NCBI GenBank assembly: GCA_024278595.1
Contig: JAJRSW010000011.1
Location: 1-64,000 of the forward strand
From: Fidelibacterota bacterium
GTDB lineage: Bacteria; Fidelibacterota; UBA8477; JABMPR01
Direction: 5' to 3'
Length of the DNA: 64,000 bases
Below the pieces are notes generated by a model. It was not told where the DNA came from, made no database searches, and saw only the letters and a list, made by a program, of their open reading frames with translations. Positions 1 to 64,000 of the stretch are shown here, piece by piece (position 1 is the stretch's first letter; the number at the start of each line of letters is the position of its first letter). A program made the position numbers and the translations under genes.

Positions 1-304
1 CCGAATCTGTTTCCACATCCAGCTTGATCTCTTCGACCTGCAGCACCTGGACATTTTCCGGGGGCACTCGACGATTCAGAAGGGTTAGCATCTGCTCCGA
101 AAGATCCGCTGCAATCACCATACCTGCCTCCCCCATGGCCATGGCCGCTGGAAAAGTGAAGAAGCCATTGCCACAGCCCAGATCCAATATTGTGCTTCCC
201 GGTGGGGACCCCAGTCGCTGGAGCAGCACCTCGGGTTTTATTTCTTGATAACGTTCGGCTGCGATCAATTTACCAGCCCGTTCGGGATTAAATTTATGTG
301 ACAT
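1..304 (-). CDS. Class I SAM-dependent methyltransferase, N-terminal part (runs off window edge)
   Basis: Reverse complement reads MSHKFNPERAGKLIAAERYQEIKPEVLLQRLGSPPGSTILDLGCGNGFFTFPAAMAMGEAGMVIAADLSEQML...; motif I ILDLGCGNG. Supplied + strand ORF 24..248 is antisense. Confidence 0.85.
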   Translation of the reverse strand, partial: MSHKFNPERAGKLIAAERYQEIKPEVLLQRLGSPPGSTILDLGCGNGFFTFPAAMAMGEAGMVIAADLSEQMLTLLNRRVPPENVQVLQVEEIKLDVETDS

Positions 305-1133
305 CTGTTGCTCCTGACTCAAAGAGTTGTTGAAGATCTTTTTGTAAGATCTGGCTATATTTATAGTGCGCTTCGAAACCCTCCCAGGTTACCGGAAGAA
401 CACCAACACCGGTGCTTGAAATAAAAGCTTCATCCATTGTATTGACATCATCCTTAAGAATCAAACTCTCTCGCACCTGCAGTCCACGCCGCCGGGCCAG
501 TTCCATGATGGTATCCCGAATGACGCCTGGCAATACGCCTAATTCAACCGCAGGTGTTAACAGCTCATCATCCTTAACAAAAAAGATGTTTCTGATAGCG
601 CATTATGTGACATAGCCGTTGCGGTTAACAAAAACCGGTTCATAGGCACCTGCATTTTGAGCATCCTTCTTCGCCAGCATGTTGCCCAGATAATTACCGG
701 ACTTGATCGCCGGGTGAAAGCGCAGGATAGGGTAGTTTTTTTCCTCAACAAAAATAACACGCACTGGCCACTCTGGTGGCTGGCTGATATTCCGTCCTGA
801 AAGATAGACGGCTGGTTCTGCTTTGGAGTTCCAGGGCGAACCGGTACTGACACCCCGGGTGATCATGATGCGAACCAGGGCATTGTCCACCCTATTTTTT
901 CTGATGAAGGTCTCTAATAAAGAGGGTAGGCTGTTCAATATTGACTGGGCTCCCATACGGATCGTATGCATTCCGCTGCGCATACGTTCCAGATGTTTTT
1001 CCAGCCGGAAGGGCTGGGCTTGGTTGATCCGAATTGTCTCGAACAGGCTATCACCATAGAGAAAGCCCTGGTCATTAAAGGGAATAACAGCCTGATCTGC
1101 CTCAACCCAGGACCCATTCGCGTAGATCAACAT
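294..1133 (-). pseudogene. Class IV (BCAT-fold) aminotransferase / aminodeoxychorismate lyase-like, interrupted by one in-frame TAA at 603-605
   Basis: ORFs 603..1133 and 294..533 are in the same frame and together give a full class IV protein: ...KSGNYLGNMLAKKDAQNAGAYEPVFVNRNGYVT*CAIRNIFFVKDDELLTPAVELGVLPGVIRDTIMELARRRG... Confidence 0.8.
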
Positions 1134-1290
1134 ATCGCACTCAATTTCATGCCTCTAGAATAGCATGATTTAGGCTTGTCACAAAAGAGAATGATGGGGG
1201 GGAACTAAGAATGCATCAGGCGGACGGCTGCCCTGGCAGAGACTCATTAAGCTGGTTGCAAACTGCCTGAATTATCAGCTGGAAACAACA

Positions 1291-1308
1291 AAGGGCCCGA
1301 AGGCCCTT
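1291..1308 (-). terminator. Hairpin AAGGGCC-TTCG-GGCCCTT downstream of the 1338-2036 gene
   Basis: Perfect 7-bp stem with UUCG-type loop on the minus strand, then TGTTGTTT; lies just past the stop at 1338. Confidence 0.65.
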
Positions 1309-1337
1309 CATTGTATGACACCCACTTTGGGGGTCTG

Positions 1338-2036
1338 TTACTTGCGGACAACCCGTGCATTAATGATATCTCCCAGGACTTCGCCACCGCCTGAAAGCAC
1401 CACTGTTACATTAGGTTCGTCGCCCTTAACTTCAATATATCCATTTATTTTTGAGCCGGAATCCACCGTAATGACCAACTCTTTGTACTCTTTCCAGGGG
1501 CGTTTTTGGGAATGTCGATCAACAATAATATTGCCCTTAACCACACTTTCATTCAGCAGATCAATATCTCCGTTAACGGTTTGGATATTGCCACCTATGG
1601 TAGTTTGTTCAGCTATCATGTCACCATTAACCGTTTCCATATCACCAACGATCCGGGCAAATATATTACTCTTAATGGAGCCATTAACAGTACTGACATC
1701 ACCAGCGACCTGAACTTCGCTTCCCAGATGGATCGAGCCATTAACGCAAGAGACCTCTGCGACATTTGAGTTCCGATCCAGATGGATGCTGCCATTTACG
1801 CAGGAAACCTCTCCCACCTGGGAATTTTCCCCGATGGTGATCTTACCATTTACCGTAGAACAGTCACCATCAACAACAACCTTATTACCCACTGTGATCG
1901 ATCCATTTACCGTACGCAAACCATTCGTTCGATGCTCGCCATCACTGACAAAAATACTTTTATTGATCCCTGTATCTGAAGAGACACCACATGCTAAAAC
2001 CATAAAAGCCATAACGGCTAATAATGAATATTTCAT
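1338..2036 (-). CDS. Lipoprotein with ~18-20 aa VNG repeats (predicted right-handed parallel beta-solenoid)
   Basis: Start chosen at MKYSLLAVMAFMVLACG (lipobox), not the longer ORF start; at least six TVNGxI repeats. Confidence 0.75.
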   Translation of the reverse strand: MKYSLLAVMAFMVLACGVSSDTGINKSIFVSDGEHRTNGLRTVNGSITVGNKVVVDGDCSTVNGKITIGENSQVGEVSCVNGSIHLDRNSNVAEVSCVNGSIHLGSEVQVAGDVSTVNGSIKSNIFARIVGDMETVNGDMIAEQTTIGGNIQTVNGDIDLLNESVVKGNIIVDRHSQKRPWKEYKELVITVDSGSKINGYIEVKGDEPNVTVVLSGGGEVLGDIINARVVRK

Positions 2037-2245
2037 ACTTTTTAATTCCTTGATCACTGATATTCCATTAATCATGCTCAGTCTGCTCACACAAGTGCTG
2101 TGCCAGACCCGATGAATAGGTTTGCAAATATCTGTTAGTATTGTATATATCACTTGCTTTTAACTGTTCTAACTCACCTTGAATTCTAGGCAGGATCATC
2201 ATATTGATATGTTGACATATCAGCATGATATGGTTGGGAGCGGGT

Positions 2246-3136
2246 TTATTTGACTTGAGGAATAGATTCAAAGAGATCAGGTACAACTTCATGATCCAAC
2301 AAAGCAGCCATGGTCAAAGGTGCGGCGCTTTGCAGATAGTCCTGTATGGAGTTGACCTCCACCTGCGGGATATGATAACGGCTGATAAACCTAATTCCCA
2401 GCTCCCTTACCGGATCACTATCCTGGCTAAGGAAATCCTGTAAAAGTTGTTGAACCAGGAGCTCATTGGGATTCAATATCCTGGCCTCGATTCCTCGCTC
2501 GTTAAAACACTCATGGAACACCTGGGATTGATAACCATAGTGGGTACACCCCAGAAAAACATAAACTGAATCAGGTTGATACCCAATCTGCTCTAATGCT
2601 TCCGTCATATAAGTATTTAAAAGCTGCTTGCAATCCGCGCCACTTGAATCATTTGAAATAGCATGAGCCAGACCGGGACAGGCTTGAGAAACAATGCTTG
2701 ATGAGAGGGCTTTGATCGATCTGGGATAAGTGTCTGCCTCCACTGTGGTCTCTGTGGCAAAGATGATCAACTTGTGATCCGGCTTATGCTTAAGGGCCGT
2801 ATTGCACAGGGTCACTCCAGCCCCAACAATACCCCGGACCTTTACCAGATCGTGGCTGGCAAATTCAGTGTCACCATAGATCACACTCAAGGTATTGCAG
2901 GCGATGGCTATCTCATCAGGAGCATAGCGTGCATAGGATGCGAACAGAAAACGGTCAAACAGGGCCATCCGCTCTTGCTGGGTTTTAAGCGAGTTGTAAC
3001 CGATCCGGTCATCTGGAGTAGCATTGATATACAGTAATTCGATTTCAGTGCCTGTTGCGCGGGTAACAAGTTCCTGCTCCAGCCCGGCACAGACTGATAA
3101 GCCTCCCAAACCCGAATCTGTGATCATCATTCGCAC
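2246..3136 (-). CDS. Aspartate/glutamate racemase family protein (MurI-like)
   Basis: DSGLGGLSV, ACNTLSV and GCTHYGYQ motifs with both catalytic Cys contexts. Confidence 0.8.
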   Translation of the reverse strand: MRMMITDSGLGGLSVCAGLEQELVTRATGTEIELLYINATPDDRIGYNSLKTQQERMALFDRFLFASYARYAPDEIAIACNTLSVIYGDTEFASHDLVKVRGIVGAGVTLCNTALKHKPDHKLIIFATETTVEADTYPRSIKALSSSIVSQACPGLAHAISNDSSGADCKQLLNTYMTEALEQIGYQPDSVYVFLGCTHYGYQSQVFHECFNERGIEARILNPNELLVQQLLQDFLSQDSDPVRELGIRFISRYHIPQVEVNSIQDYLQSAAPLTMAALLDHEVVPDLFESIPQVK

Positions 3137-3142
3137 TGCTGG

Positions 3143-3346
3143 TCATCCCTGGTCATACGTGCCTGTTAATAGATCCTGTAGAACAGGCAGGTGAGTCATT
3201 CTCAATTGCAGGAGCTCCATTGCCGGGATCTCATCGGTGATAATGGAAATTTGCTGTTCAGCGCACCATGACCAAAGTTTCCGGTGGCGCGCTAAGCGGC
3301 TCAATGACTTGCAGGTCAACACCCAGCCTGCTTTTTCCGAATACAC
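3143..3346 (-). CDS. Short hypothetical protein (GTG start)
   Basis: Open frame directly upstream of the racemase gene; no recognisable family. Confidence 0.3.
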   Translation of the reverse strand: MYSEKAGWVLTCKSLSRLARHRKLWSWCAEQQISIITDEIPAMELLQLRMTHLPVLQDLLTGTYDQG

Positions 3347-3412
3347 AAGAATGGTGGTGCAGTGCTCCTGTCTCAGAGAGTGAAAATGTCATTTATGAAC
3401 TACTGAAAATGA

Positions 3413-5599
3413 TCAAGCTTGGTTAGCAACCGCTTCAGTTGATCTATCCGGGGTAGCTTCCAGACTTTCGCAGGGTAGCAGAAAATAGAAGATACTACCG
3501 CCTGCATCGCCATCTCGGTAACCCACCTCGCCGCCATGCTCTTCGATGATCATGCGGGATACAGCCAGACCTAAACCGGTTCCAATACTGGCCTTGGATT
3601 TTCCTGATTCAAACTGGGCATACTTGTCAAATATAATCGACTGTTGATCTGCTTCAATCCCAGGACCATTATCTGTCACGCTAAAATAGAGATATGAAAG
3701 ATCCTGCTTTTGATGTTCATACATATGCACTTCGATGCTGGATCCCTCCGGAGTATGCTGGATGGCATTGCTGATAAAATTAGTGATGACCTGTTCAATT
3801 TTTCGACCATCACAGTAGCACCAGGGTAAACCATCAGCTATATCCTGATCGATTGCCGTATCCCGCTGACTGGCTACTGGCTGCAGCATCTGTATCGAGG
3901 ATGAAATGATCGGCTTTAAGGCAGTCTTGGATTTGCTTAAGATCATCTTGCCTGCTTCAAATTTTGAGAGATCCAGCATTTCATTTACCAGTTGGAGCAT
4001 TTTCTGGCTGGTTTCGCGAATGGTGATGGCGATCTCGCGAATACGATCGAAGGGTTTTTCACCCATTTTTAATAGTTCTGCAAAGCCAAAAACAGATGTG
4101 AGAGGACTGCGGAGATCATGCACCAGCATGGCAATAAAATCTGCTTTTATCCGGAGGATCTGCTCCATTTTCTCCTGTTCAGTATTGCGTAACAAGCGGT
4201 TTCGATAAAAGATAAAGGTTATCACCACCAGCATAAGCACGATTGAAAACGCCAGGACGATCCACATATCGGTGAATTGCTGTTTGAATTCCAATTCCTT
4301 GATCAAGGCCTCGGCCCTGAGATCATCCAATTCACTTTCACGCTTGTCGAGCTCATACCGAACTTCCAACTCGGCAGTTCTGCGGTTACTCTGCTGACGA
4401 TTCAATTCATCTCTGGTCGTTAACAGGGCTTTTTGATATAACAGTGCTTTATCCAATTGACCAAACTGCGAGTAGGTCTCTGTAAGCAGCAGATTTGCCC
4501 GTTGGATGGTAAGTAGATCGTTTACAGTTTGAGCAATAGTTAAACCTGAGACCATGGCTTTGACAGCCCTGTTCTGGTAGCCATTCTGGGCGAATAATTC
4601 GCCTATTTGCAGCCAGATTTCAGCCGAAATGGAAATTTCACCCGCCTGTTCAGCCAGTTTCTGTCCTTCTTGATAATACTTGAGTGCTTCGGGGGTATCA
4701 CCGGCCTCTTGAAAGATCCTGCCCATATCGCTTAAGGCCAGAGCAATCTCACCTTGCCCACCATATCTGCGCTTCAACTCCAACGCATCAAGAAAATACT
4801 TCTGCGCTGTGTTAAGTTGAAATTGATGATAGTACAATTCACCCAAACTGGTGTAAAGTTCAGCCAGTAATTGTGATGACGAATGCTCATCAGCCAGTAG
4901 GACAGCACGCTCCAAATGATCTTTTGCTTCATCAAACCTGCGCAAGGTCATGAGCGTTTGAGCAAGCTGATTTTCGGCGGTTAGAATACCCACATAGTTG
5001 TTAATTTTTTTATTGATCGCCAAGGCCCTTTCAAAAAAGCGCCGCGCTTTTTCTGACTGTCCCCAATGGGTAAATATTTCACCGATGGCCAATACCGTTT
5101 TGGCTACTTCCGCATCTGATTCAATATCCTCAAATATCATGAGGGATCTCAGAAAATAGTCCAGGCTCTGATCGCTTTGGTTCAAGTAACTATAAGTCGT
5201 TCCAATTGTCCTCAAGGTGGTAGCGATACCGCCCACATCTGATATCAATTCGAATTCACTGAGCGCCAAAGTTGCATGGTCCAGCGCGTTTCGATAGTCC
5301 TGGATATGGTTATAGTAACGCGTCAGGTTAATGTGGGCACCGGCCATCCCATATTTATCATGAAGGGATGTAGAAAGATCCAGTGCCAGATTTGCATAGC
5401 GCTGACTTTTATCCCACTCGGTACCAGCGTGAGCTTTTGACAACCGATTAAGCAGGTCAACCGTCTCACCTTCAGTGGTGCTGCGCAGGCGTTGCTTTAA
5501 AGATTCAACATCTTCAGCCTGTTGTGGAAAAACCCCTGATATCCCCAGCAAGATCAAACTTAACACGATTATCGATCTAAACCGCCCTGTAAGGTTCAT
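3413..5599 (-). CDS. TPR-repeat sensor histidine kinase
   Basis: Signal peptide, multiple TPRs, TM segment, H-box MLVHDLRSPLTSVFGFAELL, ATPase motifs VITNFISNAIQHTPEG, VTDNGPGI, GTGLGLAVSRMIIEEHGG. Confidence 0.92.
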   Translation of the reverse strand: MNLTGRFRSIIVLSLILLGISGVFPQQAEDVESLKQRLRSTTEGETVDLLNRLSKAHAGTEWDKSQRYANLALDLSTSLHDKYGMAGAHINLTRYYNHIQDYRNALDHATLALSEFELISDVGGIATTLRTIGTTYSYLNQSDQSLDYFLRSLMIFEDIESDAEVAKTVLAIGEIFTHWGQSEKARRFFERALAINKKINNYVGILTAENQLAQTLMTLRRFDEAKDHLERAVLLADEHSSSQLLAELYTSLGELYYHQFQLNTAQKYFLDALELKRRYGGQGEIALALSDMGRIFQEAGDTPEALKYYQEGQKLAEQAGEISISAEIWLQIGELFAQNGYQNRAVKAMVSGLTIAQTVNDLLTIQRANLLLTETYSQFGQLDKALLYQKALLTTRDELNRQQSNRRTAELEVRYELDKRESELDDLRAEALIKELEFKQQFTDMWIVLAFSIVLMLVVITFIFYRNRLLRNTEQEKMEQILRIKADFIAMLVHDLRSPLTSVFGFAELLKMGEKPFDRIREIAITIRETSQKMLQLVNEMLDLSKFEAGKMILSKSKTALKPIISSSIQMLQPVASQRDTAIDQDIADGLPWCYCDGRKIEQVITNFISNAIQHTPEGSSIEVHMYEHQKQDLSYLYFSVTDNGPGIEADQQSIIFDKYAQFESGKSKASIGTGLGLAVSRMIIEEHGGEVGYRDGDAGGSIFYFLLPCESLEATPDRSTEAVANQA

Positions 5600-5944
5600 G
5601 AATTATCCACCATATTTTAGCTTAGGTTTTATCAAGCCTAACGCATGTTTTGTCTCGACTGGAACAGCTTCAATCTAGATAAATTATTAGTGAGCATCGA
5701 ATTGTAGCTATTATTTTATTTTCGCCTCCGAGACAGTCTAAAATGTAACTCAAAAAGAGACCCTTGCCAGTAAATACCAACTGTTTATAATGGCTCAATC
5801 CAGTTGGGACTCCTCCTGATGAAGGCGGGAAAATAATCGGAGATCAACATCCGGGACGAGCCATTAATGATTCATGCAGCTTGGATCACGAACCTCCGCA
5901 GTCAGATCAATACATTTTAAGGATAACATCCCGTAAACCAGCAA

Positions 5945-6817
5945 TTGATTTGGAAACAATTGACCCATGTATATATTTATGTACTTATGCTAAAAATCAT
6001 TTACTTAATGCTCTTTTGGACGTTCAGCTTGTGTGCGCAGGGAATTGTCGCGGAGATTAAACTGGAAACGAAAAACCTGGATGATATCCAGCGACAGGCC
6101 GTGGCACAACTGGCTGAAGATATTGATTATTATATTGAGAACACACAGTGGACCTTTGATGAGCTGCCGACTGATTTCACCATTCAAGCCACCATTTATT
6201 TAGACACCTATACTGAATCCGGTTACCAGAAGATATATACTGGAAAGGCTTTCTGGGGGAATGGTGATGATCAAAAATATTTTGACAAGAGTTGGCAGTT
6301 TGCCTTTAATCAAGGTGATGCCCTGATTCACTCCAGGTCCTTTCATGCCCTATCCTCTTTTCTGGATTACTGGGTGTTGACCATTTTAGGTAGTGATCTG
6401 GATACCTGGAATCAATTTGGTGGGAGTCAGCTTTACACAGAAGCCCGCCAGGTTGCCCGTAATGGGATTAGCGACTCGTTTTCCCTGGGCTGGAAAGAAC
6501 GGCTTGAAGACATTGAAAAATTAAGTCGAAACCAGGATTTCCGGAAAATGAAATTCGCCTATTATGAAGCCATCGACCAATGGGATAACGGCCAGAAGAA
6601 AGCTGCCATCAAAACACTTGATGATTTTATCAGCAACTTAGAGGCCAGTATAAAACGCCAGGATTCCCGGATATTCACTCAGAATTTCCTCAACGCAAAA
6701 TATCAGGAACTAGGTGATTTTATCTGGGAAGTGGGTGATCTCGGCCTGCTCCAGCGTTTGATGAGGGTGGATGAAGACCACCGCGATCATTATAATGATA
6801 TTCTGGCTGACTGGTAG
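5945..6817 (+). CDS. DUF4835 / PorD-like protein (T9SS-associated family)
   Basis: Signal peptide then AEIKLETKNL...IENTQWT...FNQGDALIHSRSFHALSSFLDYWVLTILGSDLDTWNQFGGSQLYTEARQVARNG, resembling the DUF4835 family. Confidence 0.7.
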   Translation: MIWKQLTHVYIYVLMLKIIYLMLFWTFSLCAQGIVAEIKLETKNLDDIQRQAVAQLAEDIDYYIENTQWTFDELPTDFTIQATIYLDTYTESGYQKIYTGKAFWGNGDDQKYFDKSWQFAFNQGDALIHSRSFHALSSFLDYWVLTILGSDLDTWNQFGGSQLYTEARQVARNGISDSFSLGWKERLEDIEKLSRNQDFRKMKFAYYEAIDQWDNGQKKAAIKTLDDFISNLEASIKRQDSRIFTQNFLNAKYQELGDFIWEVGDLGLLQRLMRVDEDHRDHYNDILADW

Positions 6818-6857
6818 GGGTGCTGATCCGCTCAATATCACCGCCTAAGCTCAAGCA

Positions 6858-7370
6858 ATGTTCATACTCACAACCCCCCGATTAACGCTGCGCCAGATCG
6901 TTCTTCACGATGCAGAATTCATGCTCAGGCTATTACGGTCACCCGGCTGGTTAAACCATATTGGTGATCGTAATGTTCATTCTATTGCTGATGCTGAATC
7001 ATACTTGAGCACGAAAGTGATCCCCAATTACGAAAAATTCGGCTTTGGGTTTTACCTGATGGAAACTCGGGACAAAGGTACGCAGGTGGGAATTTGTGGC
7101 CTGGTACAACGCACAGGACTAGTGGATGCTGATATTGGATATGCCCTGCTTCCGGAGTATGAGGGTCTGGGATATGCCCTCGAAGCAGCCCGGGCAACCC
7201 TGGAATATGGCTATCAAGTTCACCAACTTGAACGGATCGTGGCTATCACTAGCGAAAACAACCAGCGTTCAACTTCTCTCCTGAAGAAATTGGGAATGAA
7301 CTATGAAAAAATGATTAAGTTGCCCGACGATGAGGAATCGTTAATGCTGTTTAGTCATGAAATAAAATAG
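6858..7370 (+). CDS. GNAT N-acetyltransferase (RimJ/RimL-like)
   Basis: LTTPRLTLRQIVLHDAEFMLRLL...DIGYALLPEYEGLGYALEAARATLEYG...NQRSTSLLKKLGM. Confidence 0.88.
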   Translation: MFILTTPRLTLRQIVLHDAEFMLRLLRSPGWLNHIGDRNVHSIADAESYLSTKVIPNYEKFGFGFYLMETRDKGTQVGICGLVQRTGLVDADIGYALLPEYEGLGYALEAARATLEYGYQVHQLERIVAITSENNQRSTSLLKKLGMNYEKMIKLPDDEESLMLFSHEIK

Positions 7371-7383
7371 CCTAAGGGTCACC

Positions 7384-8229
7384 ATGAAAATTATCAGTCA
7401 AATACTGCTTCTAAGTTTATTATTTAATATCTTGAGCTGTAATGAGGTTCAAACCGATGACGCATGGGTGGCTGGCCTGCCCCAACCCTGGCAACTCACC
7501 CAGGCACAAATGGATGAAATGTTACCTCGCTTTCAGCACCGTTTCCCCGATTTTCAAACGCGGCTGAAATATTTTGCCCTCTGGCGAGTGGGGACACCTT
7601 ATGAGATCTTTAAACTTGGCGAGGGCGTGGAACCCGATCCTGATCCGATTATTCGCTATGATGTGTCGGATTGCACCGGTCATAATCTCACATCCCTGGC
7701 TGCGGCAAAAAGCAATAACTGGGCTGAAGCCTTGGCAAATATGATAGCTATTCATTACAAAGCCGATTCAACGGGAACCAAGGAGCCCAGTTATAATTCA
7801 CGTTGGCATTATACCGTTGATCGTATCACAAAAAATCCATACACCGTAGATATTACTCAGACTTTATTACCCCTCTCCGATCTGGATTCCGTCAATATCA
7901 CACTCAATCGAAAAGCTGATGGCGAAGAATTCCTGGATCTGAACTGGCAGCGGAACATGACGGCTTATTTCATTCCCAACGATCAGATCACAGCAGATCT
8001 TTTGGCCAAATTACCGGCCCTCGTGGGTGTCACTTTTGTGAAACCAAAGTATTTTAAAATGGGCATTGTCATGGGGCACGAAGGGATGATCATTGACGGT
8101 AAATATCTGGTCCACGCTTCTCAGAGTGCTGGTGAAACGGTCAAACTGGATTTTCTCAAATATTATTTCCCTGAAGACGGTGCTTTTTTTGGCGGAATCA
8201 TGATCTTTGAATTCAGGGAAAATGCTTAG
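7384..8229 (+). CDS. Exported lipoprotein, DUF1460 (amidase-like, NlpC/P60-type fold) candidate
   Basis: Lipobox LFNILSC; DCTGHNLTSLAAA, YNSRWHYTVDRI and MIIDGKYLVHASQSAGETVKLDFLKYY arranged as in DUF1460 proteins. Confidence 0.55.
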   Translation: MKIISQILLLSLLFNILSCNEVQTDDAWVAGLPQPWQLTQAQMDEMLPRFQHRFPDFQTRLKYFALWRVGTPYEIFKLGEGVEPDPDPIIRYDVSDCTGHNLTSLAAAKSNNWAEALANMIAIHYKADSTGTKEPSYNSRWHYTVDRITKNPYTVDITQTLLPLSDLDSVNITLNRKADGEEFLDLNWQRNMTAYFIPNDQITADLLAKLPALVGVTFVKPKYFKMGIVMGHEGMIIDGKYLVHASQSAGETVKLDFLKYYFPEDGAFFGGIMIFEFRENA

Positions 8230-8376
8230 CCTGTCAGCTCACAGAATACCAGGAGCTTGGTCTTCCTGAACAGAGTGAAGGATCTCCTTTTGAGGGTAAA
8301 TAATTATCTGGTGAGTGAGTTCCTGGTGGCTTTGGTTGCTCCTATCACCCAAAAAACCAAGTGAGGAGCACATATA

Positions 8377-8775
8377 ATGATCACTAAATCAATCGCCACG
8401 AATAAACACAGTCAATTACTGAATATTACCCGTCTGGTTGAAGAAGCTGTTGATGAGAGCCGTATCAGTTCGGGAGTTGCCACCATCTTCGTTTCTCACA
8501 CCACCGCTGGTATCACCATCAATGAAAATGCTGACCCAGACGTTACCCGAGACATGCTGAACCTGCTTGAGCGGATGGTTCCCTGGAGCGACCCGGACTA
8601 CCGCCATTTCGAAGGAAATACAGCCGCCCACATGAAGGCTTCCATGTTGGGAAATTCAACCCAGGTCATCATTGAAAACGGGCAACTCCAACTGGGTACC
8701 TGGCAGGGTATTTATTTTTGCGAATTTGATGGTCCCCGACAGCGAAAAGTTCTGATCAAGATATTGGGAAATTAG
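8377..8775 (+). CDS. yjbQ: YjbQ / UPF0047 family protein
   Basis: VSHTTAGITINENADPDVTRDML...GNTAAHMKASMLGNS...LQLGTWQGIYFCEFDGPRQRKV. Confidence 0.92.
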   Translation: MITKSIATNKHSQLLNITRLVEEAVDESRISSGVATIFVSHTTAGITINENADPDVTRDMLNLLERMVPWSDPDYRHFEGNTAAHMKASMLGNSTQVIIENGQLQLGTWQGIYFCEFDGPRQRKVLIKILGN

Positions 8776-8812
8776 GAAAAATCATTTCCTGGACGAGGAA
8801 CAAAACCTTGAT

Positions 8813-10003
8813 CTAAGGGATCTGGTTCTTGAAAAGAGCTTCTGAAAAACGGGCTCCTGTTTCTGGATGTTCAAGCGAGCGCATGAGTACAAAATTATAC
8901 AGCAAGGGATTGCGATTCTGAATTTCTTCCAGTGCCGGGAGGATATCACGATCCAGATACCCGAGATAACTCAGGGCCGTATTGTTGTTCAATATGCTGA
9001 CAGCCGGTAGGGGGTAATCACTACCATACAGTAAACGGGTATGTAGATCAGGTCTGGCGAGGATGACCTTCAGGGGTGCTCCGATCTGGTTCAAAAGGGT
9101 CATGGCTGAAATATCAGCATAGAGTAAGTCCTGGTAATCAGGATCATCAAAAAGCCGCATGAATAATTTGAAATTTTCCACTTTTGCCTGTTGGGGATCG
9201 TCCAGGTCAATGGATTTGCCTGAGACTGCACAGTGGGCGACAATGACCTTTACACCAGCCTGCAGCGGTCTCCTTAGCAAAAGTGGATTCCCTAAATGCT
9301 GACGCCCCTGAGAGTCAATGGCCATCTCTGTGCCAGCGTGGCTGAGCAGGACCATATCCAGGCGCTGCATGGCCTCATAGAATGGGTCACACAATTCTGA
9401 TGCGGGATCGATCCCCATGGCATTGGGAACCCATTTAACCACACGGACACCCCTGGCGGCCCATTTTTCCAACGCCATCACAGCATCTTTCCGATAAGGA
9501 TGGATGGAGACAGCCGGCAGGATCTGACCTGCATATTGCTGACTCAAATCAACAACATATTGATTGGGAATATATATTTCGGTCTCAGCCTCATCCACTT
9601 CCCCATCTTCCAGATAATGCCGGTCCAGAGCCAGGGTCAATACCTGAAAAGGGACGGGTACCCCTGCCATTTGATAACGGAGACGCACAATATACTGTTC
9701 ATCCGCTTGTGTTTTATCCTCCACACCGGCTGCATCCAAAAAGTAATTAAAGCGGGTAAACTTGAAGGGATGGATCACTGATTGCATGTCGGCATGAATT
9801 TCTATGCCACTACTGCTGTTTCCCAAACCTATAATATGTACATGGTTATCCACCAGGGTATCCCCTTTGAAAGGGGCAAAAGCATCTCGGATGAGCACTT
9901 TGGCAGCCGGGCTGAAGTCTGCAGTACCTGCTTGATCGCTTTCGACCTGACAAGCCGTCATGATCAGAGTGATTATGACGCTGTTTAAAAATATTTTGGT
10001 TGA
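8813..10003 (-). CDS. Lipoprotein-anchored amidohydrolase (amidohydrolase_2 type)
   Basis: Start set at MSTKIFLNSVIITLIMTAC because the longer ORF overlaps the mdh terminator; DNHVHIIG, VVKWVPNAMGIDP, LLSHAGTEM, HCAVSG, LYGSDYPLP. Confidence 0.75.
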   Translation of the reverse strand, partial: STKIFLNSVIITLIMTACQVESDQAGTADFSPAAKVLIRDAFAPFKGDTLVDNHVHIIGLGNSSSGIEIHADMQSVIHPFKFTRFNYFLDAAGVEDKTQADEQYIVRLRYQMAGVPVPFQVLTLALDRHYLEDGEVDEAETEIYIPNQYVVDLSQQYAGQILPAVSIHPYRKDAVMALEKWAARGVRVVKWVPNAMGIDPASELCDPFYEAMQRLDMVLLSHAGTEMAIDSQGRQHLGNPLLLRRPLQAGVKVIVAHCAVSGKSIDLDDPQQAKVENFKLFMRLFDDPDYQDLLYADISAMTLLNQIGAPLKVILARPDLHTRLLYGSDYPLPAVSILNNNTALSYLGYLDRDILPALEEIQNRNPLLYNFVLMRSLEHPETGARFSEALFKNQIP

Positions 10004-10020
10004 CATAAGATCCGAAAAAT

Positions 10021-10051
10021 ATCGGGGAGTGTCAATCTGACACTCCCCGAT
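10021..10051 (-). terminator. Rho-independent terminator of mdh
   Basis: ATCGGGGAGTGTC-AGATT-GACACTCCCCGAT perfect 13-bp stem followed by ATTTTTC on the minus strand. Confidence 0.85.
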
Positions 10052-10068
10052 CAAACTATATCTGTGAG

Positions 10069-11004
10069 CTACAGTTTAGTTTCAGCAACCACACCAGCGA
10101 CATGCTCAGCCGTCACTTTCAAGGCCGCTTTCTCATCAGCATTCAATTTTACTTCAATGACCTTTTCAATTCCACCGGCACCGATCACGCAGGGAACACC
10201 GATAAATAAACCATCGATATCATACTCGCCTTCACAGAGGGCAGCACTGGGAATGATGCGTTTTTTATCCAGCAGGTAGGACTCAGCCATTTCAATGGCA
10301 GACTGGGCTGGACTAAAAAAAGCAGAGCCATTGCCCAATAATTTTACGATCTCACCACCGGCCATCCGGGTTCTCTTTTCAATGGCATCAAGCGTATCCT
10401 GATCCAGTAATTCTGTCACCGGTACCCCACCAATAGTAGCCAGGCGGGTGAGGGGAACCATGGTATCTCCATGACCACCAAGGACCAGGCATGAAACATC
10501 CCGGGTCGAATAACCGGTCTCCATGGCAATAAAGGCTTTAAAGCGGGCTGAATCCAGTGCTCCCGCCATTCCAATGATCTTATTCTTCGCGAATCCGGAA
10601 ACTTTATAGAAAGCATAAACAATGGCATCCAGCGGGTTAGAGACAACGATTACAAAGGCCTTGGGCGCATATTTCTTGACATTCTCAGCAACATTAGAGA
10701 TGATCTTCAAGTTAATACCCAGCAGGTCATCACGGGACATGCCTGGTCTACGCGGAACCCCAGCCGTGATGATCACCACATCTGAATCAGCAATATCAGC
10801 ATAATCACTGGTACCGGTGATGTTCACATCATAACCCTGGAGCGGGCGCATTTCCATCAGATCAAGGGCTTTGCCTTTTACCGATCCCTCAAAATCGGGG
10901 ATGTCAAGAATAACCACATCACCCAACTCCTTCTGAGCTGAGATTAGAGCCAGAATCTGTCCGATCTGCCCTCCGCCAATGAGGGTGATTTTTTTTCTAC
11001 TCAT
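10069..11004 (-). CDS. mdh: Malate dehydrogenase (LDH-like type)
   Basis: KITLIGGGQIGQILA, VVIITAGVPRRPGMSRDDLLGIN, VVSNPLDAIVY, GGHGDTMVPLTR. Confidence 0.95.
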   Translation of the reverse strand: MSRKKITLIGGGQIGQILALISAQKELGDVVILDIPDFEGSVKGKALDLMEMRPLQGYDVNITGTSDYADIADSDVVIITAGVPRRPGMSRDDLLGINLKIISNVAENVKKYAPKAFVIVVSNPLDAIVYAFYKVSGFAKNKIIGMAGALDSARFKAFIAMETGYSTRDVSCLVLGGHGDTMVPLTRLATIGGVPVTELLDQDTLDAIEKRTRMAGGEIVKLLGNGSAFFSPAQSAIEMAESYLLDKKRIIPSAALCEGEYDIDGLFIGVPCVIGAGGIEKVIEVKLNADEKAALKVTAEHVAGVVAETKL

Positions 11005-11114
11005 TTTGTAACTCCTTTTAATCGAATTAGATATACAAATTATTTATTACCAAAAGTTCAATTCCTGTGCCACAGTAGGGAACAGCCGCAAACACTGCGT
11101 GTGTCAGTATCTTC

Positions 11115-11420
11115 TCAAGGCTTTCGTTCAGCCCCGGTCTGTTTGCCCCCCTGGATAATCGCTTCCCAGATTTCTTTCACTACTGCAGGTGGTAGTCGTC
11201 CGGCTGATTTTTCGACAAGCTTTAGGATCAATTCTTGTTCTCGTTCCGGCGTAAATAGTGGGATACCTGCTTCCAACTTTAACCGGCGGATACTGATGGT
11301 TTCGGAAACCCGCGCCTGGATCAACTCCAGAATGCGGGCATCCAGGAGATCTATCTTCCTGCGGTGGTCTGATATCCTGTCTGACATATTATCAATATAG
11401 CCTGAAAGCTTACTTTCCAT
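11115..11420 (-). CDS. Chorismate mutase (AroQ type)
   Basis: RRKIDLLDARILELIQARVSETISIRRLKLEAGIPLFTPEREQELILKL... Confidence 0.85.
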   Translation of the reverse strand: MESKLSGYIDNMSDRISDHRRKIDLLDARILELIQARVSETISIRRLKLEAGIPLFTPEREQELILKLVEKSAGRLPPAVVKEIWEAIIQGGKQTGAERKP

Positions 11421-11446
11421 GCTAAAAATTACAGCATTAAATCAAG

Positions 11447-11620
11447 CTATACCACATTCAGTTCTAACGTGGCCATTAAATCCAAAATATTTTTCTGGTT
11501 CACAAATCCCCGCAGAATCCATCCCGCCTCGGAAACCCTGAGTATTTGGCCTGGTCGGGATGAAGTAAAAACGGAAAAGATGCCAAAGTTATGGCAATAT
11601 GGAAGTGAACTGGTATTAAT
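11447..11620. mobile_element. MITE-like intergenic element, copy A
   Basis: Imperfect inverted ends ataccacattcagttctaacgtggcca / tggcaatatggaagtgaactggtat; internal segments shared with 49404-49573. Confidence 0.55.
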
Positions 11621-11677
11621 TGTTTCTCAGCTACTTTTTGCGAGTGCGTCAATATTAATTGTTAATTAGATTGTGCC

Positions 11678-12847
11678 ATGGCTGAACGAACTTTTTTTGC
11701 AGAATGGGTGCTCCCCATCATCCATGGTCCGATCCACTTCGGCTTTGTGACCATTGCCAACGGGAAAATAATTGCCGTGGGTAAACAGAGTGATTTTAAT
11801 GGCAATAAACAGCAGGTGCAGGATCTTGGTTTTGCGGTTCTTTCACCAGCACTGGTTAACGCCCTGTTCCATCCGGACTATCCCGTAGCCGACCCCCAGA
11901 TAACCGCTCGGGGAAGTTTCCTGAACTGGCTGCATTCCGGAAAAAACTACACGCGGTTGAGTTCTAAACTTGAGGTGGAAAGTGATCTGCTCAGTGCCAT
12001 CAAGCGTTGTTATGATTATGGTACTGCGGCCATTGGGATCCGTACCAGGCATCCAGAGATCAGTCAACATCTTGAACATTCCGGACTCTATTCAGTTGTT
12101 TTCCAAATGCTCCGTGGTTTCCGGGAGGATAATGCTTTCGAGGTCTGGAATACGCGGGCCCAACTAAAAGACCGGGATCTGACACGCTTCTACCAGGCAG
12201 GTGAATTTCTGTTCAACCTCACTCCGGAAGTCTTCCGGAATATTGCAAACACCAGCGCCAGAACAGCTCTGCCCATCTCTTTCATGAAGGAAGAGGAGCT
12301 ATTTTTCAGGAAGGGTCAGGGGCGCATTTACCAGTACCTCCTGGGTCGGGGAGATATGGATTATCGCTGGCAACCGCCAGGTATGTCACCCCTGCGTCAC
12401 TTTTTAAGTCATGCTTTCGCCGCACAGAATACGATTCTCAGCCAGGTGATCAATTTGGAAGAGGATGAGCTTGATCTTTTGAATGATCAGCCCCAGACCT
12501 TCCATATGTGTCTACATCCCCGCTTTGACCGTCAATGGGAGTTGGGGACTGCTCCCGGCCAGATGATACGCGATAAGGGCTTCAATATCTGTCTGGGAAC
12601 TTTTGCTGAGCACATGGATATCCGGGCTGAAATGAGGTCTGCTTCAGCGGAGTATGGCTTTAAACCGGATGAGATCATTCGGATGGCTACCTTGAACGGG
12701 GCCAGGGCTTTAGGGCTTGAGGATAAGATTGGAAGTCTGGAAGCGGGGAAAGAGGCTAAGATCTTTTCCATCCGTTCTGAGACCAGTATCGTTGACCCCT
12801 ACAATATCATCCTGTTTACCAACGAACGCCTGCGGCAGGTGTCTTGA
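11678..12847 (+). CDS. Amidohydrolase-superfamily protein (ADAL / aminofutalosine deaminase-like scaffold) with degenerate metal-binding motifs
   Basis: Scaffold retained (IANGKIIAVG; FKPDEIIRMATLNGARALGLEDKIGSLEAGKEAKIFSI), but HxH and GTD-type motifs are replaced. Confidence 0.8.
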   Translation: MAERTFFAEWVLPIIHGPIHFGFVTIANGKIIAVGKQSDFNGNKQQVQDLGFAVLSPALVNALFHPDYPVADPQITARGSFLNWLHSGKNYTRLSSKLEVESDLLSAIKRCYDYGTAAIGIRTRHPEISQHLEHSGLYSVVFQMLRGFREDNAFEVWNTRAQLKDRDLTRFYQAGEFLFNLTPEVFRNIANTSARTALPISFMKEEELFFRKGQGRIYQYLLGRGDMDYRWQPPGMSPLRHFLSHAFAAQNTILSQVINLEEDELDLLNDQPQTFHMCLHPRFDRQWELGTAPGQMIRDKGFNICLGTFAEHMDIRAEMRSASAEYGFKPDEIIRMATLNGARALGLEDKIGSLEAGKEAKIFSIRSETSIVDPYNIILFTNERLRQVS

Positions 12848-12910
12848 GAGTGCAACCACGGATTAAAATGATTTCCACCTGCTCGTTTAGAATCGTCTGC
12901 TTATTGGCAG

Positions 12911-13019
12911 TCGGTAAAAACCTAGTCTTTCTGACACGAACGTAGTGAATGGAAGAATCTCTGCCATCGGTAAAAACCTGGTCTTTCTGACATGAACGTA
13001 GTGAATGGAAGAATCTCCA
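12911..13019. repeat. Two tandem copies of a 56-bp unit
   Basis: tcggtaaaaacctRgtctttctgacaYgaacgtagtgaatggaagaatctc at 12911 and again at 12967. Confidence 0.9.
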
Positions 13020-13105
13020 CCCGCAGATTATTGCATACGATCCAGAATCCAAATCCTGCGCCTGTCGGCTCAAGGAAGGCAGTGGAGAATCAGGTCCTAA
13101 GGTGA

Positions 13106-13762
13106 CTAAAAAGACCAGCGTAATCCCAGGGTTGGGAGGACCTGTATCCCAGCTGCACCAAAGACAAAATTATTGCTGATCTCTATTTCTGAGCCAATAG
13201 CCAAATGTTCGTTGGCATTGTACCAAAGTTGGGGTTCGGTGAGCAGGACCAGCTGTTTTCCAGCTGTACCGATTTCATCCTGTGACCAGAGATCCATGAA
13301 ACCGGACAATTCAATATTGCCCTCCAACAGGGGGATAAACCAGGTCGTGGTCAACTGGAAATCTGGAGTTTCAGCTCCTTGAGCAGCCCGGTAGAGGATA
13401 TCAAGCGGCAAGGCCACAAAACCCAGATCGAAATAGTAGCTTAAGCCTGTCAACCAGACCTGCCCCAGGCCACCAAAATCCGCTATACCATCATTGTACT
13501 GAATAGTCGCCGATAGATTCTTCACCGGCAAGGTAAAAGACCGGGCGATCTCCCAGTAGGCCAGCGAGGCACCTTTTATTCCGGCAGCATCGTAATTCAT
13601 ATCTATGAACCAAAACGTCGAGCCATACTGATCCGGCTTGAACATCTCCAGCGTTGAGACAATATATTCCCGCTCTTCCGCTGCTTCATAATGCAGCTGA
13701 AGATTTTGAGAATAAACCAGCGAACAGACGGCGATCATACCAACAATTATTTTAGGGACCAT
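13106..13762 (-). CDS. DUF5020-like outer membrane protein
   Basis: Signal peptide; LQLHYEAAEEREYIVSTLEMFKPDQYGSTFWFIDMNY...SLAYWEIARSF; ends in aromatic residue. Confidence 0.65.
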   Translation of the reverse strand: MVPKIIVGMIAVCSLVYSQNLQLHYEAAEEREYIVSTLEMFKPDQYGSTFWFIDMNYDAAGIKGASLAYWEIARSFTLPVKNLSATIQYNDGIADFGGLGQVWLTGLSYYFDLGFVALPLDILYRAAQGAETPDFQLTTTWFIPLLEGNIELSGFMDLWSQDEIGTAGKQLVLLTEPQLWYNANEHLAIGSEIEISNNFVFGAAGIQVLPTLGLRWSF

Positions 13763-13878
13763 GGGAAACTCCTAATAAGATTTATACCACCAGAGACTGC
13801 AAAATTCTTCATTACAGACCCACCAATTAAATGCCAATTGAGCTAAGATCGCCAAGCAAGTATAGCTCCTGGCAATCA

Positions 13879-14508
13879 CTACATTTTACGAATAAATCGA
13901 CCCGGCTCAGTAGGGTCTTCAGTAAATTTCATGCGACGCAGATAACGTTGATGAAGCGGAGTGTTGGAGTAAGTAATGTAAGTGTGAAAACCTTTTTTCT
14001 GCATCAGACCCCGAAACTCCCTGAAAAAATAGCGGGCAGATTCATAATCCCGATACATGGGAATCTCATAATCCAGCTGAATACGAATAATTCCATGCTC
14101 CTGGTGTTCATAGATAAATAATCCAACCGGGACGACATTCCTGGTGATGAATATGGTGCGATACAAACGCAGAGCTTCAATATCCAGATCTGGAAAATGT
14201 TTGCGAATATCCCTGATGTAAAATTCAATAAACCGGGGTAGAAAAATGCTGGTGTCCCAGGAAATTGGGATCAAATGGAATTGTTCGCGAGTCAGGCTGA
14301 TCCGAATGAGATAGTAAATATTTATTCCAATAATAAAACCATTGACGATCATCACCGGATAAAGGTGAAGCACCACCCCGTAGACTGTGAAAGCGATGGC
14401 GCCCATCAGGTTGATCAGGCGCAACCTGCGAATATTGGTCATGGTCAGCGAAACAGCCACCACGAGGGAGGCAACATAGCCCAGCCATTCGGTCCACTCC
14501 AGACTCAT
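13879..14508 (-). CDS. Inner membrane protein, YgjV-like N-terminal part
   Basis: LGYVASLVVAVSLTMTNIRRLRLINLMGAIAFTVYGVVLHLYPVMIVNGFIIGINIYYL followed by a soluble ~120 aa region. Confidence 0.6.
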   Translation of the reverse strand: MSLEWTEWLGYVASLVVAVSLTMTNIRRLRLINLMGAIAFTVYGVVLHLYPVMIVNGFIIGINIYYLIRISLTREQFHLIPISWDTSIFLPRFIEFYIRDIRKHFPDLDIEALRLYRTIFITRNVVPVGLFIYEHQEHGIIRIQLDYEIPMYRDYESARYFFREFRGLMQKKGFHTYITYSNTPLHQRYLRRMKFTEDPTEPGRFIRKM

Positions 14509-15458
14509 ATCAGGGTCAAACTCCCCGTGGCCCCATCCAGCTTCACCGTGGCTCCCAGGGGCAGACTCAGTTTGCGCATATTGTGACCATAGGCAAAATT
14601 GGAAATGATGGGGAAATCTACCTCGCCGATGATGTCCCGGATCAACTCATCCAGGCTGAAATCATCCTCATCGGCAGTTTTCCAGGTATCAATGAATTGA
14701 CCCAGCAGGAGTCCGTTGACCCGATCTTCCCCATGAAAGAAGCCAGCCATTTTAAATTGGCTCAACATTCGATCAAGGTGCTGCACATTCTCCCCAATAT
14801 CTTCCAAAACCATGATCCCACCAGCGACATCCGGAAAGTAGGGTGTACCCATGAGGTTATTGAACAGGGACAGACACCCGCCAACCAGAGGACCGGTTCC
14901 AGAGCCAGCGGACATTGTTTCAAACGGTATATCAGCTGGGTTCTGCAGAACCTGACCTGAAAAGGGTTTGGTAAGCAAATCCCAAAAACTGGTCTCAGTG
15001 AAAGAATCAATTCCGTCCTCCGCAGCCATTTCCACGGCAACCATGGCACCGGAAATGGTAACCAGCCCGGTTTCAACTCCCAGGGCGCACTGGAGGGCAG
15101 TGATATCCGAGTAGCCTACCAGGAATTTCGGGTGTTGAGCAATGAGCTCGTAATCCAGATCATCCAGATACCTGGGCGTACCATAGCCGCCTCGGCTGCA
15201 CATGATCATATCCACCTCATCATCGGCAAACGCCTGGTGCAGATCGGCCAATTGTTCAGGACCCTGACCAGAGAGATACTTATTTTTCCCCCAGAGATTA
15301 GCCCCTTCCCTGATCTTGAAGCCCTGGGATCTGAGATATTCGATCCCCCGTTTTAGCTTTTCTGGTTTTGGGGCCGAGGCCGGGGAGATCACTGCAATGG
15401 TGGCACCTGGTTGAATTGGTTCAGGAATGATCATTAAACGTCCTACTCTTTTTGTCAT
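14505..15458 (-). CDS. LD-carboxypeptidase (peptidase S66)
   Basis: IAVISPASAPKPEKLKRGIEYLRSQGF, MCSRGGYGTPRYLDDLDYELIAQHPKFLVGYSDITALQ, GPLVGGCLSLFNNLMGTPYFPD. Confidence 0.92.
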   Translation of the reverse strand: MTKRVGRLMIIPEPIQPGATIAVISPASAPKPEKLKRGIEYLRSQGFKIREGANLWGKNKYLSGQGPEQLADLHQAFADDEVDMIMCSRGGYGTPRYLDDLDYELIAQHPKFLVGYSDITALQCALGVETGLVTISGAMVAVEMAAEDGIDSFTETSFWDLLTKPFSGQVLQNPADIPFETMSAGSGTGPLVGGCLSLFNNLMGTPYFPDVAGGIMVLEDIGENVQHLDRMLSQFKMAGFFHGEDRVNGLLLGQFIDTWKTADEDDFSLDELIRDIIGEVDFPIISNFAYGHNMRKLSLPLGATVKLDGATGSLTLI

Positions 15459-15603
15459 TGACCACCCAGCTTAGCTCGTGGAGAACAACCGCTTTATTAG
15501 ATGCTGCTATGTTCATTAACCCATTATAACAGTCGATTAATTTCAGGGTTTATCAGTTGTCATCTGCAAAAGATGAATGTCCAGAAGACAAACTCAGTAT
15601 GTT

Positions 15604-16392
15604 CTACAGATCGTCCAGGGCTTCCCGGGCTTCGGCCTGAATGCTGCGATCGCTATCACTTTCTGCCGGGGCATTGATAGCCATAGTAAACCATTTTTCC
15701 GCTGCATCCTCATCATCCAATTTATCATAACAGTAGCCGATATAGAGCATATTGCGGAGGTCTTCTTGATCAAGCGCATGCGCTTGCTTGAAGTAGTCAA
15801 GGGCTTCCTCAAATGATGCTTGCGGAGGAGTAGCATAGATGATACTGGCGATCTGACGTTCGATCCAGGACAGGTCTGACAGCGCATAGTGCCAGCGACC
15901 CATGACATGATAATTAGCATCATCATCCGGGTCGTATTTAATGGCCAACAGGGTATGATCTCTCATTCCGTATGAATTCTTGATCTTCTGCTCAGTACCT
16001 TCTGCCTCACCGATCTGTCCGTGGTGGATGGCATACCATTTATGGGCAGCGGCACTTTTGTCATCGAGGGCCAGCGCTTTTTCAGCGTATTCCCGGCCTT
16101 TATAGAGGTAGGGTTTTTTATACTCCATATCATTGGGTTTGCGGTCGGCAAAATCAAAATATCCGCGACTGATCTTCCACAGGATCTCAACATTCATTTG
16201 ATCCAGGTCAAAGGCTTCCTCAAGCTGGGTCATGGTGAGATCATAATCTTTGGCCTCATGGGCAGCTTCCGCTTTCTCAAGCAATTCAGCTACCGGGTCA
16301 ACAATGGGATCTTCAGGTGTTACTTCGGCCTCTTGCGCATAGACAAAGAGTGCCAGCGTAAGCATCAGCAGCATTAATATGCTTTTTTTCAT
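15604..16392 (-). CDS. Exported TPR-repeat protein
   Basis: Signal peptide MKKSILMLLMLTLALFVYAQ, then TPR-like helices. Confidence 0.75.
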   Translation of the reverse strand: MKKSILMLLMLTLALFVYAQEAEVTPEDPIVDPVAELLEKAEAAHEAKDYDLTMTQLEEAFDLDQMNVEILWKISRGYFDFADRKPNDMEYKKPYLYKGREYAEKALALDDKSAAAHKWYAIHHGQIGEAEGTEQKIKNSYGMRDHTLLAIKYDPDDDANYHVMGRWHYALSDLSWIERQIASIIYATPPQASFEEALDYFKQAHALDQEDLRNMLYIGYCYDKLDDEDAAEKWFTMAINAPAESDSDRSIQAEAREALDDL

Positions 16393-16409
16393 GTTTCCTC
16401 CCTTATCCG

Positions 16410-17066
16410 TTAATTTTCAATGATATCGTGATGATCGAAGAGGACCACCCGTTGTAGCATTTTGCCCTTACCATCAAATTCTTCCAGGATGGTCCGATTC
16501 TCAGCATCAATATATTTGTAACGGCGTTCGGTGAGTACGATCCCTTTCAGGTCATCCCGCAGAATCTCGCGGTCCTTGCGTCGATCATCTCGATAAGTGG
16601 TGGTTCGGGAACAGATGGTTTGTCCGGTGACGCCCACAATAAAATAACCGGTTTCGCGACCATAGTTGTTGTATTCACGGCGAATCATAAAATTTGAGTT
16701 CTCAGGATAGAAGGTGGGGCCAAAGACCGTCCTGAAAAGCGCCACCTCAGTGGGATCATTTTTAAAAACATTCTCTTCCCGAAGCTGGCCAGTGTTATCA
16801 AAGATCTTCTGGACGATATGATTTCCATACTGGTCATATTCATTCTCGATATGTTCTTCAAGAACATTGTTGGCCGTGTAACGTTTCAGGAGCATTGGCT
16901 TTCCGTCAAGCATCTTTACCTGGGTATGTCTATTATCTTTCATGGAGTCCCGGGAAGCAAAGGCCACGACACCTGGTTTCCCCCATCCCCGGTAGTAATA
17001 GGTGGATTCCTGTGCTGCTGCACTGGAATAAAGTAAAAAGATAATGAATCCTAAGAGCTGTTTCAT
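16410..17066 (-). CDS. Exported hypothetical protein with YD-like segments
   Basis: Signal peptide MKQLLGFIIFLLYSSAAAQ; NEYDQYGNHIVQKIFDNTGQLREENVF. Confidence 0.6.
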   Translation of the reverse strand: MKQLLGFIIFLLYSSAAAQESTYYYRGWGKPGVVAFASRDSMKDNRHTQVKMLDGKPMLLKRYTANNVLEEHIENEYDQYGNHIVQKIFDNTGQLREENVFKNDPTEVALFRTVFGPTFYPENSNFMIRREYNNYGRETGYFIVGVTGQTICSRTTTYRDDRRKDREILRDDLKGIVLTERRYKYIDAENRTILEEFDGKGKMLQRVVLFDHHDIIEN

Positions 17067-17140
17067 GTTGGCTTAAAAAGTACTCCGAGAGAGAAAAATA
17101 CAAAGTCAATTTCCGCTCACCAGTCCGCGAGTTGACTGGC

Positions 17141-17453
17141 TGAGACCAATTACAGTTCCAAAGTGGTCATTAAATCCAAAATATTTTGCCTTTTTACAAA
17201 CTTGATGCCCCCGCAAAAAGGCCCTCCCCGACACGATTGTCGGGATCTTCTACTCGCAGCGATCGCAGAGCGTTGCATTGAGTCCTTCGGCTGAGCTCAG
17301 GAACCGCCCTTCGACTGAGCTCAGGAACCGCTGGCCGAAATGACGCAGAGTGTTGTTATTTATGAGTTTAGATGTGTTCGCTGTATGTGACTGTATTTAT
17401 ACGACTTAGGGTATATTTAATGCTTTCTCAGCTACTTTTTGCGGGTTCGTCAA
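17141..17453. repeat. Composite intergenic repeat region with half of a MITE-like element (copy B)
   Basis: 17141-17205 matches the left end of copy A; 17227-17244 hairpin CCCGACA-CGAT-TGTCGGG; 17284-17331 two 24-bp copies of ccttcgRctgagctcaggaaccgc; 17424-17453 matches 11623-11652. Confidence 0.7.
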
Positions 17454-17639
17454 GCTTAAAATGTGAAGCATAGCTAACCATGCTGAGTTCAATAGAAGTA
17501 TAGCTCATGGTAAATATTTTAGGTGAAGTAATAGTGGGAAATATGAAGAATATACCGCGCATCTGGAGGTGAAGATGGTATTAGAGGTGACAGGTTGGAA
17601 GTCAGGGAGAAATAGTGGCGGTGATCAGAATGGTCGCAT

Positions 17640-18890
17640 TTATGTTTTGCGTTCTTTCTTTTTGGCAGCCGGGAAGAGAATATTGTTCAGGATCAATCGA
17701 TAGCCGGGGGAATTCCGATGTAACGACAGTTGGGTGGGAGGATCCCCGACAAAATGTTGATAGTCCTCCGGGTCATGCCCTCCCAGAAAAGTAAAGGTGC
17801 CCTTACCAGCCGAACCGTGGATATACTTGACCTGTTCCTGACCAGGGACATCCCCCATGACCACGATGTGTTTTTTGATCAATGACCGGCGAAAGCCAGT
17901 GGTCTGACCCATAAAGCCTTTGATCACACCCACATGATTCTGGGTAAGCATGGTGGGTACCGGATCCCACTTGGCTGAAAACTCAAACAAAGTGAAATAG
18001 TCAGCTTCAGCTCCCCGGGCTCGGGGTCGATCACTGGGTGGCTCATCAATATTACTGTATTCATAGACCATGGGGTCCGTGATCAGCTTGAAATTCTCAA
18101 AAGCCATGGTTTTGCCATAATCCAGCTTTGACTGGACCTGGGGATCCACAGGATCATGGTCATAAGGCGTCGCTACCATATCCACCCCTTCGGCGGACAG
18201 GGCAATGTCCAATGCGTCCGTAGCGCTGCACATGGCGAATAAAAAACCGCCGTTAAGAACGTAGTCACGGATCTGACGGGCAACTGCCTTTTTCTCCTCT
18301 GAGACACTGGTGAAACCGCGCAGGCTGGCAAAAGCCTCGTACTCAGCCTGCTGTTTCCGATACCAGGCCGCGTTGCGATAATTGCGATAGAATTTGCCGT
18401 ACTGTCCGGTGAAATCTTCATGGTGCAGATGCAGCCAGTCATATTCGCTGAGTTCGCCATCCAAAACCTCGGCATCCCAAATCACATCATATTCAACTTC
18501 AGCATATTCCAGCGCCAGGGTCACGGCATCATCCCAGGGTTGTTTCCCCGGTGGAGAATAAACCGCCACTTTAGGAGCCTTTTCCAGTAGGACGATATCC
18601 ATATTATTGGATTCAATAGTGGCATAGATATTCAGCTCCGCTCCGGCGGGTGCCAGCTCAAATTTCACATCTCTTAAACGCAGCTCGCGGACGATCTCGG
18701 TGTAATTATTCACCAGAAAGCTGCCACCCCGATAATTCAGCAACCACTCAATATCGATGTCGCGTTCCAGAATCCAGAAAGCCACGCCATAAGCTTTTAA
18801 ATGATCCGTTTGGCTTTCATCCATGGGAATGAGGATCTTTTGGGAGAAGAGGGTGCTGAGGAGGAGGCTGAAAAAAATTATTCGTTTCAT
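17640..18890 (-). CDS. Exported protein often annotated 'asparagine synthetase B' in Bacteroidota-like genomes; true function unknown
   Basis: Signal peptide; KILIPMDESQTDHLKAYGVAFWILE; IRDYVLNGGFLFAMCSATDALD; no AsnB catalytic motifs seen. Confidence 0.6.
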   Translation of the reverse strand: MKRIIFFSLLLSTLFSQKILIPMDESQTDHLKAYGVAFWILERDIDIEWLLNYRGGSFLVNNYTEIVRELRLRDVKFELAPAGAELNIYATIESNNMDIVLLEKAPKVAVYSPPGKQPWDDAVTLALEYAEVEYDVIWDAEVLDGELSEYDWLHLHHEDFTGQYGKFYRNYRNAAWYRKQQAEYEAFASLRGFTSVSEEKKAVARQIRDYVLNGGFLFAMCSATDALDIALSAEGVDMVATPYDHDPVDPQVQSKLDYGKTMAFENFKLITDPMVYEYSNIDEPPSDRPRARGAEADYFTLFEFSAKWDPVPTMLTQNHVGVIKGFMGQTTGFRRSLIKKHIVVMGDVPGQEQVKYIHGSAGKGTFTFLGGHDPEDYQHFVGDPPTQLSLHRNSPGYRLILNNILFPAAKKKERKT

Positions 18891-19194
18891 ATAGTTGGCT
18901 ACGATAAAGGGCCAAGACCTTTCTGATTTAAGAACACCGAACCAGGAATTCCGACTGAAGAAGTAGTTCCATAAACTACTCTCGTTGATCCTTGTTCAAT
19001 ATTCATGGAAATTTTATTTAAGCTCAGTCCCTCGATCATGAAATTGCCAAATTGATTATCATCCATGGGCATAAGGAAGTGCTTCGAAAATCGGTGTTCT
19101 CGGCCTGCCGGGCTGAGCTTGACCCCCGCCGACAGCGGTGGGAAAAGCGAAGACCTGAGCGAGGAAAAAAGATCGGAAACAGAGCGGACCAGGT

Positions 19195-20295
19195 TCATGA
19201 GCCGTCTCCAATCAGGCTGCGCAATCTGAGACGAACATCCTGGATCCCCAGATATCCCGAGTGCTGGGTAATGACCTCTTCATAGTACGGAATAGCCGCC
19301 TGGGGATCATGCGCCACAAATTGGAGTTGTTCACCACGCCAGATCAGCACATTGGCCCGCCAGTCTGAATCAGGAAAAGTTGCTAAAAACCGATCCATCT
19401 GTTCCACGGCAGCCGGTGTTTGATCCAAAGTCAACAATAGTTGAATGGCGCGCACGGCTGCTTCATCGGCAATGGAACTTGCCTCACCTCGAATGGTCAA
19501 TAGCAGGTCGATAGCTTCGGTTAATTTGTGTTGGCCGATCAACCGCTCGGCATTCAGATAGGTCAGAAGCTGAGGATCATCCAGTGCTCCATTCCCATCC
19601 AGCAAAGCCATGAGTTCCAGCCCATCATTAAATATAGGCGCAGCCGGTGAAGCAGCGCCGCTGAGATTAAGCAGTTCCTTTTTCAAGCCTGGCAGATCAA
19701 CCTGGTGGATCAATATCTTGATCCGGGAAACAATGATCTGAGCCTGGTCTTCATCCAGATTCAACCGGTGGGTCACATCTGCCAGTGCTTGGATGGCCCT
19801 GGTGGTATCGCCGCGAACCAACCAGGCATCAACCAGGCGTTTACCAGCTGACAATCTCAATTCCCGTGAACGGGCATTATTAAAAACTTGCTGGAAACCC
19901 CGAATGGCGCGGTCCACATCACCGTTGACCGTCAACTGTAATTCTGCCACCTTAAAGGAGGCCTGGAAAGCCTCTCGCGTGCTGGGCAGTAAAGTTTGCA
20001 AACTGTCGTATAGTTCCAGGGTGCGGGACAGGGAGGCGTCATTCCCAGTGACAAATTGAACATCCAGATCCAGGAATTGGTTCCCCTTGAAATAGCCGCT
20101 CAATGAGGGATAGCTGACCCTGGATTGCAGGCGATGTTCATAGCTTGAGGCCAGTTTCAGGAGTGCTTCGCCGGACTGATGCTTATCACGACTGTTGGTT
20201 GAAATAAACAGGTATAGATCAGCAGCATATTCCCAGGCCTGTTCGGCGGCCAGATCATCAGCAATGGAAGCCACATGCTTCATGGAACTACTCAC
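19195..20295 (-). CDS. TPR-repeat protein (probably the 3' half of one gene with 20338-21093)
   Basis: TPR-like helices; same frame as 20338..21093, separated by a single TAA. Confidence 0.65.
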   Translation of the reverse strand: MSSSMKHVASIADDLAAEQAWEYAADLYLFISTNSRDKHQSGEALLKLASSYEHRLQSRVSYPSLSGYFKGNQFLDLDVQFVTGNDASLSRTLELYDSLQTLLPSTREAFQASFKVAELQLTVNGDVDRAIRGFQQVFNNARSRELRLSAGKRLVDAWLVRGDTTRAIQALADVTHRLNLDEDQAQIIVSRIKILIHQVDLPGLKKELLNLSGAASPAAPIFNDGLELMALLDGNGALDDPQLLTYLNAERLIGQHKLTEAIDLLLTIRGEASSIADEAAVRAIQLLLTLDQTPAAVEQMDRFLATFPDSDWRANVLIWRGEQLQFVAHDPQAAIPYYEEVITQHSGYLGIQDVRLRLRSLIGDGS

Positions 20296-20337
20296 CCCGC
20301 TGGAGAGTACGGTTTTAACACAGTCCGCATATTTTTT

Positions 20338-21093
20338 TTAATGGAGCAGTAACTTTGCCCGGGCCAGCAGGATCGGTTGATGAGGACCCGGCTTCAGCAG
20401 GATCTCATCAAAGCTAGTATTGATCAACTCGAAAGCACCATCATTCCCAAGCATTTTGATCAGTTGGTTGCTGATATGATCCAGCATCCCGGGATTCTGA
20501 TCCAGATGGGCCAGATACTCCCTGCTGGCCATTTGATAATTATGTTTGGCCGCGTGGATACGGGCCAGCTCAAATGCAAAAGCACCCTGATCGTTCAGTC
20601 TTGCTCTGCCAGCGGTCAATACCTGGATCGCCTCGTCAGTTGCCCCGGCCTGGAGCATGGCGTTGGTCACGGAGGTATACACAAATCGATCCGCAGGTTT
20701 TCTTTGGATGAGAGTTTCCCAATCGCGCTGGGCTTCCAGTTTACGTTCCAGCAGATACAATATTCGTCCCCGGTCCGCAGCCAGTCGTGTATTGCCAGAC
20801 TGAGTTTTGAGCAGGTCATCCAGGATCTGAAGCAGGGTTGGCGCGAATTCTTTACCTGGCATAAGATTGCTCACCCGAAAATAGAGATTACTATTCGCCG
20901 GATTTTTGTAGAGCAACTCCAGGTATAGATTGACCGCTTCCTCTATTTTTCCCAGTCTGGCCAAGGCAGCTGCACGCTGTTCCAGTTTTCGGTCGCTGGA
21001 TAAAAAGCTACGGGACTGGGATTGGGCTCCAAGTGAGACCGGATTTGTGAGTGCCAGCAACCAAAGCATGGTAAACAGGAAAATTCTTGTCAT
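20338..21093 (-). CDS. Exported TPR-repeat protein (5' half)
   Basis: Signal peptide MTRIFLFTMLWLLALTNPVSLGAQ and TPRs; ends at TAA 20338-20340, with an open same-frame continuation. Confidence 0.7.
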   Translation of the reverse strand: MTRIFLFTMLWLLALTNPVSLGAQSQSRSFLSSDRKLEQRAAALARLGKIEEAVNLYLELLYKNPANSNLYFRVSNLMPGKEFAPTLLQILDDLLKTQSGNTRLAADRGRILYLLERKLEAQRDWETLIQRKPADRFVYTSVTNAMLQAGATDEAIQVLTAGRARLNDQGAFAFELARIHAAKHNYQMASREYLAHLDQNPGMLDHISNQLIKMLGNDGAFELINTSFDEILLKPGPHQPILLARAKLLLH

Positions 21094-21192
21094 AGTTGTT
21101 GCCTGGCGTTCAAAACCCCAATCTGCCGCGGTATAGCTGTAAGCGAGGCAGGGTGACTATTCAAGGAATTATTCAGGCAGTTTTGAATTGGC

Positions 21193-24100
21193 TTATTCAT
21201 TCAGTTCGGCTTCCAGGCGGTTGAAATATTCTCTGATCAAAGCCTGCTCTTCCCGGCTGTAACTTTGTTTCAGGCTGAAGATAAGTTCCTCATATAGCTG
21301 GTTACGCGCTTCGCCCAGGTCTACTGGCAGGGATCCACTACCCAACCAGAGGGGGTTGTTCTCTGCGGTCTCTGACTTCCGCTTTTTGCTGAAATCCCGT
21401 TGTGTCGCCGAGCGTTGAGCATCCAGCAGGCGGCTAAGAATACGCTGCTGCTGCTCATGGATCTTTTGGGAGGGCCGTTTACGTCTTAATTCTTTGGCTA
21501 CTGCTTCCATTTCCTGGCCAATCTTCCCCAGATCACCCAACATACGGGTATCCGACCCCATGCCATTCTCTATCTGAGACAGCGCCTCCCGGAGCTGCAG
21601 TTGCTGCCGGGCCAATTGCTGCATCATGGAGGGACTACCCATCCCCATCTGCATCATGGTCTGTTGATTCAGACCCTGTTGTTGACCAGCCATCTGCTGT
21701 AATTGCTGCATGAAATTACTGAACCCACTGGCTTGTCCAGATTGCTGGAGTGATTCCATGGAATTAGCCAACTGGCGGGCCATTCTATTCAAGCTTTCAC
21801 GGGCGCTGGCCTGAGCTTGTGAGGATTTACGGGGATTTCGGGCTTCCAATTGCTCAATGGCTTCCTGCATATTCGCCTGGACTGCTCCCAGGGCTCGCCC
21901 CATGCTTGAAGAAACAGCAAATGTTTTTGTCCCCAACTCCTGCAGATCTGCTGATAATTGCTTAAGACCCTGCATAAGACCCATTTGAGCATCAGCATAG
22001 TCCCTGAGCAGGGAGCTTTGACGAGAGGTTTGGGCAGTGGGTTTTTCCAACTCCTCCTGGGTTTGTGATAAGCGTAAGGTCTTCAGGAGGGCTGAGCGAA
22101 ACTCTGACATGACCTCTGACATCATTTCCTGTTGCATATTCATCTGCATCTGACTGGATTGGGAGGCCAGCTCACTGAGTGATAGGCCCGCTTGATCTGC
22201 TGGTGGTTGAGCGTGAGACATCTGTCCCTGTTGCATGAGCGATGCCGCCTGATCCAGGTTTTCACTGATCTGCTCCCGGGCCATCTGTTCCTGGAGGTCT
22301 TGAACGCCTTGAGATGACAAATCTTCATGCTCATCCAGTAATTTTTCTAGATCTTCAGCCAGTTGCTGAGCCTTGTCAAAATCATCGCCGATCTGCTGTT
22401 CCTGTTGGGCAGCCTCTGACGGATCACTGTTCTCAAGATCAGCATTCAGATCTTCCTGCCGTTCGGCCAGGTCGTTCAGCCGGGTGGTCAATTCATCGAT
22501 CTTTTGTTCAATTTCCACTTGTTTGAAGATCTCCAGGGTTCGCTCGACACTTTTTTGAAAGTCCTCCATGGCTGCCTGAAAATCTTCCAGTGCCATTTCC
22601 ATCTCCCGTGGATCATCATGTTCCATGGCATCCTGTAAACGTTCCATGGCTTCTTTGAGCTCTGGTGTTATCAATTGCTCCATCAACTGTTGTAGTTCGG
22701 AGTATTTATCCAGGGTTTCATCGCTCATGAGATTTTGTTCTTCGGCAGAAGCCATCATCTCATCAAGTTTTTGACTGATGTTTTCCAACTGGTCTTTAAG
22801 CTGTTCAACCTGTTCCATGGCCTCACCGGCTTCCTGTTGCTGTTCCCAGGATAGATTGGGATCCTTTTGTACTTCCAAAGCCAATTCATCGACCTTATCC
22901 CGGATCTCCCTGACCAACTCCAGCACACTCTCCTGTTCCTGCTTTACCTGCTCATTTCCCTGGGCCAATTCCTCAAACATTTCATCCAGGGATGGCAACC
23001 GGGCCAACCATTTCTTACTGGATGCCTGACGGGGTCCATCCACAGTATTGTTATCCCAGACCGTAAACCAATATTGGATGGCGTCCTCAGGCATGATACT
23101 GATCTGGTTCAGGTCCCAGCGAAAATTAAATTCCAATGAAGCCAGGTCCGTTCGGGGGAGGTCGACACTTTGAACATAGCTACTTGTATCCGCCATGAGA
23201 TAATCGGGATGTTGGATCTGATAATTCAATTCCAGCCGGGAGAATCCAAAATCATCATCCAGCTTCAAGCGGATGGGGATCAGCATATTTTCGCCAATGA
23301 TCACATCCTGACCAGGGACCATAACCCGGATAATGGGCGCCACATCGGTGGCAACATACAGGGGGTAGACCAGGGGATCCAGATTTGAGACCCCTTCATC
23401 ATCAGTGAGCTCAAACCAGATCTGGTCTGCCTCCATCAAAGTAAATCCGGTTTTGAAGCGGTGACCTTCCAGCTGCACATCAATGGGTGCGGCTCCAGCA
23501 AAATTAAGCGCCGCTGATGCGATCTCTTTGGAAGCCAGGCCCTCGAAACTGATCCGCGATCCTTTGAACCCGCTAATATCCATAATATCTCTGGTATAGA
23601 TCTCCGCCGGCAAACGGGTATAAGCTGGCGGCCGAATTCGCACGCTTAGATCCTGAACCAGCGGCCGGTTAATGACCTGGACGCTCAAGGGGAGTGATTC
23701 GATCACATCCCAGGGTTCCCAGGGTCTCTGGTTCACGACCCGAACCGAAACGGTAAAGCTCCGCATAACATGATCGAGAGGGAAATTGAATTTTTGATCC
23801 GTCACTTGAACGGGGTAAATATTAGTATCTTTTTGCGTGGTGATGAACAGTTCAACCTGATCCACAGCACGACCTGCGATCTGCCCTTCGATAAGCAAAG
23901 AATCTCCAGCCAACACCCGTTCTGACTGGGTTTGCAAGACCAGGCTGAGTGGTAATGGATAATCGAACTGGACTTCCGGTTGACTCAGACGAACAAGGGC
24001 AGCATTGGTATTTTGAAAATTTATCACGTAGACAAGTAACAGGATCCCCACCCCAATAGCGCTGCGCTTCAGGTAGGTCGTGATCTTTGTTCGGGGAAAA

Positions 24101-24594
24101 AGCAGGCTTTCAGGCACCTGTTCAATGACCTTGATGCCAGCCTGGACAGCCGCCTTATGTAAGCTACTCGAGATACCGGCCTGGGGCTGCACGCTGTTTA
24201 ATTGGACCGCATTCAACACCCGGTCACCTACTTCAGGCAGCCGGTCACCAATGAAGCGCGCCAATTGCTCGGGGCTGGTTTCCTGCAAGCGCTGATCTTT
24301 CAGAAGCCAATAATTTAGCAGGATCCCCAACAGTGATAGAGCAGCGATCGCCCCCAAGGCGCTGAGGAGCATGGCTTTGATCTGGGGGTCAAAATAGCGA
24401 AAGCTCTCTAACCAGACAAAGATACTCACCATAACGGCCATGACTGCAAAGGTGATCAGACCCAGAACTGCTCCTTTTCCCCGGGCATTACTCCTGGCAT
24501 GGACCCCGAGTTTGAACAAACCCGAAGCGGGGGTCCGGACTCTGGAATCTTCTGATTGAGTGGCTCTGGTCATGGGATCAATGGGTAAACGCAT
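21193..24594 (-). CDS. DUF4175-like large membrane protein with coiled-coil and Q/M-rich C-terminal region
   Basis: Two N-terminal TM segments, beta-rich middle, long E/Q-rich coiled coil, GQQQGLNQQTMMQMGMGSPSMMQQLARQQ. Confidence 0.8.
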   Translation of the reverse strand: MRLPIDPMTRATQSEDSRVRTPASGLFKLGVHARSNARGKGAVLGLITFAVMAVMVSIFVWLESFRYFDPQIKAMLLSALGAIAALSLLGILLNYWLLKDQRLQETSPEQLARFIGDRLPEVGDRVLNAVQLNSVQPQAGISSSLHKAAVQAGIKVIEQVPESLLFPRTKITTYLKRSAIGVGILLLVYVINFQNTNAALVRLSQPEVQFDYPLPLSLVLQTQSERVLAGDSLLIEGQIAGRAVDQVELFITTQKDTNIYPVQVTDQKFNFPLDHVMRSFTVSVRVVNQRPWEPWDVIESLPLSVQVINRPLVQDLSVRIRPPAYTRLPAEIYTRDIMDISGFKGSRISFEGLASKEIASAALNFAGAAPIDVQLEGHRFKTGFTLMEADQIWFELTDDEGVSNLDPLVYPLYVATDVAPIIRVMVPGQDVIIGENMLIPIRLKLDDDFGFSRLELNYQIQHPDYLMADTSSYVQSVDLPRTDLASLEFNFRWDLNQISIMPEDAIQYWFTVWDNNTVDGPRQASSKKWLARLPSLDEMFEELAQGNEQVKQEQESVLELVREIRDKVDELALEVQKDPNLSWEQQQEAGEAMEQVEQLKDQLENISQKLDEMMASAEEQNLMSDETLDKYSELQQLMEQLITPELKEAMERLQDAMEHDDPREMEMALEDFQAAMEDFQKSVERTLEIFKQVEIEQKIDELTTRLNDLAERQEDLNADLENSDPSEAAQQEQQIGDDFDKAQQLAEDLEKLLDEHEDLSSQGVQDLQEQMAREQISENLDQAASLMQQGQMSHAQPPADQAGLSLSELASQSSQMQMNMQQEMMSEVMSEFRSALLKTLRLSQTQEELEKPTAQTSRQSSLLRDYADAQMGLMQGLKQLSADLQELGTKTFAVSSSMGRALGAVQANMQEAIEQLEARNPRKSSQAQASARESLNRMARQLANSMESLQQSGQASGFSNFMQQLQQMAGQQQGLNQQTMMQMGMGSPSMMQQLARQQLQLREALSQIENGMGSDTRMLGDLGKIGQEMEAVAKELRRKRPSQKIHEQQQRILSRLLDAQRSATQRDFSKKRKSETAENNPLWLGSGSLPVDLGEARNQLYEELIFSLKQSYSREEQALIREYFNRLEAELNE

Positions 24595-25225
24595 AAATTA
24601 AAATATTGGTGCCCATCTCCAGGGCGGCCTGATGTTTTCGCACCCCATCCTGGTGAACTTCAAGATCTTCCCAGCCATCCCCCAGGTCTGATTCGTAGCT
24701 ATACAATACGATCATGCGACCCTGGTGAAAGAGAGCCAGGGCCTGGGGTGGTTTTCCATCATGCTCATGGATCTTTGGCAGCCCCCCGGGGAAGGAATAA
24801 TAACTATTAAAAAGCGGATGATCATAGGGGAGTTCCACCCATTCCTTTTTGGGGAAGACCCGTTTCATTTCCCGCCGGAAGGACTCATCCAGACCATAAT
24901 TATCGTCAGCATGGAGGAAACCCCCACTGCTGAGATAGTCGCGTAATTTGTGAACCTCTTCATTGCTGAATTTCAAGTTGCCATGGCCGGTGAGGTACAG
25001 GTAGGGGTGATTATAAAGGTCTGCATCATCAAGCTTGACCCGATACTCCTGTGGGTCAATACGGATGTTGGTATTGTCTGCAATAAAGCTGATCAGGTTG
25101 GGTAGTGAACTTGGGTTGGCATACCAGTCACCTCCACCATCATAGTGGAGTCGGGTGATGTGTAAATCCTGTCCCAGTAGTCCGGAGAGGATAAATAGCC
25201 CTGTCATGATTAAGCGTATTATCAT
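24578..25225 (-). CDS. DUF4159 domain protein
   Basis: TRLHYDGGGDWYANPSSLPNLISFI...YLTGHGNLKFSNEEVHKLRDYLSSGGFLHADDNYG...FRREMKRVFP...VELPYDHPLF. Confidence 0.88.
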   Translation of the reverse strand: MIIRLIMTGLFILSGLLGQDLHITRLHYDGGGDWYANPSSLPNLISFIADNTNIRIDPQEYRVKLDDADLYNHPYLYLTGHGNLKFSNEEVHKLRDYLSSGGFLHADDNYGLDESFRREMKRVFPKKEWVELPYDHPLFNSYYSFPGGLPKIHEHDGKPPQALALFHQGRMIVLYSYESDLGDGWEDLEVHQDGVRKHQAALEMGTNILIYAFTH

Positions 25226-25425
25226 CTTTAGCGAATACTCCCCACTAATTTCAGGCTGCGCATCTGAAAACCGACGCTATCAGATCTAATTATCAACTGT
25301 ATTTTCCCCATGGGTCATCCGGTCACGGATACCTGTCTTATTAATTATCTTCAACAACACGGTTTTAGCTTCATCCATACTTATCTGCATTCATCTGCGG
25401 TATTGTCTAAGTCATTCTTCAATTC

Positions 25426-25926
25426 TCAGACGACTTCCTTGATCATCCAGACACCGATCACTACCGTCATGGCGCTTTTGATCACCTTGGCAGCAATGGA
25501 ACCCATGAGGGCACCCATGGCGGCTCTCCGGGCACTGCTCTGGTCTTTACCTGCCTGTAATTCACCCCAGTAGGCACCCAGATACGATCCCAGGAACAGG
25601 CCAATAACAGCGCCTACTACAAAGAACAAGCTTCCTAGAATAATTGTTCCCACCAGTCCACCAATAATGGCCAGTATAGCTGAACGTTTTTCGGCACCGC
25701 TATATTTGGCGGCCAGACCGCCCAGAGCATACTCCATGATCTCCAGCAATAACATGATCCCCAGGATGATCAGAATTTCTGCTACAGAAATGAGTCCAAA
25801 ATCACCGACCCAGGCCCAGACAAAGATAAATCCCAACATAAGAAAGCTGCCGGGCAGGTTCAGCCAGATGGTCACAGCTGAAATAACAGTAAAGGTGATG
25901 ATCAGTAGCAATGCAATTACTTCCAT
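25426..25926 (-). CDS. DUF456 family membrane protein
   Basis: Gly-rich TM helices; LEIMEYALGGLAAKYSGAEKRSAILAIIGGLVGTIILG...GLFLGSYLGAYWGEL. Confidence 0.85.
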   Translation of the reverse strand: MEVIALLLIITFTVISAVTIWLNLPGSFLMLGFIFVWAWVGDFGLISVAEILIILGIMLLLEIMEYALGGLAAKYSGAEKRSAILAIIGGLVGTIILGSLFFVVGAVIGLFLGSYLGAYWGELQAGKDQSSARRAAMGALMGSIAAKVIKSAMTVVIGVWMIKEVV

Positions 25927-26091
25927 AGCTAATGAAAGTAATGGAGAAGGATGCCAAAGTGGAGTGGTTTATTATTTTCCGGCCAGGGAGGTCTGGCAAA
26001 ATTAAATCCGAAATTTAATCGTTCCCCTAAGTCGTATTTGTCCCCAAATATTTCTTCTAAAATCAATAATCGTTATTTCTTGTTCGATATT

Positions 26092-26250
26092 AAATATGTT
26101 TTCAGGTACACATTTGGGGGATGAACCATTTTTTGGTTATCGAGACCTGACCGGTCTTCAATACTACCTGGCTGGGACCAAGGTTTATCTGGCTGAAGAG
26201 AATCGGTAGAGATAACGAAGTTGGGTGCTATTTTGAGGTAAAAACTGGGA
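26092..26250. mobile_element. MITE-like intergenic element, diverged copy C
   Basis: gacctgaccggtcttcaatactacctggctgggaccaaggttt...tgaagagaatcgg matches 49465-49530. Confidence 0.5.
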
Positions 26251-26434
26251 TAAAAGCTTAGGGCAACAGAGACAAGCAAATGCTAAACCCTGATGATTTC
26301 CCATCGTTTGGATAGAGTACTGAACCCGATTATATTTGCGCTATATCAAATACACTGATTAAGAGACCAGTATCTGTGTGCCATATCACAACTTTCGTAT
26401 CTAAATTTGATACTTTCGCTTGTCACTAACAACT

Positions 26435-26441
26435 AAGGAGG
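26435..26441 (+). promoter_or_regulatory. Shine-Dalgarno sequence (AAGGAGG)
   Basis: aactaaggaggataccaggATG places the start at 26450, not 26420. Confidence 0.8.
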
Positions 26442-26449
26442 ATACCAGG

Positions 26450-29400
26450 ATGAATACCATTAAAACAAAAGGAATGTATTGGTCAGTACTGATAAGCGTC
26501 ATGCTGCTGGCTATGCCCACGTGGGTACTGGCAGATGATTCCGGTACACCTGATATTGAGCGAATAAAACAACTACGACAATTGCAAAATCAGGGTATAA
26601 TTGTCAAGAATCTGGAGGCTTCAAGCATTCAGGTAAGTGCCAGTCCAGAACAGGCGCGAATGGACAGGCTGGCGCAGGCTTTGTCCAAGGCGACCAAGCA
26701 AAAGCTGCCCAACCTGGATAGAAGATATAGCCTTAAGCTTGGGCAGAAAGATCTTCAGGTTCCCCAGCTCCAGCAAAGCAATTTGCGTGAAGTGATTTAT
26801 AATCAGGGTGTCCTAAGTGGAGACAATTCGGTAGAAACTGGTCTTGAATATTTCAACTTTCTGACTGGCGAGAACAGCTCCGACTCGGTGGGGATGGATG
26901 TCCGTATCACTGGGAACGAGGGTACCAATTTCGGGAATGAATCCGCTTCCTGGGGTGATCCCAGTATGCTGTATTTTTTTAGTGATGTTGGAACTCTCGA
27001 TGACGTATCTGTGGTGGATGATCTTGGCATGGGTACCTGGACCACAGTGTCCTGGGATACTGGACCAGCTGGCAATGACTATCAACCTCTGGCTGTGGGT
27101 AATTTATGGGTGGTCTATGCCCGCATGTCCCATATGTATGTCGCTCTGGAAGTAACGTCTGTAGATACCTGGAACCAGTATTTCGAATTCGATTACCTGA
27201 TCCAAACGGATGGCAGTACAGAATTTGATGGTGGCGTGGAACCTACCTTATTTGACATGACTGTCGACGGCGCCTATGCCGCCACACTTGAGGTCGGCTC
27301 AAATCCATATTTTGAGATCATACTAGATGGCGCTCCACAGTTGGAGTTCATGGTTCTGTGGGATGCCAATCATGATGGTAGCTGGGACGATGGAGATTTT
27401 CCACTTGATATCTACGATTTAATGGATGGTAGCCCTGAGGATGAAGAACCAGCAGATGGCATCTTTGGTTTTACCTATACCGATGAAATGGCAGATGGAA
27501 TAAACTATTTCACTGATGACCTGATCTTTGTTGCTTTCCAGGCTATGAATTCAGCTGAGGTTGCTGTAACATTTTATAGCAATCCAACTCCTTACTCTGT
27601 CTCTGGATATGTTTCACTTGATGATGGTGGTGGACCACCTCTGGAAGGTATTATAGTTTGGGCATTCTTCGAGGGAGATGAACAACCTGCAATCATTGAT
27701 GTAACAGATAGTGCTGGAATGTACCATTTTGATCTACTCGATACCGGGTATGTCTATATTGAGTCAGAAGATCACTTCTTTATTACCAATGGTTTCATTC
27801 CAGACCCTCCCTACCATTATGTGCATGTTATGGGACACGAACCAGGGTACAACTTCTTCTATACCGAGCCTACCAGCACGATCCAGGGCTACGTTTATGA
27901 TGAGGCTGATCTTCCGCTTCCCGGCATTGAGGTTCGAGCTAACACAGATGGTCCTGGCTTTTCAGCTACGACAGATGAGAATGGGTTCTATAGCATGGGC
28001 GTGATGCCCGGCTGGTACCAGGTTGTGGTCGACTGGTGGACTTTACCCCAGCCCTATATGCTGCCTTATGGTGAAGATGTTGAAATCGCCGAACTTGAAG
28101 TTGTTGATCTGGATTTATATGTGATTACAGCTAACAGCATGATCTCAGGCAGCGTCATGTTGGATGGCGCTGCTTATCCAGATGCATTTATTTGGGGCAA
28201 TCATCCTGATTTTGGTTGGACCGCTACCATGTGCGATGAGGATGGCAACTACGAGTTACCGGTCTTTGATGATGGAATGACCCTCTACGATCTGAGTGCT
28301 CACCTCCCGGGGATGCCCAATGTCCTCCAGGTAAGTGAGAACTGGGATGTTCCTGCTGGAACCACTGGAGAAATGATTCTTCTGGAGACCTTCTATGGTG
28401 GTCTCCACGGTTATTTCATCAATGGCGAAACTGGTGAACCACTTATGGAGGCCTGGGAAGCGAGCATGGTGCTTCGTGATCTGAACACGGAGATGGAGTA
28501 TTGGTCAGGTCCTCATCCAAATGGGTACTATGAGATGTGGGTGCCAGATGGTCTATATGAGGTTATAGTCTGGAGTACGAACTGGTACCTGGATGAACCG
28601 GATACGGTATTTATAGATGGAGTGCAGGTCGAACATGATGTAGTCTTGTGGCCTGTTGGATTTGATACATTTGTGGAAGGGCAAGTCTATGACCAATTAG
28701 GCTCTCCGATAATGGATGCCGAGGTCATGATCGGAAATGATGATTGGGGAGCAATTGAATATACGGATGAGTATGGATACTATCATATCAATGCGCCCTA
28801 CGGATACTACGGGATGTCAGTTTATGCCGATGGTTTCGAGGAGGAATGGGATCAGGTCGATTTGACCGACGGTCCGGCCTTTCGTGACTTCTACCTAACT
28901 CCCTTCGTAGTAGATGGTGCCATTGCAGGTTTCGCTTTTGACGTTGATTCAGGCGATCCCATCAGTGGTGCAGAAGTATTCATCTACACGGATGGGGTGA
29001 GCTGGTTCGACTATACCGATGAAGATGGTGAGTTCTTGTTCGATCTGCCAAATGGTGCGTACGACCTGGTCATTGAGCACTACGAATACGCTCTTTTCTG
29101 GAGTGAGGGATTGGTGGTAGCCGATGATACGGTCTATGTCGATGCTCCCATGGTCTTCCTTAATACCGGTTTAGAAGGGTATGTCTATTCCAATGATGAC
29201 GGTATGCCAATTTGGGATGCTGAAGTGGCCATTTTGAGCACCACAGATCCCACTATCGGATTCCTTGGATATTCAGATGAAGATGGCTACTACAATATCC
29301 CGGCTTTGAATGGCGAATACCAGGTCTTCGCTGCTGCACCAGGTTTTGAGGGTATCGAATTGGGTCTGATAACCATCGAGGATGACTGGTCATACATGGA

Positions 29401-30349
29401 TATCTATCTGGAAACCTATGAATTTGCCACGGCACCTGAGATCAACTTTATCATGGATCAACCCAACGATCAGGGTCGCCAGGTTCGGATGCAATTCTGG
29501 CCCGGTGGTACTGAATGGGGTCCGTTTATGGGCTATAGTATTTGGCGACTGACCCACACACCCAATGGTGATATCTTTGATTTCGTGGATTACCTACCCT
29601 ACCATGAGTTCAATGCCTATAATCTAGTGGCACCTACCCTGGTAGATTCCAGTGCCAATAACACTGACCCACAATACTACACGAGTTTATTCAGGGTTGA
29701 TGGGCACTATGATATGTATGGGTATATCGAGGGTGAACCGGCTGCCGGCCATTCTGTTGATAACATTCATCCAGGTGTTCCTGGTGTTCTGGCCCTGCTT
29801 AGTTCCGGTGAAGCCGGAGTGGAGCTCGGCTGGGAAGCCAGTATGGCTGCTGATTTCCAGTATTTTGAAGTACAGCGTGCTGACAATCCTGATTTCACAG
29901 ATGCAGTTGTGATGATGACGGTTGATCCATTGTATATTGATGAAGATGTTACAATTGGGCAAACCTATTATTACACCGTTGCCGCTGTGGATGCCAATGG
30001 CAATGTCGGTGAGAGCACAAATATGGTAACCACCTCCATCGTCTCAATTGATGAGGCTGAACTGTTACCCTCCGCTTTTGGTCTCTCGCAGAACTACCCC
30101 AACCCCTTTAACCCAAGCACGAGTATTGAGTTTGCCCTTCCAGAAGCCTCCAATGTCTCGCTGGAGATCTACAATATCCTGGGTCAGAAGGTCCGCACCC
30201 TGGTCAATGGCTATCTACCCGCCGGATATATCAATACCAGTTGGGATGGATTGGGAGAGAATGGCAGAGAACTGAGTAGCGGTACCTATATCTATCGCCT
30301 GAAGACTGCTGATATGTCCTTCAGCAAGAAGATGGTGCTGATGAAATAA
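26450..30349 (+). CDS. Large exported T9SS cargo: seven carboxypeptidase-regulatory-like repeats, Fn3-like domain, type A sorting domain
   Basis: Signal peptide; repeated GYVYDxxxxPIxxAEVxxxxDEDGYYxIxxxxGxYxVxV; ends LSQNYPNPFNPSTSIEFALPEASNVSLEIYNILGQKVRTLVNGYLPAGYINTSWDGLGENGRELSSGTYIYRLKTADMSFSKKMVLMK. Confidence 0.93.
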   Translation: MNTIKTKGMYWSVLISVMLLAMPTWVLADDSGTPDIERIKQLRQLQNQGIIVKNLEASSIQVSASPEQARMDRLAQALSKATKQKLPNLDRRYSLKLGQKDLQVPQLQQSNLREVIYNQGVLSGDNSVETGLEYFNFLTGENSSDSVGMDVRITGNEGTNFGNESASWGDPSMLYFFSDVGTLDDVSVVDDLGMGTWTTVSWDTGPAGNDYQPLAVGNLWVVYARMSHMYVALEVTSVDTWNQYFEFDYLIQTDGSTEFDGGVEPTLFDMTVDGAYAATLEVGSNPYFEIILDGAPQLEFMVLWDANHDGSWDDGDFPLDIYDLMDGSPEDEEPADGIFGFTYTDEMADGINYFTDDLIFVAFQAMNSAEVAVTFYSNPTPYSVSGYVSLDDGGGPPLEGIIVWAFFEGDEQPAIIDVTDSAGMYHFDLLDTGYVYIESEDHFFITNGFIPDPPYHYVHVMGHEPGYNFFYTEPTSTIQGYVYDEADLPLPGIEVRANTDGPGFSATTDENGFYSMGVMPGWYQVVVDWWTLPQPYMLPYGEDVEIAELEVVDLDLYVITANSMISGSVMLDGAAYPDAFIWGNHPDFGWTATMCDEDGNYELPVFDDGMTLYDLSAHLPGMPNVLQVSENWDVPAGTTGEMILLETFYGGLHGYFINGETGEPLMEAWEASMVLRDLNTEMEYWSGPHPNGYYEMWVPDGLYEVIVWSTNWYLDEPDTVFIDGVQVEHDVVLWPVGFDTFVEGQVYDQLGSPIMDAEVMIGNDDWGAIEYTDEYGYYHINAPYGYYGMSVYADGFEEEWDQVDLTDGPAFRDFYLTPFVVDGAIAGFAFDVDSGDPISGAEVFIYTDGVSWFDYTDEDGEFLFDLPNGAYDLVIEHYEYALFWSEGLVVADDTVYVDAPMVFLNTGLEGYVYSNDDGMPIWDAEVAILSTTDPTIGFLGYSDEDGYYNIPALNGEYQVFAAAPGFEGIELGLITIEDDWSYMDIYLETYEFATAPEINFIMDQPNDQGRQVRMQFWPGGTEWGPFMGYSIWRLTHTPNGDIFDFVDYLPYHEFNAYNLVAPTLVDSSANNTDPQYYTSLFRVDGHYDMYGYIEGEPAAGHSVDNIHPGVPGVLALLSSGEAGVELGWEASMAADFQYFEVQRADNPDFTDAVVMMTVDPLYIDEDVTIGQTYYYTVAAVDANGNVGESTNMVTTSIVSIDEAELLPSAFGLSQNYPNPFNPSTSIEFALPEASNVSLEIYNILGQKVRTLVNGYLPAGYINTSWDGLGENGRELSSGTYIYRLKTADMSFSKKMVLMK

Positions 30350-30383
30350 CACCCTGATTTTATACTAGTAACCAGGGTTAACA

Positions 30384-30411
30384 GTAGAGCCGCAAGACAT
30401 TGCGGCTCTAC
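30384..30411. repeat. 28-nt palindrome GTAGAGCCGCAA-GACA-TTGCGGCTCTAC
   Basis: Perfect 12-bp stem 35 nt after the 30349 stop; could also act as a terminator. Confidence 0.85.
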
Positions 30412-30563
30412 TTGTTTCAACCCCGTCTTTGGCATTGACTGAGGGAGGCTCATCAGCTACTTTTGGCCGCTTCTATTTCATCCCGAAAAATTGGGAATGG
30501 AATATTGGATCACAGAGGTAATACGAGGGGAACAAATCCCTGTTATAATGGTAGATTGAAAAC

Positions 30564-31187
30564 ATGAAACTGTTGCTGGCTACACAAAATAGACACAAGG
30601 TTGACGAATTGATGCGTCTCCTGGAACCCTACGACCTGGAAGTAGTGTCTCTGCTTGACTTTCCCGAGATCGGGGAGATCGTTGAAGATGGAGCTACTTT
30701 AGCGGCCAATGCGCTGATAAAAGCCAGGGCTGGTTATGCCCATTGCCATCTGCCCACCATTGCTGATGATACGGGTCTGGCAGTAGATGCCCTCAATGGC
30801 GCCCCCGGTGTTTATGCTGCACGGTATGCCGGTGAAAATGTCACGTATGATCAGAATGTTCAGAAAATGCTGGATGAGCTACAGGACATTCCCGCTGATA
30901 AACGCCAGGCTCAATTTCAAACCGCTGCTGTTTTCTATGATGGTGAAACCACCATTACTGCTCTGGGTGAAGTCGTCGGCTCCATTACCACGGAACGACG
31001 GGGGGAAACTGGTTTTGGTTATGATCCGATCTTCTTTATCCCCGAAAAGCAAAAGACCTATGCGCAAATGAGCTTATCAGAAAAGAATCAATTAAGCCAC
31101 CGAAAAAGGGCCTTTGAGGCACTTTTCAAGAATTTACTCCAAACCCACCATGCTTTTAAAGCGGAGCCACAACAATTAGAATCCTAA
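30564..31187 (+). CDS. rdgB: RdgB/HAM1 non-canonical purine NTP pyrophosphatase
   Basis: LLLATQNRHKVDEL, IADDTGLAVDALNGAPGVYAARYAG, GFGYDPIFFIPE, MSLSEKNQLSHRKRA. Confidence 0.95.
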   Translation: MKLLLATQNRHKVDELMRLLEPYDLEVVSLLDFPEIGEIVEDGATLAANALIKARAGYAHCHLPTIADDTGLAVDALNGAPGVYAARYAGENVTYDQNVQKMLDELQDIPADKRQAQFQTAAVFYDGETTITALGEVVGSITTERRGETGFGYDPIFFIPEKQKTYAQMSLSEKNQLSHRKRAFEALFKNLLQTHHAFKAEPQQLES

Positions 31188-31240
31188 GCTAGTTTTTTCC
31201 CCATCCTCAATGGAGACAAGTCGGGTTTAAAACAACTAAC

Positions 31241-34200
31241 GTGAGAACGATAGCAGCACTCATATTATCCTTTATTACCATTTGGCCGTATGCAATAGGT
31301 CAATCTGATGAGCCACGTCCAGAGCAGACCTACTTCTCGATCAGGGCTGATTTCTACGAACCTGCCAGCACCCCTTTATTCAGAACTGGGAAACAGGGTC
31401 TCTTCTTTAGCGATACGGCCCTCTATCTGGCCTCGCCCATGAGTGAGATCGCCCTCAACTCCATCAAGACCAACATACTTATGGATAGCACTGCCACCTA
31501 TTTCACCCTGGCCCAGATGATGGATGGGAAACCAATCGGAATTCCCACTGTAATCAGCATTGATGACTATGTTGAATTGAGTCTTGAGCACAAAAAAAAC
31601 CAGCTTTTTAAAAAGATCGCCACGGGAAACCTGCAGGCCGAGGAAGATGCAGCAAGCTCCCAGTCCTTCGAATTGATCGGTGCTGATATCGCCGGACAAC
31701 GGGTTTCCCTGCGGGTTCGGGGAAATGTGAATATTACGGGTAAATTTCGAAGCGAGGACCGTTCCCAGACCACCAATGTGAATAGCCAACAGCAATCAAA
31801 TACCTTCCAAATCGAGCAAAAGCAGGCTTTTAAGATCGAAGGTAAGATCGGCGATCGGATCAGCATTCAGGTGGATCAGGATAGTGAGCGTGATTTTGAT
31901 TTTGAAAACAATATGGAGATCTTTTACAACGGGAACGAGGATGAGATCATCCAACGGGTGGAAGCTGGAAATATTTCTCTAAGTCTGCCTGGCACCAAGC
32001 TGGCCATGTTTTCCGGCCAAAGCAATGGACTGTTCGGCTTGAAAGCCCTGGCTAAGATCGGTCCGGTTGATGTAACTGCCATCGCCTCCCTGGAACGCGG
32101 TCGCAAGGAAAAGTTGTCATTTAATGACGGAAGCTCAGAGGCGGCTGAAATTACCATTGAGGATTACAACCGTCGGATCAATACTTATTTTTATGTCAAT
32201 CATTTTTATCGCAGAAAAGCCTACCCCCTTAATGACCAGGGGCAGTATCGACTTACCGGCCGCACGATCCAAACGATCCGGGTCTATAAATACACCTCGT
32301 TCAATCCCGGTGGCCAGATCACTAATTTCGCCAGAATCTTCAACGAGCCCAACGAGCCCAACGCTGAAGCGGTTACCAGCCGTCAGGTCATCCAGCTAAA
32401 ACAGGGAGCTGATGAAGACTACGTACTATATGAGGATCTGGGAGTGATCCGCTTAAACACGGCGGTGCAATCGAATGAAGTGCTGGCCATCGCCTACAAG
32501 GACACGTTCATCAATACAGCCAATATGGATCAAACAAATCTGATGGTCCCGGATTATGATCCTTTTTTCAGTGAAATGTGGAGTTACCAGGAAGGCAATG
32601 ATGTTGCTTTGGGTACGCCGGGGACCGCAGATACGCTGATCCTGAAAATGATCAAACCAGATGATGCCCTGCCAGGGCAGGAATCCTGGGATTTGGAATG
32701 GAAAAACGTGTTTTACCTCAAAACCTCGTCTATTGACAAGGAGGGGTTCGACCTGAAGATCCGGCGGAGTCTGGGTGGTGAAGCAGAAGAATTGGCAGAA
32801 GACGGAACTCCCTTTTTGCAGCTATTTGGTCTGGACCGTAAAGGGGTGGATACCGATCCCTTACCCGATGGCATCATAGATCTGGATTATGGAAATATCC
32901 TCAACTTCCGGCGGGGGGAGTTGATCCTGCCTTATCTATATCCTTTCCGAGCCGATACTGCCGTAGCCGACCAGCCCGACTGGATGACCAATTCAGCCGA
33001 TCAACGTCTGGGAAATGGCGGTAACCCCAACCTGGTGGCCTATCCAGAATATCAGAGTAATTCTTTTTATGATAACGCCTCCAACATGACTGACTACAAC
33101 AAGGACAGTAAGTTCCGGTTTCATGTGAGATATGCCAACCAGAGCTCAACCTTCAATCTGGGTTTCAACCTCATTGAAGGATCAGAGGAGGTAACCCTGA
33201 ATAATGTGCCCCTGGAACGAGGACCCTCAAAAGATTATACCATCGACTATTTCACGGGCCAACTAGTCATCTTGAATGAAGCAGCCCTGGCCCCTGGCGC
33301 CAAGTTGGATATCAAATATGAATTGAATGAGTTTTTCCAATTGGACAAGAAGGTTATCCTGGGAACCCGGGCAGAAATGAAATTTGGTAAGGACAAGCGC
33401 TCATTTATCGGTTTAAGTGCCATCTACTTCTCAAAAAGTAGCATTGATGAAAAGGTGCGGGTCGGTAAAGAGCCCATGGAAAATTTTATCTGGGATCTGA
33501 ATACCAAAATCACCCGTGAGCTCCCCTGGTTGACGCGGGGCCTGGATTGGCTGCCGATCATCAAAACAGACGTGAATTCATCAGTTACTTTCACTGGCGA
33601 AATCGCCCAGGTTATTCCCAATCCCAACACATCCGTGAACCAGGAACTGGGCGATTTTGGAGTGGCTTATCTGGATGATTTTGAGGGCAGTCGCCGGGTG
33701 GCTCAATTGAGTATCATCCGTGGCTCCTGGGGTGTGTCCTCTATTCCCATAGATGGGACTGGAAGAGGTAACCGTGAGCGTGCTTTTACCTATTGGTACA
33801 ATCCTTACAACCGCATCCTCACCAAACAGATCTGGCCCAACAAAGAGACCAGTGCCCAGGCCCAAAATGATGTGACCGATATTCTAGTACTCCACGTAAT
33901 TCCCGATTCCTCTTTCTCAGTCCGGGACGGAGACGCTCCTGGGGAAGCCTGGGGTGGGATCATGCGGGCCATGTCATCTGGCTACTATGACCAGTCTGAG
34001 TCCAAGTTTCTGGAGATGTGGGTCAAGGGAAACCAGGGACGGCTGCACATTGATCTGGGTTTTATCAGTGAAGATCAACAAGAATTAAACCAGGCATGGA
34101 CGGTAGATATTCTGGATGAAACCGTCACCAAAGGCTATGGCAACAAACCTGATACCGAGGATATTCCCTCCCAGGTATTTCCATCTGGTGATGGATTCGT

Positions 34201-37200
34201 GGTTGAGGAGGAAGATTTGGGGCTGGACGGCCTCCCCTATACCACACCGGAAAATATTGAATTGTATGGCTATCACCATCCATCCTGGGATCATTATGAA
34301 TTTGATCCCAATACCAGCCCCATTGACTACCGTCATATTAACGGGACCGAAGGCAATCTCAAGATCGAAGGGGGGACCTACCCCAACACTGAAGATCTAA
34401 ACAATGATGGTGCGCTTGATACCCGTAACGCCTATTTTACCGTTGATGTGGATCTGACAGGAAATGAATATATTGCCGGCCGGACACGCTTCAGTGACAA
34501 TACTGAAACCGGGTGGAAACTGATCAGCATCCCCCTGTCGGTGTTCGAAGCAGCCGGTGATAAGCCTGAGCTGGCCTTGTGGTCCCAGATCAAATTTGCC
34601 CGCTTATGGATGGATGAAATTCCGGCTGGTGGGGCTGCCCTGCAGATTGCCACAGTGGATATTGTGGGAAATGATTGGCAGGAACGCGGTATTTATTCTA
34701 AGTATGACGGGTTCGAAAATGTGGTCAATGATTCCCTCCATGGCACCATCAACGTCATGGTGATCAATACCGAGGATAACCCGGGTCGCTATAATGCTGA
34801 GGCCGTTCCCGGCAGCTATTCTGCACCTCCGGCTGGCGTTCAGGGTATTCTGGATCCCATTACTCAGCTTAGATCGAAGGAACAGTCCCTGGTTATCCGC
34901 GCCGATGACCTGGAACCCGGTTACTCCGTTGTCGCTGATAAACAATTTCGTGGTGCCAAAGCCAAGGATTTTATCCGTTACAATACCATGAAGATGTTTG
35001 TGCATGGCTGGGACAGATCGCGGGGGGGTAGTTATGAATCCGGATTCTCTAACTATGAGCTGGAAAATGAATCTGAGTTAGAATTCTTCTTTCGTTTCGG
35101 AGAGACAGACAATGATTATTATGAAATCAGGCGACCTATTTACCCCGGTTGGGATGAACGAAACCACCTGGAAGTGAATTTAGCTGACCTGGCAAATTTC
35201 AAGCTGGCCCTGGAGGATTCGGTCTTTATTATCAAAACCATCTATTATGGCGATGTACACGAAGAAGGTAGTCAGGATCCTGATAGTACTGCTTTAGATA
35301 CCCTGTCTTGGGCGGATCTATCGGTTGATCATAAATATGCTACCCGAGATCTGGCTGATGGAAGTACCATTGCCGTCAAAGGTCGACCCTCCCTTTCCAG
35401 AGTGAAAATCCTTAAAACCGGCTTTAAGAACCTTTCCTCACAGAAAATGAGTGGTGAGATCTGGTTGGATGAACTGCGGCTCAGCGATGTTGAAAAGAAT
35501 ACCGCCACGGCCTATCGGGCGAATGTGAGCATGCAATTTGCCGATGTGGCCAAGATCAACATGGATATCCAGCGCGACAATGCCGACTTCCACAATGTTC
35601 AACAACAGTTTGGTAGCGGCGACAATTCCGTCGCCGCAAATATTAGTGGCAGCCTGTCTGTGCATAAGTTCCTCCCCGCTGCCTGGGGCTTAAATATTCC
35701 GGTCTCCCTGTCCTACCGTGAGAGCGAAAAACAGCCAAAGTATATCAAGGGTAGTGATATTCGGATCGCAGATCTGGACCCCTCTCTCCAGGATACTCTG
35801 GAAACCATGACCGTTCGCAATCAAGCTTACAATTGGAATGTGTCACTCTCCAAAAAGGTCAAAGCGGAACACTGGTTGCCAAAATACACTATTGACAATA
35901 TGAATTTCAAAGTGGGCGGAAGTAAAAGTAATGCCTCCAATGCTCTGAAAAGTGAGCAGAAGGCGGAGAAGATCGACGGGAGCTTCAGTTATAAAGCGAA
36001 TTTTGGAAAGGCCTTCAAGCTGGCGCCCTTTACATTTATGGAATCCCTGCCCTTCATTGGCGAGGCCCTGGCTGCCACGGAAATCGGTTATCTGCCAAAT
36101 AATATCGGCTTTGATGCCTCCATGGCAGAAAATAAATCCTCCAGCATTTTTCGAAACCCCAATGCGACACCGCTAAATCCCACTCATCAATTGAGCATGA
36201 ATCGCAGATACAATATCGACTGGAGTCCCTTCAATAATGTCACTGCAAAATTCAATGCCACCCTGGCTAATAATCTGGATAGCCTGAAAAACCGGAAAGA
36301 AGATATTATCCGCAAGGCTGATTTTGGTCATCTGGCCAATTACAAAGAGACCTATTCGGTGAGTTGGAATCCCAAGTTCCTGAAATTGCTATCACCTTCT
36401 TTCTCCTATGCATCCAATTTTTCTGCCACAGATAAGATAACGATTGATCAACCTGGACTGGATCTCAGTGTGAGTGCCAACACATCAGCGAACATGTCTG
36501 TAACAATTTCGGAGTTGTTTGGTCTGCTTCATACTCCTGAAAAGAGTAACAAATCTGACAGATCCAGAGCCTCCACCAAGCCTCAGCGAGGACGTGGACG
36601 GGCAGCGCCCAAGAAAGAAGAACCAGCACAAGCAGCCAAAGAAGAGCAGGCCGATCCGGATGAGGAAAAGCAGGCTGGGGATCTCAGCCTGACCAAAATC
36701 TTCGACTTTACCTACAATACCCTGGATCGGATCGACCCCATTTCAATGAATCTTACCCAGGGCCGACGAAATTCCATCTTACGCCAGATCAGCTCTCTTG
36801 ATACCGTTCTGGTCTTCCGTGAAGGAGATACAACCGGGGTTGCTGACTCGCTTGTGCTACAAGTGAAGGAAGTAGAACTGAGCACTGTTGGCTACGCTTA
36901 TCGGACTGGTTTACAACTGGGTGGCAATTTCTTAAATCATCCTGATGCAACCAACCCCATCGTTTCCGGGGATGATGTAAACCTGACACTGCGTTCCGGA
37001 CTAAGGCTCACAAAAACCCTGACCACAAAAATGACCTTTACCTTTGGCCAAAGCCAAAGCCTCGTAAATAAAAGTCAGGGAAAGGTGATCAAAACAAAAA
37101 TGGACTTCCTCCCCAGCGGAACTTTCTTTGGGGTTCCTAAAAATGAAATTAAATCTTTTGGAACCGCTGGAATACCCCTACCCTCTTTTACCGTACGATA

Positions 37201-37804
37201 TTCCGGTTTGAAAAATATTGAATGGCTAAAAAAATTCATTACCGGCGCCAGTCTGGATCTCAATTATGCCGGCAAAAAGAATGTGAGCCAGGAAAAAGGG
37301 ATCATCACGGGCGAAACTTACAACGTGTCCTTTTCACCTCTGGTTGGGCTGAGTATTCAGGGTAAGCAAAACATCAATGCCTCCCTGAATTACAGTATCA
37401 CCAAAAATATAAATAATACGATCAGCGTCACTGAACTGACCACATCAAAACAGACCTTTAATCAATCGTTGAATACCAGTATATCCTATTCCCACCGGGG
37501 TGGAATGACCATACCACTGCCCTTCATGGAAGATAAATATCTGGAAAATAATATCGACTTCCGGATCGAAATTTCCTATACAGATGAGCAGGAATATACT
37601 GGTACTGAGAGTGTCGAGGGAATTGAATTTGGAGACGGTCGCTTTACAAAAGCTCTTTCCGCCCGTCCTGGAATCCAGTATAGTTTCACCGATAAAGTCT
37701 CTGGAAGTATTTCCTACGAATACCGCATCACTGAGACTCGGGAAAATGGCCGGAGAGATGTGGGTGATTTTCAATTTGGGGTTAATATTCAGATCAAGGG
37801 ATAG
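31241..37804 (+). CDS. sprA: SprA/Sov T9SS outer-membrane translocon
   Basis: 2187 aa with signal peptide (GTG start); FELIGADIAGQRVSLRVRGNVNITGKF, VDQDSERDFDFENNMEIFYNGNEDEIIQRVEAGNISL, YLDDFEGSRR, long C-terminal beta-barrel region. Confidence 0.92.
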   Translation: MRTIAALILSFITIWPYAIGQSDEPRPEQTYFSIRADFYEPASTPLFRTGKQGLFFSDTALYLASPMSEIALNSIKTNILMDSTATYFTLAQMMDGKPIGIPTVISIDDYVELSLEHKKNQLFKKIATGNLQAEEDAASSQSFELIGADIAGQRVSLRVRGNVNITGKFRSEDRSQTTNVNSQQQSNTFQIEQKQAFKIEGKIGDRISIQVDQDSERDFDFENNMEIFYNGNEDEIIQRVEAGNISLSLPGTKLAMFSGQSNGLFGLKALAKIGPVDVTAIASLERGRKEKLSFNDGSSEAAEITIEDYNRRINTYFYVNHFYRRKAYPLNDQGQYRLTGRTIQTIRVYKYTSFNPGGQITNFARIFNEPNEPNAEAVTSRQVIQLKQGADEDYVLYEDLGVIRLNTAVQSNEVLAIAYKDTFINTANMDQTNLMVPDYDPFFSEMWSYQEGNDVALGTPGTADTLILKMIKPDDALPGQESWDLEWKNVFYLKTSSIDKEGFDLKIRRSLGGEAEELAEDGTPFLQLFGLDRKGVDTDPLPDGIIDLDYGNILNFRRGELILPYLYPFRADTAVADQPDWMTNSADQRLGNGGNPNLVAYPEYQSNSFYDNASNMTDYNKDSKFRFHVRYANQSSTFNLGFNLIEGSEEVTLNNVPLERGPSKDYTIDYFTGQLVILNEAALAPGAKLDIKYELNEFFQLDKKVILGTRAEMKFGKDKRSFIGLSAIYFSKSSIDEKVRVGKEPMENFIWDLNTKITRELPWLTRGLDWLPIIKTDVNSSVTFTGEIAQVIPNPNTSVNQELGDFGVAYLDDFEGSRRVAQLSIIRGSWGVSSIPIDGTGRGNRERAFTYWYNPYNRILTKQIWPNKETSAQAQNDVTDILVLHVIPDSSFSVRDGDAPGEAWGGIMRAMSSGYYDQSESKFLEMWVKGNQGRLHIDLGFISEDQQELNQAWTVDILDETVTKGYGNKPDTEDIPSQVFPSGDGFVVEEEDLGLDGLPYTTPENIELYGYHHPSWDHYEFDPNTSPIDYRHINGTEGNLKIEGGTYPNTEDLNNDGALDTRNAYFTVDVDLTGNEYIAGRTRFSDNTETGWKLISIPLSVFEAAGDKPELALWSQIKFARLWMDEIPAGGAALQIATVDIVGNDWQERGIYSKYDGFENVVNDSLHGTINVMVINTEDNPGRYNAEAVPGSYSAPPAGVQGILDPITQLRSKEQSLVIRADDLEPGYSVVADKQFRGAKAKDFIRYNTMKMFVHGWDRSRGGSYESGFSNYELENESELEFFFRFGETDNDYYEIRRPIYPGWDERNHLEVNLADLANFKLALEDSVFIIKTIYYGDVHEEGSQDPDSTALDTLSWADLSVDHKYATRDLADGSTIAVKGRPSLSRVKILKTGFKNLSSQKMSGEIWLDELRLSDVEKNTATAYRANVSMQFADVAKINMDIQRDNADFHNVQQQFGSGDNSVAANISGSLSVHKFLPAAWGLNIPVSLSYRESEKQPKYIKGSDIRIADLDPSLQDTLETMTVRNQAYNWNVSLSKKVKAEHWLPKYTIDNMNFKVGGSKSNASNALKSEQKAEKIDGSFSYKANFGKAFKLAPFTFMESLPFIGEALAATEIGYLPNNIGFDASMAENKSSSIFRNPNATPLNPTHQLSMNRRYNIDWSPFNNVTAKFNATLANNLDSLKNRKEDIIRKADFGHLANYKETYSVSWNPKFLKLLSPSFSYASNFSATDKITIDQPGLDLSVSANTSANMSVTISELFGLLHTPEKSNKSDRSRASTKPQRGRGRAAPKKEEPAQAAKEEQADPDEEKQAGDLSLTKIFDFTYNTLDRIDPISMNLTQGRRNSILRQISSLDTVLVFREGDTTGVADSLVLQVKEVELSTVGYAYRTGLQLGGNFLNHPDATNPIVSGDDVNLTLRSGLRLTKTLTTKMTFTFGQSQSLVNKSQGKVIKTKMDFLPSGTFFGVPKNEIKSFGTAGIPLPSFTVRYSGLKNIEWLKKFITGASLDLNYAGKKNVSQEKGIITGETYNVSFSPLVGLSIQGKQNINASLNYSITKNINNTISVTELTTSKQTFNQSLNTSISYSHRGGMTIPLPFMEDKYLENNIDFRIEISYTDEQEYTGTESVEGIEFGDGRFTKALSARPGIQYSFTDKVSGSISYEYRITETRENGRRDVGDFQFGVNIQIKG

Positions 37805-37812
37805 GTGATGTT

Positions 37813-38862
37813 ATGGCATTATTAATAATAAAAATTATGAACATTATTAATTGGGCAAATTCGTTGGTTGGGGGTAACAATAACGGTTTTATTGTTGGTA
37901 ACGACAATATTTTTGTAACTGTAGAGACAAGGCATGCCTTGTCTCTACAATTACAACCACGACAGTCCAACCTGATTATAATCATATTTTTGGCTCTCGT
38001 ATTACCCATCCTCTCATCAGCCCAGACAGACTTTGACGGCGATCGGGCTTTTGATGATTTGGTGGCTCAATGTGACCTGGGCACCCGGGAGCCCAATTCC
38101 ACCGGTGCCAAAGCGGCCATCGACTTCTTCCGGAAAACCCTGGAGCCTCTGGCTGATGAGGTCCACCTGCAAAACTTCAAGTTCGCTGATCCCTATGCTG
38201 ACCGTCAACTAAACCTGACCAACATTATCGCTCGTTTTCAACCGGAGAAATCCGATCGCATTATCCTGTGTGCACATTGGGATACCCGGCCACGAGCAGA
38301 GTATGATAAATATTTTCCCGGCCAACCCATGATCGGGGCCAATGATGGTGCCAGTGGGGTGGCTGTCCTGCTAGAGATCGCCCGTCAACTGAAGCAATCA
38401 CCTGTTAATCCAGGAATCGATATAATTCTGTTTGATGGTGAAGATTATGGCGCTCCAGGTGACCTGCAATACTATCTCATTGGCAGTCGTTACTATGTAA
38501 AGCACCCCTTTCTGCCACTACCCAGGCTGGTCATTTTACTGGATATGGTGGGTGATGCCGACCTCACAATCAAGATCGACCCGGTCTCCTATCGCTCTGC
38601 CCCACGCGTTATGGAAGAAATCTGGTCACTGGCTGCTGAGATCGGCTACGATCAGTTTCAACTGGTAGCGGGTGCTCCCATGTATGACGATCATGTGCCC
38701 TTTATTGAAATGGGGATTCCGGCCATCGACATAATTGATTTTGAATATCCAGGTCCAGATAACCGCTACTGGCACACCCATGACGACACCATGGATAAAT
38801 GCAGCCCGGAAAGTCTTGAGGCCGTTGGAAACACATTATTGAGCTGGTTGTATCAACAATGA
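37813..38862 (+). CDS. M28-family peptidase / glutaminyl-peptide cyclotransferase-like (N-terminus uncertain)
   Basis: LCAHWDTRPRAE, IGANDGASGVAVLLEIAR, IDIILFDGEDYG, YWHTHDDTMDKCSPESLEAVG. A palindrome lies inside the first 46 codons. Confidence 0.85.
   Translation: MALLIIKIMNIINWANSLVGGNNNGFIVGNDNIFVTVETRHALSLQLQPRQSNLIIIIFLALVLPILSSAQTDFDGDRAFDDLVAQCDLGTREPNSTGAKAAIDFFRKTLEPLADEVHLQNFKFADPYADRQLNLTNIIARFQPEKSDRIILCAHWDTRPRAEYDKYFPGQPMIGANDGASGVAVLLEIARQLKQSPVNPGIDIILFDGEDYGAPGDLQYYLIGSRYYVKHPFLPLPRLVILLDMVGDADLTIKIDPVSYRSAPRVMEEIWSLAAEIGYDQFQLVAGAPMYDDHVPFIEMGIPAIDIIDFEYPGPDNRYWHTHDDTMDKCSPESLEAVGNTLLSWLYQQ
37921..37948. repeat. 28-nt perfect palindrome GTAGAGACAAGGCATGCCTTGTCTCTAC
   Basis: Read directly; same length and tips as 30384-30411. 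Confidence 0.95.
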
Positions 38863-38978
38863 GAGTTTGGTTATGACAAACCCGTACGTACTTCGCCAGG
38901 TCTCGCTATGGGCCTTAATTTCGACGACTTGTACACAACACGGAGTACATAATATTAACGGCAAAAAGGACTCGAATT

Positions 38979-40031
38979 ATGAGTAAGATCTATGCCAATC
39001 CCTTTCGCTGGGGGAAAGCCGTAAGCGGTAGTCACTATATCGCACGTTCCGCTGAACAGGATCAGATCTGGACCGCCCTTGAAAAGCAGATCAATCTGAT
39101 CATTACTGGTCAACGAGGTACTGGGAAAACCAGTTTATTGCGGCATACACTCGGCAAAAGTTCAATCCCTTCAGTCTATCTGGATCTTAGTTTCGTCCTG
39201 AGTCGTGAAGATCTCATAAACCTGTTGTTGGATGCTGTGGTAAAGAGCTTCCCTGAGCTCATGCAATCTGAACAAGTTAAACTCCTGCGACCAGAGAATG
39301 GGACTGGAGCCTTCACACCTGTCTTTGATCTCTGGTACGATCAAGTAAAAGAAAGTGATCAAAAATTCATCCTTGTTTGGGATGAATTTCAGCATGTGGT
39401 GAAACTCAAGGATCATATCCTGGAGGACCTTAAGGTGGATCTCCGGGATCGACGGGATATCACCCATGTTTTTGTCAGTCACCGGCAGGATATTTTACAT
39501 GACATTTTCGATGATAAATTAAACCCTTTTTTCAAATCAAAGGCGATCCTGGTTCTCAATAATATTGAGACCAAAGCCTTCAATCGTTTCCTGACACAAC
39601 GGTTCCGCCGGATGGGTTTGAGCGATTTCGATCTGGCTGATACGGTCTTGAAATTCACAGAGGGGCATCCTCAAATGACTCAAAAATTTGCCCATGCGCT
39701 TGCAGAACTTTGGCTGGAAGGGTCTTCTACCCGCCTCATGGAGCGAACCATGAAAAAAATGCTGGAAAATCATGAGACCGCTTTTACCACCTGGTGGGAT
39801 AGTTTTAGGTTGAATGAAAAGCGTCTTTTCCTGGGTCTAGCCAGCGGATATTCCCATCCCACCGAATTGGAATTTATCAAAAGATTCAAATTATCTGCCA
39901 CCAGCACAGTTCACAACACTGTATTAAAGTTGTTGAGAGAGGGCTGGCTGATCAACCGGGATGAGGGCTATCACATCTACAATCCGCTTTTTGTCAAATG
40001 GCTCCAGCAGGGTAAGGGGCTTTCTTGGTGA
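38979..40031 (+). CDS. AAA+ ATPase (archaeal-ATPase / STAND-like)
   Basis: Walker A ITGQRGTGKTSLL; Walker B FILVWDEFQ; C-terminal winged-helix-like segment. Confidence 0.82.
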   Translation: MSKIYANPFRWGKAVSGSHYIARSAEQDQIWTALEKQINLIITGQRGTGKTSLLRHTLGKSSIPSVYLDLSFVLSREDLINLLLDAVVKSFPELMQSEQVKLLRPENGTGAFTPVFDLWYDQVKESDQKFILVWDEFQHVVKLKDHILEDLKVDLRDRRDITHVFVSHRQDILHDIFDDKLNPFFKSKAILVLNNIETKAFNRFLTQRFRRMGLSDFDLADTVLKFTEGHPQMTQKFAHALAELWLEGSSTRLMERTMKKMLENHETAFTTWWDSFRLNEKRLFLGLASGYSHPTELEFIKRFKLSATSTVHNTVLKLLREGWLINRDEGYHIYNPLFVKWLQQGKGLSW

Positions 40032-40873
40032 ACACCGTCTCACAATGGATCTCTGCTGATATTGATATCGCGGTTGAACACAAAGAGATCGCCATGGATT
40101 TTGCCCTGGCTCTCGGTGGCCTGGCCATTGTTGAAAAGGGATCCATCTTTCAGGTCAGCTACCCCCTGGATGATGATGTCCAGATGATCCTGGACAACTT
40201 GAGAACCTTCCTGAAAGATCTGGATCCCAGGGCCAGTCTGACTGAGGATGTGGTTGACCGGGAAAATTGGAATAAAAACTGGCAGGCCTACTTCAAGCCG
40301 ACAGTCATTACGAAGCAGCTTATCGTCCTGCCTGAGTGGGAGGAACCGGCTGGCTTTCCACAACGGGTCAAAACCCGCATCCGACCGGCCATGGCCTTCG
40401 GAACGGGCACCCATGAGACCACCCGACTCTGTCTTCAGATACTGGAAGCAGCAATATCAGGCCAGGAATATATGCTTGATGTAGGGACGGGGAGTGGTAT
40501 TCTGGGTGTTACTGCCCTTAAACTGGGTGCCTCCCAGGTAGACGCCATCGAGAACGACCCTTTTACAAAGGAAAATATTCAGGATAACCTGAAGCTGAAT
40601 GGGATTGAATCGGGGTTTAAGCTCCAGATCACTGAAACGCCCGTGCTTCACCCACCCTATGATCTCCTGGTTGTGAATATCATCCGGGCGCGACTTTTCC
40701 CGATCTTGCCCAAATATTTCCAGGCTGTCAGACCAGGTGGGCAGGTGATCGTCTCCGGTCTTCTGGTCAGTGAAGATGCAGAATTCCGGGGGCTATTGAC
40801 CAAGTCTCCCTGGACAATTGTTAAACCTTATACCAAGAATGAATGGATCGCTTACCTATGCACAGTAGAATAA
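40025..40873 (+). CDS. prmA: Ribosomal protein L11 methyltransferase
   Basis: RENWNKNWQAYFKP, IRPAMAFGTGTHETTRLCL, MLDVGTGSGILGVTALKLGA, YDLLVVNIIRARL. Confidence 0.9.
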   Translation: MVNTVSQWISADIDIAVEHKEIAMDFALALGGLAIVEKGSIFQVSYPLDDDVQMILDNLRTFLKDLDPRASLTEDVVDRENWNKNWQAYFKPTVITKQLIVLPEWEEPAGFPQRVKTRIRPAMAFGTGTHETTRLCLQILEAAISGQEYMLDVGTGSGILGVTALKLGASQVDAIENDPFTKENIQDNLKLNGIESGFKLQITETPVLHPPYDLLVVNIIRARLFPILPKYFQAVRPGGQVIVSGLLVSEDAEFRGLLTKSPWTIVKPYTKNEWIAYLCTVE

Positions 40874-41850
40874 AACAGAGTCCCCGCAGGGATAAAATAA
40901 ACTCAGGGAGCCGTAACGATCATGGGCACAGCGCCTACTCCCGGTCCACTGGATATCACATACCACGGATCTTGATCATATTTTTTTCAATTGTGTCCAT
41001 CCTGTTGTTGGTCATGTGCGATCAGACACCCACCACGTTTGATGAGGAACCTTTCCTGGATGATCCTGTTGATGGTAGCTTTGGTGTGGAAATCACTGCC
41101 TTTGAATTTGACTTTCCAACGCAGGAATTCTTCTTCTCCGTGGCTGTGATCAGCCCCCCGGAAGGTTTCAACATTCAGGCTCAATTACTGACTTCCCAAA
41201 CCGAATCCAGCATCATTGCTCTCAATGACCTGGGCTTGGAAGGCGATATTCAGACCCAGGATGGTTCCTATGACGGAAACTGGACCTTACCGGACTCCAT
41301 AGCGGCCCTGATGGACAGTCTCTGGACCCTGATGGTGACTACTGATCCTGGTCCAGAAGCCGCAATTCAAAATATCCAGCCGGAACGGCCGGCTCCTCCA
41401 GTGATCAGGGAAATAAGTCACCAAGATACGCTCACGCTCCTGACAGACGCTCTGGTACTTGATACGCTCAGGGTGACGGTCACCCATCCCAAAGGTCTGG
41501 ATGAGATCCGATCAGTAAGCCTGATGTCTCTCAAACCGGATGGCAGTTATGCCAATCTAGGCAACCCCATAACCCTCTACGATGATGGGGGGGCCGAATT
41601 GTCCGCTTACTGGGAAACCTGGGATATAATGTTAACCAGTGGTGATGAAGTTGCTGGTGATGGAATCTACAGTCTGGTTCTACCCCTGGAACCTGCTGCC
41701 CAAAACGGCACCTATTACTGGACCTTTAATTCACAGAGCTGGCTGGGTGTTGAGGCTGAAGCGATGGAGGATTCTCTGCTGGTGCTCCCGGCCCCCGGCC
41801 TGCTAAAATCCGACCAGGGCTTGCGTAGCCAGACCGGAGTCTTCCAGTGA
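40843..41850 (+). CDS. Exported or lipid-anchored protein with Ig-like region (start uncertain)
   Basis: Hydrophobic segment ILIIFFSIVSILLLVMCDQ; beta-rich body; stop overlaps next gene's start. Confidence 0.65.
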   Translation: MDRLPMHSRIKQSPRRDKINSGSRNDHGHSAYSRSTGYHIPRILIIFFSIVSILLLVMCDQTPTTFDEEPFLDDPVDGSFGVEITAFEFDFPTQEFFFSVAVISPPEGFNIQAQLLTSQTESSIIALNDLGLEGDIQTQDGSYDGNWTLPDSIAALMDSLWTLMVTTDPGPEAAIQNIQPERPAPPVIREISHQDTLTLLTDALVLDTLRVTVTHPKGLDEIRSVSLMSLKPDGSYANLGNPITLYDDGGAELSAYWETWDIMLTSGDEVAGDGIYSLVLPLEPAAQNGTYYWTFNSQSWLGVEAEAMEDSLLVLPAPGLLKSDQGLRSQTGVFQ

Positions 41851-43427
41851 AAATGATCCAGATACTACTCCTGATGACCCTTACGCTTTCCGTACAGGCT
41901 CAAATAATGCGACCCTCCCACTTTGCTTTGGCTGCTGATACTGTATATAGCGGCCTCATCGGCAGCAGTATCTCAGATATTGTTGGTCGGGGTGATACCC
42001 TCTGGCTGGGCTCAGGTCATGGACTCAGCGCCAGTTTTGACAATGGTGAATCCTTTGTCGGTTATTCCCAGCGTTTTTCCAATCTGGGACCTGGTGGTGT
42101 ATCTGCCCTGGCAGTGAGTGGCGATACGATCTGGGTGGCCATGGGTTTTGATACCACTACCTCACAGGGAACGTTGAAAGCAGGCGGTGGCATCAGCCGC
42201 TCTATGGATGGCGGCGCTTCCTGGACCTGGCTGGGGCAGCCCATGGATACGCTGAAAATGACCGTTGTAAATGGTGATACCAGTTACGCTAAATATTCAC
42301 AAATGAATGTCTGGAGCCAGCCCATTCTTAGTGTTGATGTGGTGACGCCCATTCAGAATATCACCTACGATCTGGCCTTCGATGGACAGCGTCTGTGGGC
42401 CACCTCATTTGGAGGAGGTCTGCGGGTTTCCAATGATCTGGGTGACACCTGGCAACGGGTTTTGCTGCCCTGGACCAATTTCAGCAAATTGGATTCAACC
42501 ACCATAAATGACCTTGAGCTGGACATTCAGGATGACCCTGAATATTACGCCCTTGATCCGTTGACCCATCTGAACCATATCACCTTTGCTGTTAAAGCCT
42601 GGAATGATACGGTCTGGGTCGGTACATCAGACGGGGTCAATCGCTCTTTTGACGGCGGCGCAAGTTGGGATCATTTCACTTTTCAGAATTCCAACATTTC
42701 CGGGAATTGGGTCATCGCCCTGAATCGTCAGCAGCTCGCGGATGGTTCAGAACGTATCTGGGCTTCTACCATCACCACCGGTGCTGGAGATGCAACCGGT
42801 TTTAGCTTTTTTGACAGTGCCACGGAATACTGGAGAGCACCCTTGCTTAACAATCGGGTCTGGAACATTGCTTCGGATGCACAGACCATTTATGCCGCAA
42901 CTGATGCTGGGCTCTGGAAATCCCGGGATGGTCTCAATTTTATTTTGTTACCAAATTACCATAGTCCGGACCGCTCAGCTGTGATCTACTCCGATGCTGT
43001 TTATTCGGTTTCAGTAAATGATGACGGTGCTCTATGGGTGGGCACTGGTGATGGTTTAGCCATCAGTTATAATGATGGACTCACCTGGAATATTCACAAG
43101 GCTCAGAGCAGTGCTGCAGATAATGATTTTTATGCCTACCCCAATCCCTTTACACCCAGATATGACAAGGTGCTGAATGGTCAGGGTAATTTGATCATCA
43201 AATTTACCGCCGAAGCAGGCACTGAGATCTCGATCTCGATCTTTGACTTTGCCATGCAGCGTGTCAAAGAGGTTCAGGTGGCAACGAACACACCCTATTC
43301 TGGATTCCAGGAACGTACCTGGAATGGACGCAATGAATTGGGATACCTGGTGGCCAACGGGACCTATTTTATCCGGATCGAAATTGATTCTCAGATCAAG
43401 TGGACGAAAGTGATGGTGATAAATTGA
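41847..43427 (+). CDS. Exported Asp-box (BNR)/propeller protein with T9SS-type C-terminal domain
   Basis: SFDNGESF, SMDGGASWTW, SNDLGDTWQRV, SFDGGASWDHF, SYNDGLTWNIH repeats; C-term YAYPNPFTPRYD...TWNGRNELGYLVANGTYFIRIEI...WTKVMVIN. Confidence 0.85.
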   Translation: MKMIQILLLMTLTLSVQAQIMRPSHFALAADTVYSGLIGSSISDIVGRGDTLWLGSGHGLSASFDNGESFVGYSQRFSNLGPGGVSALAVSGDTIWVAMGFDTTTSQGTLKAGGGISRSMDGGASWTWLGQPMDTLKMTVVNGDTSYAKYSQMNVWSQPILSVDVVTPIQNITYDLAFDGQRLWATSFGGGLRVSNDLGDTWQRVLLPWTNFSKLDSTTINDLELDIQDDPEYYALDPLTHLNHITFAVKAWNDTVWVGTSDGVNRSFDGGASWDHFTFQNSNISGNWVIALNRQQLADGSERIWASTITTGAGDATGFSFFDSATEYWRAPLLNNRVWNIASDAQTIYAATDAGLWKSRDGLNFILLPNYHSPDRSAVIYSDAVYSVSVNDDGALWVGTGDGLAISYNDGLTWNIHKAQSSAADNDFYAYPNPFTPRYDKVLNGQGNLIIKFTAEAGTEISISIFDFAMQRVKEVQVATNTPYSGFQERTWNGRNELGYLVANGTYFIRIEIDSQIKWTKVMVIN

Positions 43428-43435
43428 GAGCACTC

Positions 43436-44413
43436 ATGATCAATCGCGCAGGGCCCAGAACGGGCAAAATATTATTGAAACCAGTGGTTATGCTACTGTT
43501 CATCATGCTGGCGCAAAGTGGATTGGCTTCCGATCTGGGTGGCTTTACTGGAACCTCCTCGCGTTTCACCGCTGACCCATTATCTGCCGGAACGGGTGGC
43601 ATCACCCTGTTTATTAACAGCAGTACCAACAGCTACGCTCAAAATCCGGCTTCCCCGGCCTGGCTGACGCAACGCAGTTTTGATGCTGGAATGGTTCAAC
43701 TGTCTCTGGATCGCTACATCTATACGGTCAATGGGAGCGTGCCATTACCCCCCACTGCACGTTTAGGTCTGGGTTTGATCGCAGCTGGAACCAGAAATAT
43801 TGAGGCTCGTGATTCACGCGGCTACTATGCTGGTGATTTGAATGACAATGAGATGACCTATCTTCTGTCATTTTCCAATCGCTTTTCAGACAAACTGGCC
43901 TTTGGTCTATCCCTGAAACTACTTACCAAACGTTTCTCTTCAGAAGAGGATTTACTTGATCTTAAGGGCAGTGGTTTTGGGGCTGGCCTGGGAATCCAGG
44001 TAAAGCCTTTGGCGGGCAGTACTTTTGCACTGGCGATCAAAGATTGGAACAGCAGCTATAAGTGGAAGACCCAGGAGCTTTTTGAGCGCGGCAGCAGTTA
44101 CCAGGATGAATTCCCCCTGAGTTTGGCCTGGGGCTGGCTCCAGGAATTTGGTTCTACCGCTTTTGCTTTTGAGCATGACTATTACTTTATTGGCGAAAAC
44201 ATCATGCGAGTGGCAATCATGTGGCAGGGTTTGACCAAACTTAGCTTGAACGGGGGATTCAGTTATGAGGATGAAACTGTCATTCCCGGTGTAAGTGCTC
44301 GCTATGTGCTTAACTGGAAACAAGGACCACCCATGCATATCGATCTGGGCATCCGGAGTGGTATCAATGGTGAGGGCTTCCGAAACTATCTGGGATGGGG
44401 CGTGAATTTCTAA
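43436..44413 (+). CDS. PorV/PorQ-like outer membrane beta-barrel protein
   Basis: SRFTADPLSAGTGGITLFINSSTNSYAQNPASPAWL (PorV-type N-terminus), amphipathic strands, terminal F. Confidence 0.72.
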   Translation: MINRAGPRTGKILLKPVVMLLFIMLAQSGLASDLGGFTGTSSRFTADPLSAGTGGITLFINSSTNSYAQNPASPAWLTQRSFDAGMVQLSLDRYIYTVNGSVPLPPTARLGLGLIAAGTRNIEARDSRGYYAGDLNDNEMTYLLSFSNRFSDKLAFGLSLKLLTKRFSSEEDLLDLKGSGFGAGLGIQVKPLAGSTFALAIKDWNSSYKWKTQELFERGSSYQDEFPLSLAWGWLQEFGSTAFAFEHDYYFIGENIMRVAIMWQGLTKLSLNGGFSYEDETVIPGVSARYVLNWKQGPPMHIDLGIRSGINGEGFRNYLGWGVNF

Positions 44414-45243
44414 TGTTTAAACAGTTGATCATTTTACTAACAATTGCTAGCCTTGCGCTGAGTCAAAGTGGGTTTGATATCTTAAATACCCCCACTGATA
44501 CACGCGATGCAGCCCTGGGGATCAGTTTGAACCCAACGGTCAAACCAACTCGTATTCTCACTCATCCTGAGCACAATGTGACTTTAAGTGTCTGGAATTG
44601 GGTAGCGGATATTCAAGGGGCTTATCTGGGAATTGGACTAAAGAATGCTTATGTAAATGTACAAGCCATGCACAGCGGGGAACTGGAGTACCGCAATGAT
44701 ATCCCCTCAGAGGACCCACTTAGTACGTTTGAATATACCCTGTTCAACATGGGTGCCGCCCATGCCCACCAGTGGCAGCAGTTCACCTTGGGTCTTGGAG
44801 GAGAACTGATCTACGAGCGCAGTCTGAATGCCTCTGCTACTGGTATATCCTTTAATCTGGCTGGGGCCTATCAACTCAGTGAGAAATATCTGCTGGGAGT
44901 TGGGGTTCGTCATTTTGGCATTACTGGCAAGCTCGATGAAGAAAGCACCAGTTTGCCGACTGAGATCTGGGCTGAGCTCGATGTTAATTTTAACAAGTTT
45001 TCCGTGGTGACTGAAGTCAACAATGGCGCTATCCCGAACGCCATCGGACTGGTTTACCCCTTTTTGAATAGCTTTGAGATCATAGCCGGAATGCAGATCG
45101 AAGCCACTGATCCCGATCCCACGATCCATCCATCCGCCGGTTTCACGGCTGATTGGACCAGCTTCACTTTTGGGTATTCTATCTATCAGTTGGATCATAA
45201 TTTGGGACCACGTCATTTTATTACGCTTTATTGGAATTATTAA
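44413..45243 (+). CDS. PorQ/PorV-like outer membrane protein
   Basis: Signal peptide MFKQLIILLTIASLALSQ; DILNTPTDTRDAALGISLNPT; barrel strands; ATG overlaps upstream stop (TAATG). Confidence 0.7.
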   Translation: MFKQLIILLTIASLALSQSGFDILNTPTDTRDAALGISLNPTVKPTRILTHPEHNVTLSVWNWVADIQGAYLGIGLKNAYVNVQAMHSGELEYRNDIPSEDPLSTFEYTLFNMGAAHAHQWQQFTLGLGGELIYERSLNASATGISFNLAGAYQLSEKYLLGVGVRHFGITGKLDEESTSLPTEIWAELDVNFNKFSVVTEVNNGAIPNAIGLVYPFLNSFEIIAGMQIEATDPDPTIHPSAGFTADWTSFTFGYSIYQLDHNLGPRHFITLYWNY

Positions 45244-45377
45244 TTCGGTGAATTGGTTTGACACAAATTTCACGAATCAGCCAAATAACACTTTTTTTCG
45301 ATTCAGAGATGTCAAGCAGTTTAGGGTTGGGTGGGGAGAAATGATCAACAGATTGTTCTGGCGGGGAACAGGAAGGC

Positions 45378-46688
45378 ATGGCCATGGATAAAAAAACCAT
45401 CATCAAAGATTTTGAAACCCATGTCTCAGCGGGTAAGGCAGCCTTTTACAAAAAGTACGGAATGGATTTCGTTATGGGCAAGCGGGAAGGCTCATGGCTT
45501 TACGATATTGAAGGTCAGAAACGGCTTTTCAATTGCCATTCCAATGGTGGTGTCTTTAATCTGGGTCATCGGCACCCTGAAATTATTGAAAGCCTGAGAT
45601 CAGCGCTAGATGATCTGGACATTGGTAACCACCATCTCATGAGTCAGGAACGCGCTGTACTGGCCAAACAACTGACCGACAGCATGCCTAGTGATCTGGA
45701 TGTCTGTATTTTTAGCGTTGGTGGTGGTGAAGCTGTCGATCTGGCCTTGAAGATAGCCCTGGGTCATACGGGCCGACCGAAGATTATCTCTGCCACAGGT
45801 GGCTATCATGGCCATACTGGTCTGGCTCTTTCCGTGGGTGATGCCCAGTACCGGGAACCCTTCGGGATCGGGTTGACAGACATGGAGCAGGTGCCATTTA
45901 ACGATATAGCTGCTTTGGAAGCGGCCCTGGATGATCATGTAGCAGCCGTGATCCTGGAAACCATTCCAGCCACGCTGGGCATGGTCATGCCTGAACCGGG
46001 GTACCTGGAACAGGTCAGTGCTCTGTGCGATAAAAACGGCACGCTCCTGATCATGGATGAAGTCCAGTCTGGTCTGGGGCGAACTGGAAAACTGTGGGCT
46101 TTTGACCATGCCGGTATCACGCCTGATATGGTGGTGATCGGGAAAGGGCTCTCAGGTGGGATTTATCCCATTGCAGCCACTATCATTCGGGAACCGCTGG
46201 ATGCAATTTTCAGATCCAATCCTTTTATTCATATATCTACTTTTGGTGGTTCAGAACTGGGCTGTCGTGTTGGTCAAAAAGTGATGCATATCTCGACTGA
46301 TGAGGCATTTCTCCAGCGTGTCCAAGCCGCCGGGATCAAGTTGCGGGAGGGGCTGAAAACGCTCCGCAGGAAGTACCCGAAATTTTTTACAGGGATCCGC
46401 CAATCCGGTTTGATGATCGGCCTGGAGCTACGGGATGAATATTCGGGACCGGCTTTGACCAAGGCCGCCTATGATCAGGACTTACTCATGATCTACGCAA
46501 ATAATGACACTTCGATCTCTCAGTTCCTGCCGCCGCTGACCATTACAGATAGTGAAATCACGTTGGTGATGGGAAAATTAGACCAGGCTTTTAATTCAGC
46601 CCGAAAGATACGGACCGCTTTGGTGACCAAAGAAAAAGCCGGGAATTTCATGAAGCGGTTTTCCGGAAGAGACGATGGTAAAGCTTGA
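45378..46688 (+). CDS. Class III PLP-dependent aminotransferase
   Basis: FNCHSNGGVFNLGHRHPEI, SVGGGEAVDLALKIA, TGGYHGHTGLALS, LLIMDEVQSGLGRTGKLWAFDHAGITPDMVVIGKGLSGG. Confidence 0.92.
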   Translation: MAMDKKTIIKDFETHVSAGKAAFYKKYGMDFVMGKREGSWLYDIEGQKRLFNCHSNGGVFNLGHRHPEIIESLRSALDDLDIGNHHLMSQERAVLAKQLTDSMPSDLDVCIFSVGGGEAVDLALKIALGHTGRPKIISATGGYHGHTGLALSVGDAQYREPFGIGLTDMEQVPFNDIAALEAALDDHVAAVILETIPATLGMVMPEPGYLEQVSALCDKNGTLLIMDEVQSGLGRTGKLWAFDHAGITPDMVVIGKGLSGGIYPIAATIIREPLDAIFRSNPFIHISTFGGSELGCRVGQKVMHISTDEAFLQRVQAAGIKLREGLKTLRRKYPKFFTGIRQSGLMIGLELRDEYSGPALTKAAYDQDLLMIYANNDTSISQFLPPLTITDSEITLVMGKLDQAFNSARKIRTALVTKEKAGNFMKRFSGRDDGKA

Positions 46689-46871
46689 ACTGCGCGTTTT
46701 CACCACCAAGTGCACCAAGTACTCAGAGATGATGAAATGTAAAACCATATTTCCAAGGATAGCACTATCCGGAGTAGCAATTAATCGTCCGAGATCGCGT
46801 CAGTCATTTCGACAAGCGTGGTGGCACTCTTCCTTGGTGATGTGCAAACTGGTTTAGTGGAGAACAACAAT

Positions 46872-47786
46872 ATGAAGTTATCAAAAGAACGTCTGCAGGA
46901 ATTTGAGACTGGTTTGGATCCTCTGGATCCAGAAGCATCCCCCATCCCCTGCCATATTATGGGTTATGGTGAAATTTCAACGGTGTTGCAGATCGATCAT
47001 AACACAGAGCTGGTGGTTAAGCGAATGCCCATGTTCTCTTCTGGATCAGCAGCAGAAGCATACGCTGGGAATTACCACAATTATTGTGATCGGCTCCGAG
47101 CGGCTGGGTTGAATGTTCCTAAAGATACAACCTTAAGTGTAAAGGGTCATGGTAATATTACCGTCCTCTATATCCTGCAGCAGCAACTGCCACCAGAACG
47201 CTTTTGTCACAAGCTCATCCACTCAGAATCTGCTGGCTTTATTTCCGGGATGGTCGAACTGATCGTGAAAGAGATCGAGAAGGTTTGGACCTACAACACA
47301 GTGCATGAGCCTGAGTTGAAGCTGGCCATTGATGGTCAACTCTCCAACTGGGTCCTGCTGGAATCTGGTGACATGCTCTTTATCGATACCAGCACACCGT
47401 TGATGCTTGAGCAGGGCTTGGAGGTTTTAGATCCAGAACTTTTGATCCAAAGCGCGCCGTCCTTTCTACGCTGGCTCATTCGCTGGCAATTCCTGGATGA
47501 TGTCATGAATCGTTATTATGATCGCCGGTTGGTCTACACTGATCTCATCGCCAACCTGCACAAGGAACAGCGCCCAGAATTAGTGGAATCCTGGATCTCT
47601 GTGATAAATATCGCCACCCAGGCTTGCATGGAAGCTCTGGATAAAGAGCAGATCGAGGCTTATTATAAAGAGGATAAAATAATCTGGAGCCTGTTTCTCG
47701 GTTTAAGAAGATTGGATCGCTTTATTAAAACCAAACTGTTGGGACAGAGATATGAGTTTGTACTGCCGGGGAAGATCAAGCGTTGA
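46872..47786 (+). CDS. Uncharacterised kinase-like (APH/protein-kinase-like) protein, possibly DUF6206
   Basis: GYGEISTVLQIDHNTELVVKRMP resembles a P-loop plus VxK; IDGQLSNWVLLESGDMLFIDTSTP resembles catalytic-loop and D-x-[ST] segments. Confidence 0.55.
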   Translation: MKLSKERLQEFETGLDPLDPEASPIPCHIMGYGEISTVLQIDHNTELVVKRMPMFSSGSAAEAYAGNYHNYCDRLRAAGLNVPKDTTLSVKGHGNITVLYILQQQLPPERFCHKLIHSESAGFISGMVELIVKEIEKVWTYNTVHEPELKLAIDGQLSNWVLLESGDMLFIDTSTPLMLEQGLEVLDPELLIQSAPSFLRWLIRWQFLDDVMNRYYDRRLVYTDLIANLHKEQRPELVESWISVINIATQACMEALDKEQIEAYYKEDKIIWSLFLGLRRLDRFIKTKLLGQRYEFVLPGKIKR

Positions 47787-47984
47787 TTGGAAGAGTAGTT
47801 TTTGCTACGGATCTGCGTGAATGAGAAGCGTATTTGCGAGGTGGAAGGTAAGCGTGCGGAAATGGTTGCATCATACTTCCCTTCGACTCATCTGCGCCCC
47901 CTCGGAGCTACGCCAGGCAAGCGGGTTCAATGTCCAGTATCCAGTGTTTGAAAAAGAACTTTTCCCCAGCAGGAGTAAAAAATT

Positions 47985-49301
47985 ATGTGTGATACTTTTG
48001 TAGCCCTACCCTCTGTAACCCGGGATGGAAGCATGATCTTTGGGAAAAATAGTGACCGGGAAGTCTCCGAGGTCCAGCTATTGGAGCATCACCCGGAATG
48101 TCGGCATGACCCTGACGAAATGGTGGAGTGTACCTATATCAGTATTCCGCAGGTCGAAGAGACTCAGGCCATCCTGATTAGTCGTCCATTCTGGATGTGG
48201 GGAGCTGAGATCGGCGCCAATGAGCAGGGAGTCGTGATCGGGAATGAAGCGGTCTGGACTAAAATGCCTTTCCAAAAGGAAGGTGGTCTGACTGGAATGG
48301 ATCTCCTGCGCCTGGCTCTGGAGCGCCGGAGTACGGCACGGGGAGCCCTGGATACAATTACTGAGTTACTGGAAAAATACGGTCAGGGTGGCAATGGGGG
48401 TTACCGTAACAAAGCGTTTTACTATCACAATAGTTTCCTCATTGCTGATCCCAATGAGGCCTGGGTCCTGGAGACAGCTGGTCATCTTTGGGTGGCAAAA
48501 AAGGTGGAAGATTACTATGCCATAAGCAATGGTCTGACCATTGGTTCAGATTTCGATCTCATGCATGAGGACCTGATCTATCACGCCATGGAACAGGGCT
48601 GGGTCAAGAAGAAAGCGGATTTTCACTTTGCTAACTGCTATTCAGATAAATTCTACACCACCTTTTCGGCCTGTAAGGCTCGACGGGGTCGTGCTCATGA
48701 ACTACTTCGTCAGAAATCATATTCTCTGACAGATGCCTTTGATCATTTGAGAGATCACGGGCACAATGATTACCGCCCGGATACGCATTTTCTCATGGAT
48801 CAGGTCTGTGCCCATGCCGGGGCCAGCCCCGCCCGCCAGGCTGCTCAGACCACTGCGTCTCTGGTTGCTCATCTAACCCCGGGGCAACGTACTTATTGGG
48901 CTACTGCTACGGCCAGTCCCTGTACTTCGATCTTTAAACCGGTCTGGTTTGGTGAAAATCCTCTGCCAACCTCCTTTATAGGGGAGCAGGTGGATCTCTT
49001 TGATGATGATATCTTCTGGTGGCATCACGAGGAATTGCATCGTCACATTCTACAGGATTTTCAACACCGTCACGAGTTAGTGCGTAAGGAATTTGATACT
49101 TTGGAACAGCGTTGGCGTAAGGAAGCCGCTGTTGTTAATGATAAGGGACAAGCCACTCTCACAGCTGAAGCATTTGATCTGGAACGCGAGATCGCCGATG
49201 CGCTGATCGCCATGCTGGAGACAGAAACGGTTCAGCTTAAACCACGCTTCCCTTATCGGCATTTCTGGAACAAGCAGAACAAGCTGGTGGGGTTGAAATA
49301 A
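47985..49301 (+). CDS. Secernin / C69-family (Ntn-hydrolase) protein
   Basis: Starts MCDTFVALPSVTRDGSMIFGKNSDREVSEVQLLEHHP with Cys2; GANEQGVVIGNEAVWTK; SFLIADPNEAWVLETAGHLWVAKKV. Confidence 0.88.
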   Translation: MCDTFVALPSVTRDGSMIFGKNSDREVSEVQLLEHHPECRHDPDEMVECTYISIPQVEETQAILISRPFWMWGAEIGANEQGVVIGNEAVWTKMPFQKEGGLTGMDLLRLALERRSTARGALDTITELLEKYGQGGNGGYRNKAFYYHNSFLIADPNEAWVLETAGHLWVAKKVEDYYAISNGLTIGSDFDLMHEDLIYHAMEQGWVKKKADFHFANCYSDKFYTTFSACKARRGRAHELLRQKSYSLTDAFDHLRDHGHNDYRPDTHFLMDQVCAHAGASPARQAAQTTASLVAHLTPGQRTYWATATASPCTSIFKPVWFGENPLPTSFIGEQVDLFDDDIFWWHHEELHRHILQDFQHRHELVRKEFDTLEQRWRKEAAVVNDKGQATLTAEAFDLEREIADALIAMLETETVQLKPRFPYRHFWNKQNKLVGLK

Positions 49302-49304
49302 AGA

Positions 49305-49332
49305 GTCGAAAGTCGAAAGTCGAAAGTCGAAA
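49305..49332. repeat. GTCGAAA x4 tandem repeat
   Basis: Four exact 7-bp units right after the 49301 stop. Confidence 0.95.
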
Positions 49333-49403
49333 GTAAGGAGCTTCAACGGGGTGGTTATGTTATACTTTTTTCAGCTGTGGTTTTTTATTTCTTCCAGGAT
49401 GAG

Positions 49404-49573
49404 TAATACCAACTTCATTTCAAAATGGCACCATAAATTCAAAATATTTTTCGTTTGTCAAGTCCCGACAGGTCTTCAGTACTACCTGGCTAAACACAAG
49501 GTTTGTCGGGATGAAGAGAAACGGGAAAAGATGATAAAGTTAGGGGCCATTTGGAACTGAAAATGGTATTAAA
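49404..49573. mobile_element. MITE-like intergenic element, copy D (best preserved)
   Basis: Ends taataccaacttcatttcaaaatggcacc and ggggccatttggaactgaaaatggtatta are imperfect inverted repeats; internal CCCGACA...TGTCGGG. Confidence 0.6.
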
Positions 49574-49692
49574 CGGTAAAAGATGAAGATAATTATGGAT
49601 TATTGGGACCGGCAATTGGTCTAAGCCGTAATTGTTATCAATGGCAAGTTGATTTTCCTTCCTCTGACAAGGCTGAGCATTATCTTGGCCAA

Positions 49693-51876
49693 ATGCGATT
49701 ATTCGTATTTACGATCATATTATTACTCATTTCGAGCCTCTCCCACCCAGCTCTAGCTCAGTTAAAAAAAGCCAGTATTGATGATTATGACAATTTTACC
49801 ATCGTTGGTGAAATGGGGCTCACAGTCACTAATTTTGGTATTATCGGTGAGGGCTGGAACAACCCGGATCAACCTTCCTGTCGTTATAAACAATATGGAA
49901 CCGATCGGGAAATGGTGGAGCTCATGAGTTATGGTGGATTATGGGTCGGTGGCATCCCGGTCATCAATGGGATCGATCAAGTGGCCCGGGTATCTACTGC
50001 CATTGTGGATGGCTCTTTCAACTATGGTGAAGAAGGGTTTGAATTCAGCACATCCGCTGCTGTTGGTGACACTATCAATACCCGCTCTACCATCTCGTCA
50101 GCGGGTACCTCGCCCCTGGCCAGCTATTTTTCCCTGGAGGCAGTCAGTCACCAGGATCTGTTGGCCGATTTCAATGATTATAATATTAGCGACATCATCA
50201 ACCACCAGCCACTGGGTATTGATGTCCACCTGGAATCTTATGCCTGGAGTCACTCCTTCATGGAGTCTTTTGTAATTCTGGACTATACCATTACGAATCG
50301 AAGTGACCGGGTCGATAGCTTAAATGTAGGTTGGGATATCAAAGATCTGTTTGCCGGGATCTGGGCCGATGCCTCTGTGAACAACATGAATCACCGAAGT
50401 CGTTGGGAGCCTGGTAGTGGTTTTAGCTGGTATGACAATATCAATAACTTCGAGCGCTCTTATAACAATAATGGTTTCCCTCGAAACATTGGTTATCAGT
50501 ATGACTATGATGGGGATGATGGCTGGTCCAGAGTTTATTTTGGGATCATGCCCCTTTATGGACCCAATCGTCGGTCAACTCACTTTGGCGATAGTCAGGG
50601 TGACTGGTACACCTATTACAATCAATGGCGTTGGAACAGTCCGGAAAATTTGGATATCCCGGAGTTCAACATGCCGATCTCAGATGTAGAACGCTATGAA
50701 AAGCTGTCTGGATCCCCTTTCAACGATCAGGATTTTGTCCAGAGTAATGAGAACCAACCATGGGAAGATCTGCCAAACTCCTGGATGATGCTGGTCTCAG
50801 CCGGTCCTTTTGGAACGCTGCCGGAAAACGGCAGCTTTATTCTGCCCCTTGGCGAATCCGTGAATGTAGTTTTTGCAGTTTTGGGCGCTCCTTGGTCTCA
50901 TCAGGGGTCAGTCAACGATTTTACACGTCGCCAGGACTTGATCAAAAACGCCGACTGGGCTCAAAAGGCCTTCAATGGTGAAGATATCAACGGAAATTCG
51001 GTTCTGGATGCAGGTGAAGATCTAAATTTAAATGGCGTGCTGGACCGCTATATCGTGCCGGAGCCACCCCCCTCACCTGCTCTCACGGTGGTGGCTGATG
51101 ATCAGCAAGTTACGCTGTACTGGGATAATCTTCCCGAGGCTACGCTGGACCCGGTTTCACGCAAACATGATTTTGCTGGTTATCGTATCTACGGCAGTGC
51201 CAAGACCAGCGGTAACACGGATCAATATTCACTACTCGCTGAATTCGACCTGGAAGGGGATGAATTTGGCTATGATACTGGTCTGGATTTGGTGCAGATC
51301 ATGAATGATATGGGTCTGGTGGACTCCGTGGAAATAGGCGGTCATTGGTATCACTATAAGTGGGTCAACACCAACGCCCAGAACGGTTGGCCGGGTAATG
51401 CCAATTACGCCATCACCTCCTACGATAGTGGTGACAAGAATACCGGTCTGGCCAGCCTGGAGAGTTCCAGGAATGAAAATCGGATCAGCGTGATCCCCGG
51501 TACGCCACCAGTAAGTGATGCTCAAATTGCCGCCGTTTCAGTTTATCCCAACCCGTACCGGGTGCAAGCGCTCTGGGATGGTGCCGGACAACGAGATCGT
51601 TTGGTCTGGTTCCGTAATCTGCCAGCACAATCAATGATCCGTATCTACACCTTGGGTGGTGATCTGCTGGACGAGATCGACCATGATGGAAGTAGCTACA
51701 CTGGTGGGGATATCGCCAGGCTGCCAGCCGGTAATACCGTCCTGGCTGGTGGTGAGCATCCCTGGGATCTGATCACCATGTACGATGAACCCATCGCCAC
51801 AGGTATGTATGTTTATACGGTGGAAAACTTGAGTAGTAATGAGATTCAGGTCGGGAAGTTTTTGGTGATAAAATGA
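49693..51876 (+). CDS. Large exported protein with T9SS-type C-terminal domain
   Basis: Start at MRLFVFTIILLLISSLSHPALAQ; C-term VSVYPNPYRVQALWDGAGQRDRLVWFRNLPAQSMIRIYTLGGDLLDEIDHDGSS...GMYVYTVENLSSNEIQVGKFLVIK. Confidence 0.85.
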   Translation: MRLFVFTIILLLISSLSHPALAQLKKASIDDYDNFTIVGEMGLTVTNFGIIGEGWNNPDQPSCRYKQYGTDREMVELMSYGGLWVGGIPVINGIDQVARVSTAIVDGSFNYGEEGFEFSTSAAVGDTINTRSTISSAGTSPLASYFSLEAVSHQDLLADFNDYNISDIINHQPLGIDVHLESYAWSHSFMESFVILDYTITNRSDRVDSLNVGWDIKDLFAGIWADASVNNMNHRSRWEPGSGFSWYDNINNFERSYNNNGFPRNIGYQYDYDGDDGWSRVYFGIMPLYGPNRRSTHFGDSQGDWYTYYNQWRWNSPENLDIPEFNMPISDVERYEKLSGSPFNDQDFVQSNENQPWEDLPNSWMMLVSAGPFGTLPENGSFILPLGESVNVVFAVLGAPWSHQGSVNDFTRRQDLIKNADWAQKAFNGEDINGNSVLDAGEDLNLNGVLDRYIVPEPPPSPALTVVADDQQVTLYWDNLPEATLDPVSRKHDFAGYRIYGSAKTSGNTDQYSLLAEFDLEGDEFGYDTGLDLVQIMNDMGLVDSVEIGGHWYHYKWVNTNAQNGWPGNANYAITSYDSGDKNTGLASLESSRNENRISVIPGTPPVSDAQIAAVSVYPNPYRVQALWDGAGQRDRLVWFRNLPAQSMIRIYTLGGDLLDEIDHDGSSYTGGDIARLPAGNTVLAGGEHPWDLITMYDEPIATGMYVYTVENLSSNEIQVGKFLVIK

Positions 51877-51991
51877 CAGCTGACCAGTTAAACAGTTTTA
51901 ATTTAACTGCAGAACGAGGATCCAAAGCAAAGATGAATTTAAGTTATAAATAATTTTATTCAACAAATTACAAAAAAGGAGAAGGAATCTC

Positions 51992-54832
51992 ATGAAACGT
52001 ATGCTACTAATGTCAATTTTACTGCTGTCAGTGGTGATAGCCCAGACCGTAGATTTTGACACAGAAATCCAACCAATTTTCAATGCTAACTGTACTGGCT
52101 GCCACGGCACCAGTGCTGGATTAAGCCTGGCAGAAGGTGTGAGCTATAACAATCTGGTTGATGTTGTATCTAATAATTATGCTCCTGCTTTGCGGGTGGT
52201 CAGTGGTGATCCCACGACATCAGTACTTTACAATAAAGTTGCTGGAACCGGTGTAAATGGCCAGCAAATGCCCGTAGGCGGCAGTTTGACGACTGACCAA
52301 GTAGCGCTGATCAGTACCTGGATCACGGAACTGGGTGCTATCACACCCATTACCATCGCCGAAGCACGAGCCACGGCCGAAGGTGAGATCGTTACCATTG
52401 AAGGTATTGTAACCAGTAGTAATTTTGGAACTGCCGGTAGCTATACGGAACATTCAGTTCAGGACGCAACAGGTGCGCTCATCGTTTTTGGTTATTTTGA
52501 TGCAGGGTTGGCTCTGGGAGATGCGGTTACAGTCACTGGGGAGTTAGATTCCTATAATGGAAAATTTGAGATCGTGATCAGCACGCCAGATGATGTTGTG
52601 GTTGTCAGCAGCGGTAACGAAATGCCCGCTTTTCAGGTCTTGACCATCGCAGACATCCTGGCAGCTCCAGAAGATTATGAGTCTGAGTTGATTCGCATCG
52701 ACAGTGCCACTATTGTAAGCGGCAATTGGCCAAATCCAGGAAGTAATGCAAATCTTGATATCAGTGATCCATCAGGTGCGACCATGGCGATGCGCATTGA
52801 TAAAGACACAGATGTGGATGAGGGTGAGCAGATCCTGGGATATTTTAATCTTCAATCTATACTCGGTCAGTATGACAGTTCAGACCCCTACGATGACGGG
52901 TACCAGGTCTTTCCCCGGTATTATTCTGATCTTGAACAGATTGGTGATCCTTCACCTCAGATCTCAGCAATTTCCCACGATCCGGCCAGTCCGACCCCTG
53001 CTGATGAGGTCACAGTTTCAGCAACGATCATTGACAATAATTCGGTGGCATCTGCTTCCCTATCCTACACAGTAAACAGTGGTGTTGAAATGGTCGTCGT
53101 AATGACTGCTGGTGCAGATGATGGCTATACAGGTCTTATTCCAGCTCAAGAGGCGAATGCTGTCGTCACCTACACCATCAGCGCAACTGATGATCTGGGT
53201 GGTGTGAGTACCTCCAACGAGTACACCTATCTGATCTACGGTGGCGATGTCACACCCATTGCCTCAATCCAGGATGGCACAGTGCCCTCAGGTACTGAGG
53301 TAACTATTGAGGGTATCGTTACGGCAGAACCCTATGCCTTTTATCCTGAAGATGATCTGCATTATTACTTTATCCAGGACGAGGCGGCCATGTTATCGGG
53401 TATCAAGGTATTCGATGCCGGTCGCGCTCTCGCTGAAGGTGATGAAGTTCGGCTTACGGGTACGGTTACCGAGTACTATGACATGACCGAAATCATTGAT
53501 GTCACTGAGCTCGAGATACTGAGTTCCGGCAATGAAATGGCTGCAGTGGTACTCCCACTGGATGCCGATCTGGAATTGTATGAAGGCTGTCTGGTTGTGG
53601 CAGAGAATGTGACTGTCTCTAATCCTGACGCTGGTTATGGTGAGTGGATCATCACAGATGGAACCAATGAAATAAACGTGGATGATGCTGCGGACTATTT
53701 CTATTATCCCTTGCAGGATGAGGCGCTTGCTGCAGTCGTTGGCGTACTGGATTATTCCTACAGCGTCTTCAAAATTCAACCGCGCCTGGCTCGTGATATT
53801 AAGACTGCCAATGGCTTGACCCGCATCCAGGCGATCCAACAGGTCAACTACTCTGATATCATGCCTCATTATGCACCACTCGACAGTCTGCTCTACTTTG
53901 CCGACTCCAGTTATATGATGCTGGACACTGTCACGGTTCAAGGGCTGGTTACCATGCCCACGGGACTGAGTTATGCCGGTGCTGGTGTGAAATTCATCTT
54001 TCAAGATGTGAACGGTGGACCCTGGTCAGCCATATTGGCCTATGATGAAGATGCTGCGGCTTTCCCGGTTCTTTTTGAAGGTGATCTGATTCAGGTAACA
54101 GGATATATTTCTGAATATACTACTCCTTCGAATACACCTGGTGTGTCAGCAATGACTGAGTTCTTTATTACGGGAGTACTTGAACTCATCGATGAATTTC
54201 AAACCCTTCCTGAACCACCTGTGGTAAACACTGGCGATCTACGCTGGCCAACCACGGCTGAGCAGTGGGGCAATGTGACGGTCAAAGTTCAAGATGCCAC
54301 CATTGCAATGCTAAACCCCACCGGCTTTGATATCATGGCCATTGATGATGGCAGCGGGATCGTCTATGTAGACGATGATTCTGATAGCCTGGCAAACTAT
54401 ATCCTGCCTCCTGCTCGAGCTGTGTTTGAAGAGGTGGAGGGTTGGATTTACCATCACTACGGTGATTATAGTGACTCAACGACCTATAAGCTGGTCCCTC
54501 TCTATGAAGAGGATCTGATCTTAAGCACCGTAGCCATTGATAATCTGGTAGTTCCTGAAGGATATACTCTGGGTAATTATCCCAACCCCTTCAACCCAAC
54601 CACCAACATTTCTTTCCGTATCCCGGAAGCCCAAACGGTTCGTTTGATGATCTACAACCAATTGGGCCAACAGGTGGTCACCTTATTGAATCAACCCCTG
54701 GAAGCCGGTAATTATGAAATTACCTGGCAGGGATTGGATGCCAAGGGTCGACCTGTATCATCCGGTCTTTACTTCTATCGCATGCTGGCTGGATCAGAAC
54801 AGCTGGTGGGCAAGATGACCTATTTGAAATAA
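51992..54832 (+). CDS. T9SS cargo: N-terminal c-type cytochrome-like domain, OB-fold-like repeats, type A sorting domain
   Basis: EIQPIFNANCTGCHGTSAG (CxxCH) with MPVGG; TIAEARATAEGEIVTIEGIVTSS; C-term LGNYPNPFNPTTNISFRIPEAQTVRLMIYNQLGQQVVTLLNQPLEAGNYEITWQGLDAKGRPVSSGLYFYRML. Confidence 0.88.
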   Translation: MKRMLLMSILLLSVVIAQTVDFDTEIQPIFNANCTGCHGTSAGLSLAEGVSYNNLVDVVSNNYAPALRVVSGDPTTSVLYNKVAGTGVNGQQMPVGGSLTTDQVALISTWITELGAITPITIAEARATAEGEIVTIEGIVTSSNFGTAGSYTEHSVQDATGALIVFGYFDAGLALGDAVTVTGELDSYNGKFEIVISTPDDVVVVSSGNEMPAFQVLTIADILAAPEDYESELIRIDSATIVSGNWPNPGSNANLDISDPSGATMAMRIDKDTDVDEGEQILGYFNLQSILGQYDSSDPYDDGYQVFPRYYSDLEQIGDPSPQISAISHDPASPTPADEVTVSATIIDNNSVASASLSYTVNSGVEMVVVMTAGADDGYTGLIPAQEANAVVTYTISATDDLGGVSTSNEYTYLIYGGDVTPIASIQDGTVPSGTEVTIEGIVTAEPYAFYPEDDLHYYFIQDEAAMLSGIKVFDAGRALAEGDEVRLTGTVTEYYDMTEIIDVTELEILSSGNEMAAVVLPLDADLELYEGCLVVAENVTVSNPDAGYGEWIITDGTNEINVDDAADYFYYPLQDEALAAVVGVLDYSYSVFKIQPRLARDIKTANGLTRIQAIQQVNYSDIMPHYAPLDSLLYFADSSYMMLDTVTVQGLVTMPTGLSYAGAGVKFIFQDVNGGPWSAILAYDEDAAAFPVLFEGDLIQVTGYISEYTTPSNTPGVSAMTEFFITGVLELIDEFQTLPEPPVVNTGDLRWPTTAEQWGNVTVKVQDATIAMLNPTGFDIMAIDDGSGIVYVDDDSDSLANYILPPARAVFEEVEGWIYHHYGDYSDSTTYKLVPLYEEDLILSTVAIDNLVVPEGYTLGNYPNPFNPTTNISFRIPEAQTVRLMIYNQLGQQVVTLLNQPLEAGNYEITWQGLDAKGRPVSSGLYFYRMLAGSEQLVGKMTYLK

Positions 54833-55027
54833 TCCTGGATTCCGATATTCCTGCCTGGGGCTTGCCCTGGGCAGGAGGATCGGGCCAATGAGCAGGCACT
54901 TCAGTGTCTACGCTCTGCTGGTTTACGATGCGCAAATAATCCAAATCGACACAAAGGAAAATCCGAGATCACTGCATCGCTTAACACCAATCGTAGTTCC
55001 AAATTACTACTTCACGACCCACCCCTG

Positions 55028-56635
55028 TTGCCCAGCCGGGGAGGGGGCTTGATTCATCTTTTCGTTGCCTTCATTGTGAAAAACACCTCAAGCAGAAGTA
55101 AGTTGAGGTCGCTCAGACCATGGGTGACTGGCTTTTGGCTCATCCTGGCATTATTGCTGTTGGTGGCCTGTGAAGCTCTGAAAAACCCCTTTCTGGAAGA
55201 GTTGCCCTCTGAAGGCTTGACCAATCAGGCGCCTGAGACCCATCTCTTCCTTAATTTTGATCCTAACCGCATGGACACAATTATTACGGATGGCGATACA
55301 TCCATCACCATGCATCTTGCCGATACTTCTACCAGTCAGCAGATCCTGTTCTGGTGGGGCGATGATTCTGATGGTGAGGTGATCGCCTATCACTATCGTT
55401 GGAATTTTCAGGATGAGTGGACCCGCACAAACCTGGAAACAGACACATTTTTTCTTCCGCTGCAAGTTTTGTATGATGAATTTGTCTTCGAAGTAAAAGC
55501 AGAAGATAATAATGGCAGTCTGGATCCCTCACCTGCTACACTGAGAATACCAGTGACCAACACACCGCCAGAGATCGAATTTACAGTTGCCAGCAATCCG
55601 GCTGCCGGAAGTGATCCTTCAATTGAATATGTCACTTTTCCTACGCGCACCTTTAACTGGGTTGTTTCAGATCTGGATGGTTTTGAAACCATCAACCAGG
55701 TTCGATACGCAGTGGATGACACACTGGATTGGGTCTACGTGTCGAATGAGATCAGTAGTGTAACGCTGAGCAATTTAAGTGCAGGGCTGCATACCTTTTA
55801 TGTGCAAGCCATCGATACTGCTGGTGCACGCAGCCGGTTATTAACTTTTCCCGATACCCTGGACAGCACCGTTCCAGATTATTGGCGTGTGCGAGAGCCC
55901 AGGGGTGAGATTCTATTGGTTGATGATGATCCTGGTAACGATGATCCTGATGCGCATCCAATCTACACCGAAATGCTTGAATCCATTTATGGTCCGGAAG
56001 GATATACACTCTTTGATCTTAGTGAAGATATCTATGGCTTACCGCAAGCTCAGAGCGACCAATTGGCCATGTACAGCTATTTTAAAACCATTGTCTGGTT
56101 TCATTATGGTGGGACCCCCAATCTCCCTGATGCAGATGAGTCAATGACCCGCTATGTAAACAATGGGGGTAATCTTTTTATTTCTTCCATGAATGTAATC
56201 ATCGATACTGGACCTACCCCGAATGATACGACCTGGTATATTGATTATTCATATATTGAAATGGACTCGGTTTTTATTCTGGACCATTCGGGTCGCCTGA
56301 GACGGCCCATCACAATCTATCTTCTTGATCCAAGCCAGACACAGGAGCCAACCATTCTGGACAGTTTGATCACCAGTGTCTCCATCACCCGGCGGGTCAT
56401 TTCCTATCAAGCCCTGGAACTGGAGCCTGGGGCGACAAGCACCGACCTGTTTGTCATTCAAGAGCCCAGTTCGGCAACCCATGCCTGGACCGGTAATCCT
56501 CCGGTGGCCCAGTTGTATCAAGCTTCACCAACGTCCGGGCAAGTCGTGTTCTTTTCCCTACCTTTTCAGTATTGTGACGGCTCAGGGAATCTCGGCAGCA
56601 CGCTCCAATATGTACTCGAGGATATTTTCCATTGA
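55028..56635 (+). CDS. Lipoprotein with Ig-like region (start uncertain)
   Basis: WLILALLLLVACEALKNPF lipobox; Ig-like tracts; DDPGNDDPDAHPIYTEMLESIYG...; stop overlaps next start. Confidence 0.7.
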   Translation: MPSRGGGLIHLFVAFIVKNTSSRSKLRSLRPWVTGFWLILALLLLVACEALKNPFLEELPSEGLTNQAPETHLFLNFDPNRMDTIITDGDTSITMHLADTSTSQQILFWWGDDSDGEVIAYHYRWNFQDEWTRTNLETDTFFLPLQVLYDEFVFEVKAEDNNGSLDPSPATLRIPVTNTPPEIEFTVASNPAAGSDPSIEYVTFPTRTFNWVVSDLDGFETINQVRYAVDDTLDWVYVSNEISSVTLSNLSAGLHTFYVQAIDTAGARSRLLTFPDTLDSTVPDYWRVREPRGEILLVDDDPGNDDPDAHPIYTEMLESIYGPEGYTLFDLSEDIYGLPQAQSDQLAMYSYFKTIVWFHYGGTPNLPDADESMTRYVNNGGNLFISSMNVIIDTGPTPNDTTWYIDYSYIEMDSVFILDHSGRLRRPITIYLLDPSQTQEPTILDSLITSVSITRRVISYQALELEPGATSTDLFVIQEPSSATHAWTGNPPVAQLYQASPTSGQVVFFSLPFQYCDGSGNLGSTLQYVLEDIFH

Positions 56636-59373
56636 TCTTGAAGGCTTTTAAACTGGGGGTTCTGCTGTTTGCAGCCATTTCATTGTCGGCTCAGAGTACC
56701 TGCATTATTGAGGGGCGGGTGATGGACGCCAAAGCTGGGATCGGTCTGCCTGGTGTCAATGTCATCATAAAAGGGACCTATTACGGCGGGGCCACAGATC
56801 TGGAGGGTCGGTTTCGCCTGACCGGGATGTCACCGGGTACCTACGATCTGGAATTTACCATGATCGGTTATAAAGTAGTTCTGAAGACCGGGGTTTCGGT
56901 CACCATTGCCGAAGCGGTTCAGGTTGAGATCGATCTGGAAGAGACCACGCTGGCTCTGGGACAGGAGATCATCGTAGAAGGGGAACGACCCCTGTTCGAG
57001 GTGGACCAGACTGCCTCCAGTGTGAGACTGACTGCTGATGATCTCAAGCTGAACATCGTGGAAAATCTTACTGATATTTTAGCTGAGCAAGTTGGCATCA
57101 CCTCCCGGGACAATGAGATCCATGTCCGCGGTGGGCGCGTCGATGAGTCCCTGTTCATTGTTGATGGAATGGCGGTTAAGGATCCCCTGTTTGGATCTTC
57201 CAACAACATCTACCTCAATGTGGATGCCATTGAAGAGCTGGAAGTTATCACAGGCGGGTTTAATGCTGAATACGGGCAAGCCATGTCCGGTATCATCAAC
57301 ATTCGGATCAAGGAGGGTTCAGCAGACTATCATGGTACACTGGGGTACTCCAGCGACAATTTTGGATTAAAGACCCTACCTTGGCAAATTTACCGCAAAG
57401 ACCGGCTTGAATTCACCCTGAGTGGACCAGAATTCATAACCGGTGCGTTGAGTTCTCTGGGTATCAAGCTACCCGGGCAAATCAGTTTCTTCATGAATGG
57501 CTACATGCATATCAATGATTCCTATCTACCACATGCAAAGAAGCTGGTACCTGCCCAGGATTGGATGGAGGCACTGGCACCCCGGGCTCAGAATGACTGG
57601 CACGCACTTTACAAACTTACCTGGCGGCTAAACAGCCAGCAGAAACTCAGTATCAGCTATGACCGTACCCTGAACATCAACATGGGCAAAAGATTTCCCT
57701 ACAACTACCAGGAAATGTTGGAAAATTATAACACTCAAACCCAGGAATCAATCCTGACCAGTCTGCTTTACACCCACACTTTGTCACCAAAACTGTTTTA
57801 TGAGATCACTGTCGGTCGATTTTTTATTAATCGGCATTCTGCTGTTCAGGGTAAACACTGGACCGAATATGAGCAGACATCGGATATTGAGCCGATCAAA
57901 TATTTCGTGACGGGGATTGACGGCAGCATTGATATCTCCTATGGCGATAAGTTCTGGGATCACGGGGATGCCCCGGATTGGTACGATTACTATTCTGAAA
58001 ACTATTCTTTCGATCTCGATCTGAACTATCAACCCTCTCAGCGCCACAGCTTCAAGACCGGATTTGATCATAAACGGTCGGAGCTGCAGGTCATCGATAT
58101 CGATTCGCCCTGGCTGGGAGAATCTGGTTTTGGGCGGAATTATGATTTCTACAATGTCACTACGGATTATGGTTCGATCTATTTCCAGGATCGGATCACC
58201 TTTGACGGCATGATCGCCAATCTGGGTTTACGCTATGATTACTGGTTCCCCGGACAATATCTGGAAGATGCTGTGGCTGATAGCAGTGTCCTCACCATCA
58301 CGGATGCTGGCCGGGCTAAATTCTACCAGGATACTTTCCAGTTATTCGGAAGTGGACCACGCGGCAAAGGTCATTTGAGTCCTCGATTGGGTATTTCACA
58401 CCCGGTGACCGACTCTGATGTCCTATACTTCAACTATGGTCATTTTTCACAGCTGCCCACCTTTAACTATGTGTATGCAAAATTGCGGGCCTCCGCTGAA
58501 GCCACTTATCAACTATTTGGCAATCCTAATTTAAATCCCAAGACCACCGTAGCTTATGAAATTGGTATCAAACATAAATTCGATGCTAACCAGGTACTGG
58601 AGGTCAAAGCCTTTTACAAGGATATGTTTGATTATGAGACCAGTCAGCGGGTCACCCTGTTTAACCCCCGTTACGGTCATCTTTCCTATTTGATCTATAT
58701 CAACATGGATTATGCCCGGTCCCGTGGAATTGAAGTGAAATTTAAACGCCGGTTTGCCAGATTCTTTTCTGCTGATGCAAACTTGAGCTATAGCATCACA
58801 ACTGGGAAAAGTTCCACTCCCCTTGATAATCTGTTGGTGGAAGCCGGACGTTTGGATGAAAAACCCCTGGGAGAGAATTTTCTGCGTTGGGATCAACCTT
58901 TAAGCATTTTCACCAACCTGTATTTCAATATGGGGCCAAAAGATGATGTGAGGATCCTGGGGGTCAGACTGCCCCGGAATTGGGGCATTTCCACCCGGAT
59001 CGAATATGAGAGTGGTTGGCGGTACACCGGCATGCAAAATATCACTCTGCGTGAAGAGGACGGTCAACTCTATTACGAGGGAACCCCCCAGAGTGATACA
59101 CCCTTTAACATGCTGGCTGACCCAATCACCACAGTTGATCTGAAGCTCAATAAATTCTTTACGCTGGCTACCCTGAATTGGAAAGTATACTGTACCATTG
59201 AAAACCTGTTCAATGTGGCTCGCCCGCGGATGATCAATCCCTTTACCGGACAACCCTATGATCCCGGTGAGATATTTTCCTATGGCTATCTCAATAGCCC
59301 CAACCCCAATTATAACCCGGGCCGGTATAGCATACCGCGAACAGTTGAATTGGGTTTGAGTGTGCGATTCTGA
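56632..59373 (+). CDS. TonB-dependent receptor with CarboxypepD_reg-like N-terminal domain
   Basis: IEGRVMDAKAGIGLPGVNVIIKGTYYGGATDLEGRFRLTGMSPGTYDLEFTMIGYK; IHVRGGRVDESLFIVDGMAVKDPLFG; EVITGGFNAEYGQAMSGIINI. Confidence 0.93.
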   Translation: MILKAFKLGVLLFAAISLSAQSTCIIEGRVMDAKAGIGLPGVNVIIKGTYYGGATDLEGRFRLTGMSPGTYDLEFTMIGYKVVLKTGVSVTIAEAVQVEIDLEETTLALGQEIIVEGERPLFEVDQTASSVRLTADDLKLNIVENLTDILAEQVGITSRDNEIHVRGGRVDESLFIVDGMAVKDPLFGSSNNIYLNVDAIEELEVITGGFNAEYGQAMSGIINIRIKEGSADYHGTLGYSSDNFGLKTLPWQIYRKDRLEFTLSGPEFITGALSSLGIKLPGQISFFMNGYMHINDSYLPHAKKLVPAQDWMEALAPRAQNDWHALYKLTWRLNSQQKLSISYDRTLNINMGKRFPYNYQEMLENYNTQTQESILTSLLYTHTLSPKLFYEITVGRFFINRHSAVQGKHWTEYEQTSDIEPIKYFVTGIDGSIDISYGDKFWDHGDAPDWYDYYSENYSFDLDLNYQPSQRHSFKTGFDHKRSELQVIDIDSPWLGESGFGRNYDFYNVTTDYGSIYFQDRITFDGMIANLGLRYDYWFPGQYLEDAVADSSVLTITDAGRAKFYQDTFQLFGSGPRGKGHLSPRLGISHPVTDSDVLYFNYGHFSQLPTFNYVYAKLRASAEATYQLFGNPNLNPKTTVAYEIGIKHKFDANQVLEVKAFYKDMFDYETSQRVTLFNPRYGHLSYLIYINMDYARSRGIEVKFKRRFARFFSADANLSYSITTGKSSTPLDNLLVEAGRLDEKPLGENFLRWDQPLSIFTNLYFNMGPKDDVRILGVRLPRNWGISTRIEYESGWRYTGMQNITLREEDGQLYYEGTPQSDTPFNMLADPITTVDLKLNKFFTLATLNWKVYCTIENLFNVARPRMINPFTGQPYDPGEIFSYGYLNSPNPNYNPGRYSIPRTVELGLSVRF

Positions 59374-60344
59374 TGCGTCGAATCCTATATCTATTCAGCC
59401 TCATGCTCTTGGTGCAGACCCTCTCTGCTCAAAATAATCTGTTTCCACGCTTAGGTGGTCAGCGTGCTGGCACCTCATCCTTTTCCTTTTTAAAGATCGA
59501 TATCAGCGCACGGGCGCACGGGATGGCCGGTGCCTATACGGCCATTGCTGATGATGCCACCAGTTTATTCTGGAACCCGGCTGGTGCCGCTCAGATCGGC
59601 CAAACGCTGGGCATCATGGTGGATCAAAGTCAATGGATTGCTGACTTCCAGCTGAGTAGCTTTGCCGGAATCTGGCAATTGGGAGGTATCCATCATATCG
59701 GTTTGAGCGCTCTGGCACTGTACGCCCCTCCGACTGAGATCACCACTGAGTACAATCCTGACGGAACCGGGGAGTACTTCAATTATGGTAACATGCTCAT
59801 CGGGTTAAGCTATGCTCTGCGGATGACAGATCGTTTTTCATTTGGACTGACCACCAAATTGGTTGAAGAACAACTGGCTGATCTGTACATGCGTAGTATC
59901 CTTTTGGATCTGGGTACTTTTTACCGGACGGGGTACAAGGATCTCCGCTTCGCCGTTGCTCTCCTCAATTTTGGTAGTCCGGCGCGTCCGGGAGGTACTT
60001 ATCTCAACAACGATAGCCTGAAGACTGAGTATGAGGCTTTTGCACCACCCACTATCTTCCGGTTGGGCGTCGCTTATGAATGGTTCCAGTCCGATAGACA
60101 AGAGTTGACCACTTCGATCCAGCTGAATCATCCCGTAGATGATGCTGAGAATATTACATTAGGCTTGGAATATGGCTTGGGCGACCTGCTATTTCTGCGG
60201 GGTGGGCAAGTATTCGGCGATGAAGTTCGGACCTGGACAGTTGGTCTGGGAATTCGCTGGGCCGGGTTTAGCTTTGATTATTCGTATGCCGACATGGCAG
60301 ATCTCAATCGCACAGAGCATTTTACGCTGGGCTGGACTTTCTGA
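59373..60344 (+). CDS. PorV/PorQ family outer membrane protein
   Basis: SSFSFLKIDISARAHGMAGAYTAIADDATSLFWNPAGAAQIGQ. Confidence 0.88.
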   Translation: MRRILYLFSLMLLVQTLSAQNNLFPRLGGQRAGTSSFSFLKIDISARAHGMAGAYTAIADDATSLFWNPAGAAQIGQTLGIMVDQSQWIADFQLSSFAGIWQLGGIHHIGLSALALYAPPTEITTEYNPDGTGEYFNYGNMLIGLSYALRMTDRFSFGLTTKLVEEQLADLYMRSILLDLGTFYRTGYKDLRFAVALLNFGSPARPGGTYLNNDSLKTEYEAFAPPTIFRLGVAYEWFQSDRQELTTSIQLNHPVDDAENITLGLEYGLGDLLFLRGGQVFGDEVRTWTVGLGIRWAGFSFDYSYADMADLNRTEHFTLGWTF

Positions 60345-61705
60345 TGATATATTCAAAACCAGCCACACTTAATAAATTTCTCATGCTGGTCTGGTTAAGT
60401 TTCATATTTGCTTGTGGCGTAAAGGTCGATCTGCCCACTGCCAGTCAAAATGATACACCCGTGTCCGGAGCCAACGATACATCCTATATTCGGATCAGCC
60501 CTGATTGGGATGCCGGGAACGGGTATTTGTTCTCCAGCCCATGGGATGTGATCGTAGGGGCGGATGGTTACCTCTTTATTGCTGATCACGCTCAAGCGAC
60601 TATTCATGTTATCAGTGCCGCCGGCGTGGAGATCCTGGCAGATGCCTATGGAAATGATTTCTCGGCGCTGTCCAATATTACAGATCCAAGTGGATTGTCA
60701 GTCCTGCCCATGGCTATCGCCCAGGATAGTCGCCTCAACCTGTTCATTGCTGATAGCAGTAATCGGATAATAGTCTGGAATCAATACCTGAACAATGTGG
60801 GCGTAGATTCCATGGCAGTTTCCATCCGGTTGCGTTCTGCAACTGATGCTCTGCTCTGGGTGGCTGATTATGATTCGATTGCAGCACTTCAAGCAGGCGG
60901 CTGGACCATTGAAGACGTAGAATGGTCGGATCAGAACCTGGAACAGTGGTTGGCCCCTCGCCTGTTCTGGGATGCCAGTGATAGTCTGGAGGCTCAGCAG
61001 GTCAGTTTGTACTATGTTGACCCTGATTCTGTACTGGTCACCGGTATCAGCAGTAGTGGGGATATATGTCAAGTGGCTGATGCCCACTCCAATTCCATTT
61101 TAGGTCTATCTTATGTACCGACTGCTTTACTGATGACGGGAAGCGGTGCGGAAATTCTGGTTTATCGCGGAACAATGACAGCCCGGACTGTTTCGACCGG
61201 CACGGGAAATGGGACGGTTAACGATCCACGCGGGATGACTCAGGATCAGAATGGGGGGCTTTATTACACCCAATGGGGGGAGAATTTTAGCGTGCACAAG
61301 GTCGGTGGGAACAGTGGCTTTGAGTTTGGTGAAGATGATATCATGAACATTGAACGTTATGATCATGCTTCTGATGTCGCCCTGGATCAAATCGGTAATA
61401 TATTTATCGCCGATACCGGTCATGATCTGATCCAGCAATTCTCATCATTGGGTAAATTTGCCTTTAATATTGGTATCAGTCGGGTCTTTGTTGATTCCAC
61501 CATTATTGACTCCGTGCTTATCGATTCTATCTATCAAGTCTCTGAGCGGGATACCACCTTTCGAGTTGAGGTTGCCGATATCCTACGTGCCCCGCGTAGT
61601 GTTGCAGTGGATGCCACTGGCATTGTCTATATTGCTGATACCAACAATGACCGAATCATGCGTTACCGGCTTTCGACTGAGTTTGATTACGAAACTGAGA
61701 ATTGA
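60344..61705 (+). CDS. NHL-repeat lipoprotein
   Basis: Lipobox LSFIFAC; SPWDVIVGADGYLFIADHAQATIHVIS, VALDQIGNIFIADTGHDLIQQFS, PRSVAVDATGIVYIADTNNDRIMRYR. Confidence 0.85.
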   Translation: MIYSKPATLNKFLMLVWLSFIFACGVKVDLPTASQNDTPVSGANDTSYIRISPDWDAGNGYLFSSPWDVIVGADGYLFIADHAQATIHVISAAGVEILADAYGNDFSALSNITDPSGLSVLPMAIAQDSRLNLFIADSSNRIIVWNQYLNNVGVDSMAVSIRLRSATDALLWVADYDSIAALQAGGWTIEDVEWSDQNLEQWLAPRLFWDASDSLEAQQVSLYYVDPDSVLVTGISSSGDICQVADAHSNSILGLSYVPTALLMTGSGAEILVYRGTMTARTVSTGTGNGTVNDPRGMTQDQNGGLYYTQWGENFSVHKVGGNSGFEFGEDDIMNIERYDHASDVALDQIGNIFIADTGHDLIQQFSSLGKFAFNIGISRVFVDSTIIDSVLIDSIYQVSERDTTFRVEVADILRAPRSVAVDATGIVYIADTNNDRIMRYRLSTEFDYETEN

Positions 61706-61754
61706 TTGATTATCAGTCCCCAGCCTGAAGGGGGGGGCTGATAACCAATCAATT
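61700..61754. promoter_or_regulatory. Long inverted repeat spanning the NHL-gene stop codon, upstream of the TauE-like gene
   Basis: AATTGATTGATTATCAG(61700-61716) / CTGATAACCAATCAATT(61738-61754), 16 of 17 paired, plus an inner CCCC/GGGG stem. Confidence 0.75.
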
Positions 61755-61777
61755 CGGAAACAGCTCTTGGGAGAATA

Positions 61778-62485
61778 ATGGAAACTGTAGACATCCTGTC
61801 GATCATCACTATTGCCTTTCTGGGTTCTTTTGGACACTGTATCGGGATGTGTGGTGGAATCGTCATTGCCTACTCTACAGCAGGCCTGGAAAAGGAGCGC
61901 GGCAAGGGTGCCCAGGTTACGGCTCATTTACTTTATTCAATGGGGAGAGTAACCACCTATAGTGTCCTGGGGGCAGTATTTGGACTACTCGGTGGGGTGG
62001 TGGTTTTCAATAATACAGCCAAAGGGGTACTTTGGATTGTTGCTGGAATTGCTATGATCCTGGCCGGGTTGTCACTCATGGGGCAGTTCCATTTTCTTAC
62101 CTGGCTGGAAACTTCCTTCTCTCGTTCCAAATGGTATCAAGGAAGATTCAGAACCTTATTGAAGGGTAGCTCGTTGTTCGGGTTCTACCTGCTGGGTATG
62201 CTCAACGGATTGCTGCCCTGCGGTTTTGTTTACTTCTTTGCCATTACAGCCGCCAGTACGGCCAGTCCAGCTTACGGTGCCCTGGTAATGTTTATCTTCG
62301 GGATAAGCACTATTCCGGCTCTTTTTAGCCTCGGTTTCTTCGTCAGTCTCTTTAAGCAGTTAAAGTTCCGACGCCTTATGACCCAGATTGCCTCAGTAGC
62401 AGTGATAGCCTATGGTTTGTTCACCCTTTATAATGGTTATTCATATTTGATTGAGCCGACGCGGACTATTCTGGAGTGTCATTGA
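61778..62485 (+). CDS. Sulfite exporter TauE/SafE-family (UreH-like) membrane protein
   Basis: IITIAFLGSFGHCIGMCGGIVIAYS; GMLNGLLPCGFVYFFAITAAST; multiple TM helices. Confidence 0.88.
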   Translation: METVDILSIITIAFLGSFGHCIGMCGGIVIAYSTAGLEKERGKGAQVTAHLLYSMGRVTTYSVLGAVFGLLGGVVVFNNTAKGVLWIVAGIAMILAGLSLMGQFHFLTWLETSFSRSKWYQGRFRTLLKGSSLFGFYLLGMLNGLLPCGFVYFFAITAASTASPAYGALVMFIFGISTIPALFSLGFFVSLFKQLKFRRLMTQIASVAVIAYGLFTLYNGYSYLIEPTRTILECH

Positions 62486-62511
62486 GGGCTCGGTGGACTG
62501 GTCCTCACCCT

Positions 62512-62529
62512 CCACGACTGAAGTCGTGG
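62512..62529. repeat. Solo palindrome CCACGAC-TGAA-GTCGTGG
   Basis: Perfect 7-bp stem with TGAA loop. Confidence 0.85.
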
Positions 62530-62572
62530 GCTTGCTATTGGCTGCTGGATTCGTGGTCTTGTCATACCGATA

Positions 62573-62595
62573 TAAAAAAATCCGCCGTAGCGGAT
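62573..62595 (-). terminator. Rho-independent terminator of the 62624-63064 gene
   Basis: Minus strand ATCCGC-TACG-GCGGAT-TTTTTTA. Confidence 0.8.
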
Positions 62596-62623
62596 AGTGA
62601 TCCATACCAATTGTGAGTCGTGT

Positions 62624-63064
62624 TTATTTAAACAGGGCTTTCAAGGAACCCCAGGTGTGATTTACCACAGCCAGTTGTGATTCGATCTGGATGATCTCAC
62701 TTAACTCGGAGGTTCCATCCATATTACGAGTCTTCAGGCGATAGGAATATTCCCGTCCCGAGACCTTGGCGATGATGGAATCATCAATAAAAGTATAGCC
62801 ACTCCCCTGTCCCTGGGCATGTAAATAGCCAATCTCAAAAAAAGTTCGACCATTGTCGGTACTGCGCTGCACTTCAAAACCAGCCACATTATGCTCTAAT
62901 GTGGTATTCCATTGAATGATGATACGCGCATCATCAGAATAACCGGCAAAACCACTAATGGTAGCCCCGGCAAAAAGGCTGGAGATGAGAATTACCATGA
63001 CACCGATGACTTTGAATAATTTCACGCTGCAAAAATAGCTGCGAGGTAAGGGTAAACCAATCAA
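62624..63064 (-). CDS. Small exported Fn3-like protein
   Basis: Hydrophobic N-terminus; WNTTLEHNVAGFEVQRSTDNGRTFFEIGYLHAQGQGSGYTFIDD...YSYRLKTRNMDGTSELSEIIQIE. Confidence 0.7.
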   Translation of the reverse strand: MIGLPLPRSYFCSVKLFKVIGVMVILISSLFAGATISGFAGYSDDARIIIQWNTTLEHNVAGFEVQRSTDNGRTFFEIGYLHAQGQGSGYTFIDDSIIAKVSGREYSYRLKTRNMDGTSELSEIIQIESQLAVVNHTWGSLKALFK

Positions 63065-63470
63065 TTTTTGCTAATTATCTGTGATCATTTGATTTGGATC
63101 ATATTTGCTATTTGTGGGGAACCAGCATTCGAGAGAGCTTAGCCCGCATATTTCATGAAGCAGCACAATCTGTTCCTCACGGTGTTATTTTTATTTCTGA
63201 CTGCGTTGTTCGGAATAAATCCGTCCTCAGCGTTCATACAGACCGCTTGCGGATGGTCCCTGAGCCAGGTCGAAGGGTGATTTATCCGCTCGCCTTGTCA
63301 GAAATCAAAATTCCAGCGGTAGAACTACCCTGGGTACAAAGTGTATTTTTGACTGTTTTATGTAACTAACGCAAACACATCATGTTATAATCGTTATTGC
63401 ACTCCCTCATGAAATATGCAGGTTAGGTTCTCATTCATCTGGTAGTAGCGATGGATCATCATCTTACTTT

Positions 63471-63490
63471 CACCGGATTGAAGTCCGGTG
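63471..63490. repeat. Solo palindrome CACCGGAT-TGAA-GTCCGGTG
   Basis: 8-bp stem (one G-T wobble) and TGAA loop, as at 62512. Confidence 0.8.
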
Positions 63491-63529
63491 CTGACGATAT
63501 CAAGTTACTTTAAAAACCTTGCTAATAAT

Positions 63530-63561
63530 AAAGAGGCTGTCCATTGCTGAACAGCCTCTTT
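63530..63561 (-). terminator. Terminator-like hairpin of the partial 63583-64000 gene
   Basis: AAAGAGGCTGT ... ACAGCCTCTTT, 11-bp stem just past the stop. Confidence 0.75.
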
Positions 63562-63582
63562 AATCATCCTATGTAGAACGGA

Positions 63583-64000
63583 TTACTTCAGGAGCATGAG
63601 TTTTTTCACGTCGGTGAAGTTAGCCGATTCGATACGATAGAGATAAACACCTGATGAAACAGAGGATCCATACTGATCCAGACCATTCCACATCACACTG
63701 TAGTATCCAGCATTCATGCTTTGGTCAACCAGAGTGGCAACTTTCTGACCCAGAACGTTATAAATAACGATCCGAACATCAGTGGCTTCCGGTAATTCGT
63801 ACTGAATTGAAGTTACCGGGTTGAAGGGGTTCGGATAGTTCTGATGCAGAGCATAGGTTTCCGGGATCATGTTATCATCCGTAGCAACGTCTGGCTCAAC
63901 GTACAGTTCAACTGGAACCATCATATCACCACCGGTGCTGAGGAACCAGATGTTAGCATGATAGGTAACATCTTCTTCAATACCAGTAGCGTCCAGAGTA
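63583..64000 (-). CDS. C-terminus of a T9SS-sorted exported protein (runs off window edge)
   Basis: Open frame continues to the edge; YALHQNYPNPFNPVTSIQYELPEATDVRIVIYNVLGQKVATLVDQSMNAGYYSVMWNGLDQYGSSVSSGVYLYRIESANFTDVKKLMLLK. Confidence 0.9.
   Translation of the reverse strand, partial: TLDATGIEEDVTYHANIWFLSTGGDMMVPVELYVEPDVATDDNMIPETYALHQNYPNPFNPVTSIQYELPEATDVRIVIYNVLGQKVATLVDQSMNAGYYSVMWNGLDQYGSSVSSGVYLYRIESANFTDVKKLMLLK

Follow-up and report, generated by a model that had tools for sequence, protein, structure and literature searches.

The window analysed here, a 64,000-nucleotide stretch of DNA from a Fidelibacterota bacterium, carries an intact gene for a 389-aa protein (P0001) that has the fold of an amidohydrolase-type deaminase and lacks most of its canonical metal ligands (Table 1). 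The locus raises the question of whether such a gene is decaying, encodes an enzyme of altered chemistry, or is kept for some other purpose. We conclude that P0001 descends from a deaminase of the vitamin K pathway, is retained under strong selection in this marine bacterium and its relatives, and has almost certainly acquired a new job.

Fold and metal-ligand positions

P0001 is encoded by one copy per genome, and both its 389-aa frame and the five motifs quoted in the initial annotation are present in the sequence exactly as given. Its best Pfam match is PF01979 (Amidohydro_1; 51.2 bits against a curated cut-off of 25), with the best stretch restricted to residues 296-365, whereas ligand-bearing relatives match over nearly the full length. 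The AlphaFold2 model (pLDDT 91.6, pTM 0.91) is a TIM barrel with a small beta domain; Foldseek ranks subtype-III deaminases first (4f0r, E 2e-24), with best TM-scores of 0.80/0.78 to 7lkj (H. pylori aminofutalosine deaminase) and 0.81/0.79 to 4m51 (Nis_0429). P0001 shows no recognisable signal peptide in its sequence, and we therefore assume a cytosolic location.

Table 1. Positions of the features discussed, in the 64,000-nt window (residue numbers are those of P0001)
Feature	Position	Strand	Basis
Amidohydrolase-fold protein (P0001), 389 aa, single copy	11678..12847	+	ORF, Pfam, AlphaFold2 model
Beta-1 motif NALFHPDYP, residues 61-69	11858..11884	+	alignment
L63, at first HxH His	11864..11866	+	alignment
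H65, second HxH His	11870..11872	+	alignment
Beta-2 end, R122-T123-R124-H125	12041..12052	+	alignment
E176, replacing beta-4 His of PHSP motif	12203..12205	+	alignment
Beta-5: P199 for metal-ligand His, F202 for HxxE Glu	12272..12283	+	alignment
Beta-6: Q256 for active-site His	12443..12445	+	alignment
C278	12509..12511	+	
Beta-7: H280, gained, for Cys of CPRS	12515..12517	+	alignment
C305	12590..12592	+	
Beta-8: T308-F309-A310-E311-H312	12599..12613	+	alignment
C-terminal amidohydrolase hallmark EIIRMATLNGARALGLEDKIGSLEAGKEAKIFSI, well kept	12671..12772	+	sequence, Pfam search
Second amidohydrolase	8813..10054	-	Amidohydro_2, 41 bits
Malate/lactate dehydrogenase, upstream neighbour	10069..11004	-	PF00056/PF02866
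Chorismate mutase type II, divergent neighbour	11115..11420	-	PF01817, 58.6 bits
51-nt direct repeat, two copies	12911..13017		
PF21033 match	15604..16392	-	110.7 bits

We aligned 57 sequences: P0001 and 19 orthologues from its order, 20 relatives from the rest of the phylum and 17 from outside it (P0001 numbering is used throughout). The outside relatives carry H63, H65, H176 (in a PHSP motif), E202 (in HxxE), C280 and D309, with H199 and H256 in most. The second HxH histidine, H65, is invariant in all 57 sequences; the first is L63 in P0001, which reads L63-F64-H65, and Leu or Met in 20/20 sequences of the order. Position 176 is Glu in 20/20 of the order versus His in 16/17 outside relatives; the beta-5 His is P199 in 20/20, and position 202 (F202 in P0001) is never Glu there; the beta-8 Asp gives way to F309 together with a four-residue deletion, again in 20/20; and the beta-3 Glu (residue 144) is lost as well. 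Position 256 on beta-6 varies within the order (Gln in 16/20, His in 4/20). At position 280 every sequence of the order has His, and Cys stands there in 18/20 sequences of group B (see below) and 17/17 from outside. Three of the four canonical metal ligands are thus lost in every orthologue of the order, and the beta-6 active-site His in most; P0001 departs from the signature of subtype-III (mononuclear) AHS deaminases at HxH, the beta-5 His, the HxxE Glu, the beta-6 His and the beta-8 Asp.

The initial annotation had suggested that all metal ligands were lost, which is borne out for the first HxH His, the beta-5 His and the beta-8 Asp and overstated for H65. Its further claim that both later histidines were replaced holds throughout the order at beta-5; at beta-6 it describes P0001 itself, the position being variable among the orthologues. 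The string ISFMKEEELFF that it set against the usual iHlaEs.eE does lack the His; the beta-5 His position is P199, just before that string.

Elsewhere in the phylum, several states of the site coexist. The copy in genome G024 (family f4) keeps every ligand (HTHLE, SPHT, HLAES, LVHM, CPIS, GTDS); the f8 copies keep all canonical residues except E202; and the copies of f5, f9, f12 and f13 keep HxH and the beta-5 and beta-6 His, have lost E202 and H176, and have Glu in place of D309. Cysteines of strands 7 and 8 (C278, C305 and, in group B, C280) are near-invariant throughout the phylum clade and not outside it; they possibly face each other below the pocket.

Orthologues, descent and the futalosine pathway

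A full-length single copy is present in 20/23 genomes of the order, at 72-82% identity within the genus and 48-51% in two other genera, and the ligand losses are fixed in 20/20 orthologues across the three genera. The frames of the 20 genomes contain no stops, synteny is conserved, and across genomes P0001 shows a level of identity similar to its gene neighbours, for instance the S66 peptidase. Within the genus, pairwise dN/dS (NG86) is 0.03-0.08 in the least saturated pairs, with a median of 0.041 over 32 usable pairs. Given a dN/dS of about 0.04, intact frames and an intact predicted barrel, P0001 is not decaying.

Further single copies, 27-31% identical, occur elsewhere in the phylum, in families f5, f8, f9, f12 and f13 (group B) and in one f4 genome, G024; beyond the phylum, relatives at E <= 1e-30 were found in 20 genomes, and most of these relatives match nearly the whole profile. 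In a tree computed without the active-site columns, G024, f8, the other group-B copies and P0001's order form one clade (support 100/99), within which f8, the other group B and the order are one clade each, in no resolved mutual branching order. Because the branching among G024, f8, the order and the Asp-to-Glu group is not settled by the tree, the stepwise order of the ligand losses is something we infer.

The canonical relatives outside the phylum lie in mqn clusters: one locus (L129) comprises mqnA/D-type, mqnC-type, nucleosidase and P0001-family genes; another (L132) has mqnA/D-type and mqnC-type genes followed by the P0001-family gene; and a third (L127) has an mqnC-type gene, two small genes and then the P0001-family gene. 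PF02621 (MqnA/MqnD-type) was found in 9/9 tested outside genomes with canonical copies. Inside the phylum, the genes after the G024 copy encode UbiA, a flavoprotein and UbiE, and a PF02621 protein is encoded in the same genome; UbiE still adjoins the f8 copies in the same direction. These mqn-linked canonical relatives, including G024 within the phylum clade, establish descent from an aminofutalosine-deaminase-like enzyme and bear out the assignment of P0001 to the ADAL/aminofutalosine-deaminase branch in the initial annotation. P0001 scores 36 bits against the aminofutalosine deaminase equivalog NF006269 (cut-off 320), a threshold that discriminates poorly, since mqn-clustered relatives themselves score only 146-243 bits.

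PF02621 was found neither in P0001's own genome nor in any of the 24 tested phylum carriers other than G024 (0/20 and 0/4), and although MAG gaps may conceal mqn genes in single genomes, this is implausible for 24; continued service of P0001 in menaquinone synthesis was rejected on this ground. Phylum-wide, PF02621 occurs in 8/245 genomes, among which G024 alone has a P0001-family gene. MenB, of the classical route, scores over its cut-off in 9/9 tested genomes of the order and in the f8 genome G028. Since the futalosine pathway has been lost in the lineage, the enzyme has been orphaned.

The nine tested genomes of f5, f9, f12 and f13 have neither PF02621 nor MenB over the cut-off (0/9 for MenB), and may be without any menaquinone. 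Their copies, with HxH and the beta-5 and beta-6 His beside an Asp-to-Glu change, amount to another unusual form of the gene.

Copies with intact motifs, to which the initial annotation had looked as a possible refutation, were found at phylum distance in G024, which is one genome, 65% complete, with the gene split across two contigs; none occurs in P0001's genus, family or order. As all 20 sequences of the order share the losses other than that at beta-6, the G024 copy dates the change rather than refuting that annotation. Its choice of a pseudoenzyme or a changed chemistry over decay is supported by the retention of the gene, the low dN/dS and the confidently predicted, intact fold.

The remodelled pocket and its possible roles

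Of the signals that remain, the strongest is selection at the pocket mouth. The barrel rim is invariant in the order at 24/56 positions versus 70/260 in the remaining barrel region (Fisher p 0.024, a modest value for a rim defined from DSSP, not from measured exposure, as the positions at the C-terminal end of each of the eight strands or immediately beyond it); on the opposite face, 11/56 positions are invariant. New invariants specific to the order lie on the pocket face: D67, R122, T123, E176, H280, F283 and H312, of which D67 is invariant across 20/20 and R122 and T123 are invariant in the order, R122 being absent elsewhere. The pocket thus appears to have been rebuilt rather than abandoned, and the strand pattern suggests that H65, H280 and H312 may approach one another on the adjacent strands 1, 7 and 8.

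AHS deaminases normally work by means of a metal-activated water. Because three of four ligands and the HxxE Glu are gone, the single subtype-III metal would not be held in the usual way in P0001, and that mechanism would be unavailable. The reading we prefer, with a probability of roughly 0.55, is that P0001 is an orphaned aminofutalosine-deaminase-like enzyme that has lost its chemistry and been kept, with a rebuilt pocket, as a small-ligand-binding pseudoenzyme. The ancestor would have been an MqnX-type amidohydrolase of the futalosine route; the lineage would have dropped that route, the order having the classical-route MenB, and so left the enzyme orphaned; the catalytic HxxE Glu would then have been lost throughout the derived members, and P0001's order would in addition have replaced three metal ligands, namely the His that opens HxH, the His of beta-5 and the Asp of beta-8. 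With the barrel fold kept, the pocket mouth would have been rebuilt with D67, R122, T123, E176, H280 and H312 around the retained H65, and the putatively cytosolic pseudoenzyme would bind a small, probably anionic ligand as a sensor or allosteric partner, not as a deaminase. We favour ligand binding because the selection on the pocket mouth fits small-molecule binding, and we propose an anion because the Arg and His of the rim would suit one.

Several invariant polar residues, three His among them, would also suit a new catalytic site, and a pseudoenzyme and a changed chemistry are indistinguishable from sequence and predicted fold. P0001 might accordingly still be an enzyme, in which a metal or acid-base site for a different reaction has moved to H65, H280 and H312, perhaps with D67 or E176. 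All of them are invariant in 20/20 sequences of the order and sit at C-terminal strand ends or in the following loops, on the face of the active site; strands 1, 7 and 8, which carry H65, H280 and H312, are neighbours, and the rim exceeds the rest of the barrel in conservation. The neighbouring genes, however, yield no consistent pathway, and H312 could be structural, given that the group-B Asp at that position is nearly invariant; we regard the relocated site as rather unlikely, though it ranks second among the readings. The specific scheme in which, after loss of the futalosine route, the canonical site was swapped for one made of H65, H280 and H312 plus Asp, Glu and Arg on strands 1, 7 and 8, with a new reaction, is unlikely as well. 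If the site was indeed relocated, this would be a natural relocation of an active site within one barrel, with intermediates kept in one phylum. Were P0001 instead a structural or regulatory subunit that acts through protein contacts, as proposed for inactive amidohydrolase relatives such as the CRMPs (PMC4051505), the intact fold without canonical ligands would be explained and a precedent would be at hand; but a dispensable cavity should not be the better-conserved face, and there is no constant operon partner, which makes a pure subunit role improbable.

The losses themselves could be questioned as an artefact of alignment that hides a metal-dependent deaminase. H65 is kept, and HMMER aligns E206 with the catalytic Glu of 3lnp. 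E206 was rejected as the HxxE Glu: it is a downstream, +7 Glu common to all 57 sequences, the +3 Glu is absent, and the predicted strands end at equivalent residues in two models, that of P0001 and that of a ligand-bearing f8 relative of the same predicted fold. Moreover, group B, 27-31% identical and gapless at beta-5, marks where H199 belongs, the Asp site is fixed in the alignment by the conserved GT that precedes position 309, and the futalosine pathway is absent, so that a retained deaminase is very improbable. Recent decay or a pseudogene, which ligand loss alone might suggest, is hardly credible and was rejected in view of the stop-free frames, conserved synteny and dN/dS. We return, then, to a ligand-binding pseudoenzyme as the preferred reading.

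Related systems and genomic surroundings

P0001 resembles the MqnX type (H. pylori AFLDA, 7lkj/7lkk; Nitratiruptor Nis_0429, 3v7p/4m51) in its fold (TM about 0.8), in the N- and C-terminal parts of the small beta domain, in H65 and in the C-terminal hallmark; unlike that type, it is without the first HxH His, PHSP His, beta-5 His, HxxE Glu and beta-8 Asp, and its genome is without MqnA/MqnD. The CRMPs are amidohydrolase pseudoenzymes, of which CRMP-4 retains a cavity and two of its six metal residues (PMC4051505). P0001, itself under purifying selection, shares with them an intact barrel, the loss of most metal ligands and a kept cavity; the CRMPs, however, are animal neuronal proteins of the binuclear dihydropyrimidinase branch, whereas P0001 is bacterial, belongs to the mononuclear deaminase branch and changed along with the loss of a pathway. 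The P0001 family is therefore of the same kind as the CRMPs and not a member of their branch. The f5, f9, f12 and f13 copies share with P0001 one orthologous clade, single-copy status and the lack of futalosine genes, and differ in the residues kept at the site, as described above.

Literature searches returned no published description of the P0001 protein or family. AHS pseudoenzymes are already known; what stands out here is a visible probable cause, the parent pathway being gone, and the preservation of intermediates. Because the canonical ancestor type (G024) and half-way forms (f8, with Asp and without HxxE; f5, f9, f12 and f13, with Asp replaced by Glu) survive in the same phylum, the path from an enzyme to a retained non-enzyme or a new enzyme is testable with living orthologues. 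Labels such as "amidohydrolase", "chlorohydrolase" or "aminofutalosine deaminase" give a false picture of these Neomarinimicrobiota proteins.

Neighbouring genes were considered as a guide to function and set aside: they differ between clades, share no common theme and name no pathway. A malate dehydrogenase gene lies upstream of the P0001-family gene in nearly all examined loci of the order, and the chorismate mutase is its neighbour in the genus of the window alone, none of the order's other genera having it there. In f2, the P0001-family gene comes first in what appears to be an operon that also includes genes for a GDSL lipase and a TonB receptor. Group-B genes often adjoin a baeRF release-factor-like gene; in f5, f9 and f13 (G052) loci (L088, L089, L090, L091, L093 and L094), the group-B gene is followed by one of family 10, and f5 and f9 loci additionally have a cluster of TPR and MotA/MotB-like genes. 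Genes of the chorismate pathway turn up repeatedly next to family members (aroB/aroQ in f8, L086; DAHP synthase next to L126; the chorismate mutase in the window's genus), which may hint at a link.

Just downstream of the gene lies a 51-nt direct repeat, in two copies 96% identical at a spacing of 56, with no further copy in the window. A second, unrelated amidohydrolase in the window keeps its HxH (DNHVHI) near the N-terminus. A further gene matches PF21033, a family named for eukaryotic regulators of microtubule dynamics and here bacterial.
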